NCBI GenBank assembly: GCA_030142905.1 | Contig: JASJOG010000032.1 | Coordinates: forward strand, 1,164,001-1,228,000 | Direction of reading: 5' to 3' | Source: Heliopora coerulea | Taxonomy: Eukaryota; Cnidaria; Anthozoa; Scleralcyonacea; Helioporidae | Length of the DNA: 64,000 nt | In this document: one piece after another, positions 1 through 64,000 of the stretch | Numbering within the stretch: position 1 is the first letter of the stretch | Layout of the letters: each line of letters begins with the position of its first letter | Position numbers and translations under genes: made by a program | Notes under the pieces: model-generated | Databases searched by the model: none | What the model was told of the DNA's origin: nothing | Seen by the model: the letters and a program-made list of their open reading frames with translations, nothing else

Positions 1-2
1 AA

Positions 3-3000
3 CATTGGTTCTCAAACTGGGGTCCGTGGTCCCCTAGGGGACTGTGAAGCAGTTTTAAGGGGACCGCGACAAGGATGCTGAGTTCTTAAATTTTAGTTAT
101 GGTTCTTGGGCATTTAGAACATATTGGGGACGTTTTACTAACCTAACATTCCTTTAGGTGTTTGTTTACAGACCAACTTTAGACTAGCTTAACTTGACTA
201 CTGTTTTCACTGTAAATGTTAGGTAAGTTGAGGTGTTTATTTGAGTGACAGGGGCACATAGCCAACATCACAAAATCACGTGCAATTTAAAATAATCATG
301 GCCGGAGAAGAAGTAGTGTTTACAACACTTCTCTTGATCATTGCAAATTTCTGCCAAATCTTCGATTTCAATCTTTACAATGCAGACGAAGAGCAAGTCT
401 TGTTGCTTTCCTATTGAAGTGAGAGCAAAATTGTCGGTGAGTTAAGCGATATCGGTGGTGGCATAGTGAAACAATTTCTAAAATTAAAAAAAAATTAACA
501 ATAGGTCTATAAAATTGAGATTGACCGAACGTAAATTTAAGGGAGTACTAGAGTGCGTAGCACCATAAAAGTAAATTTATGATTATGAAAGTTGTCCTCT
601 GTCATCATGGTATGAGTGTTTCGAGTTCAACAAGCTCAAAGTAATAAAGACATGCTGAAAATCTGTCACACATCTGTCATGAAGGATGCCGTGATTGGCT
701 GCTGTGTTTACTTGACCAAGTTAGACCATCTTGCTAGGTCGTCTAACTTGGACATGATTTCCAGTGTTTTTACGACATTTTTCCAAGTGAAAACACTCCA
801 CGTTTTTAACTTGCCTAACTTTTCGTAGGCTGTTTTCACTGTACTTCCGGACTTTCAATGTTGAACTCGTCTAAAATGTCCTAGTGAAAACGTACCGATT
901 GTATGACCGGCAATGCCGTTTTGCCAATTCAGTGCCAAACATGCCATTTGACAATGCCAAACATTCATCATATTGTAACGAGTTATGCTATTATCTGTTT
1001 TGTACCTGTCAATGACTCATCCCTCCTAGTTTCATATTAGTGAATTACGCTAATTTATTCACGTAGAATACTTGGCAATAAACTCATGTAATATCTTAAA
1101 CCTCGTATAAATAGAAGCCTGCTTGTAAACTAGTTCATTTGAGTTCAGAGTTGCTTAACTCAGCCTAATAAAGTCACAAAATACCGATCAAATTGTGCTA
1201 GCGTTTCTCCACTTCAGTAGAGAACCTCAGATATACTCTGGTCTATTCAGAATTTCCCTTACCCCAGGGAACATATCCTGAACAAGTCACAGGTTTTTTG
1301 TTAACACACTTTATTTTTACTCTTAAAGCTTTTTTTTTTCCATGTGGTTGTTCATGTGGCTGTCGCGAAGTTATTCATAGAGCTAACACGTGAACTGTCC
1401 ATTACGTAATATCCAACAGGTCTATGATGACATCATATTACGTTCCATCTTTGCTTTCATAATGCCTCCAAAAAAGAAAATGAGATATGACAATTCATAT
1501 TTGAAATTCGGTTTTACTGTGATAAAGTCTGGTGGAGAAGATAAACCGCAGTGTGTTTTGTGCTCCGAGGCGTTGGCATCTACTTCCCTAAAGCCCAGCA
1601 AATTGAAAAGACACTTGGAAACAAAGCATCCCAGTTCAATAAATAAAGATGTGAACTTCTTCAAATGCCAAGCCAAAAGATTGATCAAATCCAGACTTGA
1701 TGACACAGGAATGTTTTCGCAGGACATTACTGCTGGTCTGAAAGCCTCCTACAAGATTTCAAGGAGAATAGCTGCCGCCAAAAAAACCCACAACATTGCA
1801 GAACAGTTGATATTGCCTTGCTGTAAAGACATCATCTCGAATGTGCTAGGAAGTTCTGAACTTCAGAAGCTGAAGCATATCTCCCTGTCAAACGATACTG
1901 TTAGCAGGCGAATAACTGAGTTGTCTGATAACATTCTGTCCCAGGTGGTGTCGAAGATCCAAAATTCAATTTTTGGCTTTTTTGCGATCCAGCTTGATGA
2001 AACGATTGATGTCACCAACTTAGCCCAACTTTGCATCTATGTACGTTATGTACATGACAAGCACCAAAATAACCGCAAGGGAAATATTTAACAAAGTGGA
2101 CAGATTTTTTGAGGTGCATAGTATCAATTGGGAGCATGTTATTGGCATGTGCACAGATGGTGCTCCGGTGATGCTTGGCTGCCATTCCGGTTTTCAAACG
2201 TTGGTAAAGGAAAAGTCCCCAGAAGCTATTGGTACACACTGCACAATTCATCATCAAGCACTGATGGCAAAAACTATGCCTGACGAGGTGAAAAATGTTT
2301 TGAATGATGTGATCAAAGCAGTGAATTTTATTAAAGCGAACGCACTCAACTCTCGTTTGTTTGCTGAGTTATGCAAAGAAAATGATTCTGAATTCGAAAC
2401 TCTTTTGTTGCACTCACACGTGAGATGGCTTTCAAAGGGGAAAGTATTGAAGAGAGTTTTCGTACTACGAAAAGAAATACACGAATTTCTGCAAGACGCT
2501 AAACCAGGCACGTACGAAAAATTCTCCAATGACCGTTTTCTGATGTGCCTGTCATTTTTGGTGGGCATATTCGAATCCGTGAATTCCATCAATCTGGCGC
2601 TGCAAGGAAAAGAGATCACCGTGCTCCACTGTCATGAAAAATTGACTGCTTTTAAAATGAAGCTTGCACTGTGGCATTCCAAGCTAGATAGCAAGAACTT
2701 TGTGCCATTTCCACAGCTAAACACATTGCTTGATGAAAACAAACTTCACGTCGATGATGATATCCTTGATGTGATGAAGCACCATGTTTCAATTCTTGGC
2801 GAGGAAATTTCTCGGTACTTTCCCGATCTACAGGAATTTGAAAAGTACTATTGTTTTATCAACAATCCGTTTGCACTCTCTGTTAGCGATCTGCCTTCAG
2901 AAGACAACTTAATCCAAGAACAGTTTATTGATTTGGTGAATGATGGTAGTGCAAAACAAGTTTTCCGTGAAATGTGTTGCAGTGACTTTTGGATTGAAAT

Positions 3001-3384
3001 GGCGCAGTCATTTCCTGATGTAGGAAAGATGGCTCTGAGTGCTGATTCCATTTACAACCACCTATGCTTGTGAGACTGCATTTTCAACTCTACTTGCCAT
3101 CAAAACAAAATCCCGAAACAGATTGGATGTGACTCATGACATGAGAGTTGCACTGTCCAAAACACAGCCCAACGTAGAAGAACTATTAAAAGTCAAGCAG
3201 GTGCACCCATCTCATTGAACTGTACTGTAAAATTGATGACTGAGATTTGCTGTTTTTGAAATAATTGTTTACCAAATAACATTTTGATTATGTTGATCGT
3301 CCTTAGTTTTGTAAGGGGACCACGAATCATAAAAAAATAGTAAGGCCACCACGTAAAATTTTTTGAAAAGTTTGAGAACCACTG
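3..3384 (+). mobile_element. hAT DNA transposon, ZBED5-like, near complete
   Basis: The ends are inverted copies of one another: the left end reads CATTGGTTCTCAAACT and the right end reads AGTTTGAGAACCACTG. A second shared block (TAAGGGGACC, at 58-64 and 3312-3321) lies just inside. TIRs of this CAGTGGTTCTCAAACT type belong to hAT elements with ZBED-like transposases. One broken transposase gene fills the middle. Only 2 bp of left flank is in the window, so the expected 8-bp target duplication cannot be tested. Positions 80-1380 are AT-rich with no recognisable coding sequence. Confidence 0.85.
1462..3218 (+). pseudogene. hAT transposase with BED zinc finger, frameshifted
   Basis: The likely start is the ATG at 1462 (MPPKKK). 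A BED zinc finger follows (C-V-L-C at about residues 31-34, then H-L-E-T-K-H). Next come the hAT RNase-H-like segments: the first acidic motif near 1995 (IQLDETID), then CTDGAP-M near 2150 and HCTIHH near 2240. The frame shifts around 2040-2090, where about 15 codons of the usual family sequence appear to be missing. It shifts again near 3064, after which the C-terminal dimerisation motif (ETAFSTLLAIKTKSRNRL) reads on in another frame to a TGA at 3216. This is the ZBED5/SCAND3-type group of hAT proteins. With two frame breaks the copy is not expected to encode active transposase. Confidence 0.85.
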
Positions 3385-4383
3385 GTTTATAAGGATTGAG
3401 AAGAAAAGTGTGCGAGTGGAATCGTGCCACAGCAGACAGAACTTCACTCCCTACTGTAAAAATTAAATGCTCAAAATGAAGCTTCGGCAACCACTGGAGC
3501 TGAAGAGATGAGGAAGAGGACCATGGAGAATCTATCACAAACAAAGAAAAGAAGTGCATATGAGAAGGGTGGACTGAAACAAAAGTACAGAAAGGGAGGT
3601 AAATTTGCTTTGAAATACTTAAAAGAGAAGGGAGAGGGAGTTAAAAGAAGAAAGTATCAAATTGGAAAAGGAACATATGGACGGTTTATGAATGAGCAGC
3701 AATAAGGACAAGTGTTGATGATTCCGTTGGCAAAACTTGAAGAAAAATAATTTTTCTACACTTGATAATATTTTTCGAACTTTATACAATTTTAACTTTT
3801 ACCTTTTAGTATTTACATATTTTTTTTTGTTCCTTTGATTATATGGACGGCTTAAAGCCAGAACAATCTACATCTAAAAATACTATTTCGTCAATAATCA
3901 TTACAGCTGACAACATAGGCATAAATAATAATCTACCAGATTCATGGCAGGAAAACTTTTTCAAAATTGACAATGCAGTCTTACTGTATACTCGTAGTTC
4001 TCATCTCTGTAAACCAATTAGCTGGGAAGACAACAAATCCCAGAACACACTTAGAATGTTCTGGTTTTAAGCCCACTATATTACAGAACAACATTTAGAT
4101 ATTATATGGACTCAAAGAAATGTATTTAATATTTCATACATTCAAATAATTTGGTAAAAATTGAAGAGAAATATTCTTCAACTGTGGGAGGATCAAGTTC
4201 AAAAGACATTGATGTATTGTTAGACTGCATACAAGCAAGGGCATTTCTTAAAATGGCAGCAACAACATACATTTAGCCCACACTACTTAAACCGATTTTT
4301 TAATTTTTCTAAAATGTCACCAAAAATCTGCCCCACTGACACACAGACAACATGTGTTGATTTGTTAAAATTGACCATCTTCG
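3385..4383. other. intergenic, short unassigned open frames
   Basis: No family is recognised with confidence. An open frame at 3508-3705 (+) encodes a 65-residue very basic peptide. Its end (ALKYLKEKG...YQIGKGTY) faintly resembles a psq-type helix-turn-helix of pogo transposases, but this is only a guess. A second open frame at 3843-4070 (+), 75 residues, is low-complexity and unrecognised. Confidence 0.3.
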
Positions 4384-5453
4384 GTGTTAATCATTGGTTC
4401 CTGTAAATGGACGCGAAGAGGGCAAGCCAGATCACCATAAATATACATAGGTTGCCCATCAACCAAGGCATAATTTTCTACATTTTCCAGCAGACCAGAG
4501 TCCATTAACATGGCAGCATTATGCTGTTACCTCTCTACAAAGTATAAAAAAATGTTCTGAAGGCAAATAGGCTTCAGAAAATAAGTTTTAGATACTTTAT
4601 TTGAGATCCCATATATCAATAGTATATAATAATTATACTGGGGGGCCTGGCTTAATATTGCCAGACACCAGAGGTGCCATTTGTTGAATACAAAGAAAAA
4701 TCAAGACATAACTATAGTGTTAGAGATGTGATGATACAATGCTGAGACAAGGTTTGAAAGTTGTAAGTCTGAGTTATTTATAGATGATTTATCAAACTAT
4801 CTGGTGCATCAAGAAAAATCTCTGTAATCTCTTAATGGCAATTTTGGCTTTCACTAATAATTGCTATACAGTATATGTCTAACCTTATTTAACATGGCAT
4901 ATCAGTATCACAAAAGTCTCAAAATTTCAGCCGAATTGGACAAAGGGTTCAAATTTTATGAAACAAAGTATAGGTGGGGGGGGGGGCCGAAAAAGCCCCC
5001 CTATGTCAAATAGGGTGAATACACACAGTACCTTCTGGTCCAGACAAGTTAGCAGTCAAGCCATTTGGTAGTGTTACAGACTGGAATTTCAGGGCATGAA
5101 CCATTTTATAATCATTATAAACTGCTTTTTGCATCTGACCTGGGTGACATATTTTTCTAACTGTCCCATAAACAAACCCAAAATAATTTTGTAAAGCAGC
5201 TCCTTTACTTCAGAATCATCCTCTCTGAGGCACTAAGGGTTAAGAAGTTGGGGATCCCATTGGGTTATCCTTTCACCCTGGTTGTAATCATGCTCAGTTC
5301 AGGCTGACACACAAGATCACCACATCTACAAGGATAGCAGATTTGCCAAAGAAGTAGGCACAGCACTTCAGTTTGTTCACAAACAGTTCCCTGCTGACAA
5401 CTGAATTGTTCAGGAAGATCCATAGCAAGATCAAGGACTGTAATTTCATTCAT
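4384..5453 (-). pseudogene. PIF/Harbinger-like DDE transposase remnant
   Basis: Reading the minus strand from 5453 down, consecutive blocks match the order of an invertebrate DDE_Tnp_4-type transposase: LLLWQICYPCRCGDLV and PELSMITT near 5290-5370, then VRKICHPGQMQKAVYNDYK and HALKFQSVTLPNGLTANL near 5030-5165. The C-terminal block MYIYGDLACPLRVHLQEP follows near 4400-4460. The usual third catalytic region is missing. Frame changes, stops and an oligo-G run at 4977-4986 interrupt it. No terminal repeats were found, so this is an old fragment. Confidence 0.65.
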
Positions 5454-5902
5454 CTTTGTCCATATCCTCTAAACAGAAACTGGAATAGTCTTGATATGGG
5501 AGTTCTGGGTTTTTCAAACAGCAAGCATTGTACAACAATACAAATTCAACATCATCAATGAAAGAGGAGTCACAGGCAACAAGTAAAGAATGTCTCACTT
5601 TTTTGAAACTAGCACATTTTGCTGATACAGTGACACTGTAGAAATCGACACAAATGTTAACGATCTTTTAACATGTAATGCAGATGCAGCTCTCCCCAGT
5701 CTTTCCTTGCAATTTATCGTATTGTAGCTGAGCATATTACCAAATCTTAAGCTCCCTATTTTAAATCCCGAGACCAAAAGCATTTTTGCTTGATTTTTAG
5801 TCCGTTCAAGCTCCTAATGGAATGATAGTACATGTGTTTGTCCCTATAGAGGAGAGAAAACATGATGCTTTAATTCTTGGTGTTAGTGGTCTATGCATAT
5901 TT
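5454..5902. other. no recognisable gene
   Basis: AT-rich sequence lying between two minus-strand transposase remnants. A short minus open frame (5595-5783) has no recognisable motif. Confidence 0.4.
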
Positions 5903-7273
5903 CTAGTAAACTAGTTCGTTTTGCTGACTCGTAAAGTTCAATATCAAAGAACATATTCTGACCTTCAAGTTTGCTGAGAAATGTCTCTTTCCAGCCATCA
6001 GAGGCTCATCCTGAAGTTCTTCTAGCTCCTTAATGGTTTTTGCCTTTAGATTTGGCCAGTCATTTTGCAGACTCTTCTGCAGACCTTTAAGAAGGCAAGT
6101 GCTATCTGCCAAAACACAAACAGTTAGTAATCTATCCTTGTTCTTCCATTTTCGAAGAAACCCAGCTGATTCTAAATCATTTCCCTTTTCCCAATAGCAT
6201 ATGCAGCTACAATAATTGCATATAAACTCAGCAAAATGCACTTCTTTGAAGTCTGGCCAATAAAGTGGCTCTGAAAGTCCACTAGAAACAGCTCCCAATA
6301 CTGACTAAATCAGATGTGACAAGCTATACCTCACTGACAGGATTAAAAACATCTTTATACACTAAGTTTGATCTGTGAGCAGCACACCAAATCTTTATCA
6401 AAGGACCATGATTTGAATCATGCAAGCTCTTTTCTTCTATTTTTTTCCAGAGACCATTATGCTCACCAGAGCTTAGGCTTTCATCATCAGTGACAATAGA
6501 AGAAATAACCTTCATCAAGTCATTCCAAGGTTGCACCGTACATAGACAGTCACTCCTCGCTCTTCTGGCTCACAAAAACCAAGAAACTGACTCAGTAGTA
6601 ATGATCTATGCAAAAACATGCTTACTATCAACTTTTCGCCTATCAACTGAGCCATTAACCCAAAGACTGACTGCCAGTGCCTTTGAGAGCTCTTTATTGA
6701 CCTGCTTTTGCCCAGCTACTGCTATGCAGATGAAAAATTATTTGGGCTGTACAGGATTGATGTACTCTATTTGATTAGCCATTGGTACAAAAGGAGTGAA
6801 ACTATCAATTTTGTTATAACACAAAACGGCCAGCTCCAGGCAGAAATTGTTCCCCTCTGTGCATCATTATAAACACCAAGCATGTATGCACTGATTTTCA
6901 AGAACATATCTGCTTCCATATGCCTTAGGCCAGCTAACAAAGGAACAGATGTAGGTTCAGTGCTCTGCATATCACATCTATGTTTTGCTTTCATAGCAGC
7001 CTGATGACAGTCATGCTTTTCATGCCCTGCTATTACTTCCTCTCTGTACCTAGTTCCATTGACTGCTGTTATTGCAGGAACTTGCTTTTGATAACAGTGC
7101 AACCTCACAACTGATGGATAGTTAATGCTAATTTTACATCTTACAAACTTTCTCTTGGGTTCCTGCTTCCTATCCTTCTTACAAAACACTTCACACTGGT
7201 CTTGTCTCTTGCCTTCTGCTCCATCAGACCATGTTGCAGTGCTTTGAGATGACGTTGAAGCAGACTTGTACAA
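5903..7273 (-). pseudogene. hAT-like transposase remnant, KIAA1586/ZNF862-like
   Basis: Three minus-strand blocks lie in the correct order. The first (7273-6767) is N-terminal and has a Cys/His-rich zinc-finger-like part including KYPSV-type (NYPSVVRLH) and CHQAAMKAK motifs. The second (6536-6324) contains VTDDESLSSGEHNGLW and WCAAHRSNLVYKDV, the hAT segment with the second catalytic aspartate and C/H motif. The third (6298-5903) has LLKGLQKSLQND and EELQDEPLMAG. This order is that of E3 SUMO-ligase KIAA1586-like / zinc finger 862-like proteins, which derive from hAT transposases. Sequence between blocks 1 and 2 is out of frame. A related copy on the plus strand lies at 61600-62560. Confidence 0.65.
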
Positions 7274-8121
7274 TGCAAGATCAGTCTCACTGGTTTTTCT
7301 CGCTCACTACACTACGACTGTCAGTCTACTTTGCTCCAGAAAGGCATGATGACAACGAACTCTGCTTCTTCATGGTCAATCATTTCAACATGTGCATGAT
7401 GCAGCATGGAAGAATCTTAGCAGAGCCTGGTGTTCTCATACCCAGACTAATTTGCACTGGGGAGAAGACAAGGGCCAGGGCACTCATCAGCATGGCATGC
7501 ATGCAGTCAGTTTTGAGTGAGCCGAGTTCTGATAAAGCTAGCTACTGACAACTCATCCTAATGTACATCGCTGTTGAGAACTTTTTTTGTGCAAGGACTG
7601 CTTCAAAACGATTACATCACTGTTGTGCAGTGTTTAAAAATAGTTATTTTAGTTGCTGTAAAAAGTGGTGTAGTGATCACATAAAGAAACTATTACATGC
7701 CCACAACTGCACAATATGCAAACAGACAGCTTATTCATCTGCCCATTAACTTACCAATGGCACCCAACACTCAATATGTAAGGAGCTATGCATCAAGCAT
7801 ACCCCATGGCATCATGGTCAGCAAACAAGAAACAGTACAATAATAGAGTTCGATCATACTGGGAAGAGCAAATCCATGTCATCATGTCCAGGAAAGGCCA
7901 GGATTGTCCTGTAAGTGATGAATTCCTGTTTGACCAAACTCCAACTATTGTTGGATGTACAAATAGTCAACACCCAAGGAGAGCATTGCACAATGAGAAT
8001 GATCTTCAAGTCCAAAGAAGATGATCAGATGTTACTTAAAACCATTAATTAAGATCCAAGGAATGTATAAATTATAATATATTATTGTAATAACCAATGC
8101 TAACTGGGATCTTCAACATAC
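7274..8121. other. no recognisable gene
   Basis: Plus-strand open frames at 7231-7548, 7561-7749 and 7788-8024 show no family motif. They probably are chance frames or heavily decayed repeat sequence. Confidence 0.3.
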
Positions 8122-8307
8122 CTGGTCAATTTTTCTGGCTACTGTTTTATGAGATGCACTGTCAGAAATCTTGTGAGAAAACTCTGCATGCCCAATATGA
8201 GAAAGTTGACCAATTTCTTTAGAAATTTTTGACATTGGTAGCCCCATGTACATGGCAAGTATTTTCAGTATGGCATTCTTAAATATTGGCATACGTGGGC
8301 CACTTAC
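8122..8307 (-). other. exon-like segment, product unknown
   Basis: On the minus strand a 186-bp open segment (62 codons, phase 0) is bounded by TTTTTAG before it and CAG|GTATGT after it, both good splice-site matches. The peptide contains FKNAILKILAMYMGLPMSKI, with regular hydrophobic spacing suggesting helices. I do not recognise the family. It could be an exon of a neighbouring transposase gene or of a host gene. Positions 8308-8890 beside it hold nothing recognisable. Confidence 0.3.
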
Positions 8308-8894
8308 CTAAAAACAGAATGCTTCATTTACATGACAACTTTATCAAGAGGCACTCCTCATCACAAATAAGGTCCTCTTAAAAACAGAACCCTCTGTAGT
8401 ATTCTGATTGGTCACAGATATGAAAAACAGTTTTTGTAGACTTTTTCTAAATCAAATGCAGTAAATAAACTTGGTCTTGCTTGGTATCTTTATGTAAAGG
8501 AAAGGATGGTGGTGAAAACAAAATTTAATGATAAATTTTTACCCAGGATACCTAATCATCACATAAAAAAACATAGGGTTTTGTTTATCAAAGCTGTTTT
8601 GATTTGTTTTTACTGTCAAAGAACTAGAACATGGTCAAACAAACATATCTTTTTGTTCTTAGTATGGTTGAGAAAGACGTATGTTGCAAAAATATATCTG
8701 TGTGTACAGCAATTTCAGTAAAGTGAAGATTAGCCATCACATTGTATTACCTGGCCTCAACTGCCAAATATCAAACGGTCATGATAATTGTGTGCCTGTG
8801 TGTTAAAGAATTATGCAGTTCAATAATGAAGTGATTTCTAAAGTCCATAAGCTTCACAAGAGGAAATGACCTAATACATATCATTTATGTTTAT

Positions 8895-9195
8895 GAAGAA
8901 AGATGGAGTTTTCTCGTGTGTGCTGGTGCAATAGATGGCAAGCACATACCAGTACTTGTATCACATCATAGTCATCTGAAGTGTGTCAATTGCAAGTACT
9001 ATCACTGCATCATCATGCACACAGTAGCAGACTGCACTTATTTGTTCGGGGATGTGGTCATTGGTTGGCCATGAACTGTCCATGATGCATGAGTTTTCTC
9101 CAACTCTGCAATTTTTAAAATGGGAAATGAGGGAAATTCTTGGTGTGAAAATATCACCAGTTTTTGTATGCAATCCAGCTTATCCACTTGTATTC
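8895..9195 (+). pseudogene. HARBI1-like transposase fragment
   Basis: The plus strand reads GAIDGKHIPV (first catalytic Asp of the Harbinger DDE fold), then YYHCIIMHTVAD, LFGDVVIGWP-stop-TVHDA-stop (second Asp region), and GVKISPVFVCNPAYPL, the degenerate form of the GDPAYPL motif of HARBI1-like proteins. Two in-frame stops lie within it. The match ends abruptly at about 9195, where an unrelated coding block begins in the same frame. Confidence 0.65.
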
Positions 9196-10085
9196 ATTTC
9201 AGTAGATGGTGTGCCAGATGAAGCCCCAAAAAACCAACCGACTTTGGCCATGTGGACAAGACAATTTCAAAATCACAATCTTGATGCTGTATTTGTGTTT
9301 ACCCATGTACCAAGCAGCAGTGCCTACAACCCAGTCGAAAGGAGAATGGCACCTTTGTCAAAGGATACAGCAGGAGTTATGTTGCCATTCGACACCTTTG
9401 GCTGCCACTTAGATGGAGGTAACGAGACTATTGATTTTGAAGCCACAGGGAAAATTCTCACTGAAGTATGGTCAGAATCAAATATTGACAGATACCCCAT
9501 TGTACCATCATACACTTTTGTCCACCTGAGACAGAGCATGAAGAAGTTCTCTTTCATAAATTGGAAGAGTGGAAAGAGAAGCATGTAAGGCAGTCACAGT
9601 ATGTGCTGCAAATTGTCAAATATTCAGACGTGACCTGATGCAAACCATGGAAAACAAATTACTGTGAATTTTTTCCACAATGATTCATGGCTCCTCCTGT
9701 TCCAGTGGCAACATCAAAAAACGGTTTGATGATCGATTGTGAAAATGGAGCATCCTGTTCTCTTTTCCAGGCATTGTATTTATTGAATGCACTGGAGTTA
9801 AACATATTTTATGATGAGAATTGCCCATCGCTGCTATTAAAGGATGCTAAAGATAAAACAATCATGGAATGCAGTGCATGTCCCAAGTGTAACCTTTACC
9901 ACTCAACCATTCCAGCAATGAAAAAACACAAGGGAGAATGCAAAAATGGGTGGCAGCAACAGACTGAGTTTATCTCATCACCGGAAGTGTTGGATGAGGT
10001 AGATGAATGCTTGAAATTTGATGAGCTTACAACAGCTGGAGCAAATATCTTTGAACGTATTGATAAAATGTTCGGAATGTCATAA
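9196..10085 (+). pseudogene. uncharacterised transposon-associated protein, decayed
   Basis: The motif ISVDGVPDEAP is followed by FVFTHVPSSSAYNPVERRMAPLS and a GCHLD/NETIDFE block. After a frameshift near 9570 come HVRQSQYVLQIVKYSD, two stops, then MAPPVPVATSKNGLM. A terminal Cys/His cluster (CSACPKCNLYHS...KKHKGEC, near 9870-9940) resembles a zinc finger. I recall related uncharacterised proteins as repeated families in cnidarian and other invertebrate genomes, but they have no function I can name. The block starts exactly where a Harbinger fragment stops; TTTCATTTCAG at 9192-9202 resembles a splice acceptor, so this may be a 3' exon. Confidence 0.45.
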
Positions 10086-10342
10086 TTCATAAACATGTCG
10101 CTAAACCTAGGACTGTTTCTGTAGTACAGCGCTCCTCATGTTCTATTTTGCTCTACACATATAGTTCTTTTGTAGGAACTTAGGATTGTCATTTAATTTT
10201 CCAGTGGAGTATCTTGGAACAAAAGAGGGTTCAACCGATTATGACATAATCTAAGGAGGGAGTTGGCCATGAATGATTACACATGATTACAAGGGGGGAC
10301 GGGGGTAAAAAAATGAGTGAAAAAGTGATTACATAATATGTG

Positions 10343-11070
10343 AATGCTACCCAAGAGCACCTCGACACTCTGGAAGACGTTTTTACAAGACTTCACAAGC
10401 ATGGACTGCAAGTTCTTCAAGAAGATCGAATTCTGTGGTCACAAGATCAGTTCAAATGGCCTAGACAAATCTCAGAAGAAAGTAGATGCAGTGGTAAATG
10501 CTCCACGCCCTGAGAATGCCTCTCAAATCTGTTTGTTTGCTGGTCTTGTCAATTATCAGCATTTCCTCACAAACCTTTCTACCTTTACTTTGGACTACAC
10601 AAGTTGTTGGAAAAAGGCAGCGAACAGAATTGGACCCCTGAGTGTGAACAAGCATTTATTGAAGCCAAGACGTTAACTGCATCAGACGAAGTCCTTGCAC
10701 ATTATGATCCATAGCTACCACTCGAGCTTGAATGTGATGCTTTATAATATAGCTTAAGAGCAGTTTTAATCCATGTGATGAAAGATAAAACAGAAAGATT
10801 TATTGCATATGACTCACGTTCCATTACAAAGATGCATTGGCCCTTGTATGGGGCATAAAGAAATTCCATACCTACATATTTACAAGATGGTTTACTCTAC
10901 AAATGGGCCATCAGCCTCTAAATAATCTTCAGTCCCACAAACCCCATTTTCAAAGATATGGGTTGTTCTATGAGGTGCCAATGGGAAATTATTTGATACT
11001 TCACAAACGTTCCATAAATTTACATTTGCTGAGTGAAACTTCGAAAATACCTTTAATTTTTCACATAGAA
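10343..11070 (+). pseudogene. Ty3/Gypsy pol fragment (RT thumb to RNase H)
   Basis: Consecutive but frame-shifted blocks read EHLDTLEDVFTRLHKHGL, EFCGHKISSNGLDKSQKKVD, NAPRPENASQICLFAGLVNY, ASDEVLAHYDP, LELECDAL, then ALVWGIKKFHTYIFTRWFTL. This is the standard order of a Gypsy reverse transcriptase C-terminus followed by RNase H, as in K02A2.6-like elements. At least three frame changes and several stops are visible. No LTRs were found beside it. Confidence 0.8.
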
Positions 11071-11527
11071 ACTATTAAACTCATTATATTGCTTCCAAAT
11101 CTAGAAATAATGAACCAATGGTATAGGAATTAGGGGTATGGGGACAGTTTGCCAAAAAATGGCAAAAATTACAAATGGCCTGGATCTGTCATTAATTATC
11201 TTGTCTGATTCATTTGACAAAGATCCAAACAACTTGTTGTCAATCTTCTAGAAGTGTACATTTGTTTAGTTTAGGTGCATAGCTTAGATACCTTGACTGA
11301 GTTGTTGCCCCTGTACAAGTGGTGGTGGTGGTGATAGGGTTTGAGTCAAGGAGCAGCAAAGCTGCAAGCAATCAGATGGGTTCACCGCCTCTTATAACAG
11401 GGAAACCCAAGCATTTGGACAAGATAATGGATGATTAGCCTTGGTGTGTTGTGATCCTTTGACTTCCACAGTTATGGCTGAAATGTGATTCTAATTAGTG
11501 ATTTTCACAAAACAGGATTGTATTAAT
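11071..11527. other. no recognisable gene
   Basis: Contains a short GGTGGTGGTGGTG tract at 11321-11333 but no coding motif. Confidence 0.4.
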
Positions 11528-11993
11528 TTAGTTTTCCTCTTCTGGTTCAAGCTGTGGTCCTTTAGCTGCTTTACCTGATACGTTACTGTACATATGTTTT
11601 GAAAGAAGACCAATACATGGTAAATAAAGAGTGATTAAAGATATGCCCTCAACATCCCTTCTCAATAGATCGTGTTTTGAAAGTTCGTCTTCCATTGCAT
11701 CCAGTCCACCCATCAAGCCTCAGAACATACTTAGAAATACATTTGCTTTTTGCATTCATCTTTCTTCATACTCAGATTATAATTCATTGATTATTTTGGC
11801 TGATGCTTTCTTGATGTTTGACTGATTGATCTGTTTTGCCAGCTTCAGTAAAATTTAATAATTGGGATTTTTTTTTGTCAGAGTCATCCTTTGGTTTGGT
11901 ATCAACTTTTTCACTACCATTAATGTCTTTTAGTCCATCATTAGCATTTTCTAACTTATTTACCAAATCATTGACTTCAGTTATATCATCCAT
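11528..11993 (-). other. short open frames downstream of viral-like ATPase
   Basis: Two minus-strand frames. 11993-11784 starts MDDITEVNDLVNKLENAND and is acidic, Lys/Asp-rich and probably coiled. 11716-11528 has one hydrophobic stretch (ISLITLYLPCIGLLS). They follow the packaging-ATPase-like remnant on the same strand with little spacing, so they may be minor virion genes of the same element. No family match is claimed. Confidence 0.3.
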
Positions 11994-11997
11994 AATT

Positions 11998-12484
11998 TTA
12001 GCAGGTATTATAGGATGGTGGCTTGTTATTTAGCACTATATCAACATACCTATTTTTATTTAATTCATCCTCAATATATCCAAAGAACGTGGCCACATTT
12101 GTAATGCATTTTACAAAATATGATCCTTTGTGCATTGTCTTATACCAGTTGATATTGAGTTCAATTTTTGTGATGACAACTGCTGTATCCAAGATATGAA
12201 AGCACGTTATGATCATTATGTTGTTCTGTGGAATCACTCTTATTGTTGATGTCTATAATATGTTTTAGTATCAAGTTTAATTTATCTGATGATATTTATA
12301 GTCCTGTTACATCAATGTCAGTTGTTTGTATGTTTGATTTATCCAAATTGTGGGACATAATATTAGAATGTAGTCAAATGGATGGATGTTTTGTTTTTTT
12401 ACAATAACTTCATATAATAGTGTGTATGTTTTACCACATTCACTAGGTCCAATAATTATCATAGCTGATGGTTGATTCAAATTT
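11998..12484 (-). pseudogene. packaging-ATPase-like P-loop protein remnant (Polinton/adintovirus-like)
   Basis: The minus strand begins with an ATP-binding P-loop (AMIIIGPSECGKTYTLL). After a frame change there is a FDYILILCPTIWINQTY block. Together they resemble the A32/FtsK-type DNA packaging ATPases of Polinton and adintovirus-like elements, where a GPTGCGKT P-loop precedes an ILCPT strand. Stops and frameshifts lie near 12300-12350. It starts only about 35 bp after the end of the capsid-like frame, the kind of tight spacing seen in viral elements. Other P-loop families cannot be excluded. Confidence 0.45.
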
Positions 12485-12519
12485 ATATTACCTAATATTG
12501 GATTTATTGTTAATGAAAT

Positions 12520-13080
12520 TTACCATGCGAACACAGCAACACAGCAAATAGTGTCATCTTTAGTGGTTGCAGAGCTTTTTGTCCATTCAAGTAAAACACC
12601 AGATTGAGTGTTCAGCACTTTTTTTACTGTTCCGTACACAGTTGAGTTGTCTTTAGAAGTTCTCAAATTGATAGTTACACAAAAAGTATCCTTAAAAAAT
12701 TCTGCTATGGTAATGTTCTCACCAAAAGGTATTTTGTTTGAGAAGTACCAGAAAGCTTTTTCATATAGTCGATGTTGTTTTAGATCCCTGCTTCCCTGCT
12801 TTATACTTGATTAGGTTTCTCTTTGATGGAAATTTAAATTCTGGATATTTTGGGACATGGAAATACTTCATTCTCAGCATTGCCATCCTTGAAGACTAAT
12901 ACAATAGATTGCATACTTTTTTTAGGTACATTGATTTTGATGTTTTGCACTGTGTCAGCTTTCAGCCGTGATACCTTTTTTAAACATTGTTATGGGTTAA
13001 AAAATTCAGGACTTACCAATTGAAAACATGCTTGTTATTTGAGATGCAAGGTCATCATTCATAATGATTTCATATTCGAG
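12520..13080 (-). pseudogene. capsid-like protein remnant (Polinton/adintovirus-like)
   Basis: The minus strand shows KINVPKKSMQSIVLVFKDG, then, after a frame change, EKAFWYFSNKIPFGENIT and IAEFFKDTFCVTINLRTSKD, ending GVLLEWTKSSATTKDD and a stop at 12520-12522. The pattern (NVPRRSM..ILLLF, EFF..N.FGL.IDLRS, GVQLE) is one I associate with a widespread virus-like capsid family in invertebrate genomes. The exact family is uncertain. The copy is broken by stops and lies directly upstream of the packaging-ATPase-like remnant. Confidence 0.42.
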
Positions 13081-13109
13081 TTCCACTTTTTCAAGGGAGT
13101 AACTAGAAT

Positions 13110-13510
13110 TACGTGCATGCAACAACCCCTCACCCACCCTTCCAACATATCTCTCAAGAATCCAAGTAACATTGATAAATTTTCAAAATTGTCAAAAAGA
13201 TAAATCCTACATACTATAACTGGAAGAGAGTATGCAGTATAAGAAAAACACAAGATTTGGACACTTTAACAAATTCTGTTGAGCATGTAAATATTGAAAC
13301 ACTTTTGTGTGACACACCCAAGCATAGTGGGTGTGGTTTCATGGGCATTTTGTTTTTAGAGTTTTCGTTAGATTGACAGAGGCAAGAAACATCAGACAGT
13401 GGGAAGGATGCTGAGACTAAAAATGTAACAAAGATCATTTTCAAACTTGTCAGAAAAATCGTCCTTACTATAACTGGAAGACGGAATGAAATAATAATAT
13501 AAAACACTCA
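13110..13510. repeat. diverged tandem duplication
   Basis: Two blocks about 250 bp apart share CTACTATAACTGGAAGA-like cores. 13160-13262 has TTTTCAAAATTGTC...ACTATAACTGGAAGAGAG...AACACAAGATTTGG. 13415-13517 has TTTTCAAACTTGTC...ACTATAACTGGAAGACGG...ACACTCACAATTTGG. Both end in AAAAC/ACAC-CA-ATTTGG. The function is unknown. Confidence 0.6.
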
Positions 13511-13779
13511 CAATTTGGCCTCAAATTAACAACTTACTTAGCTTATATTTAAACTGCTTGTTGTCATATTTGATTAAAATTTCGATTAAATTTTATTAAA
13601 ACAAAACGTTTGGTGAGAATAACCTTAAATGGTTTAATGAATGGTAAGAGATCCATTCTGACAATTCTACTGCTAAACAATGGATGTTCGTATTGAGACC
13701 CTGTATTAGTTGCGATCTTGAGATATTTTGAGTCGTTTTCCAGTCAAACGTTTCACTCATGTTGCTTTATAGAAAGACT

Positions 13780-14070
13780 TTTTATTATATGGCCAGGCTT
13801 TTCATCTTAAAATTGGAGCATCTTCAAAGGTTACCAGTCGGTGATAATATTTGGTACAAAAAGTCTCACTTGGGGAAGAATGAAGTTGGGAAGCCACTTT
13901 TGAAAGCTGCTCAAAACAATTCCATTTGTAGAACTCGTACTTCAAAGCTACTCGATTCTGACTTACCTGCGAGTGTGTAGCTCAGGTAAGTGGTTACCAG
14001 AACATGAAAATCTTGAGATTTATACAAATCAGCATCTGCTCAACTTCAGCGAAAAATGCTCTTTACACTT
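13780..14070 (+). pseudogene. tyrosine-recombinase-like (DUF3504/Crypton-type) C-terminal remnant
   Basis: The plus strand reads WYKKSHLGKNEVGKPLLKAA, a degenerate R-T-STSKLL region, then in a second frame VAQVSGYQNMKIL and in a third frame NLEIYTNQHLLNFSEKC. This order is the C-terminal half of the KCTD1/ZMYM-type DUF3504 tyrosine-recombinase fold, with the usual SGH-N-KSL and Y-T nucleophile region. The His of SGH reads Tyr here. At least two frameshifts are present. It is unrelated in detail to the YR gene at 51717-54123. Confidence 0.6.
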
Positions 14071-14072
14071 AG

Positions 14073-14291
14073 TCACTCAGCAAGTGTCTTGACAGCAAGC
14101 AGGTTTCCATACAACTTTTGTTCATATTTATCAGGAAGAACCAAGACAAAGCATTGCTGCAACAAATGAACAGTTGGCGAATGCATATTCCAAGGAGCTA
14201 ACTTTGGGAATTGCTGTTCCAACTCATAAATTTTCCAGATACTGAGATGGCCCCCAAAAGTGAAACCAGCCGCAAGCATGAAGAAAGCCAT
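14073..14291 (-). CDS. unassigned open frame, 72 residues
   Basis: The open minus frame has balanced composition (LSIWKIYELEQQFPKLAPW, LLQQCFVLVLPDKYEQ) and no low complexity. Its start context follows KMAFF. I do not recognise the family and see no splice-site support. It may be an exon fragment or a chance frame. Confidence 0.2.
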   Translation of the reverse strand: MAFFMLAAGFTFGGHLSIWKIYELEQQFPKLAPWNMHSPTVHLLQQCFVLVLPDKYEQKLYGNLLAVKTLAE

Positions 14292-15210
14292 TTTGTTTGG
14301 CAGTCTGAAATCATTTAGTGCCTTCAGTATTCAAATGATGTAAACAACGTCTGAGAGATCCATAAAACGGAAAAAAAAGAGACCAAACCAATTTGCATCA
14401 ATAAGGATCTAAGTAACGTAAGGTTTGATCAACAACATACCAGTCCCTGAGCTTGCACACAGCCTTCTTGAGTGACTGGAATTCATGGATATATATATAT
14501 ATACATAAAATAGATACACAATGGGAAAATTTTTCTCTCTAGTCACCAGGCATATAAAAGGACTCCACGGATGTTGAGATTAGTACCCTCACCTGCTCAG
14601 GCCTTTGGTCCGAGCACCGCACTTTGTGTGGTGGGCAAGGGGATTAGCTGCAGTGTCACTGGTTGGAGGTAACATAATTATATATTCTAGATTGTTCATC
14701 ATAGTATTTGGTATGAACAACTTTGTATTCTCCAGTACTTTACAAAAGGTAGAGTACATCAATGCATCATGTGCTTTTGTGGTGTCACCAGATGATGCAT
14801 CAGAGTCATCTTTGGAAGTCAATTTTCTCCAATTTTGGGTACCTACACCATACTTGCTTAGCCATTTTCCCTTGAATGTTTCCCAAACATTTTCATTTGA
14901 CCTTCAAACAGCTTTGCAATATCTTTGATAGATTATTTTTGAAATGACTTTTGGTATTACTAACTTTGAGGTAGAACATAAATGGAGAGATTCTAGAACA
15001 AAGTGGAACCTTGACAATCTTGAAACTCTGACATACAGCTGCTCACCTTGATTTGCAGTGTGAGGGTTGAAAGTTACTGAGTCTAGGTCTTTCTCAAACC
15101 AATTTAGGTTTATTAAGCTTTCTATATTCTGGAATTTAATGTTCTGTTTTTGACATCATTATATTATACCATATATTTTATTTCCTTCTTGTCTATAAAT
15201 ATGATAAACT
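14292..15210. other. no recognisable gene
   Basis: Contains a short TA microsatellite at 14489-14503 and a minus open segment (14940-14589) with ETFKGKWLSKYGVGTQNWRK that I cannot assign. Confidence 0.3.
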
Positions 15211-16364
15211 ACTACCTGAAATATACGAAAAGAAACTTTGACATTTCGAGTGAAGGCCCTTCATCGGGAAGTTAGTAGGGTGTGTTAGGAAAACAACATG
15301 AGCTTTTATATAGTTGAATACAAAAGCAATCAAGTGATAAAAAATAGACTAATAAGATGGATTTGGTAAAAACAAAGTGTAAACAAAAAATGTAAATCAC
15401 ATAACAGAATATATTAAGGAGGAAACTAGGTTATAATTGCATAATATACGGTTTTAAACAAGAACAAAATGTAAAAGGTTAGTAATACAGATACAATGAA
15501 CTAACATCGGGCCTAGACAAATAGACTTAAACATAAGAAAAACACTCATTAATGCCATGGGGGTGGACGGTGCCAAGTTTGGAAATGAGATGCATTTCAT
15601 GTCTTTTGCGGCTATCATTGCTACCAGAAATGGGACAGAGGGCTCGAGTTTTCATATCTGAAACACTGTGATTACCAGCATTGAAATGTCTGGCAACAGG
15701 CTGGTTAGCATCACCACCAATGACAGTGCTGCGGTGCTTGTCGTCAAAAGTCTTCCAGTTTCTCCCATCTTGTCTACTGCATCTCATGCAGTAGATGTGG
15801 GATGCTTTACGTTGGAGAAACTGGAAGACTTTTGACGACAAGGTTTGGTGAGCACCGCCAGGCTGTCATTGGTGGCAATGATAACCAGCCATTTCAATGC
15901 TGGTAATCAGTGTTTCAGATATGAAAATTCGAGCCCTCTGTCCCATTTCTAGTAGCAGTGATAGCTGCAAAAGACATGAAATGTGTCTTGTTTCCAAATT
16001 CGGCACTGTCCACCCCCATGGCATTAATGAGTGTTTTTCTTATGTTTAAGTCTATTTGTCTAGGCCCGATGTTAGTTCATTGTATCTGGATTACTAACCA
16101 TTTACATTTTGTTCTTGTTTAAAACCGCATATTATACAATTATAACCTAGTTTCCTCCTTAATATATTCTGTTATGTGATTTACATTTTTTGTTTACACT
16201 TTGTTTTTACCAAACCCATCTTATTGGTCTATTTTTTATCACATGATTGCTTTTGTATTCAAAAATATAAAAGCTCATGTTGTTTTCCCGACACACCCTA
16301 CTAACTTGCCGATGAAGGGCCTTCACTCGAAATGTCAAAGTTTCTTTTCATATATTTCAGGTAG
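15211..16364. mobile_element. Penelope-like element, palindromic double copy
   Basis: The left arm (15211 to about 15772) and right arm (about 15796 to 16364) are inverted copies. CTACCTGAAATAT...TTTGACATTTCGAGTGAAGG at the left faces its complement at the right end, and the centre is TCTACTGCATCTCATGCAGTAGA near 15773-15795. The left arm encodes a GIY-YIG endonuclease tail on the minus strand (ARHFNAGNHSVSDM, ALCPISGSNDSRKRHEM, KLGTVHPHGINE). The right arm encodes the same on the plus strand with more damage. Both outer ends carry GATGAAGGGCCTTCACTCGAAATGTC. Inverted terminal copies are usual for PLEs, but here nothing else of the element is left between them. Confidence 0.8.
15527..15790 (-). 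pseudogene. PLE GIY-YIG endonuclease C-terminal part
   Basis: The minus-strand frame starts at the palindrome centre with HIYCMRCSRQDGRNW, replacing the usual Y-I-GET strand that contains the first catalytic motif. It continues through GGDANQPVARHFNAGNHS to HLISKLGTVHPHGINECFSYV and a stop at 15527. The N-terminal reverse transcriptase is absent. This is a fragment of a reverse transcriptase-endonuclease polyprotein and cannot act alone. Confidence 0.75.
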
Positions 16365-16840
16365 TTACTTGACCGAAAGTTATCACATCTTGATATCCTT
16401 GACTACCTACACTGGTACCCGTTGCTCAATATAATAAACCACCTGTAGTCTTTTTGACCGATGGTTTTAATGGAGTTGGTGTCTTATCAGCATGGACTAT
16501 GTAATTCCCAGACATCTTCAACCTAATGTTATGAGACCTGCTCTTTTCAAAGTTTTGTTTACATTGTTAAGAATATCAATGCCCAGTATAAAGTTTTATA
16601 AAGACCCATAATAATGGAGACATTAATAAAAACAGAAATTAATTTTACTAATATTTCTTTGCTAGTCTTGTGACATATTCAGAGTGAGGAATAGATACAG
16701 GTGTTTGAAATATATGCTAACTATTAACAATTGCAGGATGTAATTAGATGTAAGAAAGGATTGTGTTAATGAGATGCACAATGAGATAATGAGTACGTAG
16801 TGAGTTAGTAAGGGGATAAGGTAAGAAGATGCACTTAACA

Positions 16841-17800
16841 TTAGAATAATGTTGAAGGAACAGATGCAATTTTAGTATTAAGAGATGGGTTAAACTTCTT
16901 TATTAGCAGACTTCCTCTGAGAAGGAGTTCAAAGTTGGAAGAGGAGGTGCTGAGAATTGAAAAGTCATCAATTGAAAGGGAGTGGCCAGTTTGTTCGTGG
17001 TGTGCCAAAACACTAGAATTAGAGGTGTACGCTGAAACATGCGTATGTAAGTGGCAAAATGTTTCACCAATATACAATGACTGATACCACTGCGACTTGA
17101 ATTTATAAACTACATGTGAATGAAGAGAAAAAGGGATTTGGTCTTTAAAACAGGAAAGGCTTGACACATGTTGAGTAGGTTTAAATGCAATCCTAAGCTA
17201 GATTTGAGTAAAGGCAGAAACAAAAATTTTAACAAGTGGTTGGCCAATCTGAAGGGAATGTTATTGGGTAAATGATATAACATTTTTGGGGACCAAGGTT
17301 TTAGAAGGAGGACAGAACATTTTGGCGAGAAAATTATATACACAGGAGTGTAAAAATTCGCTTGGAAAACCATTTTTTAGCATAACCTTTTTAAAGTTTT
17401 TTAGTTCTTTATGAAAAATAGCATATGAGGAACATATGTTGAAGTAACGAAAAAGTAAAGTTGAAACTAAGGACTGAAAAAGGTTGGTTTACAATAGACG
17501 GAGGTAGAAAATCGACCACAAGAACGTTGGATTTAAATGTCTAAAAAAGGCAGGGTGTCACTGTTTTCAACTTGGTAGGTACAATAGATATTAGGGTGTC
17601 TGGAGTTGAGATAATCAAAGAAGGGAAAAATATGGTCAGGGGATCAAAATAAAATGAAAGAATCATCTACATAACATTGATAATACAGGGGTTTAAATTG
17701 GGAAGGGCAATCATTCAACCAGTTGGTTTCATGATGAGAGAGAAATATGTCGGCCAAAACAGGAGCTAGAGGAGAACTCTGTTCCATTCATTGTACAGTC
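16841..17800 (-). pseudogene. Penelope-like reverse transcriptase-GIY-YIG fragment
   Basis: The minus strand from about 17800 reads SPLAPVLADIFLSHHE, then YVDDSFILF (RT catalytic aspartates, YxDD near 17660), then SRHPNIYC and FLDI. After stops, a block to 17110 corresponds to the RT-EN linker. Last is VVYKFKSQWYQSLYIGETFCHLHTH (GIY-YIG core; only the core LYIGE is intact), HHEQTGHSLSIDDFSIL and LLIKKFNPSLN, with a stop at 16841. The order RT then GIY-YIG is diagnostic for PLEs. Several stops and frame changes make it inactive. Confidence 0.8.
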
Positions 17801-19577
17801 CTTGCTGTTGCAAATTCATCAGATCAGCTAACTCTATCAGATCTTTGTTTCGTGGTTCTCAAAATGAGATAAATGTCATGTTGACCATTATTGTATCCAA
17901 AAAGCCCATTCGTTGTCCAGCAAAAATTTGCATCGAATAATATATTGGTAATATACAGGGTACACAGTAGGTCGAATAGGGTTTGTGTTATGTTATACTG
18001 TATATTACAGCTAGAGTTATGTAAATTATATTAAATTTAAATTATAAAATAAAATTTATTCTTTTTTCTTTGCTATACTTGTTTGTATAATCTCAAAATA
18101 CATGTTATCATTTACTGTCCACCTACTTTTGGCTCACCCTGTATATATATACATACTGAAAGACTTTGTAGACCATTGTGGTAATATTATTTTTAGAAAA
18201 TACCAATATGATTGTTTTAAAGTTTGTAATCAATGCTTGTATGAACATAAAACTGAGTTCAAGGCTTTATGTTGTTTTTCTTGTAAGCCTTATTTGAAAG
18301 AGTTTATTGTCAAATTATAGTCATGTGTTTGTTTCTGGATATTATATATCAACAGGTGTCAGAGTGCTATTGTAGTTAATTCTAAGTTGAAAGAGTTTAT
18401 TATTACAGTGTGATTATATTTGTGATGATATGTGTGATGATATGTGTGAGTTTGGTTTGGAGATTACATATGAACAGGGTATCAGCATGTTTGATTCAGT
18501 ATCATTTGTGGTTAATTGCAAGTTTAAAGAGAAACATAAGGTAAGAAGGAGGAGAATGAAGTTGTCTTGTAATTTTTCTTTTAGTTGATTAAAGAATACA
18601 GGATAACTGATTCTTCTTTTCTTCTTACAGCTGTTTTTTAGATGAACGACAATAACCCAGTTATACTTGATGTAGAAGAGTTTGTATTGTCTGATTGATT
18701 GATATATCTGGTCAAACTTGAAGATTATTATGATCAGAAAGAAGTTTTCAAAACTTTTGGATATGGTTGTAAATCTGACAGTTATATATCTTTATATTTG
18801 GACATTAAGCTGAGTGAAAATGATTATGGGAAAGAGTTCATGACAGTGAAGAATGAGGATTATCTTTGGGATATTTGAGTCAAACAAGACTAAGACATCC
18901 TTAATTGCATTTAAAATAGTTGGAGGGTATAAAGTAAACAGCTCGATTACCTCATTTTTGTTTTAAGTATGAGATATGGATGTTCTGTATCAGGTTATTC
19001 AAATTGATGTTGGCAAAGACTACTGTAGGAAATGCAAGTTAAAAATGAAACTTGTGAGTCTGAAAGAATCTGACTGCTGTTGTTCACACAAACAAAGAGA
19101 GAGTGTGCTCTTGGTATATCATTTATTTTTCAAAATTATCTTTGATAACATTACTTGCATTTCTAAATCAATATAAATTTTGAAAATTGTAATTAATATG
19201 TGAGAATGAAGTCATTGAAGTGTTTACTTGCTTAGAGTAATTAAAAGGGTAGGTGGGCATAGGCATATAACAGAACCTTGATTAGCCCCCTTCCCATGAT
19301 TTAGAGCTTGTTAAAGTACTGTAAACTTACATGTACTTACTATTAACTAAAAGGAAATGAGTTTTTTGATACTTTTACATGAATGTGACAAGGAACAGTT
19401 TTCATCACTTTGGTACTTAAAAATTATTAAGTTTTGATTTCCGACTACACCAATGTCAAATATGAAATGTTTGTTTAATGATGTTCCCTTTCATTCCAAA
19501 GTTTTCTATCAAGAGGAACACTGTCTTCTTGACCAGCATATAGATTCTGAATATTTAGGGTATTCCAATGCTGTACA
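17801..19577. other. no recognisable gene
   Basis: AT-rich. Short Cys-containing frames at 18102-18320 and 18976-19176 (+) have no family motif. Repeated TGTGATGATATGTGTGA copies lie at 18418-18450. Confidence 0.35.
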
Positions 19578-20221
19578 TCAGGATGAAGTGTGTGATCCAT
19601 ATGGGCTTGGTGGACAAACCGTAGGATGAACCTGATTGGCAGAAGATGAAGGCTGGTGTAATCCAGATTGTAAAAGTAACCGAGCCATCATTAGCTTGTG
19701 TTGCCTATTTGCCTGTGCTTCTTCTCTCTGAAATGCAAGATACATTTTGTCCCATTTCCTTTCTGCTTCCGACATGTTTGCCAGTCTTTCATCACTTTTT
19801 TTCTCTTACTGCAAGGTGCATTGCTGTCATTTGAGTTTTTAGGTATCCTCTTTTTTCTAAATCTGTCTTTTATGTCAGTTCATTTCTACAATTCGGATAC
19901 TCTCTCTTCATTGATGTTTCTACTTTTTCAGATTCATCTTCATCATTAGATTCCTTTGTGTTTCTCTGATTTGCTGCTGATAGAGGTGGTCTCACTTAAA
20001 TCTTCCTCACTACTTGAGCTTTCAAAATTGGAGTTGCTATTGCGAATGTCATCAGCCTTACAACTAAGAGTTAACATACTACCAACTCCCTTGGTAAAAA
20101 CGTACCAATTCGGTACTCCAGGGCCTTTAGTACCCAAACCGCTACCTGATCTGATCTTGTAATTAATCTTCCTCCACTTATCCACAGACCAATCACAGTC
20201 ACCTAAGCCTTCAGCACTCAA
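19578..20221 (-). pseudogene. Myb/SANT-like DNA-binding protein remnant
   Basis: The minus strand begins SVDKWRKINYKIRSGSGLG with GPGVPNWYVF. This resembles the third helix and following Trp of Myb/SANT-like (MADF-related) domains found in Harbinger accessory proteins. A Ser/Glu-rich linker follows (NFESSSSEEDLSETTS). After a frame change the end reads AERKWDKMYLAFQREEAQANRQHKLMM, a charged helix common at the C-terminus of such proteins. The N-terminal helices are missing. It is probably a leftover of a Harbinger element's second gene. Confidence 0.45.
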
Positions 20222-20323
20222 GCTTTAAGCTCTTTGCAGATCTTCTTGAATATCCTTTTGTTTGCAGTTGTCTTAAGAGACAGTGCTTCTAAAGTGAATG
20301 CCCATGGACAACCCAGATTTTTG

Positions 20324-20950
20324 TTAGATGACAAAACAGTTGCAAATGAGTTTAACCTCTTCAAGACTTGTTGGACAGAAGATGTTTGCCAACAGCTGAA
20401 TCACAACTGATAAATTGACTGGAATGGCATAGTTTGTCTGGTTGTTGATGCTAGGAACATGTTGTTTGATCCTATCACCCAGTCTCTGATTAGTTCTACC
20501 CACATAGCGAGATCCACATTCACATTTAAATTCGTAAATAACACAGCTTGATGAAGAAGCAGGTAGAGACTCGTTGTGAGTGGGTGGCAGGATAGTTTTC
20601 ATTGAAAAAATGCCAACGAATCTAGCAACAAAAAATGTTTGCTCAGTAATTAGCTTGATCAATTGTCCAAGAGTTTTGGAAATTTGTCCTATCCATGGAA
20701 GTTTGAAATAGACTGGACATTTAGTGGATCCAATTGGTTTGTCTTTTTCACTTTGATTAAAAGCCCTATCAAGTATTCTTTCTGGGTAGCCATTAGATAA
20801 AAATTAGTGTGTATATTCCTCTTCATTTTCTCTTACTTTATCTTAAATAACCAGTCACTATGGTATCAACATATTTAAAAAACTGTGGATAATTGTTTTG
20901 TTAATCTGACAAATCATATTGATGAAATGCAGTTTGGAGATTGTTTTTCA
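20324..20950 (-). pseudogene. Penelope-like element fragment, second subfamily
   Basis: The minus strand 20950-20660 holds a broken RT-EN linker (NCISSI, LLIKVKKTNQLDPLNV). 20662-20324 reads FFVARFVGIFSMKTILP, then VIYEFKCECGSRYVGRTNQRLGDRI, a GIY-YIG-like core with C-x-C before SRYVGRT, and ends VKLICNCFVI. This GSRYVGRTNQRL type differs from the LYIGET type at 16841-17167, so at least two PLE lineages are present. Confidence 0.7.
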
Positions 20951-21729
20951 GTTGATTGTGTTGGCAAAGTTCAAATACAGTAAACACCTATGTAAGAGAA
21001 CATATATAATATATATTTTTACGAGTTAGTCTGAATACATTCTTAAAAACAATGGCTTGTATTCAAGATGCCCATGTTCAACCTAAAGGTTATTGGGACA
21101 ATGATGATTATGAAATGGAAGTGATAATACATAAAGTTCGTCAGACAACACACGATTTTCAAGCGGATTTTCATAGATTGAGAGGAAAGAGTTTTCTAGC
21201 TGTGGTTTTCCTGAAGACAATGTTACTTTAATTATGACCTTAAGAATAGAGAATGATGAACAATGAAGTAGAAAGTAGGTATGTAATAACTAAAATGACA
21301 CAGTTGATTGTCTTGGCAATCTTTGCATGTGTTATTGATGAATCAATTTTCCCGATGTATCCATTTTTTTAAATATTTAGTTAATATTGTGTGTACATCA
21401 GTCTCCATACAATATTTACACAGCAATAAAAATGTTGTGAATGTGGGAACCTGTTATTTCTACTATGAAAGTTTTCACAGATGTTGCACATCATTATATT
21501 TTGAGACAACACTACAAAGAAATAGAGAAAATAAATCAACATTATTTAGCTGTATAAACTTAATTGAAAAAAAGACTTACTGTGAAAAAATAATAGTTTG
21601 ATTTATTTGCTTGGTGTTGCATTAATCCATGGGATGTTTTTTGAAATTATAAAAATAAATTTATATTATAAAAAAACGAAACAATTTAGAGGCCAGGATA
21701 GGTATTTTAAATAGAAGTGACAAGTAAAT
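20951..21729. other. no recognisable gene
   Basis: A 59-codon frame from the ATG at 21051 (MACIQDAHVQPKGYWDNDD) is unassigned. The remainder is AT-rich without motifs. Confidence 0.3.
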
Positions 21730-23190
21730 TTCAAAATTGTTTAATGGATCTAACGTTTTGTTGCAAAGCTTGCAACATCTTCAGAAATAAATAACAAACA
21801 CAGTGATACTAATTATATTGTGACAGGCAAATGCTAAAACATGATAACCAATAGAATGAAAGAATAAAAATAAATATTACACTAACTGATAGTATGTCAA
21901 CAGACCATAAAAAGTTTGAGTAAAAGCAGTCAAGATGAATCAAAACAGAAAAAGTGGAGGTGAGCCCATGTTGGCATTTAAAGAAGGCCTTAGTTTGGAG
22001 ATAAGTAAACTTTCCCATAAAAGTAACTCAGACTCAGAGTAACAAGTGCTGATGATTTCAAAATCATTAAATGAGATGGGGTGTCCAGTGTCAGTATGGT
22101 GTGAGAGAGTGGCCATAGGAGGACATTTCCATTTCTTTCAAGTAAGGGCTGAGATTTCCAAATGGTCTCAGACTCGTGTGTATAGGTGCCAGGATGTTTC
22201 TCCAACATACAAGGCTCTGCAGCCTTGACACATAAATTTATAAACATGCAAAGTTGTACAGTGAGACAAGGGACAAAGGAAATGGTGATATGGGGAAAGG
22301 CAGATGAGAAGAGTTTTCTTAATTGAGTTTGCATCTGTAAATGGTGAAGAGAAATAAATGATACATTTAGGAACAGTAAAAGGTTTAGGTAAAGGTGAAG
22401 AAACTTTGTAAAGAAACAAACTAAAGCAGTTGTCGATAAGTCTTGCAGGAAAGGCATTACAGATGAAAATACTTTTAAGCTTCTCAAGTTCACAAAGAAA
22501 AGTATGATATGTTGAGCAAATGTGAAAACAACGGTTAAGAAGAGAGTATATTAACCCTTTCTTGTAGGTTAATGTAATAAAAGAATTAAAATTAGTCAGT
22601 TGACCAGTAGACAGAAGTTAGGAAAGCGCCAGCACAGCAGCCAATAAGAATATCAAGAAAATTAATATAGTCATCACTCTTGTATTAAAAAGTAAAATTG
22701 ATATTACAATGCTAGGTAATTAAGAAATGGCAGAACACTATCTGAAGAACAAAGCAAGGCAAAACAATCGTCACTGTAACAAAGATTAGTAGGACAATTA
22801 TTTAACCAGGTAGATTTGACTGCAAAGAAAAATTTTGGTGAACAAGGGACCTAAAGGTGAGCCTGTAGTCACACCATCAAAAAGGAAGTGACATTTCTTA
22901 ACTGCTAAATTAAGAAGTCTACAAAAGTTAGGACTAGTATTAAAGAGTCATCGGATAATAACGTCAATGGTTTCATCAATGAGAGAACTTATATCAAAGC
23001 TAGCCATAAATACATTGTCTATGTTTAAATCTAAAGAATGTAATTCTTGGAGAAAAGAAAATTAATCATTGATGGAGTACTGGTTGGTGGAAAAGGGACA
23101 AAGAAGGGAAACTAAGTACTTAGTGATATTATAAGAGTGTGAGTTAATGAAGGAAAGTATAGGTCTAAGTGGAATGTTAAGCTTGTGGGT
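21730..23190 (-). pseudogene. Penelope-like element, minus copy
   Basis: The minus strand from 23190 downward reads LQELHSLDLN, NVFMASFDISSL, CRLLNLAVKKCHFLFDGVTT, GSPLGPLF (RT motifs). After stops it reads TNFNSFITLTYKKGLIYSLL, then the linker to VYKFMCQGCRALYVGETSWHLYTR (GIY-YIG core) near 22250-22170. Near its 3' end, 21740-21790, the minus strand reads CTGAAGATGTTGCAAGCTTT then GCAACAAAACGTTAGATCC, a hairpin plus AAAC motif typical of PLE long terminal sequence. It is broken by many frame changes. Confidence 0.8.
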
Positions 23191-23790
23191 ATCCTGTATG
23201 GACTTCCAAAGGTGCACCAACTTAACATTCCACTTAGATCTATACTTTCCTTCATTAACTCACACTCTTATAATATCACTAAGTACTTAGTTTCCCTTCT
23301 TTGTCCCTTTTCCACCAACTATTCATTTCCTTTTCTCCAAGAACCACATTCTTTAGATTTAAACAGACAATGTGTTTATGGATAGCTCCGATATAACTTC
23401 TCTCTTTACTAACATTCCCTTAGATGAAACCAATGACATTATTATCCAACGACTCTTTAACACTAGTACTCGCTTTTGTAAACTTCTTAATTTAGCAGTT
23501 AAGAACTGTCACTTCCTTTTTGATGGTGTGGCTATGGGCTTCCCTTTAGGTCCCTTGTTTGCCGATATTTTTCTTTGCAGTCATGAATCTACCTGGCTAA
23601 ATAATTGTTCTTCTGATTTTAAATGTTGATGATTGTTTTGTCTTGTTTCATTCTTCCAATCATGTTCTGACATTTCTTAATTACCTTAATTCGCATTATC
23701 ATAATGTCAATTTTACTATTGAATACAATAATAATGACTCAATTAATTTTCTTGATATTCTTATTAACCACTCTGCTTATTAACCACCAA
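23185..23790 (+). pseudogene. Penelope-like reverse transcriptase, plus copy
   Basis: The plus strand reads GILYGLPKVHQLNIPLRSIL, INSHSYNITKYLVSLL, then (new frame) SDITSLFTNIPLDETNDI, LLNLAVKNCHFLFDGV, AMGFPLGPLFADIFLC, and WLNNCSSDF. In the next frame come DDCFVLFH and YLNSH-like pieces. These are the same motifs as in the minus copy to the left. The two copies are head to head about 23190-23217, with arms matching over roughly 350 bp. The endonuclease is absent; the copy ends near 23790 where a LINE begins. Confidence 0.8.
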
Positions 23791-25080
23791 AAGAAAGATG
23801 TAGTGGACCAGATATTTACGATTGGACAGCAGAGTTGGAGTGTGTGCTCTGCCTGAAAGAAACTTGTTCACAGTCACATGATACTACAGCTTGCATTTCA
23901 TGCAGTGGATGTGTTCCTAACCAAATAACACTTCAAGAATGTATGGGTGAACTTAGATAAAATATAAAGTGTGGTACTTGTAAGATGGGTTATTATAAAA
24001 TGGTGGTGTGAGGATCTCTCTGTATACTATTCATTCATTTCATAATTCAGTTGCTGTTAAAAAACATACTGTCGACTGACCAAGATTTCAAACCAAGTAC
24101 ATGGCTACTTCATACATCTGAAAATGCACTAAAACCAGGATATGGCCAGGAAATTCTTTCAAAATTCATGCAAGTTGGTTCTCATTACTTGGCTACAAGA
24201 GCTAAACATCATCAAATGGCAGCAAACTTGAGGAGACATGTTTCACAGTCAAAGTATCTTTTTAATATCATACTATTGCTCTTGAATGATATTCATCTTA
24301 ACCCTGGACCATCTGATACTGGGCATCCTTCACCAATTACCTTCAACACCAAATGTTTGAAAGTTGCTCACTTAAATTTATGCAGCCTTCTTGGCAAAGT
24401 AGATGAATTAAGAATGTTAATGACTCATACTCCTTTTGATATGCTAACTTTGTCTGAGACTTGGTTAAGTAAAGACGTTCTAGACTGTGAAATTAGCTTG
24501 CCTGGTTATTCAAGTGTTCAAAAAGATCAAACAATTCAATGTGGTGGAGGGGTTATAACGTATATCAAGCATGGTCTTATATTCTCTGAATGCGAAGACT
24601 TAAACAATGATATCGACAAAGTCCTCTGGATAGAAATTAACAGAAACAATTGTGAGGCAGTTCTCATGGAGAATACTTATTGTGCACTGGACTGTGCTTT
24701 GGACGATTTTTTACATAGGATGGAACAGTCACTTTTGCAAGTTGAATCTAAACACTATGAAAAAGTGGTTCTTGGAGACTTTAATGTTAATTTTAATTTT
24801 TCAAACTGACCAACAACTAAAACAGAAGCTGTGAAGAGTTGTGGCTATGTTTGATATGCATCAGTTAATTCGTACGCCAACCCGTATTACATGTCATTCA
24901 GAAACAACAATTGACTTGGTTTTTGTGAATAACAAACACAGAATAACTGAAGGAACTTGGAACGGTCATGTTGTTTTGAGCTCTGTGCTTATTCTGTATT
25001 TATCTTTGTTTTCTTATCTGTGGGCACTCAAACTGTATCAACTGTATCAATAAACCTGGGATCAATCCTGCTGACCCTGA
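23791..25080 (+). pseudogene. LINE (CR1/L2-like) 5' part: Cys-rich segment and APE endonuclease
   Basis: 23791-23985 reads a Cys-rich segment (CVLCLKETCSQSH, CISCSGCVP, IKCGTCK). 24051-24809 is one open frame with LLLLNDIHLNPGPSD, the usual leader before the endonuclease, then VAHLNLCSLLGKVDEL, FDMLTLSETWLSKD, GGGVITYIKHGL and VVLGDFNVN (catalytic Asp-x-Asn of the APE fold). A frameshift near 24810 leads to HQLIRTPTRITCHSETTIDLVFVN. The copy stops near 25080 before any reverse transcriptase. The metal-binding and DFN residues are present but the gene is truncated. Confidence 0.8.
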
Positions 25081-25239
25081 AGAAGCTCTTAACCTGACGA
25101 ACATCGTCTCAAGCAATAAAATTTTGGATAACGGAGTTCTAACCTCATTTGCATTGGGAACCAAGGCTGCCACAAACACGATTAAGAAAGTTTTTTCAAC
25201 GAAGATTATTCTATTTTCCTAATTGGACTGAAAGTTTGG

Positions 25240-27310
25240 TGATGATGATGATAACTTTGTTTATTCATGCTAGCCTCGACAACATAAGCTGGTTTCCACT
25301 AAGGGCGTGAGAAAAATTAAAAAAAAATGTGTACAAATTACAAGAGATTTGTTAGTTAAGGTCTACGCTAATAGGTAAGGTATTTACAATGGAAGCTAGG
25401 ACTTGGTAATGAAAAGATAGATTCAGAGTTAAATGTTAAGTGCTGTAGGCAATACTGTGAGCAGCAATTTTAGTTTCAAACCTTGTGAAAGAAGTGCACC
25501 TTCTTATTTGCTCATGTAAACTATTCCATAGTTTAGCTCCATCAAACAAAAAGCTTTTTTTTCATGCTGTTTGTACGTGGTTTTGGTAAAGAAAGTTTAA
25601 GGAACGTATCACGTAGGTCATAATCTGAAACATCGCTTCTAAAGGTAAAGAGGTTTGAGAGGCATTTTGGACCCATGTTGTTCAATATTTTAAACATCAT
25701 TTTTGACTTTGCCCTTTTCCTTTGAACTTTCAAAGGTTCCCATTTAATGCATGCAGAGCAATCGAGTGATCTACATCATTACTCATATTTGTAATTATTC
25801 GGGCAGATCTGTTTTGCAATTTTTGAAGCCTCTTTGTTTGGGTTTCACCAAAACCATCCCATACTTCAGAACAGTAGTCAAAGTATGGATGAACAGTTTA
25901 ATTGTACACGGATAATAGTGAATCTTTGTCAACGAAATCTTTTAAGTGTCTAAGGGCTGATATTCCTGAAGTTATTTTTTTTAGAAATATAGTTAGTGTT
26001 GTTCTTCCAAGACTACTGCTGATCAATTATTACCCCAAGAGTTTTACATTCATTAACTTGACTGATTGATTTGTCATCGATTTTAATATTGGGTAGTGAA
26101 TTTGATATACTCTTCATCATTGGCTTAGATCCAATGATCATAAATTCAGTCTTTGCCACATTCAGGCTAAGTTTGTTGATGACTAACCAGTTTTTGAGGG
26201 TGTCTAAGTCAGAGTTCATTGCGATCTCTACATCTGCAATTGTTTCCTCGCTTGTTGTCAAATTAGTGTCATCCACAAGCAAGCAGGGTTTTGAATTTTT
26301 AAGACAATGAGGCAAATCATTCATACATAACAAAAAGAGTAAAGGTGCAGAACAGAGCCTAGAGGTACGCCACACTTTATCTTTCTTTTGGATGAGAGAC
26401 ACCCATTAACCTGGAAAACTTGGCTGCAGTCCCAGAGATAAGATTTTAAGAGAGCTAGAGCACTTCCTTTTATTCCATATGCCTCCATTTTACTAAGTAA
26501 AATTTAATGGTCTACAGTATCAAATGCTTTTTTTAAATCGATAAAGACCACCAGATTAAAGAGCCTTTTATCAATATTCATATACCAGTTGTTTGTACAA
26601 TCCAATAGAGCCGAAGCTGTTGAGTGGAATTTTCGAAAGCCAAATTGATTTTCGCTCAAAATATTATAGTCTGTAAAGTATGTGTACAATTGCTCATAAA
26701 ATTTTTTTTTTCAAATACTTTGCTAATTGCTGGCAGGATTGAAATTGGTCTGTAGTTACCAGGCAAATTTTGACAGCCATTTTTAAAGAGAGGAAGTACT
26801 CTGCCCACTTTCCATTCAGAAGGAAATGAACAAAGTGTCATAGCCTGATTAAGGATATAGGTCAAGCTGTCCAAAATTACTGGCGCAGCTATTTTGAGAA
26901 TTTTCGAAGAGATGTTATCTATACCAGTGGCTTTATCGGCAGGGAGGTCAAGAAGGAGATGATAGAGCTGACTGGTTGTAATTTCTTTGAAACCAACAAA
27001 CTCTGATTTTACTAGCCATATTGGGGCCTATTGTGGAGAAGTAGTCATTGAAACTCTCTGGAATATCAGCAGGATTAGTAATTGTCACCCCATCTACTTT
27101 AAGCTCACTCACTTTGGTTGGTTTACTTACACAGCCCAGTAAATGGTTAATAGTTTTCCAAGCTTCCCTTGGGTTATTTTTTTGAGCAGCAATTTTATTG
27201 GAAAAGTAATCTATTTTTGTATTTCTCAGCCCAATGTTTACTTTATTTCTAAATACTTTGTAGCTTGACCAATCTGAATCAAGGTTAGTAATAATGGCCT
27301 TCCTCTTAAG
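25240..27310 (-). pseudogene. LINE (CR1/L2-like) reverse transcriptase and 3' region, minus strand
   Basis: The minus strand from about 26950 reads ATGIDNISSKI-like sequence, then FPSEWKVGRVLPLFKNG, NYRPISILPAISKVFE, LSENQFGFRKFHSTASALL, VVFIDLKKAFDTVDH (first catalytic block), and, after a frame change, CLLVDDTNLTTSEE (the FADDT motif with Val for Ala). It continues NWLVINKLSLNVAKTEFM, TLGVIID, then near 25733-25542 a C-terminal block (LFTFRSDVSDYDLRDTF). The GATGATGATG run at 25240-25251 may be the 3' repeat end. The endonuclease is absent; the region before 27310 gives way to another LINE in the opposite direction. Confidence 0.85.
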
Positions 27311-27326
27311 CCTATCTCTTTAGTTT

Positions 27327-29040
27327 ATGAGATTTTTTATCTCCACTAGTAAGCCAGGTGACATTATTTACCCTCAATTTAACCTGGTGATGATACGGAT
27401 CATCCTTAGTGGCAATGTTCACCCTCAGCCGGGCCCAAATTCAAAGAAAAATAAAAATTCTCGGCCTGGCAATGATCCCGATGTAAACCACTCTACTACA
27501 TCAGTGGTTGGCCAGCATGCAAATTTGTGCATCAAGATCGCTCATCTGAATATTCGCTTGTTGAAGTCTCGCGAACACCTTTTTCTTCTACAACATACTG
27601 TCGAAGAACATGACTTTCATATATTTACTATATCAGAGACTTGGCTTGACTCAACGGTTGATAATCAAGTCATGCAGCTTCCTAGATTTGTATTCTTCCT
27701 CCAAGATCAGGGAGAACATAAATCTGGTGGTGGTCTAGCCGTATACATCAAAGACACATTCAAAGCGACACTCTTTGAAGATATCTCAGGAATTAGCAAT
27801 GAAAATTTTCAACAGCTCTGGATAAAAGTCCAAGTTCAACACTGCAAATCAATTTTTATTTGTACTGTTTATAGACCACCTGGCACTACATTAGCTTTCA
27901 GCGATAGTTTGTCCAGAAGTCTCCTGGATATGCTACTGCATGGCAATGATATTATTATTCTGGGTGACCTAAATTGTAATATTCTTGATGATACAGTGGA
28001 TAGTCGAACTTTGAAAGAACTTTGTGCTAGTTTCAATTTGACACAACTGGTGAAGGAACCGACCAGAATTACAGAAGCAAAGTGTTTCTTAATTGATGTC
28101 ATTATGATCACTGATCCTTCCCTAGCGGAGTCTTGCTCAGTCATTACATCCTCAATAAGTGATCACAACTTAGTTGAGGTTACCTTGAAGATAAGTCGCC
28201 CTAAAGTCAAAACCAAATATGTCACTACAAGAAGCTATTTCGGATATGTGCCCGACAGCTTTTGCGAAGATCTTTCTCTTGTTCTGTGGCATATGGTATA
28301 CTTCTTTGACAACATTGATTCCCAAGTAGAAACATTCGATTCTCTCTTCTTGGACGTACTGGATCAGCACGTGCCCATTAAACATATAAAGATCAAGTCC
28401 CGCTCTAATCCGTTTGTAACACCAGAAATAAAGCACCTCATAAAGACCAGGGATTGTTGGCATAGGAAAGCCATCCAAACTACTGACAAGCTATGCTGGA
28501 ATGAATATTGCTTCTTCTGACAAGAAGTGAAATGAGAACTGAGGCTTGCTGAAAAAATCCATGTAAGAAATTAAATAGCTTGGAAGATCTTAAATCGATG
28601 TATGTCTCGCGGTACTGCTAGATGTCCAAGTACTTTGGAGGACCATGAGACTTTGGCAAACAAATTCAATAAGTACTTCATGTCAGTGGGAGAACTTACT
28701 GCCTATAAAGCGAACCTGACAACAAGGGAATATGGTTTGGATAAAGAATGTGGTTCTAGGGAGGAAAGCATTGACATTGGCCTACACACTGACACAGAAG
28801 GATTTGAGCTCCAAGATGTAAAAGAAACTGACATCAAGTCTGTCATTAAGAGTTTAGCTGCCAACAAAGCACCAGGATATGATAAAATCTCTGCATGAGT
28901 CCTGAAAGACAGTTGTGAGAGCATTGCACCTATGATTTACAGACTGGCAAATAATTCATTTAAGATGGCTGCTTTTCCTAAAGCATGGAAAATTGCTGAG
29001 GTGATACCTGTACCCAAAGAAAGAAACTCAGAAGAACCTG
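27327..29040 (+). pseudogene. LINE (CR1/L2-like) endonuclease to RT start, second copy
   Basis: One open frame (27327-28520) carries SGNVHPQPGPNSKKN, IAHLNIRLLKSREHL, FHIFTISETWLDS, GGGLAVYIKDTF, TVYRPPGT, IIILGDLNCNIL (endonuclease D-x-N), LVKEPTRIT, ISDHNLVEVTL. This is a nearly intact APE endonuclease. After a stop at 28518 the frame resumes as KFNKYFMSVGELT and VIKSLAANKAPGYDKISA, a stop, then IAEVIPVPKE, the start of the reverse transcriptase. The copy is cut at about 29040. It runs in the opposite direction to the LINE at 25240-27310 and may have inserted beside it. Confidence 0.85.
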
Positions 29041-29252
29041 CCATTTGGAATTGTTGACAGTTTTACTGATAAGTTGTTTTCTTTGCCTAAATGTATCCAG
29101 CATTTCTTACTTTTGTTATTTCATTTCTCATAGTGTCTCGAGAGTTCCATTACACTTCTTGTTAGGAGATACAATATGATATGGTTATAATGCTTAGCTA
29201 AATCATCTTTATATTTGACCAAAATATTTTATTGATATGGGCTTTCAATTGC

Positions 29253-29538
29253 CAGTCTGCAATCTTTGACAGGTAAATTAACAATGATGAAGTTTGAAGA
29301 TGGTACCTATTATATAGGAGGTAAAAATAGAGTTGGTGAAATGTGGGCATGTATGAATAATGAGGTGGTGTTTGCGATGCTGCTAACCATAACATTAAAA
29401 TTCTTATAATTTAACACCACTTCGTTATTCATACACGCCCACATTTCACCAACTCAGTTTTTACCTCCTATATAATAGGGCCCATCTTCAAACTTCATTA
29501 TTGTTAATTTACCTGTTGAAGATTGCAGACTGGCCAGA
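29253..29538. repeat. foldback element, about 120-bp arms
   Basis: The left arm 29253-29372 (CCAGTCTGCAATCTTTGACA...GAGGTGGTGTT) and right arm 29413-29538 (AACACCACTTCGTTATTCAT...GATTGCAGACTGG) are near-perfect inverted copies around a 40-bp loop. The arms carry no coding motif. It could be a MITE or a paired fragment of a PLE end. Confidence 0.8.
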
Positions 29539-31409
29539 GAATGCTTTAGTAGTTATCGTCTTTATATTTGTCAGGTTGGAATATTTTATCTTGTTTCCCA
29601 GGTAAAGTGAGTACTTCTGACTGTCAGGATAGGCAAGCGTGTAGTGTCTCACTTTTAAATAAGTGATTACAGGCAGAGTGTTTATCAACTCCTTTCAACA
29701 CAATATCAAGTTTATGTATGTCAACAGGAGCTTTGATCATGAGGACTTTACCTCTTACAGCTTTGAGTGCACCTTCACCATACTCATGATTCCAATATTG
29801 ATCAGGACATCACTTGGTGATTTCTTTTACTTTTAATAGTTTGTCTTCCGATTTCCTTTTTTTTAGACTCCGGTTGTATTGGCAGCCTCTTCACAGAACC
29901 AGTCATACCCTGAAGATGTGTTTCCTTGCAGGTTTGCTCCACAGGAAAGACAAAATGAAAACATACCTAGTACATCACCTTTACAAGCTTTGCGCTTCAT
30001 TATCGATGTAAATATACATTACAAGTGAACATCCCTTGGCCTTTGATGACATAATCACTTTCACAATGACATGCTGAAATAATCAGCTCATGAAACAACG
30101 AAATTGAGAATTAGGTGTAGCCAATCAAAATTAGCTGATCCCATGCCTCTGAATTACATGACACTATGTTTGGCATCAGCTAAATAAATTCGTTTGTGCT
30201 TTAGTATGTCTTCTCTGCCCTTTTACTTGTTTTGGTTTTACTTGTTATTTCTTAGTGTGTTGCAACTATGGGCCACCATACTTCTTTAACTAATGGCTGA
30301 AGTAAAAAGAAAAAAAAATATGCAGATAATAGAATTTCATCAAACTCAAATTGACCTTAAAAAAAAAAAACAATCCACAACCTCTTGAGGCTGAGGAATT
30401 AACAAACATCCATGAATATCTCCAAGCTCCCACTTACCAAACATCAGTCGTATTCAACAAAATTACTAACATATCATGGCTGCAGCACATATGTCAAACT
30501 CAGACCTTAGTCTTGCAAGCTCAGTGGTTAGAGGGTTCGATCCACATAAGGGGCTAAGAGATACTTTTTCTTAGGTTAATTTGAGCTAGACAAACATCCT
30601 GTGTACTTTGAATAATTTTAAAGGTGCATTTGTTTACTTGACAACTTTGGTGGGAGTAAAAGGGGCCTGATAGGTACTTCCCTACACCCCTACTGATATA
30701 AATATTATTTAAAGATGGTTGTGTTCAATTATTTAAAGGGCCACATGACACAAATATTATCATATAATTATCATTAATAATTAATAACCTGACAACTGAC
30801 ATGCACACAACTATAAACATATGTATAAGATAAATTCCAAGAACTGAGGGTTTAATCCAGATACATCCCAAAGGACCAAAAGTCCCAAGGTATTTGTCCA
30901 TCTTAAACCACAATTGAAGGTTTCCTTTGTGAAATTTTAAGTAACATGACTTGTTTTTAGTTTGTGATCTTTCTTGAATAGTTATCAGGGATTGAATATA
31001 CAGTCCTCGCCAGCTTCTCAAAAATTCTTTTCTTTAGATAGGTTTCTTTAGAGGATAAAACCTCAGAAAGAGCAAAGGAAACGGACTTCGTTGTGTTTTA
31101 ATATATATATATGTGGACATGAACAGCACACAAATGCCACCTCATATAGTAATGAGAATCAAAAACTTGCACTCAGAATCTTACTCCAGAAAGTCAGTCA
31201 CAAAGTTATTAATACTTCAAGGTAATCACTATTATCAAATGCATGTTATGGAAGGTTCAAGATGTCTTCATTGACATTTTAATAGGCATACAAGGAAGGC
31301 ACGCTGTTATGACTGCATCAAAACCTCTCAATATCATAACACACTAAAAATGCTATACTGCTGTATTAGTACTTTATGTCAGCATAGCAGCACAGGCTTG
31401 TTTTAACTT
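29539..31409. other. no recognisable gene
   Basis: Open frames at 29814-30011, 30351-30557 (+) and 31021-30725 (-) lack motifs. A TA-rich microsatellite lies near 31102-31112. A short stretch at 30510-30546 looks like a collapsed tRNA-type A box and B box and is too short to call a SINE. Confidence 0.35.
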
Positions 31410-31583
31410 TGGGTAATCTGAGCCTGTATCTGAAAAAGTAAAGTATAAAACACAGACCAAAAAAGGTCACCTTGAGATTTGATAATCAAGTGAAAACAAG
31501 AAAAAGACAAGTTGGAAACATTAATATTTCAGAGTCACCATCAGACCAAATGATTTACAAAAGCTCACTACATTATATATATA
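31410..31583 (-). repeat. inverted terminal copy of a Penelope-like element
   Basis: The reverse complement of this stretch (TAGTGAGCTTTTGTAAATCA, then TTTGGTCTGATGGTGACTCT, GAAATATTAATG, TGGTCTGTGTTTTATAC) matches the plus strand at about 55005-55170. PLEs often carry such an inverted end copy on the 5' side. This ties 31.4-33.1 kb and 54.5-55.2 kb together as two pieces of one element. The GTCTGATGGTGACTCTGAAA core resembles the hammerhead ribozyme core known from PLE terminal sequences. Confidence 0.65.
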
Positions 31584-32584
31584 CAGTTACTGCCCAAAAG
31601 TTTAAATACAGGGTTATTATTTAAAAAAAATAGCATCCGCTCTCTTCACTTTATATTTAAGACAATGTTCACGTCCCCCAAGTATTAGGTCTAAAAATGG
31701 CCTTAAATACCAGTTCTTATAGAAGCTACTGTACAGAATCGACATATCCAAAGCTAGGAAATGGGAAGAGGAAAAGAACTGAAGGAAGTGGGAGGAGCTT
31801 CAATCTCGAAGACAGTGACCAAGTGGCCAAGAGGCACTATTGCAACTGTTCTACGGAATTTTCAGCTTCATAGAAGTGTCCGAACGGCCAAACGTTCTGG
31901 AAGACCACTAAAGACAACACCAAGAGATCACAGGCATGTTGAAAGGTTGGTGAAGGAAGATCGGAAAGCATCAGCAAGAAATTTGGCAACAAAATGGAGT
32001 AAAACTGTAGATAAGTCACTCATTGTTAAGACAACAAGAAGATGACCAAATTCACTGGGATACTGTGGGCGACAGGCACATAGAAACACCTACATAAGTG
32101 TGAAAAACAAGAAGAAAAGACTAGAATGGGCTAGGAAGATGAAAGATAAAACAATGGCTTTCTGGAAGAAAATTGTCTTCACAGATGAATCCAAAATAAA
32201 AATTAGTGGAAGTGATGGACGTGTTTTTGTGTGGTGCAAATCTATGGAAGAATGGCTACCTTGCTGCACTCTTGGGACAGTTAAGACAGGCGAGTCATCA
32301 CTGATGGTGTGGGGTAGCATGTCTTATGACGATGTTGGTCCGCTCATTACAGTTCAGGGAAGTGTTACCGGGAGAAAGTGCCGTCAAATTTTGCAACAAA
32401 ATTTATTACCACTAGTTGCTGAGAGACAATGACGACGTCTGCAAGATGATAATGTACCTGTCCATGGAGCTGATGTTGTAACAGCCTGGAAAACGAAGAA
32501 TGTTACAACCTTAGAGTGGCCTGCACAAAGCCTGCACAAAGCCTGCACAAAGCCTGCACAAAGACTTAATCCATATGACTTTGT
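31584..32584 (+). mobile_element. Tc1/mariner element, 3' end missing, transposase broken
   Basis: The left end starts at a TA (31582-31583) with CAGTTACTGCCCAAAAGTTT, a Tc1-type TIR; no right TIR is found. Transposase reads from 31761: a helix-turn-helix region (GRPLKTTPRDHRHVERLVKE), a stop at 32043, then RLEWARKMKD, FWKKIVFTDESKIKISGSDG (first catalytic Asp), LMVWGSMSYDDVGPL, a stop at 32430, and QDDNVPVHGADVV (second Asp). The block that should contain the third acidic residue is replaced by four copies of an 11-bp repeat (32520-32563), giving WPAQSLHKACTKPAQRLNPYDF. The element then stops at PLE sequence. Confidence 0.8.
32520..32563 (+). repeat. four tandem copies of an 11-bp unit in Tc1 transposase
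   Basis: CCTGCACAAAG is repeated four times. In intact Tc1 genes this position reads once, in a WPAQSPDLNPIE context. Confidence 0.9.
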
Positions 32585-33131
32585 TACTAGAGGGTTCAAA
32601 GTTGGAAAAGTGGGTGTATTGGTTGGTATGAGTATATTTTCAATAGACATAGGTTTTTGTGATACTTTGGCCCCTGTAAAACCCTGTGATATTCCTTTTG
32701 TGTTATCTAAATTTAAAATTTTAGACAAAAACCTAAAATTCACAGTTGACAGTTTTTCCAATGGTAAAATTAATTTTCTTCATTTAAAAATTTCTGAAGA
32801 AGATATTGACGTCTATCAAAAAGATACTAAATAAAGATAAAATATCCAACCTTTCTCGAAACAAATTATTTATGAGATCAGCAGTCCTGGTTGTAATAGC
32901 AAATATATTGGCAAAACAGAATGCTGACTACAAACTCGCCTTTTGGAGCACTCTTCCAACATCTTTTCAACTGTCCACATGCCCAATATCTTGCAAACCT
33001 CAATCCTCTCTATGATAAACTTAACAACTCCTCCCCTCTTTCTAAATCATATCTCATCTTCAATAATTTTAAGATAATTCATTCTTGTAAATTCAGTGGT
33101 TTGAACCTATTACTTATTTTAGATCTTTTAA
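32585..33131 (+). pseudogene. Penelope-like RT end and GIY-YIG endonuclease, third subfamily
   Basis: The plus strand reads PCDIPFVLSKFKILDKNLKF, VDSFSNGKINFLHLKISEED and VYQKDTK (end of RT). After stops and frame changes it reads IYWQNRMLTT (for Y-I-GKTE), FGALFQHLFNCPHAQYL and NFKIIHSCKFSG, LLILDLL. The frame is interrupted at TTAA (33128-33131). Joining to the sequence after 54480 restores LLISQ, the expected continuation of the PLE endonuclease end. So the PLE was the target of the large TTAA-flanked insertion. Confidence 0.7.
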
Positions 33132-33225
33132 AGTGTTTATGAAATGAAAAAAAATTTTTCCTAAAATTGTAACCATTTTGTAGTTTAAAATATGCTGAAT
33201 ATCATATGCTATATTATTTTCACCC
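33132..33225. repeat. left terminal inverted repeat of Kolobok-like element
   Basis: CTAAAATTGTAACCATTTTG, then TAGTTTAAAATATGCTGAATAT, matches the reverse complement of the right end: CTAAAATTATGTTCACTTTG, TAGTTTAAACTATGATGAAT. The outermost part (AGTGTTTATGAAATG) resembles GTTTAGTTAAATGG at the right end once the Gypsy element is removed. Confidence 0.65.
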
Positions 33226-33402
33226 CACAATTTTTTAAAGTAGAGTAATAAGCTTCCAAAGTTGCCGGTTAATGCATCGTTTTTGTCCCATCTCACCATG
33301 AAGTCAAATTGAGAGCATGACATCACTGGTTGTACACACGCATTCACTCAAAGGTGATTGTCATTGCAGAGACAAGAAACAGCCAAGCAAAAAGGAAATT
33401 TC

Positions 33403-33760
33403 TTGGAAAATATTGTGTTGCTGGTTGACCAGGCATTGTTAGTTGCAAAAACAATTTGAAGACCACAGGAATATCTATGCACCATTCTCCTAGCAATAAT
33501 TCAATATGGGAAAAATGGACTAGTTTTGTTCAAAGACATAATTTTCAGTGGAAGCTATTGACCACTTTGGTGCTTTGCTCAGCTCGCTTCATTGTCACGG
33601 ATTTTGAGTATCATCTTGATTTGGGTCTAAACGAGTCCGATAAATTCAAGACCGAAAGATGGTTGAAGAAAGGTGCAATACCCAATGTGGACTGTATTGT
33701 ACCAGGGCCACAAGCTCAAGAGATATCAGCTCATGAAAGAATACAGGAATGCATAAATTA
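33403..33760 (+). pseudogene. THAP domain exon of the transposase
   Basis: The frame reads KYCVAG, a stop, PGIVSCKNN, then GISMHHSPSNNSIWEKWTSF, VQRHNFQWK, VLCSARFIVTDFE and a basic end with KFKTERWLKKGAIP. THAP domains have C-x(2-4)-C, an invariant Trp, and C-x2-H-F. Here the second zinc pair reads C-S-A-R, so the His is lost, and a stop lies in the first loop. The domain would bind the terminal repeats in an intact element. A decayed acidic and leucine-rich linker follows at 34020-34565 (IIETVGGEAINLAKEECKNC, VEECGTDNNEKFGYE). Confidence 0.7.
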
Positions 33761-34019
33761 TTCGTATGTGTCTGCGACTGAATTCTGCAGCTATTACATA
33801 TTCGTTAATAGTCAATCTTGACGGCTAAAACTGGCCAAATTGTAAAGGCCTGTTCACACTGGCAATTTTTGCTGCAATCTTGACTGTAAAACAAGGGTTG
33901 TAGCACAATAGCAAGATATACAACAATGATTGTTTTTAGTTGTGAAATGATTTCTAATATGAGCAGATGAACATATATGCAAATCCAGAAAACCGTCATT
34001 CATTTCAATCTATAGATTG

Positions 34020-34565
34020 TTCACAGCATTGCCAAGTCAGTGAATGGACAAGTTGTGGAAGCAACTGAAAAGAAAAATGAAGATAAACCAGTAATATCCC
34101 CCTGTCCAGCATGTTGTGAGGGAACTAGACCAGCCTGATGATATTATCGAAACTGTTGGTGGTGAGGCTATTAATTTGGCAAAGGAAGAATGCAAGAATT
34201 GTGCTGACCTTAAAACAAAGTTTTTTCACCTTTAGGCAACACATAGAAAACTGAAATTGTCAACTTGATTAAAGAAGTTCATCATCTGCAACAACTGCAC
34301 AAAATTATAAAATTTGTGTTATCTCATGTTTGCCAATGATAAATAATGTGTCGAACTCTGTAGATGTGATAAGGTTTTACTCTGAAAATTTGTAGAAATC
34401 AGAGGATGATACAAGCTGTTCCCAGCGATCATCATTTGTGGAAGAATGTGGGACTGACAACAATGAAAAATTTGGTTATGAAAGAGACGAGAATTGGGTT
34501 GCAATGGAAAAAGAAGCCACTGAAGAGGACCATGTCAAGGAGTCAGAAACTGAACAAGTGGGATG
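34020..34565 (+). pseudogene. linker region of the Kolobok-like transposase
   Basis: Frames VISPCPACCEG, LDQPDDIIETVGGEAINLA and the acidic DDTSCSQRSSFVEECGTDNN continue the THAP gene. Leucine-rich and acidic linkers of this kind sit between the THAP domain and the catalytic core in THAP proteins. Stops and frame changes are present. The Harbinger element interrupts shortly after. Confidence 0.4.
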
Positions 34566-34861
34566 AACTATGAAAATGTGATATAAGGCTTGTGGTGGGG
34601 GTATGATTTAGCAGCATAGGACACCATATGCAGCTCAAAGAATCTAAACTCCAAACCCAGTAAAGGCTGGTTCCCATATAATCGTTACTGTCGCAAGGAT
34701 CATCTCTGTCGCTTGAAAAGAGCTCCCCATGGTGAAAAAAATACAGATGCGACAGAAGCGATTCTTGCGATCAACTGGTTTCCATTAAATTGTATGCGTC
34801 GTATTTAATGTTCAAAAGGACTAGGACTAGTCACCGTTTGCAGCCAAAAGCCGAAATCAAA

Positions 34862-35223
34862 ATGGCGGCATTCGATCGAAGAAGAGAGCGAGAACAGCGA
34901 AGAAAACATCGTTTTTGGGTTCGGCCCATATTTCAGAGGAGAGAACGTCTTGGAATTTTTCATACCCTCGTTCAAGAGATAAAAGATGAAGATCGAGAGT
35001 ATTACTACAAGTAAGCTGGAGCTTTAAAAGTTATTTTAAACTTAGTTAATTGGTAATTTTACTATTTATCTAAGCGCTACATACTCCCCTAGCATCATCA
35101 ATTTGCTTTTTGCATACAAATATCGGGAAATTCGGGGGAATATCATGATTTATGTTGTGTTCAACTTCATACAATAAAGTGGTTTCAATAAAGTGGTTTC
35201 AATAAAGTAAAAACAACTGTTCT

Positions 35224-35255
<32 letters not shown>

Positions 35256-37311
35256 ATATCTGTCGTTTCTGTCGTATGAAACTAGCCTCCTGCAGCGCAA
35301 ACACAACTCGATGCAACTCATACGACAGTTGTGTATCTTGGGTTTCCATTAAAGTTGTATCTGTCATATCTGTCGCTTCTGCTACAACAACAGGCAAGGG
35401 GGACTGGGTATATCAATATTAAACTTCTTGCCCAATGCTAGCCAGCAGTTATCTCTAACTTGTTTTTTCTTGTAATCTTTCGAAAATTTGTTGTAAAGGC
35501 ATTTATAGCGCTGAAGTTCTTCCATGAAAGAGGCGACCGAGCATTCAACGTTGCTTTTGACCTCCGCCGCCATGTTGAAAACAAAAGAGGTGCATTCTGG
35601 GACACATTTTTGTTGCATTTGTCGTATGAGTCACATGCGATGGTTTCCATTAACAAAATGCTGTTGTATCATGCCCATTTCCTGTTGTATCTGTTGCAGG
35701 AGATAGAATCCATTCTATCTCATACAGCAAGTTGTATCTGTCGTTTCTGTCGTATTGAGCGGTTGTATGTGAGGTTTCCATATAGTTGTATCTGTCGTAT
35801 GAATTTTTTTCATACGACAGACACGACAGATACAACAATATGGAAACCAGCCTTTACTTGACTTTCTTTTTTTCACATGCATAACTGAGGTTGTAAAACT
35901 TGATTGATATTAAGTATATTGTATTTAAATTAAAATATTGGTGCTAGGGAAATGTGTATAGTGTTTTCAGACTGCTGTCTAAAAATAAACTAAGTACATG
36001 TTGTAGGTTGACTTGCACTGAAAGCCTTTGGTGCTATATATTTTTATTGTCATTGTGTTCAAGGAGTTGAAAAATTAACTCATAGTAGTACTGTATTATC
36101 ATCCATCAATTTACAGATGCTTATAGTGTTGAAAAAATAGAACCTCAATATATTCAATGATCTCATCTCTTGTATCTTTTAGATATACACGAATGTCTCC
36201 AGAGAGATTCCAACATCTCCTTGAGCTTGTTGGACCACTGATAACAAAAAAGCCATGCCGCTCTAGAGAAGTCATCACACCTCAAGAGAGGCTAATGGTC
36301 ACTCTGAGATACATGGCAGAGGGAGAGGCACAGCAGAGTCAATCATTTAATTTCTGTATAGGGAAAACTACAGTCTCCAACATTGTTAGAGAAACCTGTG
36401 ATGCAATTTGGACAGCCCTCCACCAGACGTACCTCAAGACTCCCACTTCTCCTGAAGAGTGGAAGAAAATAGCAGATGGTTTCGAGGAGTGGAACTTCCC
36501 TCATTGTCTTGGGGCAATAGATGGTAAACACATGATTGAATGTCCCAAGAATGCAGGGTCTGCATATTACAACTATAAAAATTTCCATTCTATTGTGCTC
36601 CTTGAAATTTGTGATGCAAACTATTGTTTCACTTTTGTTGACACTGGTGATTATGGAAGCACAAATGATGCAAGTGTACTATCAAATTCAGCCTTTGGAC
36701 AGGCATTTGACAAGGGTCCAGAAACACTGAAGACACCGAGACCATGCAATTACAAAAATGTTCAGAAGCTCCCATTTGTACTTATTGGAGATGACATTTT
36801 CCCACAAAACAGTTGGTTGATGAAGCCATTTCCTGGTAAAGGACTACACGAGCACCAGAGAGTATATAATTACAGGCTATCAAGAGCTAGGAGGACAATT
36901 GAAAATGTTTTTGGTATCCTGTCTGCAAAATGGAGAATTTTTAGGAAGCCCATTAAAGCAAATGTTGATTTGGTGGATAAAATAACCAAGGCCTCAGTAT
37001 GTCTTCATAACTACCTTTGTCTTACAGAGAATGCTACATACACACCAGATGGATTTATTGACAGTGAAGACAGTACTGGCAACATTTTACCAGGAGACTG
37101 GAGAAACACTGGTAATGATGGAGGATTGAACGCAATTGGTTGTGTTGGTGGTAACGGATATACTGTTGAAGCAAGTGATGCACGAGATGCATTTAAAGCT
37201 TACTTTAACAGTGCTGATGGTGAAGCTGATTGTCCATGGCAGCTTCAATATATAAGAAGTTGTGGCTCTATACAAAAAAACTTTGTTGAGAATCAAGTGA
37301 CATTTTATTAA
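34862..37311 (+). CDS. Harbinger transposase (HARBI1-like), two exons, intact
   Basis: Exon 1 is 34862-35010 (ATG in AAAATGGCGG; donor CAA|GTAAGC). Exon 2 is 36183-37311 (acceptor TCTTTTAG). The split codon AA+A restores Lys, and the product is 425 residues. Exon 1 encodes a basic leader and FWVRPIFQRRERLGIFHTLV. Exon 2 opens with RMSPERFQHLLELVGPLI, the usual N-terminal helices. The catalytic triad is D163 (GAIDGKH), D212 (GDYGSTNDAS) and E290 (RRTIENVFGIL); GDDIFPQ and YNYRLSRARR are also present. No stop or frameshift is seen, so it could be active. In this superfamily the transposase cuts DNA only with the partner Myb-like protein. A MITE fills part of the intron. Confidence 0.9.
35227..35853 (-). 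mobile_element. non-autonomous Harbinger MITE with TTA duplication
   Basis: The ends AGCCTGGTTTCCATAT and ATATGGAAACCAGCCT are inverted repeats; TTA flanks both sides (35224-35226 and 35854-35856). Inner GGTTTCCAT-(A)GTTGTATCTGTC repeats occur at least three times. On the minus strand 35618-35382 encodes the first part of a MADF protein (FMEEL-RYKCLYNKFSKDYK) closely similar to the one encoded by the surrounding element. So it is an internally deleted relative of the host element, inserted in the transposase intron between 35010 and 36183. Confidence 0.9.
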
Positions 37312-37761
37312 AATAGCATATTTTGCATTGACCACTTGAAAAACAAATTAAAATCATTTTCTTGTTTTAAATGATCACCTCTTCACTGGTTCTGTATGGT
37401 CACTTGTAACAGATATTATCAAAGACAATTTTTGTATCACCAAGTGTCTGAATAAGGCCCGATTCAAATAGTGTCATAATCATAACGAGGTCCTAAAAAT
37501 GGGAAAAATCATTTTGCTATCATTATGACTATCACACCAAAAAAGATGTATTAACCAAATTATAGGATTTATTTATGATTAAGCTTATGATGCCGTGTGA
37601 ATCAGGCCTAATACGCTTATTGAAACAGTAACATTATATGTTCAATAATGTTCATCATGCAGAAACCGTAACATTAAAGGGAAAAAAACTACCACAGATT
37701 TTTAACCAATACTTAGATTATAGTCCAAAATCTCCAAAAAATGTTATTCTAATAAAATCCA
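37312..37761. other. spacer between convergent Harbinger genes
   Basis: A 450-bp AT-rich spacer; both genes end into it. GGCCCGATTCAAATAGTG (37458) and GTGTGAATCAGGCCTAA (37596) form a loose inverted repeat. Confidence 0.5.
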
Positions 37762-38676
37762 TTATAGAGGATGCAGGTTGTAGTCAGAAGTACCATTATG
37801 TCCATATTGAGATGTATATTCAGCTGAGTGATTATATCCCATATGCATTGGGGCTGGATGATACTGTTGTTGGAGTGATCCTCCAAATTCAGCTTGGAAC
37901 ATCAATTGTTCCAGCTGGATTCTCACATATCCCTGAGCTCTTTCGGGGAGTTTTTTAAGTCTCTTGGCGAAGCTCCTTGCAAAATGCATGTGCTCATCAT
38001 CCTTGTTTATATCTGATGAGGGCTTCTCAGATGGCTCTTTTAGCAGTTTTTCTGCAATTTGAATCATTGCCAGGTCGACGTCTTTTGAGCTTCCCGCTTT
38101 TTGATTATTTGATGCTGCCCATGGCCATTTCGTCTTCAATGTAGAAGCCGATGACTTCATTTTGGAAGGTATCTCCTCCATTTCAGCTGTGATGACTGAT
38201 GTTTGACTTGTGGTCGTGGAAGATTCAGGAGAATCAGCAATATCTAGCTCTATATCATCATCAACAAACCTCGTGCTTGAACTAGAGCTGTTGTTCATGT
38301 CTTCTTGTTGGTTATCTATTGCCTCCTTGTCATCGCTCTCCTGATTGTGCAAGTTTGTCGTGCTTTTCCTGTGGCTGATGTGCTGATCTAGCCACTCCAG
38401 ATTTACAAATTCCCCAGCTTTGGGGACAGCGTCCCTTCCTGAGCCAGAAGGAACGTTTTTCAGTCTCTTCAAATAGCGAACATAGCTTGTGGGTATGTTC
38501 TTGTGTTTCTTCTCGGCATCTGCTGAAGTTAAGCCGAATTTCTCAGCAATCTTGGCCCAGGCATTCTCTTTGGTCCTTCTGTTCTTGTAATCCTTTGAAA
38601 ATTTGTTATAAATGCAATCATACTTTTGTATTTCTTCCATGAATGAAGAGGTGTTATTGGAGTTGTTTGCTCCCAT
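37762..38676 (-). CDS. MADF/Myb-SANT-like Harbinger accessory protein
   Basis: Open frame of 304 residues from the ATG at 38676 (MGANNSNNTSSFMEEI). The frame stays open to an upstream ATG at 38760, but that part lies in the GGTTTCCAT terminal repeats, so the inner start is preferred. The MADF-like domain covers about residues 12-100: FMEEIQKYDCIYNKFSKDYK, ENAWAKIAEKFGL, VRYLKRL, EWLDQHI. A Ser/Asp-rich linker follows. Near the C-terminus FARSFAKRLKKLPERAQG then YVRIQLEQLMFQAEF form a BESS-like oligomerisation helix pair. In PIF/Harbinger this protein binds the terminal repeats and brings the transposase into the nucleus. No stop or frameshift is seen. Confidence 0.88.
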   Translation of the reverse strand: MGANNSNNTSSFMEEIQKYDCIYNKFSKDYKNRRTKENAWAKIAEKFGLTSADAEKKHKNIPTSYVRYLKRLKNVPSGSGRDAVPKAGEFVNLEWLDQHISHRKSTTNLHNQESDDKEAIDNQQEDMNNSSSSSTRFVDDDIELDIADSPESSTTTSQTSVITAEMEEIPSKMKSSASTLKTKWPWAASNNQKAGSSKDVDLAMIQIAEKLLKEPSEKPSSDINKDDEHMHFARSFAKRLKKLPERAQGYVRIQLEQLMFQAEFGGSLQQQYHPAPMHMGYNHSAEYTSQYGHNGTSDYNLHPL

Positions 38677-38982
38677 TTTGGAATACATGCAACAATAAAG
38701 ATGCATCATGGGATATGTCATGTCGCTTCTGATGTAAGGATCGTTTGAACCGGTTTCCATTAAAAATTATTAGCACGTAAGGTGTGATTTCCGGTCGTCT
38801 CTGTCGCAAGGATAGAACTCAAGTCTATCTCGGACGATCCATACGCAAGGATCGTTTCTAGCGCAAGGATTGCCTCTGTCATCTGAGAAGAGCGTTTCCA
38901 TATAATCGTCTCTGTCACTTCTAAAAATTTGAAGCGACAGAGACGATCCTTACGACAGAAACGATTATATGGAAACCGGCCT

Positions 38983-39119
38983 TAAGTCTGGTGTAATTCA
39001 GAGAATGTGTTTCCAGTAACACAAAATGTACATGCTTACAAACAATTTTCAACACAGGCAATACACTTAAAAATATGCAGTACATTAAATTAACACACAT
39101 AAGCAAAGACCAATCATCA
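38983..39119. other. resumption of the Kolobok-like element
   Basis: Short intron-like stretch between the Harbinger right end and the next coding block; nothing recognisable. Confidence 0.4.
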
Positions 39120-40920
39120 TAAATAATTCAGGTTGTTTCAATTTGTAGGGTTGAACCAGGAACAGACTGCAAAGATGAGCCAAAGTTCATTGTTTTCTAC
39201 ACTACACTTCTGTACATCTTCAGCATGTTCTGTTTCAAATGTAAAGCTGACTCTCCCAAAATATCCATAAAAAGAATGGAACTATAGTTACTGTCCAACA
39301 GCACTGCAAGAATTGCCCTAATGGATTTACTTGGAGGAGCCAGCCTCTTATTCTAGGAAACCATCCAGCTGGAAATGTATTGCTAAGCTTTGTAATGTTG
39401 ATCTTGGGTGCATCCATCAACAAGATACTCAAAGTTTTTAAGCATTTTGGTATTTAGAAAAGCATCAAAGCCAATTAATTTTCCTTGCTATATTGCACAA
39501 TTGGAAATCATACCGGTTGGCACTGACTGCATCTCTCAGATCCAGGAAAAACTCCAGGTTTGGAGATGGAAGATTTGATTCCATGGGGCATTCTGCCAAG
39601 TATGGAGTTTATTCAATGATATGTTCACTGTCCAACAAAGTAGTCCACTTTGAATTATTGCAGGTATTGTTTTATTTTAAATATTTGAAGGGCCAGTCAA
39701 AATGTACATGTATTCCCTATTTACCAGAGAAAGATAAACTCATAAACATGAGGTGATTAACCTGCTTTGCTTCTAGCATGCCAGAGATTGGGTGCAGAGA
39801 TTTTTGTTATATATTAGACAAACCAGGCTGGAAGTAGTGCTGCTATGACTACGTAAACAATACTGGTCTAAAAATACCTGCGTTTGTTTCTGATCAACAC
39901 CGGGGCATTGCTAAATGGATAAAACAGAGCCACCCAACCATTACACACTATTTTGATCAATGGCATATTGCTGAAGGAGTGGTCAAGAAAATGTTGGCAG
40001 CGAGCAAAAAGAAAGGTTGTGAGAAAATTGCAAAGTAGATCACAGCTGTGAAGAACCATATTTACTGGTGCTCAATGACAACCAAAGAAGGTTTTCAGAA
40101 ATTAATTCTAGCCAAATGAAAGTTGTTTATTTGCCGTGTTGCCAACAAACACACTGACCACCCTGACGCCTTGTTTCCACAGTGCGCACAAAGGGAGCTT
40201 GTAAAGTGCAGAAAATGGATCACAGTTGGTAAGTCAAGGAGTTGAATGATATTAGAGTAAGACTATTTATAAAAAATTTATTTACAACTGTATTCGTAAT
40301 TTTGTAGGTTCACCTGCATATGAAAGCCTTCACAAAATTGTAATGAAGACAAGCCTCTTGAATGACATCAAACACCTGTGTCCACATGCAGAGACAAGTT
40401 GTTTGGAGGATTTTCTTTCAACTTTAAACCAGTGGCATCCAAAAATGACATGCTTCTCCTGGCTTGGCACCTATTGTAGGTAAATACCATGATAAACAAC
40501 TGCCTTTGTTTAAGAGAATGCAATGTTACTACATCAAATGCTGGAGGATCTTTTTCTTTTTAATATATAGACATGTCCTGGCTATCCTACATTTTAATGA
40601 AAATGTCAGAAGACCATATGTAAATATTATATATCCCAAATACAAGAATGGAGGAGATGTTGTCAGGGAAGTTCCTGTTGCTGCAACTTATGGTATGTTT
40701 AGAAGTGAGACCATCCAGCTGTAATTTTCACACTTGTATGAAACCTTAATTGTGAAACAGCTGGTTAATTACAGTCTGTTTTTTTCTGCCAAAGGCTATG
40801 TTAGCAGCATTAAAAAGGGATTATTTAGTATGTCAGAAGGACACTGCAAGAAAATTAAAGATACATACAAAGCCAAAATTACAACTGCTCTGAAGTGAAT
40901 TCTCAGAAAAGACCTCCAAA
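39120..40920 (+). pseudogene. Kolobok-like DDE transposase core, decayed
   Basis: Ordered blocks: VTVQQHCKNCPNGFTWRSQP, GNHPAGNVLLSFVML and ILKVFKHFGI; then FGDGRFDSMGHSAKYGVYSM (first acidic motif, usually GDGRCDSPGHSAKYGTYT); FDQWHIAEGVVKKMLAASKK (usually FDVWHVAKGI, second block); NHIYWCS, HPDALFPQC; an intron-like gap with AG at 40309; then KIVMKTSLLNDI, ETSCLEDFLSTLN (S-LE-FHS block) and ILHFNENVRR. Stops and frameshifts are scattered. Related intact proteins form large families in fish and invertebrates. Assignment to Kolobok rests on the THAP domain upstream and the TTAA ends. Confidence 0.6.
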
Positions 40921-41601
40921 AATTGAAGCAATAAAGTGCTACAAAAAATGAAAAGCAAAAGCTGTAGAAATTTTTCCATCAGGTAAAAGAAAGACAATTA
41001 TCAGCTAAACAAATACAAATCACCCCCGTTCATAACTTTGTTGTTTAGATATAATCTGCTTACATTTGCTGAATTACTTTTTAGTTTCTAAACAAACAAC
41101 ATTGCAGGAAGCAGGAAAACGAAAATCAGTGGGAGATCTGACACAAACAAAAAGAATACAGCAAATATCACAAGCCTATGAAAGGTTATCCACAATCGCA
41201 TTGCCCATAAGATTGATGATATCAACATCTCTTATGTTGAACAGGACATACAATGCATCTCACTTCACCACTTAGAGAATGTTCACATGAGCCTTAGGTG
41301 AAGAGCTATCCCTCCTTGCCAAGGGGTGGTCCTCTTACGAGGGCTGAGAAAATTTCCCATTGTATCTGTGTCAAGATTGGCTTTTAGAAGATTTTTTGCT
41401 TTATTAGATATGTAGCTCTAAAACAGAAATTTATCTATGTCATTATTATTCCAAAAATTGCTCTGCAAAACGAGATTTTGGCCTCGTAAGAAAATAAAAG
41501 GAGAATTTATGGTAAAAATTAGCTCCATTGTGAAGGGCTATCCCTTCCTTTATATTATAGGGCTCGTGTAAATAGCCACTTAGGTAACTTTGTCAATAAG
41601 T
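40921..41601. other. transposon interior without clear gene
   Basis: A plus frame at 41066-41275 (KRKSVGDLTQTKRIQQISQAY) may be the transposase C-terminus. GAGCTATCCCTCC and GGGCTATCCCTTCC copies at 41301 and 41536 are a loose direct repeat. Confidence 0.35.
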
Positions 41602-42430
41602 TTAATTCCAGACTTCTATGTCAGTCTTTAAACATGATTTAATATAGTCATGTTGACTGTTTTTGTCTGCTTGGTCCTCTCCTAATACATAACCTTTGGC
41701 ATCACCTATAGGAAATGCAGTTCTTATAAAATGATAAACACAAGCTGATAAGGGTCTCGTGTTCTCCCGGCCCAGTCGCCCAAATAGCCATTGTGCTAGC
41801 CAGCAATATGACATGGCTCTCAGAAATCTTTTAACAAAGCTGAAAAGAAGTCTTACAATTACTGCCAGACAAATTTTGTGAAAAATATTACATACTTTTT
41901 TATCCGTGCCATTTTTTATTCGCTAAGGGTTGCCGTTCTTGTTCCTCAAACGAGGTCTAACTTCACAAAGAACTGTCTCATTTGTCATGGCATTGAAATC
42001 AGGATGATTTAGAATGCACTCAGCATCCTTACCAATAAAAGTAAATTTTCCAATTGTTTCAATTATCTCTGCAGCAGCGATATTCTGGGGCACTAACAAG
42101 GTTCTGATAAGAACAGTAGCCACACAAACACCTACAACAAAATATTAAAATAAAAGCACTGAAGGTCAGGCGAACATGCCAAAATCATAATAAAGTAAAC
42201 GAGTACTGTTTTGGACACTTACCAACTAGCTACTGGAATAATTCTTTCCAAATCCTGCTCCATAATAGAGAGTAAAATCTCATATTCGTTTGCCTTGACA
42301 CGGTTCAAAACAGCTCTTTATGTTAAAATTCTCCTCCAAATCACTCTCTACTACACTATCGCACTCCACACTAGAGCAACTAAGCGAATCTTGGTCTGGA
42401 ACATAGTAAATGAGGAGAAATGCTGATAAA
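41602..42430 (-). pseudogene. P2X7-receptor-type cytoplasmic zinc domain gene, three exons
   Basis: Exon 1 ends at 42223 (VASW, donor G|GTAAGT). Exon 2 starts at 42129 after TTGTTGTAG, giving SWCLCGYCSYQNLVSAPEYR then CCRD, then after a frameshift KFTFIGKDAECILNHPDFNA. Exon 3 (about 41850 after CTTCTTTTCAG) reads FVKRFLRAMSYCWLAQWLFG, RLGRENTRPLSACVYHFIRT and ends 41602. W-C-x-C-G-x-C, C-C-R-E, C-I-x-x-H-P-x-F and the LG---RPL-SC motif are the zinc-cluster signature of the P2X7 C-terminal ballast domain, which also occurs alone in many invertebrate proteins. Frameshifts and a stop show decay. It lies inside the terminal repeats of the Kolobok-like element, on the opposite strand to the transposase. 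Confidence 0.7.
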
Positions 42431-42592
42431 ATCATGCAAACCTCTCACTTTCTGTAAGAATCTAGCTGTGTGATCAACAATGTGTACGAGCAGTGACGTC
42501 ACATGCTGCTTTTACTTGGATCCAGACCCTGCGACACAAAAATACTAAATTACTGAACTTTGTAGCCCTGAAAATCTACTTTCTAAAATCAC

Positions 42593-42663
42593 TGAGTAAA
42601 AATTAAATAGCGGACAATATTCATCATAGTTTAAACTACAAAGTGAACATAATTTTAGATAAA
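42593..42663. repeat. right terminal inverted repeat of Kolobok-like element (inner part)
   Basis: Reverse complement CTAAAATTATGTTCACTTTG TAG then TTTAAACTATGATGAAT pairs with the left repeat. The outer 10 bp are displaced to 54468-54480 by the Gypsy insertion. Confidence 0.65.
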
Positions 42664-42668
42664 CCATT

Positions 42669-42838
42669 TGTAATGGGGTGTGTGTAGCACAAACACAGAC
42701 AAATGCTTACTTGAACACTCGTTTAATTCATGCTCCTACTCACTGAACAAGATATCTCTCTAGTCCCTTTTCTGTTCTAACAACCGGGTCCTACGCTAGC
42801 AATCACAATGCATGACCATATTAGGTAACAACACTACA
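42669..42838 (-). repeat. Gypsy 3' LTR
   Basis: In plus-strand sense it begins TGTAATGG and ends AACAACACTACA. CCATT precedes it. In element sense it starts TGTAGTGTTG. Confidence 0.92.
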
Positions 42839-42854
42839 TCTCTCCCTTCCTTGG
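42839..42854 (-). promoter_or_regulatory. polypurine tract (plus-strand DNA priming site)
   Basis: In element sense CCAAGGAAGGGAGAGA directly abuts the 3' LTR start TGTAGTG. Confidence 0.8.
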
Positions 42855-42991
42855 AGCAAATCTCACGTATTACGATAAAGCGGTCAGAAACAAAAATGAA
42901 ACTGAAAAACACTCTCGCTGAGTTCAAAGTTCTTAAAGAAGTCTGAACACAACTCTAACAAAATCTTTTACAGTTCACATGCAGTTCGTTA

Positions 42992-44264
42992 TCAGTCACA
43001 AACATAGTCGTCCAGCTTGACTGGGCATGTTTGCATAAGCTGTGGGTAGGGTCTTGACAGTGCAGCATCAGACTGCAACAGTGCATCTGCGGTATCTGGT
43101 GTGCCTGTAACATCCTTGCATATCTCTGTAGTAGTGTTTTCTTCTGTTGCTGGAGGAACACTCTTGAAGAACAAAGAGTTCCTCGTAACCAGGACGCCAT
43201 TGTCATCTTGTGCAGTCACCATAGATCCCTTCTTCTCCACAACTATGTGTGGCCTTGGGTCATACGGCATGTCGCTTTTCCTCTTAGAGTCGTCTTTCTT
43301 GACAAGCAATGTGTCGCCCTCTTTGACTGTTGATGGCTTTATGTACTGCTTGTCTGCATGCTTCTTCATTTTAGCCTTCGCTGTCCAATCACATTCTCGG
43401 ATCTCCGTGTCTGTGCAGGGTGTTGTCACCTTGGGAAGCTTTGTCTTCATTGGCCTCCCGAACAGCGCTGTGGCTGGAGCAACCCTCATTGTACTGTGTG
43501 GAGTGGCACAGTTTCTCAATAGCCTGTTCAGCTCCTGCTTGGGGTTCTTGTGTTCCAACTTCGCTGTCTTGACCTTCTTTATGGTGTGCACAAATCTTTC
43601 AACTTCTCCATTTGCTCTGGCCCATTTTGGAGTTACTTTCCCATGCTTGAAACCAAGGTCGTCTGCAAACGATGCAAACTCCTTGCTGTTAAATGGGGGA
43701 CTGTTGTTGGACTTTACTACGTCTGCAACTCCAAATTCTGAGAACACCTTGTCTAGCTTTCGCATCACTGTTGTTGCTGAGGTTGATTTCACTATTTCCA
43801 CCAATTGGGTATCTGGAGTAGTTATCAGTAATCAGAAGCAGATACTCTTGGTTTAGAAGGTTAGCAAAGTCCACACTGATTTCTTTCCATGGCGCTGTCG
43901 AAAGTGACATCTGTAGTGGTTCTCTCTTGCACTCAGGGGTAGTGATCAAACATGTGCTGCAGGTTTTAACCTTGCTTTCCACCAGTTTATCAATGTTCGG
44001 GAACCAGACTTTCTCACGCAATAGAGACTTTGTTTTCATAAGCCCTTGATGGCCTTCATGTGCTAGGTTGACCACATGTTCCTGTAGACTCTTTGGGATG
44101 ACTATGCAGGTTCTGCGCAGAACAAGGTTGCCTGATGCACTCATGGCTAGCTCGTCTTTCACTCTTTCTAGGAGTCGAAACTCTGCAAGGTCAACACCGG
44201 GACGTATGACTCCAAGATGCCAGTTGCCTTTTGCGATAGCCTCGGCTACACCTTGCAGGGTCAC
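42992..44264 (-). pseudogene. Gypsy integrase
   Basis: The minus strand from 44264 reads the H2C2 zinc finger (HEGHQGLMKTKSLL, then KTCSTC). The core follows: EISVDFANL (first catalytic Asp), then after a frameshift near 43790 DVVKSNNSPPF, where the second Asp of the usual SDNGPPF reads Asn. Next is GEVERFVHTIK (catalytic Glu). The C-terminal domain includes LLVKKDDSKRKSDMPYDPRP, a usual GPY/F-region relative. The frame runs to 42992. Loss of the second Asp and a frame break suggest no activity. Confidence 0.85.
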
Positions 44265-44586
44265 ATCAGCTTGAGTAGCTGCCTCAATGTCTTGGGTTTT
44301 CAGAGCTTTGGGAGTAGAGGTAGTTGATGTACTCCTCTGCTACTTTCTGCTGATGGCTTGTTTGGGCTGTATTCTTTGTCAGGTGCCGTGACAGGTAATC
44401 TGCTGGGTTTACTTCACCTCTCCAATACTTGACTGTAGTCTGGTACGGCTGAAGTCTTAACGCTCATCGTTCAATTCTTGCAGGAGGCTTGGAACTCAAA
44501 TTGCTATAGATGGCCACCAGGGGTTTGTGGCCCGTGTAGACTGTGGCAGGCTTCCCATTAACATACAGGTGCAAGTGTTCGCAAGC

Positions 44587-45202
44587 TCAAACCACAGCAA
44601 GGGTTTCCCGTTCTGTTTGGCTGTACCATTGTTCGGTGGCTGTTAGGGAATGACTTGCATAGGTGATCACATGCCTTTCCTTGGTCCGTGGGTCCACTTG
44701 CAAAAGAACAGTGGCTAAGCCTACTGGACTGGCATCAACTGAGATCTCTGTTCCCTTTTCTGGATTGAAGTAGGCAGTGACGGGTGCACTGGCTAGCGCA
44801 TCTTTCAGCTGGCTTTCTGCATGGTCGTGCTCTGCTGTCCAACAACCATGGTTGGTCTTTGTGGGTAAGCTTGTGTAGGGGCTCTGTCTTGGTGGCATAG
44901 TCTGGGATAAATATCGAACAGTAATTTGTCATCCCCAGCAGGCTGTGAACCTCTGATGCCGTTGAAGGTATCAAAAGATTGACTACTTCTCCAACTTTCT
45001 TCAGGTCTGGTGATATGCCATCTTTGGAGAACACATATCCAAAGAACTCCAACTTGTCTTTCCTGTACTCACACTTGCTCTTGTTGAGGGTCAGGCCTTT
45101 CTCTCTCAAACACTGGAAAACTGCCCTCAGGTTCCAGTCATGCTCTTCATGTGATTTGCCAGAAACCAAGATGTTGTCGCTGATGTTTTTTCGTGCCATC
45201 AA
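44587..45202 (-). pseudogene. Gypsy RT palm/thumb and RNase H
   Basis: 45202-44735 reads NISDNILVSGKSHEEHDWNL, where the RT catalytic YxDD has become SDN, then KCEYRKDKLEFFGYVFSKDG and LLGMTNYCSIFIPDYA. In an overlapping frame 44898-44587 reads FNPEKGTEISVDASPVGLAT (RNase H first Asp), VITYASHSLTATEQWYSQTE and RETLAVV. The frame break lies near 44800. The mutated catalytic pair means the RT would not function. Sequence 44265-44586 continues RNase H and the RNase H-integrase connection with frame breaks (NYLYSQSSENPRH-type remnants). Confidence 0.85.
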
Positions 45203-46231
45203 TACCCTCCAGAGTCTCTCTGATCATGTTTTCGAAGATCTCAGCAGCACTTGATATTCCAAAGTTGAGATGCTTGTAGTGCATTAAGCCCGTGTGGGTA
45301 CCAAAGGGGGTGATTGTATCGGGATTCTGGTGCCAACTCGAGCTGGTAGTAGCCCTGGTTGAGATCTACCTTGGTGAAAATGTTTGCTCCGTTCAAATCT
45401 CCAATTATCTCTTTGATAGTCGGTGTGACGTGACACTTTATCGCCTTGTTCACTTGGCGCATGTCCACGCACACACATACCTTGCCTGGAGACTGGTTTT
45501 GGTGCAACTGCTATAGGTGACACCCAGGGTGTAGGGCCTTCAATACACTCTATCATACCTAGCTCTTCATCATGCCATAGCTGTCCCTCTAACTGCTTAC
45601 GTACATGGAAAGGGACTCTTCTGTGCGGTTGTGCAACAGATGGTACGTTTTCATCAATGTGCAGCCTTATCTGATAGTCCTTGAGCTTCCCTAGTCCGTG
45701 AAACAGGTCATAGTATTCCTCTATCAGATCTGCTGGTACCTTTGTTTCCGGTTTTGGTGGTGTGTTTCCAACTTGCTTAAGCGTTTGAAGTAGGTTGAGC
45801 TCTTGTGATGCCTTCCAGCTTAGCAGAGAGCCACCCGATCCCTCCACAACGTAGAGCTTGTCCCTAGTCTTCTTTGTTTCCGACTCAAGCGTGGTGGTGG
45901 ATTTTCCGAGGACATCAAGGGGAACCTTTGATTGGTAACCGTAAATCTTTACACTGCTTGGCTCGTGGTTGGGGCAGCTGGGTAGCCTGTGGTACTCTTT
46001 CTCATCCAGAATGTTAATGCTTGGTCCAGAGTCCGCAATAATTGTCACAGGTGTACCATGCACTTTAATCATAAAGAAGGGCTGATCCTTTGAGGCCTTT
46101 GTGCTTAGAGAGGTGTACACTTCATCTTCATCACTTGATTTTTCTTCACTGACTTTGTGTACTGTGGAACGGCGTGTGTTACTCGATTCACCCTTGTCTT
46201 TGAATCTGCATACGGTCTCAAAATGGCTCAA
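45203..46231 (-). pseudogene. Gypsy protease and N-terminal reverse transcriptase
   Basis: Open from 46231 (MSHFETVCRFKDKG, end of the zinc knuckle region). TIIADSGPSINILDE is the aspartic protease site (usually DTGAS). Then LPSCPNHEPSSVKIYGYQSK, WKASQELNLL, VPSVAQPHRRVPFHVRKQLE (RT entry) and MIECIEGPTPWVSPIAV. A frameshift near 45510 leads to CVCVDMRQVNKAIKCHVTPT, LNGANIFTKVDLNQGYYQLE (first RT catalytic Asp). Another frame break follows near 45310. Confidence 0.87.
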
Positions 46232-46234
46232 TTT

Positions 46235-46927
46235 TCACAGCCTCGGCAGGTGGCTTGATAGGCAGGGCAGGATGTTTTTCCTCCATGATGGGGGTACTCT
46301 CCTCCACAATTTCGGAATTTTAACCTTGATTTCCGGTCTTCGTGACCACCGTTGCGTGACTTCCAGTCACGTGACCTCTTGTCGGCTTGGCGTCCGCCAT
46401 CTTGGTTTGAATTTGCAGGACCTTTTCAATTTCGTCTGCTTTGATTTCCACAACGTGAAAACAATTTATTGACAGATTGTTTATCCTCGATGTTAGCAGC
46501 CTGTGCTTTTGAGAGTTCCATGGCTTTTCCAGCATTCAATAGTTAAGTCAGGGTGTATGAAGGATTCTCGAGGGCTTTTGTTTGCAGCATGTGAGAACTA
46601 CAGCTTTGGACTATTTGGGTCTTGACTTCACGATCTACATTGTTAAATTTGCAGGTAACCGCCAACTGTCTTAGCCTTATGTGAAATGCTGAAAGACTTT
46701 CATAATTTTCTTGCTTGGCTTGACGGAAAACAAATTTCATACTCACGGTTTTGTCTGGAAGTTAAGTAATTTGTCAAGGCTTGCACGGCTTTGTCAAACG
46801 GGTCTTTGCCTTCTCCTGCTGTAGTGTTTGGGTGAGTGTCAAAAATTTCGTCTGTTGCTTCGCCAGCATAGTGGAGTAGCACAGCTCGTTGTCTTGTCTT
46901 ATCTGTGACGTTCATTGCGACAATTAG
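46235..46927 (-). pseudogene. Gypsy gag, main part with zinc knuckle
   Basis: Continues gag after the insertion: (L)IVAMNVTDKTRQRAVLLHYAG, EATDEIFDTHP, YEICFPSSQARK (frame change), FRQAKQENYESLSAFHIRLR, QLAVTCKFNN. Near 46320-46240 the minus strand reads CRNCGGEYPHHGG-like (F for the first C) and CPAYQATCRGCEN then a stop, the CCHC-type zinc knuckle with a second Cys pair. Its missing N-terminus lies 7.2 kb away at 54124-54219, on the far side of the tyrosine-recombinase insert. Confidence 0.85.
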
Positions 46928-47635
46928 ATCTATGTTGTTTCATCCTTTTTGGTTTTTCAACCATAGAAGGCACTATATTTGATGGATTTGGCTGAAACTT
47001 GATATTTTTATTTAGAATGTAATGGTCTATATAGGGTGTGAATTTGGTAAAGTTTGGTTAAAACAGGGGATCGCTATATAGAGGTGGGCATTATAAAGTG
47101 CCAAAATAACACTCAACCTCCCATTTTTTCCTGGCATTGTCAGAAACTGCAGGGGGTTTTTTGGCATCCTTAGGGTGTTCTGATTCTAATTTTCTATTTT
47201 AATTTTTTTATACTTTGCAAAATTCCTGGGGTTGACCAAAAAGTATAGATGGGGTATATGTTTAGCACTACAGTGTGTAGAAAATTTCAAGGTCATTGAA
47301 AACTTGTCAAAAATCCTGGGTGACATGGTTCCTGAAAATCTCAACAGCTGAAATTTTATACCAAGGAGTGACGGCTGGCAAGTAAAAATATTGTTTGAAA
47401 AAAAATTGGTTAAAACCATGTGACTTGGGAGCGTTTTCTCTAAAATTGGAAAAAATGGCCCAATTAACACAAAAGCCTAAATAACATTTTCCTACCATAA
47501 GTGGCTGGGGCTAAAAATAAATTCATTTGAAAGCTTATCCAAATATGGACAACATATTGACCAGAGACCTTATACGGCTAATAGGAACTTGGACTTTTTA
47601 CAAGAAATTTAATTTTTCCCAATTTATTTTTACTC
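46928..47635. other. left end of the YR element, non-coding
   Basis: AT-rich, with minus frames (47186-47498) that lack motifs. It contains TGGTCTATATAGGG (47027) and CGCTATATAGAGG (47071), which loosely resemble each other. Nothing else is recognised. Confidence 0.4.
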
Positions 47636-47639
47636 ATAA

Positions 47640-48175
47640 CAAGGAAGGCTGAAAGAATCTCTGATGCAAATATTAAGAAAATATGTTGCAAATTATGCAT
47701 ATTTCAATCGAACAGCATTTGGACACCTAACCCTGGTGATTTAAATTTTTTATGGAATTACAAAGAATTAAAAAATTGGGTTATTTTGTGTTATATTGTT
47801 CATTCTGTATTGAAATTGATTTTTAGTCATAACACAAAAGGCTGAAAGAACCCCTGATGCAAATTTCAAGACAATATGTTGCAAATGGTGCATATTTTAA
47901 TCGAACAGCATTTAGACACCTAACCCTGGTGATTTCAATTTTTTATGGAATTAAAAAGAATTAACAAAATTGTGTTATATTGTCCATTCTGTCATGCAAT
48001 TTATTTTGAGTCATAACATGAAAGGCTGAAAGAATCTGATGCACATATGAAGAAAATATGTAGTAAATTATGCATATTTCAATCGAACAGCATTTGTATG
48101 CCTAACCCTGGTGATTTAAATTTTTTATCGAATTAAAAAGAATTAACAAATTGTGAAAAATTGCCATTCTTGGGT
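47640..48175. repeat. three tandem units of about 185-193 bp
   Basis: GGCTGAAAGAA starts units at 47647, 47840 and 48024. Each goes on with CTGATGCA, AAATATGT-GCAAATTATGCAT, TTCAATCGAACAGCATTT, CACCTAACCCTGGTGATTT and AAAAAGAATTAACAAA. Confidence 0.9.
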
Positions 48176-48224
48176 CAAGTTCAAAATACAACACTTTTCC
48201 AAATATTTTTAGCAAAATATACAT

Positions 48225-49920
48225 TGTAGAGAGACATGCTATGTACCAAACAATTCATCTCATGGAGAAGAATCATTTGGTACATAGTATGTCTCTGTAC
48301 AACATATATTTCACTTGCAAAGTGTGAAACATATATGAAAGTATTGCCTTTCTGTTTTCGGTCTTTCTATTATGAATCAAAATACCATATTTTTCACAAC
48401 ATTTTTAAGCGAACTATACGTCCTACAGAAACATGCTATGTACCAAACGATTGGTCTTGCTTAGACAAATCGTTTGGTGCATAGTAGGTCTCTGTTTGAT
48501 GTATATTTCGCTTACAAATTGCAACAATGTATGATAATGTTGCCTTTTGGGATAATGGCCTTGTTTGTCATGGATCAAAACACACCACTTTTCACAAAAT
48601 TTTAAGCGAACTATAAGTCCTACAGAAACATGCTATGTACCAAACAATTCATCTCGCTTGGACAAATCTTGTGGTACAAAGCATGTCTCTGTTTGATGTA
48701 TACTTCGCTCACAAATTGCAACAATGTATAAGGTTGCCTTTTGGGATAATGGCCGTGTTTGTCATGGATCAAAACACACCACTTTTCACAAACTTTAAAG
48801 CAAACCATACGTCCTATATAAACATGCTATGTATGAAACGATTCGTCTCGCTTAGACGAATCTTGTGGTACAAAGCATGTCTCTGTTTGATGTATATTTT
48901 TATTACAAATTGCGACAATGTATGATAAAGTTGCCTTTTGCGATAATGGCCTTGTCATGGATCAAAACACAACACTTTTCACAAACTTTACGTCCTATAT
49001 GAACATGGTATGTACGAAACGATTCGTCTCACTTAGACAAATCTTGTGGTACAAAGCATGTCTCTGTTTTATGTATATTTCGCTTACAAATTGCGACACA
49101 TGTATGAGAATGTCGCCCTTCCGATAATATTCTCATGGATCAAAACAACACTTTTCACAAACTTTAAAGTGAACTATACATCCTATATGAACATGCCATG
49201 TACAAAACGATTCGTCTTGCTTAGACGAATCTTATGGTACAAAGCATGTCTCTGTTAGATGTATACTTCGCTCACAAATTGCAACAATGTATGATAAGAT
49301 TGCCTTTTGGGATAATGGCCTTGTTGTCATGGATCAAAACACAACACTTTTCACAAACTTTAAAGCGAATCTTGTGGTGCAAAGCATGTCTCTGATGTAT
49401 ATTTTGCTTACAAATTGAGACAATGTATAAGGTTGCCTTTTGGGATAATGGCCTTGTTGTCATGGATCAAAACACAACACTTTTCACAAACTTTAAAGCA
49501 AACTATACGTCCTATATGAACATGGTATGTACGAAACGATTTGTCTCACTTAGACAAATCTTATGGTACAAAGCATGTCTCTGATGTATATTTTGCTTAC
49601 AAAGTACAACAATGTATGATAATGTTGCCTTTCCCATAATGGCCTTGTTTGTCACGGATCAAAACACAACACTTTTCACAAAATTTTAAGCGAACTATAC
49701 GTCCTACAGAAACATGCTATGTACGAAACTATTCGCCTCGCTTAGACAAATCTTGTGGTACAAAGCATGTCTCTGTTTGATGTATATTTCGCTTACAAAT
49801 TGCAACAATGTATGATAATGTTGCCTTTCCCATAATGGCCTTGTTTGTCATGGATCAAAACACAACACTTTTCACAAAATTTTAAGGGAACTATATGTCC
49901 CAGAGAAACATATTTTTTTT
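48225..49920. repeat. palindrome-bearing tandem array, about 190-bp units
   Basis: About nine units, each with a dyad of the form ACCAAACGATT-GTCT-tgct-AGAC-AATCGTTTGGT (clearest at 48438-48476). Each dyad is followed by GCATGTCTCTGTTTGATGTA, TTCGCTTACAAATTGC-ACAATGTATG, TTGCCTTTTGGGATAATGGC, CATGGATCAAAACACA, ACTTTTCACAAA and CGAACTATACGTCCTA. One unit (near 49370) lacks half its dyad. Short open frames across the array are repeats of one another and are not considered genes. Confidence 0.92.
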
Positions 49921-50150
49921 CTTTAATGGTAAACTATTTTATTATAATCCTTTGTAAAATAATAAAAATTTACATACTGTGCAAAAATTTGCAAAAAATA
50001 ATTGAGTTGTGAGCGATTCAAAAGTTAATAATTAAGAGTCTACAACATAATCGTTTGATTAAATTTTGTCTCACTGAGACCAATCTTTTGACATATAGCA
50101 GTTTTTGTAAGATATATATAGTGAAAAATATTAAAAAGGGAACACCCTTT

Positions 50151-50701
50151 CAATGACAGGAAGTAATTAACAGAAAGACTGGTAGTGAAAACCGGTGAAT
50201 AATAAAATGTGCGATAAAGTGTATGCTTGAGTTAATCCAGGTGTGTATGTGTCAGAAAAAACATATAACAAGGAAAATATTAACAGTTAGAACAAGGTTA
50301 AAGGAAGGGAACTGATCTTGGCATTGAGTGAAGGATTTATTTTATTAATAAGTAGACTCTCCCTGAGAAGGAGTTCAAAATTAGAAGAACAGGAGCTTAG
50401 AATAGAAAAATCAGTCAAAGAAACAGGTGGCTAGTCTGTTTGTGGTGTGTTAAGACAGCAGATAAAGTGACAGAGATGGGCTTTCCCCTGTAAGCAGAAA
50501 CACACACGTGTAAATGGCGAATAGTTTCACCTATATACAATGCCAAGTTTAGTTCCCTTCCTATAACCTTGTTCTAACTGTTAATTTTTTTCTTGTTATA
50601 TGTTTTTTCTGACTCATACACACCTGGATTCACTGAGGCATACACTTTATTGTTCACCGGTTTTCACCACCAGTCTTTCTGTTAATTAGTTCCTGTCATT
50701 G
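50151..50701. mobile_element. Penelope-like scrap with inverted ends
   Basis: The left arm (CAATGACAGGAAGTAATTAA...AGGGAACTGATCTTGGCATTG, 50151-50325) and right arm (CAATGCCAAGTTTAGTTCCC...TTAATTAGTTCCTGTCATTG, 50539-50701) are inverted copies. Between them the minus strand holds a remnant of a GIY-YIG endonuclease related to 16841-17167: the shared GAGAAGGAGTTCAAA block and CACCTATATACAATG at the catalytic strand. It is inserted in or among the palindromic repeats. Confidence 0.75.
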
Positions 50702-51204
50702 TAAATTGAATATTATACAGTTGAGAACACCTTTTCAACTGTTCCCTTTCAGTGGTGAAGTATCATTGTATTGTGGTGGTCATTAAAAGTCGATTTTCAG
50801 GGTTTTCCAGCTATACATTTTACCATTTATCTGTTAATAAGTGAGAGGTGAGTTTCAATTAAAACAGACTTACTCCAGATTTTTTTTTGCAACTGTGTAA
50901 CTTTAACAAAGACATTTGCGTTACAAAGACATCTGCATAACAAAGCTTGTGTTTTTATGTAGACAATTTGATACGATTTGTCTCACTGAGACCAATCTTT
51001 TGGTACATAGTATGTCTCTGTGCCTGGAATATTTCGCTTACAAATTGCGAAAATGTATGACAATGTTGCCTTTCTGATAATGGCCCATAATGGCCATAAC
51101 ACACTTTTCACAAAATTGTAAGCGAAGTACATGTCCTACAGAAACATGCTATATACCAAACGGATTTCTAAGGTGCAGGGGTCCAGTGTAGATAGCTTCA
51201 ATAA

Positions 51205-51331
51205 AACAGCGGCGTTCTTGAGGTTATACACTATCTAAAAGATAGACCCAGACAAAAGGCTTTCGGTCGAAACGTCGAGAAGCTTTTTTTCTATCTTTTA
51301 GATAGTGTATAACCTCAAGAACGCCGCTGTT
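51205..51331. repeat. 41-bp perfect inverted repeat with 45-bp loop
   Basis: AACAGCGGCGTTCTTGAGGT continuing to 51245 is the exact complement of 51291-51331. The loop holds GGCTTTCGGTCGAAACGTCG, a motif like those in PLE terminal sequences. Confidence 0.92.
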
Positions 51332-51390
51332 ATATACCAAATGATTTGTCTCACTGAGACCAATCTTTTAACATATAGCAGTTCTTGTGT

Positions 51391-51680
51391 ATAGCCTTGG
51401 TTTGTATACAGCAATTCACTGTAACAAAGACATTTGCATTATGAAGACATTTTCATAACGAAGCTTATGTTTTTATGTAGACTATTGGCTTTCTGAATTG
51501 AATTTGGAGCAGGTGACATTCCTCAAACATATTTAATAAGTTCTCATCATGCATACGTTTTCCGTAAGGAAGTTCCATTGTTTTCCCATTATTGTTCATT
51601 ATTATTGTTAAGTTGTTGTTCAAAGAATATGAGTTGAGAGTTGGGTATCAGTTTTATACATTCTTTTCTCAATTTCTTTA
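51391..51680. other. upstream region of the YR gene
   Basis: 290 bp without coding motif; the end CTCAATTTCTTTAG (51669-51682) is a good splice acceptor, so a further upstream non-coding exon is possible. Confidence 0.4.
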
Positions 51681-51716
51681 GTGTGGTTCTCTAAAACAGA
51701 ATCCAGTCCCGGGTGC

Positions 51717-54123
51717 ATGCCACCTTCCGATCAGGAAGGTGATGTGTTCCAATCATGGGGTGATGAGAAATTTGGTGAGAGTAAAGAGGCCTCTTTCAGC
51801 AAGATTCAGTCCTCCTCCTTGGAAGAAGCCGATGACCCCAACTATGAATTTTCTGAGATGGAAACAATAAGCGAATATTCGCCAGGACCCTCATCCAATG
51901 TGTCAACAGGGGAATGTTTATCTCTTGTCCTCGATTACTTTGGGGAGGGTGATACAATCGACTACCCATTGAACCCAGCGTTCAACCGGCAGAAACAACC
52001 TAAAAAAACAAACACAAAAATCTGTAAGTAAAATTAAAACATGAGCGTAAATGTAAACCATTAATAAATCTATAATTGTATTTATTTCTCTTTATTATTT
52101 TTTATCAGGGTAGAAGATCTTGTAAGTGCCCAAGATGTGGGAAGTCCTTGAAGCGACTCGTGGTGCACTTACAAAACATGCATCAACTTAGCCGCACACA
52201 GGCACTCAAAATTTCCAAAAAGAACAGGGCAGTGAAAGTGGGAACCATCCAGCAATACAAGGCCATTCTGTGCCCTGTGCCATCCTGTTCTTCCCTGGTC
52301 TGCAGGGTGGACTAACATCTGTTAAAGAAACACAGATTCACTTCAAACAGTGACGCCTTTAAGAAGTAAGTTCTTTTAAGCTGGACACACACACACTTGT
52401 AAACCCCATAATTAAAACAAACTCGGTTTGGATATTTTTAGATACAACCATGCGGCGAAAAAGTATAGAAAAGAAGAGAAAAGAAAGGCCACAGTGACAC
52501 CGTAAGCAAACGAGTCAAGTGACGAAGACGAGGGGCCTAGCACATCTACCAAACACCAAAGGAAGGATGAAAGTGAGAGCGACGAGGACCTGATAGCCCC
52601 TAGCTCCGAAAGCTCCATGGAGGAGGAGGACATTGAAGAAGATCGCTAGAGAATGGATCGTCCCAGAGATATTTACTGGGGTGGATTGTCCGATTTGATA
52701 AATAATCAGGAATTCTTCTCCTGTTTCGTGGCGCACTTCCTTGGTTGGGAAAGGGGTATACAGAACAGAAGAGCAACCGAGGAGAACGCACAAAGGTTAG
52801 CCAGGCTCCTCTACCAAGTGGACCCTAGCCTTTGGGACCCCACTAGACTGTGGAGGGCCGAAGATGTGAGAAAAATATGCAAGTGCTTCTTTGAGGGCAA
52901 CAGCTCCCTCCCGAACCCAAGGAAGCCTGGCACCCTGAAAGCACACATCCATAGTTATAGGATATTCCTCCAATTCGTGGAAAACCCTGGCGTCAATATT
53001 TCCCAACATGTGGCCATGGAAGACGACGACAGACATGCCATCCGAGACACAAGGGAAAAGCTGTACGGCTGGCTTAAGTGTCTTGTTCCTTTGTCTCACA
53101 AAAGGAAAGTGGAAGTCCAACAAGAAGATCTCGGCAAGGTGCTGGGCGAGCAGGAGTATGAGCTGATCAGGGAGTTCAGTAATCTGCAGGCAGACTACAT
53201 GATGAACTCCACCGATTTCATAAGACTTCAGGACCTGATCATTCTCCGCCTCCTGCTGGTTTCAGCACAACGACCTGGTGCGGTGGCCAATCTAACCATG
53301 AACAAATTTGAAAATGGAAAATGGGACCAAGAGAGCAACCTGTATATCACAGGAACCGTCACCCATAAAACACCTTCCCTTGGTCCGGCAGGTCTATGGT
53401 GGGACAGGACGACCTACCAGCTGGCCCAAGTTTACCTAGGTAGGTAATACTTTACTTATAAGGCAAGAGTAGATCTGTATCACTACTATGTAAATTATAA
53501 TTATTATGAATTGTATTTCTCTTACAGAAAAGTTTCATCCGTTGTATAAGAACGAATCAACTCTGTTCCCTCCCATGCCTGGATACGTAACCCATGGAGA
53601 GCCATTCTTCATTACGAAGGATGGCAGTCCAATAGACTCGAACAAAGTGTCCAGAAGATTGGCAACGATGGCTGCTATCCTCCACCCCTACTTAAATGGG
53701 AAAATGTCAGGCAAATGTATAAGAAAATCTGCAGTGACCAAATTCAGAAACCTACCAGCGGCAGTTACCTCCTCCATCTCCAACCGCGACTTGGCCCAGC
53801 AAATGTCGCATTCGGACGCAATTGGTGACAGATTTTATAATCTGTTGGACATTGTGAAAGAATGTGGAAGAACGGCATCATTCATTAAATCAACAATTAT
53901 GGGCCAAGCAGACGAGGAACTGTCCGCTTTTAGTACAGAACTTACAGCTGACATAAAGAAGCGGCTCATTGCTCGCTTTGGGGAACTCGTTCATAAAGAC
54001 GAGATGCCCAGCGAGTAACAAATAGAGGACTTTATGGACAGCCTCCCCATAAAAATTCAAGCCACCAAGAAGCAATGTACAGATTACCTCAAAACCAAAA
54101 TTAACACACCCGACCCTAAGTAG
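51717..54123 (+). pseudogene. zinc-finger/tyrosine-recombinase gene with in-frame stops (3' part open)
   Basis: Exon 1 51717-52023 (acidic, Ser-rich; donor T|GTAAGT). Exon 2 from 52109 (acceptor TTTTATCAG): C2H2 finger CPRCGKSLKRLVVHLQNMH, then CPVPSCSSLVCRVD-stop-HLLKKH. Donor AA|GTAAGT at 52366. Exon 3 from 52442 to 53439, with stops at 52499 and 52647; from the ATG at 52653 it is open. Exon 4 starts 53528; the split codon G+AA restores Glu. The open part (52653-54015) gives 425 residues. YR catalytic set: R207 (SAQRPGA), K239 (THKT), R328 (CIRKSAV), H357 (QQMSHS), Y366 (DRFYN), with H-Y spacing 9 as in the family. It would bind and recombine DNA. The frame from exon 1 to exon 2 does not join exactly. 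After TAA at 54016 the frame stays open to TAG at 54121. Confidence 0.72.
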
Positions 54124-54219
54124 GTTTTGGAATCTCGAGAGCCATTTCTTCCATTGTGCAGCTTGTGTGCTTGTTTCAGATATGTCAAATTTGGGGAATG
54201 TGGGTAACGCTGTGGCCAT
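54124..54219 (-). pseudogene. Gypsy gag, N-terminal 32 codons
   Basis: Starts at 54219 with MATALPTFPKFDISE, then AQWKKWLSRFQNL, where the gag homology stops at the insert border. Gypsy gag proteins of this group read WKKW--RFENFLVAMN, so the two halves on either side of the insert fit without loss. After the border the frame runs on by chance into antisense YR sequence. Confidence 0.87.
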
Positions 54220-54278
54220 TTTTCATATGTTTGTGGTATGAATATTGTCTAGAATTATCCCCCATTGTGGTCCTGAGA

Positions 54279-54292
54279 ATCCTTGTCACCAA
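54279..54292 (-). promoter_or_regulatory. probable primer binding site
   Basis: In element sense TTGGTGACAAGGAT directly follows the 5' LTR end (ATTACA). I cannot name the matching tRNA. Confidence 0.6.
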
Positions 54293-54462
54293 TGTAATGG
54301 TGTGAGTGTAGCACAAACACAGACAAATGCCTATTCGAACACTCGTTTAATTCATGCTCCTACTCACTGAACAAGATCTCTCTCTAGTTCTTTTTCTGTC
54401 CTAACATCCGGGTCCTACACTACCAATCACAATGCATGACCATATTAGGTAACAACACCACA
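54293..54462 (-). repeat. Gypsy 5' LTR
   Basis: In plus-strand sense it begins TGTAATGGTGTGAG and ends AACAACACCACA, followed by CCATT. It is about 92% identical to 42669-42838 by hand alignment without gaps. Confidence 0.92.
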
Positions 54463-54480
54463 CCATTTAACTAAACTTAA

Positions 54481-55200
54481 TAAGCCAGTGAAGAACTTTC
54501 ATTCATGAAACAATATCTTTTTTAATCTTATGCTTCCAATGTGACATATGTCAATTTCATTGGCAATAACTGATGACTAGGCCTGGGTAAATTCTGCCGC
54601 CAGAATTTTAAGCGGAATTGGGCAGCTCAGCCAGCGAGAATTCTGCCGGCAGAAAACTGCCTTTCCAGCAGAATTCTCGAAAATTAGTGACACAGAATAA
54701 AAACTAATAAACAAATAAATATTGATAACTGTACTTACAGAAATCCTGGCATTTGGGTAGGCAAGGGAATGTGCAGTTGCTCAATACTGGATTATCCCAG
54801 CCATATACATTGAACACCTTGTTATGAATGTTAAACTTTATTGCCGTTTTAAAAGGTTACACTTGAAAATAAAAGTTTTTCACTAAATAAATAATATAGT
54901 TATAAGTAACACATTTAGCGTACTTTTTCTGCTTGCCTGATTTGCGAGCAGAATTTAGCCAAGCCTGCTGATGACATAATCCTTGTAATTGTATTTATAT
55001 AACATAGTGAGCTTTTGTAAATCATTTGGTCTGATTGTGACTCGGAAATGGTAATATTTTGACTCTGTTTCAAACATGTCTGTTTCTTGTTTTGACTGGA
55101 ATATCAAGGCTCGAGACGACATGTTTTGGTCTATATTTTATCCTTTAATTTTTGTCCTCTGGTTGTGGTTTTTCAGCCTATATTGAGATCATCAGTTACC
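54481..55200 (+). mobile_element. 3' tail of the interrupted Penelope-like element
   Basis: TAAGCCAGTGAAG continues the PLE endonuclease frame from 33127 (LLISQ). After a MITE (54578-54967) the plus strand reads TAGTGAGCTTTTGTAAATCA, TTTGGTCTGATTGTGACTCG and GAAATGG, the partner of the inverted copy at 31410-31583. It is the long terminal sequence of the PLE. Confidence 0.6.
54578..54967. mobile_element. hAT-type MITE, 390 bp
   Basis: Ends TAGGCCTGGGTAAATTCTGC and GCAGAATTTAGCCAAGCCTG are inverted repeats. CTGATGAC flanks both sides (54570-54577 and 54968-54975), an 8-bp duplication as made by hAT. There is no coding capacity. CAGAATTCT-CGCCGGCAGAA internal repeats near 54640-54670. Confidence 0.88.
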
Positions 55201-56765
55201 GTGAGGTAAATTTCATAGCCACATTGTAATTGAACTGTTGGGTTAACCGAACTCACCAAATATGGAAATCATTTACATGATGCAGTATATTTATTAATAA
55301 AGGCTATCCTCAATGAACTCCTGTATCTGTAAAATTTGTTAGGTAAGCAAGCACTGTTACATATTGATCTGTTACTATAACTATGAGTTTTTTTCAGTTA
55401 CTTCAATAATAGTAAGACATTCTAGATTTAAAACTAGAAGCATTGACTAATGCGGTCAGCCACACTGATGACTCAGCTAATTAAGACAATTATAGAAACA
55501 TTTAATTACATGACATGCAATTATTTAAAATAGGATACCTAGTAGAGTATAGGAGGACTATCCCACTTTCAGAACTACATGATTGTTGGGAGTAGTCTCA
55601 TTCACGGTTTGTGTAATTCTGTAGTTTTAAGCTGTTATCCAAAGACAAATAAAGGTGGATTTCTATGACTCTTTAGTGTTCAATTATCAAGTGAACTTTT
55701 CTGCCCAGACAGACAAGTTCCAGTCTTTTGAGATACATCGATAAACATTATCATTACTTTTTATATTCCCACAATGCTCGTGAACAGGTTTTGTTGAAAA
55801 AAATCATAAGTCTACCAAGCCAAAAAAACGTAGGATCATAAAATTAGTTATTTAGATGCACAAATTCAATTTAACTTCGTCTCATTGTGTACCAGGTAAA
55901 CTATAGATTCAGAAATTACCTTCAGTTATATATGCTAGAACTCATGACCAAGGGTAGGTCCAGCAAGAAGTTTGAGTGTTGCTTGATTACATCATGCTTT
56001 ATATGTGATGGTATCATTTGATGTCAGGCATAGTCATCAGATTTCATAACGGATAGGAACAATTACAAAAAGTTTTCTGGATATACAAGGGGGGCCTTGT
56101 TAGAGTTAAAGTGAAAAAATTTAATGTATTACAATACATACAAGCAGTTGAAATAACAACTGTCTGTATCCTTGGTTTAGCTTTCTTTGGACTACTAGAA
56201 TTTTATATTGCTGCAAGGCAGAAATGTCACCCATGACAGAATATGCAAGTGCCTGCACAGTTTTGTGTTGCCTTCTCAATAAATAACTGAAAATTTCATA
56301 ATTTAAGTAAGCATTAAGTTGGCCACTAATTCAACCTACTACACCTATTTGTGTGACAACTCTGTATAACACCAGATGATTTGACATGTCATGTGGAGAG
56401 CTTCCCAGACAGGTCATGTCAAAGGGTTAAAAGAAAGGCAAATTTATTCATTTTTTGTTTCAATTCGATTGAATTGCACAACAGCAACAGGGTATTCAAC
56501 ATTGTATTACAAACTAAGTGGGTATTGTCCCGGGCCAAAAATCTACAAAATACAGCACAAAATACACCTGTTTTATCAAACCTAGAGGTATGTTAGATTC
56601 TGTACATGTAGTTGTAATCTACTATTATTGGTATCACAAGTACTAGAAACATATCTTCCAAATAAACATTTATTAAAGGCTTTTTTTATCAAACCAGTGT
56701 CACATTTTATTTTCCACAGCACTTGATTCGTTTACCACACTTAGCAGGTATGGGACAACGAATCC
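55201..56765. other. no recognisable gene
   Basis: AT-rich, no coding motif found in any frame; plus frames at 56381-56596 are overlapping and of random composition. Confidence 0.4.
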
Positions 56766-57310
56766 TTAGCCAGAATACTTTTCTTGCCATGGAACAGCAC
56801 CACTGTTGTTGAACAAGTAAGTGAGAAGTTCTCTTTGATTTTTTGCTGCTATTAAAGGTGTCATTTCTCTACCTGATCCCCATGCTCCAAGACTGAGATT
56901 ATGCTGGTCATCCTCTTCATCAGTAAAAGCAAGTGGTGCATAAAAGGTACTGGAGTCCAACAAGTAGTTATAAAGGGGACAAGCAGCCAATACTGTCAGG
57001 TTAATGGTTGTTTGAAAAACACAATGTGTTGGGAAGAATATCAAATGCATTTTCAGCCACATGTTCAGCTGTTGATGACCTGTAGTTAAATCTTTGTTTA
57101 TCCTTCTGGGGGAACAAGGTTTCATCATCACCAATCTCGTGGTAGTCACATTGACATCCAGTCCCCTCAAGTAGTTCTGCATCAGGCAGTTTGATTTCAT
57201 CACTATGTATTTCTTCAACGATGAGTTGTTGAAGACACCAGCTGCCCCAATGTCTACATGGAGAAACTTGTAGTTTGCATTTACAAGTGCAAGCAGTGCA
57301 GCACTAAAAG
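56766..57310 (-). pseudogene. PIF/Harbinger transposase C-terminal remnant
   Basis: The minus strand from 57310 reads ALVNANYKFLHVDIGAAGVF, NNSSLKKY (second catalytic Asp region). After a frame change it reads RFNYRSSTAEHVAENAFDIL, where E of VAENAF is the third catalytic residue. In the first frame again FQTTINLTVLAACPLYNYLL and NSGAVPWQEKYSG, the typical C-terminus. It belongs to a different subfamily from the complete element at 34664-38982, and the N-terminal half is missing. Confidence 0.75.
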
Positions 57311-59449
57311 TGTTTGTAGTTGAAATACAGTAAACCTGTGTTTGGTGGGTGTTTTATTGCAATGGCAGACAATTCCGAGGCAGACAGGACAGTTCCATTA
57401 TTCTTTTTTAAAGGGTGTCTTCCTATCCAATGTTTCTATTTGTTCCTGATTTTTGAAGGGCCATCTACTCTTAATAGTCCAGTTGACAAAAATGAAAGTT
57501 ATTCATCTGACGATGAACACAACCAGAATGGTGACACTGTAAAACAGGTTAGGTAAACAAAAAGTTCATAAAAAAATTAAGGAAGATGAGGAATTTATTC
57601 TTCTGAAAGCAACTGCTCACTCTATAAATGGATCACCAACAAACAGTGATCAATCTACCACACTTTTTTGTTAGACACATATAGTGTCTCCTACATGTGA
57701 GTCAGTGTATTAGAAAGCTGGATGAAAGGGCTTGTTTGATAGCATGTCACCAGATAGGGGACTTGAGTAGATTTCAAAGTCAGCTTTTACCCCAGAGACT
57801 CGATAGTTCCAGCCTACCAACTGCTAACCCAACAATGCCTAGTTCAACAACATAAGTTCTACCCTATCCCGTTCTAGTCTGAGCAGTCTCAAGAACCACT
57901 GCCAGTTCTGCCTCTGTCTCCTCATTCTGGATAAAAAGCTTCACTAGGCTTAGTGAGTAGCATTATGCTGCCCATTTTTGAGTATTAGTTTGTTCATGGT
58001 TGTTTCAATAAAACTTCAGCCACATAAACATTGTCCTATCCCAATAATGTTATTGATGTTCGAGGAGTTTCAATGTTCTTTTTTTATTTCCCAAAGTGTA
58101 TGTTTGATGGGTGTTACCCGTCAAACATACATCAAGCATTGTTGAAAAAGTCATGAAAGATTTTAAACATTAATGTATTCTGTCAGATCTCTAGTAGTAA
58201 ACTGACCATCATTTCATTAATGTCTCACCTTAAAGAAATAGTCTTTCATATTGTAGTAAATTGCTGATATGGCCCTCTCACTGACTCTAGGAAAACTGAA
58301 GTCTTCTAAAAGTTTTACCTGAAAAGAAAAAAAAATTATATACATATACATATACACGTACATGTGCTTATACCTATACTGTACGTTGGAGGCATTGTTT
58401 CAGGCATACAACCCATTGTTTTTTTTATTTAGAACAAACCATTTCAAATTTCACTGTACAAGAGATTATTCCTTCACTATAATTATGGTATAACTAGTCA
58501 TTAGTGAACAGAATATGTACCTGTTACCAAAAATCAAAGAGTAATGTTTTTTATTTTGCTTGGCAATGTCCTGTAGCCAGAAAGATCTTTCTCACTCAGC
58601 TCACAAATGAGGTTGTTCTACATGCCCTGGCTATTCTGCCTTATCAGCCATGTCTTCACCTACACAGACCTGTTTCTTTTTTTAGTTCGTCTGCTCCTTT
58701 GCCAAAGTAAAGGTAAATAAATAACTACAGCTGTAGTTTTCACTTTCATGAGTGACCCGTGAACACCATACCACCCATCAGCGGTTGTGCAGTGTGTGCC
58801 AAAATTGTCACTGACAGATAGTCAGCTAATTGGTCGAAAACAACACTTCCAGAGAAATATTGCCTAGCATGCCATGGGCTTAAAGCTATCTACCCAGTAT
58901 GTAATTTTGTTAAATGGTTAATTTATGGTGGAACTAACTTTTTTGGCTGTCACTGATTACCACTCCCATCAATTCTAGCCTCAGTATACAGATTGCTTTG
59001 TGGGGTGCTAAACAGGTTTTCAATGCAATCAATGGAGTTGTGACCAATCATCCTTGGTACTCATGTTGACTATACACGGTCACTGCATAGGCTTACTTTG
59101 AAGCATCTGTAAACATAAGGTTAATCTTAGAACAAATATTAATGCCCAGCAAAGTACATGCAGTAAGGCTACGAATTATAACAGAAATAAGTTTATTAAC
59201 AAGACTCATTTTTCGTTGCATCTCACTCAGTTCCTCACTTGCAACAATATGTAAGGTTAAATTGTAGGAATTTGAATTTTCTTGATGGCATTAGATTTGT
59301 GAAACCATGTCCTTCATTGTAGATGTTGTTGTATTTGTAGTTGGTTGTCCCAGTCTACGGCTTCCAACCAAGCTTGCTGGATTAAGAGTTTGGTACAAAC
59401 AATATATACTTTACTTTAATAGTTTGATAATACAGCAAAAGGAAAATTA
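57311..59449. other. mostly unassigned; one exon-like segment
   Basis: On the minus strand 58318-58229 is a 90-bp open segment flanked by TTCTTTTCAG and AAG|GTGAGA, encoding LEDFSFPRVSERAISAIYYN and a short end; family unknown. 58099-58133 is a hairpin (GTATGTTTGATGGGT facing ACCCGTCAAACATAC). No other gene signal was found. Confidence 0.35.
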
Positions 59450-60060
59450 CATGTATTGAAAGAAAGCCCTAAACAGAAGCTGCTTCCCTAAATATAGGGC
59501 TACATGAGACGTAAACTAAAAAAAAAAGACAAAATCAAAAGTTAACATTTGGATCATCTAATTTACACATAATTATATACGTACTGTTGATAAAATTAAA
59601 ATCTATTGCTGATAAAACCAATTAACTCATGGCTTCAGTAAGCTGCAGCAGCATCCTTTTTGTGTTGAAAAGATTTTAAACCTTTTCTAAACTCATTAAG
59701 ACATTCAGTTTTTCTTAAGTATAAGGTAGTTCATTCCAGGATTTTGTTACTCTGTAAAAATATGAAAATTTTAAGACATCAGTTCTCGAGTATCTAAGAT
59801 TGTTTGTACAACTTTGAACAGATCTGAGGTATTCAGTCAGGTCCAGATTATGTTGATGTATCATATGCTTGAAAAGAAACATTAAATCAGCATAGGTCCT
59901 CCTTGAGGCCGGAGAAAGTGTAAAGTTCAGGTCATGCAGTCTTTCTTTATAAGATTTATTCTTAATAATTAATCCAGTGGCTCTTCATTGCACTCTTTCG
60001 ATCTTGTCTATCAAAAATTGTTGATGAGGCAAGGTTTGTTGAAAGGATTTTTTGTCGCTG
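59450..60060 (-). pseudogene. LINE ORF2 C-terminal end and 3' region
   Basis: The minus strand from about 60010 reads IDKIERVQ, stop, RATGLIIKNKSYKERLHDLN, TLSPASRRTYADLMFLFKHM, NNLRYSRTDVLKFSYFYRVT, KSWNELPYT. This is the conserved tail of CR1/L2-type LINE ORF2 after the reverse transcriptase (IEKVQRRATKLI, ERL-L-L-TL-RRR-DL, W--LP). One stop is visible. The RT domain is not adjacent. A LINE 5' part on the same strand lies at 62700-64000 and could be the same element after deletion. Confidence 0.75.
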
Positions 60061-60427
60061 TAAAAATAGCTGGAAAAAACAAAATCTAACTTCATTTCCC
60101 AGTTATGATAAACAGTAATGGAGCACTAAGTACCTTGGTAGCTCCTTGGTATTTAACTAGCCATACTGTCATAGTATATAAATAGACTCTATTACCCCCT
60201 TTAACATAGTATACATAAACATTTTCAAAACATCGATTGTCAAATGGTAGCACACAGGTACAGGTGATGGATGCAATAAAATGATGCACCATTCTAAAAG
60301 AAACCTTAATCGAGGCATGTTATGTTTGAGGCTTGACAATTGGCACATCTTCAAAACTAGTTTACTAAGGCAATAGAGCCTGCTGTACTCATAAATCTCA
60401 ATTAAGAAAAGTACAGTGGTATTAATA

Positions 60428-60860
60428 CAGTGGAGCCCTGCTATAACGCAGTTGACAGGGTCCATTGTTGAGACCGCTGCACAAGTGAAGTGTGTTATAA
60501 TGAAACATGCCTCTAATACAAGTGAAAATGAAACAAACCCCACAATGAAATTACAGTAGACATCGTCACATGCTATTTGGAATTTGCAGTTTTTATCTTA
60601 TTGGAATTCATAATTTTATGTGGAATTGTGTATGGATTAACAACCTACACAAAGTGCCATTGTGTCAAAATGTTATTTCAGGTGAGCACAGTAACTGTAC
60701 TGAAGCAGACTGTTGTTGTTAACGTAGTGTTTCCACAAATTTTAGTTTGCTTTTTCAACTCTTTTTCAACATTAACATGTGTAACATTAACTTGTGCAGA
60801 GGACTGGTAATGAGAAGTTTGTGGTCCACGAATCAACTGCATTATAGTGGGGTTTCGCTG
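60428..60860. mobile_element. pogo/Tigger-type MITE with TA duplication
   Basis: The left end CAGTGGAGCCCTGCTATAAC and right end ATTATAGTGGGGTTTCGCTG are inverted repeats of the CAGTGGAACCCCGCTATAAC type. TA flanks both ends (60426-60427, 60861-60862). No transposase is encoded. Confidence 0.85.
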
Positions 60861-60862
60861 TA

Positions 60863-61599
60863 TCTATCATGCTTAGAGCGCCAGACAACTTGACTTAGTC
60901 TTACTGTATAAGATTTTATTATGCCTATAAATAATAAATCTTATTATAACTCCCTATCTAATCAAATAAACTTGAAAGCACAAGACCACATTTTAAAGAC
61001 TATAGTAAATCTAGTGAATCTGCCTTGATACTTGACAGTATGTTTTAAATGCCTTATCACTTTTTTTTATAACATTATACACAATTCCTTGTAAAAATAA
61101 CCAATCTGCAAATAAGGGTATATGATACAAATTACGAATCAACTATGCATGCGCTTATTAGATTTAAAATTTGTAAATTCAAGTCTTTTTACTTAACAGA
61201 ACCAACTGAAGTAACAGACTAATAGCCTATATTTAAATAGGCTGTGTCTCTCATCAATTCTCAGTAAAATATCTCAGTAATTAGCTTATTACTTACATAA
61301 AGTCCTGTCATAGCTTTTTTTTAACCATTTGATGTTTTGAAGTTGTGTTGTGTTTTGCAAGTGGCAACTGCTTTCATGCATGACTGTCTCCAACTGAGAA
61401 TACTTGGTTTAATAGCAGTACAGTGTACCATGAAAAAGTGAAAACAAAAAACTCAACTCACTAGCAATGGAAAAGTCAAAGAAGCACTCAAAGCTTGATT
61501 TCTTTTTGCAAATGACAGTATCAATTCCCTGGATAAGCAGGATGCTTGACACATTTCTGATGTCCCATAGGCTGAGAAACAATGCAATAAGTAGCTTAG
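60863..61599. other. no recognisable gene
   Basis: AT-rich; the only frame of note (61467-61685, +) looks like chance sequence overlapping the decayed start of the hAT gene. Confidence 0.35.
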
Positions 61600-62560
61600 C
61601 GAAGACAATAACACTGTCACTGAATCTTTGTCTTCATCTATATGTTCAACATTTGCAAGCAACAGTGAGTCTGATACTTAGGTGACTAGTGCAACTGACA
61701 TTGAAACTATTGATGATTCACCAGATAAAAATGTGGACTAAAAGAAGAGAGAGGACAAGAATAAGGTACAGAGTGTGCAACAAAAACCCAGATATTATTG
61801 TTGCACACCAACAGGAACAGAGGCCCATTCTGGAACAATAGGTAAATTGGTGAATTTATCAACTTCTCCTTATTCCTGGCCCTTGAGAGTTGTAGCTGCT
61901 GAAATTGCCAACAGATTTGACTACAATGCTTGTTATGAAGAGTATGTTGCATCTATGTTCAGTATGCAATACATAACACCAAAAAGCCACGAAGAACTTC
62001 TGAATATGATTATAGTGATGGACCTATCGAGATTTAAACAAGAAATCAATGACTGCTTCGAAGCCTCCTTCCATTGTGATGCTTCAATTGATTGGGCTCA
62101 AGAGGATTAGTTCATGTTGTTGAAGACAATTGACAAATCTGGAGAAGAGTCACTTTAGTATATTGGTCTTGGTAAAGTTAACTATAGAGGTGCAAAGGGT
62201 CATTTACAGGCATTAAAAGATGGTGCAACTGGTAAAGTGCTGAAGATAGCAAATTATATGACAATGGACAGACAAAACAAAAATGTCAGAGAACATAATG
62301 GACTGTGGAAATTGATTTAAGATGGCAGAGCAAAAGAACATGTAGCTTTTCAAATGTTGAAATCGGTTCGTGCAGTTCACTCCTGCCTTGGTGTACAATG
62401 ACCTGTGTAAAGAAGTCTCAGAAGTAGATATGTTGATATGAAGTGTCTGGCATATCTTCATTTTTCCATGCATCAGCTGTTCATACATCAGAGCTTGAAA
62501 AATATGCAAAAGAAGAGGGTCTCAATATTCGAAGTTATTTTGGGTGCTACTTCCTTTAGC
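61600..62560 (+). pseudogene. hAT-like transposase remnant, KIAA1586/ZNF862-like, second copy
   Basis: A decayed Ser-rich leader is followed by the open frame 61775-62110: TSPYSWPLRVVAAEIANRFD, ITPKSHEELLNMIIVMD, FHCDASIDWAQED (first catalytic Asp region). After a stop come FMLLKTIDKSGEESL, GLGKVNYRGAKGHLQALKDG, then VREHNGLWKLI and MLKSVRAVHSCLGVQ. The block order and EHNGLWK motif match the minus-strand copy at 5903-7273. Several stops are present, and it ends near 62560. Confidence 0.65.
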
Positions 62561-62699
62561 AGCTGTGATGTCGGACTGTTGGGTCTACGGTTCTTTGATG
62601 GGTTCAACCCCTTTCTCTGAGAGGACAATATTGGAGAGTTGTCCCAAGTAGGGTACAATCGGATAAATTCCATGTGGTGTAGGTTCATTACTAGGTTTG

Positions 62700-64000
62700 T
62701 TGTTAGTCATTGAAAAGGTTAGCTTTCTTCAGGGCATCAGTCACAAGTGAGTCATTGTGTACATCCTTTTTAACTACAAAAGGTAATTATCTGGTCTTGG
62801 TTTTAACACTGTAAAAGCCCCAGAATTTCGTTAGGTTTTCTCGAATAGTGTCAGACAGTTGATCCATCTCTGAATAATACTTGGAACATATACGTTTCTT
62901 AGTGCTCCTTCTTAAAGATTGAAATTTATTTCAGTCACTGTGATCCTTTGCTTGTAATGCCTTTCTGCACGCTTCATCTTTTCTCCTGCATAGTTCTTTT
63001 TACAAGGAACCAATTAATTTACTGCTGTCCAAAAAAGATCCTCCCAGTTGACTACATTCATGTTAACATCATTGTCTCGCATTGCAGTATGCCAAGTAAT
63101 GTTTGATAAGGTTTTCCTTAGATCTTCCTAGTTAGCCTTTTTTAAGTTCATGAAAAATGTGACACAAATGGTCAGAACCCATTAATCCTGTGCTTACTGA
63201 TAAGCTGATAATTAAATCAGGCATAGAGGTGACGACCAAATCCAGTATATTGTTATTCCTGGTAGACTATGGATCCACTTGTGCAACAAATAGATAATTA
63301 AATATTTCATAAACCTTAACATGTATAGCTGGTTAATCCAGTCAAAGTTAGGAAGACTTTATCCATATTCAAATTATTAATCTGGGAAATTGACTCTGCA
63401 AGTAGCTCCATATAATCTGCCTTAGTATTAGGAGGTCGATAGAATACCCCAAAAAGAAATTCGTAACTCCAATCAGCTGTTAATTTGCACCATAGTAACT
63501 TACAGTTGGTTTCAAGGTCCTTTCTAATGATTACCACTATAACTCCATCTCTTTTTTGATTTGAGTGATCTCTTCCATGTATCGTTTACCTAGATGGAAT
63601 TATTTTATGATTTAACACACTAGCATCAAGCCACACTTTGGTAATGGCAATTATATTGAATTGTTCTGTAAATACTGAGGTATGGAAGTCCTGATGTTTG
63701 TTCTTAAGTGATCTAGCATTTGCCAAAAAGCATCTTGAGCCTTCAGGTGAAAGTTTATCTGTATCCATTTCAATATTAATATCTTGCCGAAGGGTAGAAT
63801 TGGTAATGAACATGGCAGACATGTCCAGTTGAAGTTATCTATCTGTTGAAAATTTCTGTACTCCGTTGGTTTCATGTTTACACATTTTATATGGCACCAT
63901 GAATCGCATTGATCACAGCTTAATGCTCGATGGTTTTGAGGGATAGTTTTAGAGCAAACAGTGCACTTCTCAGGACAAGGATTTACACAGGTGTCACTGC
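62700..64000 (-). pseudogene. LINE 5' part: PHD finger plus APE endonuclease, runs off window
   Basis: The minus strand from the window edge reads CPEKCTVCSKTIPQNHRALS, CDQCDSWCHIKCVN and WTCLPCSL, a PHD finger with Cys4-His-Cys3 spacing. Then FLANARSLKNKHQDFHTSVF, FNIIAITKVWLDAS (endonuclease N-terminus, K for the catalytic Glu of TETWL), a stop, VIIRKDLETNCKLLWCKL, FLFGVFYRPPNTKADYMELL and MDKVFL, where the DFN motif should follow but is broken. The rest to 62700 is frame-shifted linker. N-terminal PHD fingers are known in some CR1/L2-group LINEs. Confidence 0.75.

Follow-up and report, generated by a model that had tools for sequence, protein, structure and literature searches.

Positions 46924-54119 of the window (the whole analysed stretch of 64,000 nucleotides, located on contig C246) are probably one copy, truncated and broken, of a multi-copy DNA transposon, in which a tyrosine recombinase (YR) is the sole recognised enzyme. 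The protein carries C2H2-like fingers in its N-terminal part and, in fuller relatives, a SANT-like domain at the C-terminus; the element was inserted at an AA-containing site, its ends appear to be inverted, and a circular intermediate may have served as its route. The 7.2-kb insert interrupts gag in an older retrotransposon of the Gypsy type. The features considered are listed below.

46800..46923, minus strand: interrupted gag frame, continuation (first part); matches insert-free Gypsy copies
46924..54119, plus strand: YR element, left end intact, about 2.4 kb probably missing at the right (7,196 bp kept); bounded by 10/10 fetched empty sites
46924..46957, plus strand: left end TTAGATCTATG..., candidate recombinase arm; common to C35, C246:1538.8k, C362, C433 and C750
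47621..48153, plus strand: tandem array, 193-bp unit, 2.8 copies; also in relatives
48181..49911, plus strand: tandem array of hairpin-like units of about 196 bp; C1 and C362 have similar units to the right of the gene
51633..52028, plus strand: open frame holding the likely first coding exon (acidic; exon limits approximate); homologous frame in the C1 copy
52109..52367, plus strand: C2H2-like finger exon, recognised by eye; stop at 52313
52441..53439, plus strand: YR exon encoding the active-site Lys and first Arg; stops at 52503 and 52647
53440..53527, plus strand: GT-AG intron; absent from the relative P0004
53528..54119, plus strand: last exon kept; encodes the second Arg, His and Tyr, has a stop at 54016 and breaks off at 54119
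54120..54222, minus strand: interrupted gag frame, start; matches insert-free Gypsy copies

Both junctions were searched for in the 430-Mb genome (G000). The left junction produced 21 matches, corresponding to the window itself, the element's left end in five other copies (C35, C246:1538.8k, C362, C433 and C750), 11 Gypsy places matching the gag side alone, and four further matches, short and partial. The right junction produced 17: the window, the 11 Gypsy places already found with the left junction, and five that belong to relatives of the element. Ten of the 11 insert-free places were fetched and read, and the empty gag site is the unbroken GACAAGTAGG in all ten, with an adjacent substitution in L071. 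In the window, GACAA is followed by TTAGATCTATG at the left junction, and ACCCTAA by GTAGG at the right one, giving the arrangement GACAA/TTAG...CCTAA/GTAGG. By comparison of these junctions with the empty sites, the insert spans 46924-54119 (7,196 bp) and the exact bases common to both flanks are AA only, a dinucleotide accounting for 10.9% of those in the window; a looser 6-mer, AATTAG/AAGTAG, matches at five of six positions. The second T of the left AATTAG belongs to the element, since the empty sites uniformly read GACAAGTAGG. The gag target was kept without loss on insertion, and AA now stands on both sides.

An earlier, sequence-only reading of the window had proposed that an insert of about 7.2 kb splits gag, and the 11 insert-free Gypsy places that match both gag sides bear this out. 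Its borders, 46925..54123, are moved to 46924-54119 by the empty sites, and the Ile placed at the gag join gives way to the Leu coded by insert-free gag. The suggested 3-bp TAG duplication is likewise withdrawn: the agreement of the element's TTAG with the target's GTAG is due to chance. An assembly join of the two gag halves is unlikely, because the left end is common to five independent sites.

The recombinase finds matches at about 17 places in the genome. At the left end the nearest relative is C35, which is 89-91% identical over the matched stretches and sits in a high-copy repeat; this repeat provided a second target. In the empty-site search for C35, 40 of 186 first-look candidates were scored, and among these all 39 sequences other than C35 itself end at query positions 319-332, at or just before the C35 junction. 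The 11 empty sites fetched all read CTGGAACGAC, where C35 has CTGGA, then TTAGGTG. AA is again found in this target, the C35 junction being short of one A; the left flanks of C246:1538.8k, C362/C433 and C750 likewise end in AA, and CCTAA is read in some left flanks of copies other than the window and C35. C362 and C433 were counted as one, because the flanking sequence is common to both.

The window copy is incomplete at the right. In C1, C362, C433 and C246:1538.8k the YR gene continues beyond the equivalent of 54119, and right of the gene the relatives hold further hairpin-like units, followed by the right end; in the C246:1289-1293k copy, 2,423 bp separate the gene-equivalent position from that end. 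Since relatives continue past 54119 with the rest of the gene, the array and the right end, roughly 2.4 kb would be missing from the window copy, and a complete element, pieced together from different copies, would measure roughly 9.6 kb. The insert ends in CCTAA, as the family itself does, and at the position matching the insert's right border the C1 gene has CCTAACCCTAT. The right part may have been lost later, by a deletion between the CCTA-like tract of the last exon and the terminal CCTAA; a deletion between two such tracts would have left the right border perfect. The sequence-only reading had taken the element's borders to be reached on both sides, which does not hold at the right, where the family end lies elsewhere. 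The comparison with the ends of other copies, proposed as a check, thus has two outcomes: the left end is common to five copies, and the right end differs, showing that the window copy is truncated.

Three candidate ends or breaks were set aside. The right border of the insert is not the family end, as relatives continue further. The right end of C1 (L011:7234) was rejected both because C177, C246:1292k and C557 continue past it and because C1 has lost about 700-840 bp of host sequence (three of four insert-free sites measured). A break in C163 at the same exon position, considered as a second truncation at a CCCTAA tract, was discarded, as a retroelement, Copia-like by eye, starts there.

The presence of a YR gene with an intron was confirmed, the intron at 53440-53527 splicing in frame, and its retention does argue, as had been put forward, against a retrocopy. 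The frame of 425 residues previously taken as the product is only part of a longer family protein, of which P0004 and P0008 look like complete relatives; the window gene is broken by in-frame stops at 52313, 52503, 52647 and 54016. Residues R372, K404, R493, H519 and Y528 (P0004 numbering) are invariant in 7/7 sequences, in agreement with the R-K-R-H-Y set noticed before; their catalytic roles are assigned by likeness to lambda Int. The HxxR box is atypical in that its first His is not conserved. A structure model predicts a YR-like catalytic fold resembling XerA, XerH and Cre; it is of moderate quality (mean pLDDT 55), residues 205-318, which include the His and the Tyr, being below 50. A first model, of P0004, was unusable (mean pLDDT 43) and was set aside. 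A sequence search of solved structures returned one MutL match (E 1.7) and nothing else, and the profile comparison with Cre gave no signal (E 0.81). With dN/dS values of 0.15-0.47, all below 0.5, the YR gene is under purifying selection. The relatives have a SANT-like C-terminus (Myb_DNA-bind_3, E 9.1e-4, under its cut-off), whose helices are predicted with pLDDT above 90; the C1 equivalent of the finger exon gives zinc-finger matches that are sub-threshold only. The C1 copy has 20 ORFs of at least 75 residues; four were scanned, and none of these four gave a reverse transcriptase (RT) or DDE domain. Rfam and tRNA scans of the window found nothing. Relatives of the element's YR are also found fused to SET-domain proteins.

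The ends of the old copies were compared with each other. Besides the window's, the left ends read TTAGGTGTATG (C35), TTGGATCTATG (C246:1538.8k), TCGGGTCTAT (C362, C433) and TTGGGTCTGTG (C750); the right ends, reverse-complemented, are TTAGGTCTTTTATG (C177) and TTAGGCCTTTTGTG (C246:1293.0k). Left ends thus begin TTRGG... and right ends finish ...CCTAA, which suggests that they form an inverted pair, imperfect and about 33 bp long, drawn from different copies, as both ends together are in no copy seen. For each of 12 left-right pairs, 34 bases were aligned from the terminus and the score was compared with those of 467 internal windows and 300 shuffles. Seven of the pairs outscore all internal windows and three beat all shuffles, two of these three being the C362/C433 duplicate pair. 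No inverted signal is seen for the window's own left end, whose scores are reached by 57 and 29 of the 300 shuffles, or for that of C750 (12 and 15). The right end is based on two copies, whose likeness at that end is only about 70%. The earlier statement that terminal inverted repeats are lacking stands for the window copy, which has lost its right part; in the old copies, an imperfect inverted pair is suggested.

A mechanism compatible with these data may be outlined. The YR would excise the element as a circle, in which the joined ends would read ...CCTAA/TTAGG..., and this junction would be an inverted-arm site of the type that YRs use; such sites are called typical of YRs in the excerpted text of PMC3212892. 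The YR would then reinsert the element by exchanging strands at a short site that contains AA, without DNA synthesis. Alternatively, a different enzyme could have produced the AA by duplicating 2 bp.

A rather unlikely explanation is that the element is an ordinary animal Crypton, its ends looking inverted by chance and its YR using a short direct repeat, AATTAG/AAGTAG for instance. The YR being the only enzyme recognised, and the window copy being flanked by a 6-mer with a 5/6 match, would fit; direct repeats of 4 to 6 bp in fungal and oomycete Cryptons, given as 4 or 6 bp for the fungal ones, are described in PMC3212892. The right flanks beyond AA, however, differ among the window, C177 and C246:1293.0k, and inverted pairs outscore the internal windows in the seven cases reported above. 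Moreover, animal Cryptons are reported without terminal repeats and without a C-terminal domain (Kojima and Jurka 2011, PMC3212892, in the part consulted). A cut-and-paste element of the DDE type, duplicating 2 bp (AA) and carrying the YR gene as cargo, is formally compatible with inverted ends and the shared AA, and has a precedent in the composite MarCry-1_FO, a Crypton mobilised by a Mariner transposase according to the same excerpts; it is nevertheless quite improbable, as a scan of four of the 20 C1 ORFs showed no DDE domain, which disfavours such an enzyme, and the YR is under purifying selection. Even the resemblance of C362 and C433, with their shared flanks, to one duplicated locus hardly lends credit to the view that this is a repeated host gene without mobility, or a segmental duplication: one left end lies in five different surroundings (C362/C433 flanks being shared), and the empty sites of two of the left-end copies contradict it.

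A YR-encoding DNA element inserted into gag, as first proposed, is thus upheld by its multiple copies, shared left end, empty sites, YR-like fold and dN/dS. Like the animal Cryptons (CryptonA, CryptonI), it is a DNA element in animals, the only recognised enzyme is a YR (no RT or DDE in four of the 20 C1 ORFs), and long terminal repeats are absent. It differs from those published in its apparent inverted ends (a pair seen across different copies only, next to the exact AA and the 5/6 6-mer), C2H2-like and SANT-like domains, arrays and inferred length of roughly 9.6 kb. The view that a Crypton-like element should look like this therefore stands for a YR-only DNA element, and not for the apparent inverted ends and the SANT-like C-terminus. 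The family would best be read as Crypton-like in mode, set beside Cryptons by published descriptions rather than by a tree.

Endogenous nimaviruses carry C2H2-containing, telomere-associated YRs that insert at TAACC/GGTTA repeats; these YRs are described as distinct from Cryptons and not close to them (PMC10871703, in excerpt). The C2H2 domain, the CCTAA/TTAGG ends and the CCTAA in some left flanks offer a likeness that is suggestive only, the two being compared by description. Those YRs, however, sit in large viral genomes, whereas neither of the two targets proven here by empty sites is a telomere repeat, one being a gag gene and the other a dispersed repeat. A scan of viral_contigs, with endogenous nimaviruses in host genomes outside its scope, gave 23 pattern matches and no relative. 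A YR is also found in DIRS and Ngaro retrotransposons, and Dirs1-like elements have inverted repeats (PMC4157794, in excerpt); unlike them, the element shows no reverse transcriptase in the four C1 ORFs scanned. Tn916/Tn1549-type YR transposons are bacterial, conjugative and endowed with many genes, and the likeness to them is one of mechanism, not of shown kinship. A search of literature titles and abstract openings, with most subscription papers and Repbase outside its scope, found no animal YR-only DNA transposon with inverted ends, which is weak evidence of absence. As a tentative possibility, the family may represent a distinct eukaryotic lineage of YR-only DNA transposons, with Tn916-like inverted ends, a near-palindromic CCTAA/TTAGG circle junction, a target requirement of little beyond AA, no duplication, and C2H2-like and SANT-like DNA-binding parts, its YR relatives being also fused to SET-domain proteins.

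The insert is real and its placement precise. It belongs to a family of YR-only DNA transposons, of which it is a truncated, broken member; the family is a variant differing from published animal Cryptons. YR transposons are said to have boundaries that are difficult to locate, and the site choice of the recombinase is therefore largely a matter of inference; at the two targets studied here, empty sites place the junctions to within one or two bases. Since the junctions are fixed and the old copies supply candidate recombinase arms, the joining reaction is directly testable. The SET-YR proteins, in turn, hint at a recombinase lineage combined with a chromatin enzyme.

Several repeats and transposon-related frames were located within the element and elsewhere in the window:

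1387-3073, 24012-24809 and 27324-28520: frames judged, by visual inspection alone, to resemble LINE endonucleases and a hAT transposase
36133-38766: Harbinger-like pair of frames in opposite orientations, from domain matches
48181-49911: array of hairpin-like 196-bp units
50148-50704, within the element: larger inverted repeat, 92%
51201-51335, within the element: near-perfect hairpin with 46-bp arms, 98%

Units of the array match many places in contig C501, in unrelated-looking series, so this may be a satellite independent of the element. The near-perfect hairpin, which had no counterpart in the relatives compared, is possibly a small insertion nested in the element. In the Harbinger-like pair, one frame matches DDE_Tnp_4 (E 4.8e-27) and the opposite one MADF (E 5.7e-12).

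The repeat that hosts the related copy on contig C1 (L011:7218-7634 and L055-L058) has coding sequence with a weak match to a phage-integrase SAM-like domain (E 0.0032), and is perhaps a DIRS-like element.

An N-terminal SET domain was observed in distant YR relatives, the database proteins P0018-P0028, encoded outside the window. For P0018, which is encoded on a 1.8-Mb contig, domain matches were obtained both to SET (E 8.1e-17) and to the YR family (E 8.6e-7). Such SET-finger-YR fusions may represent another mobile family, or a recombinase put to host use.
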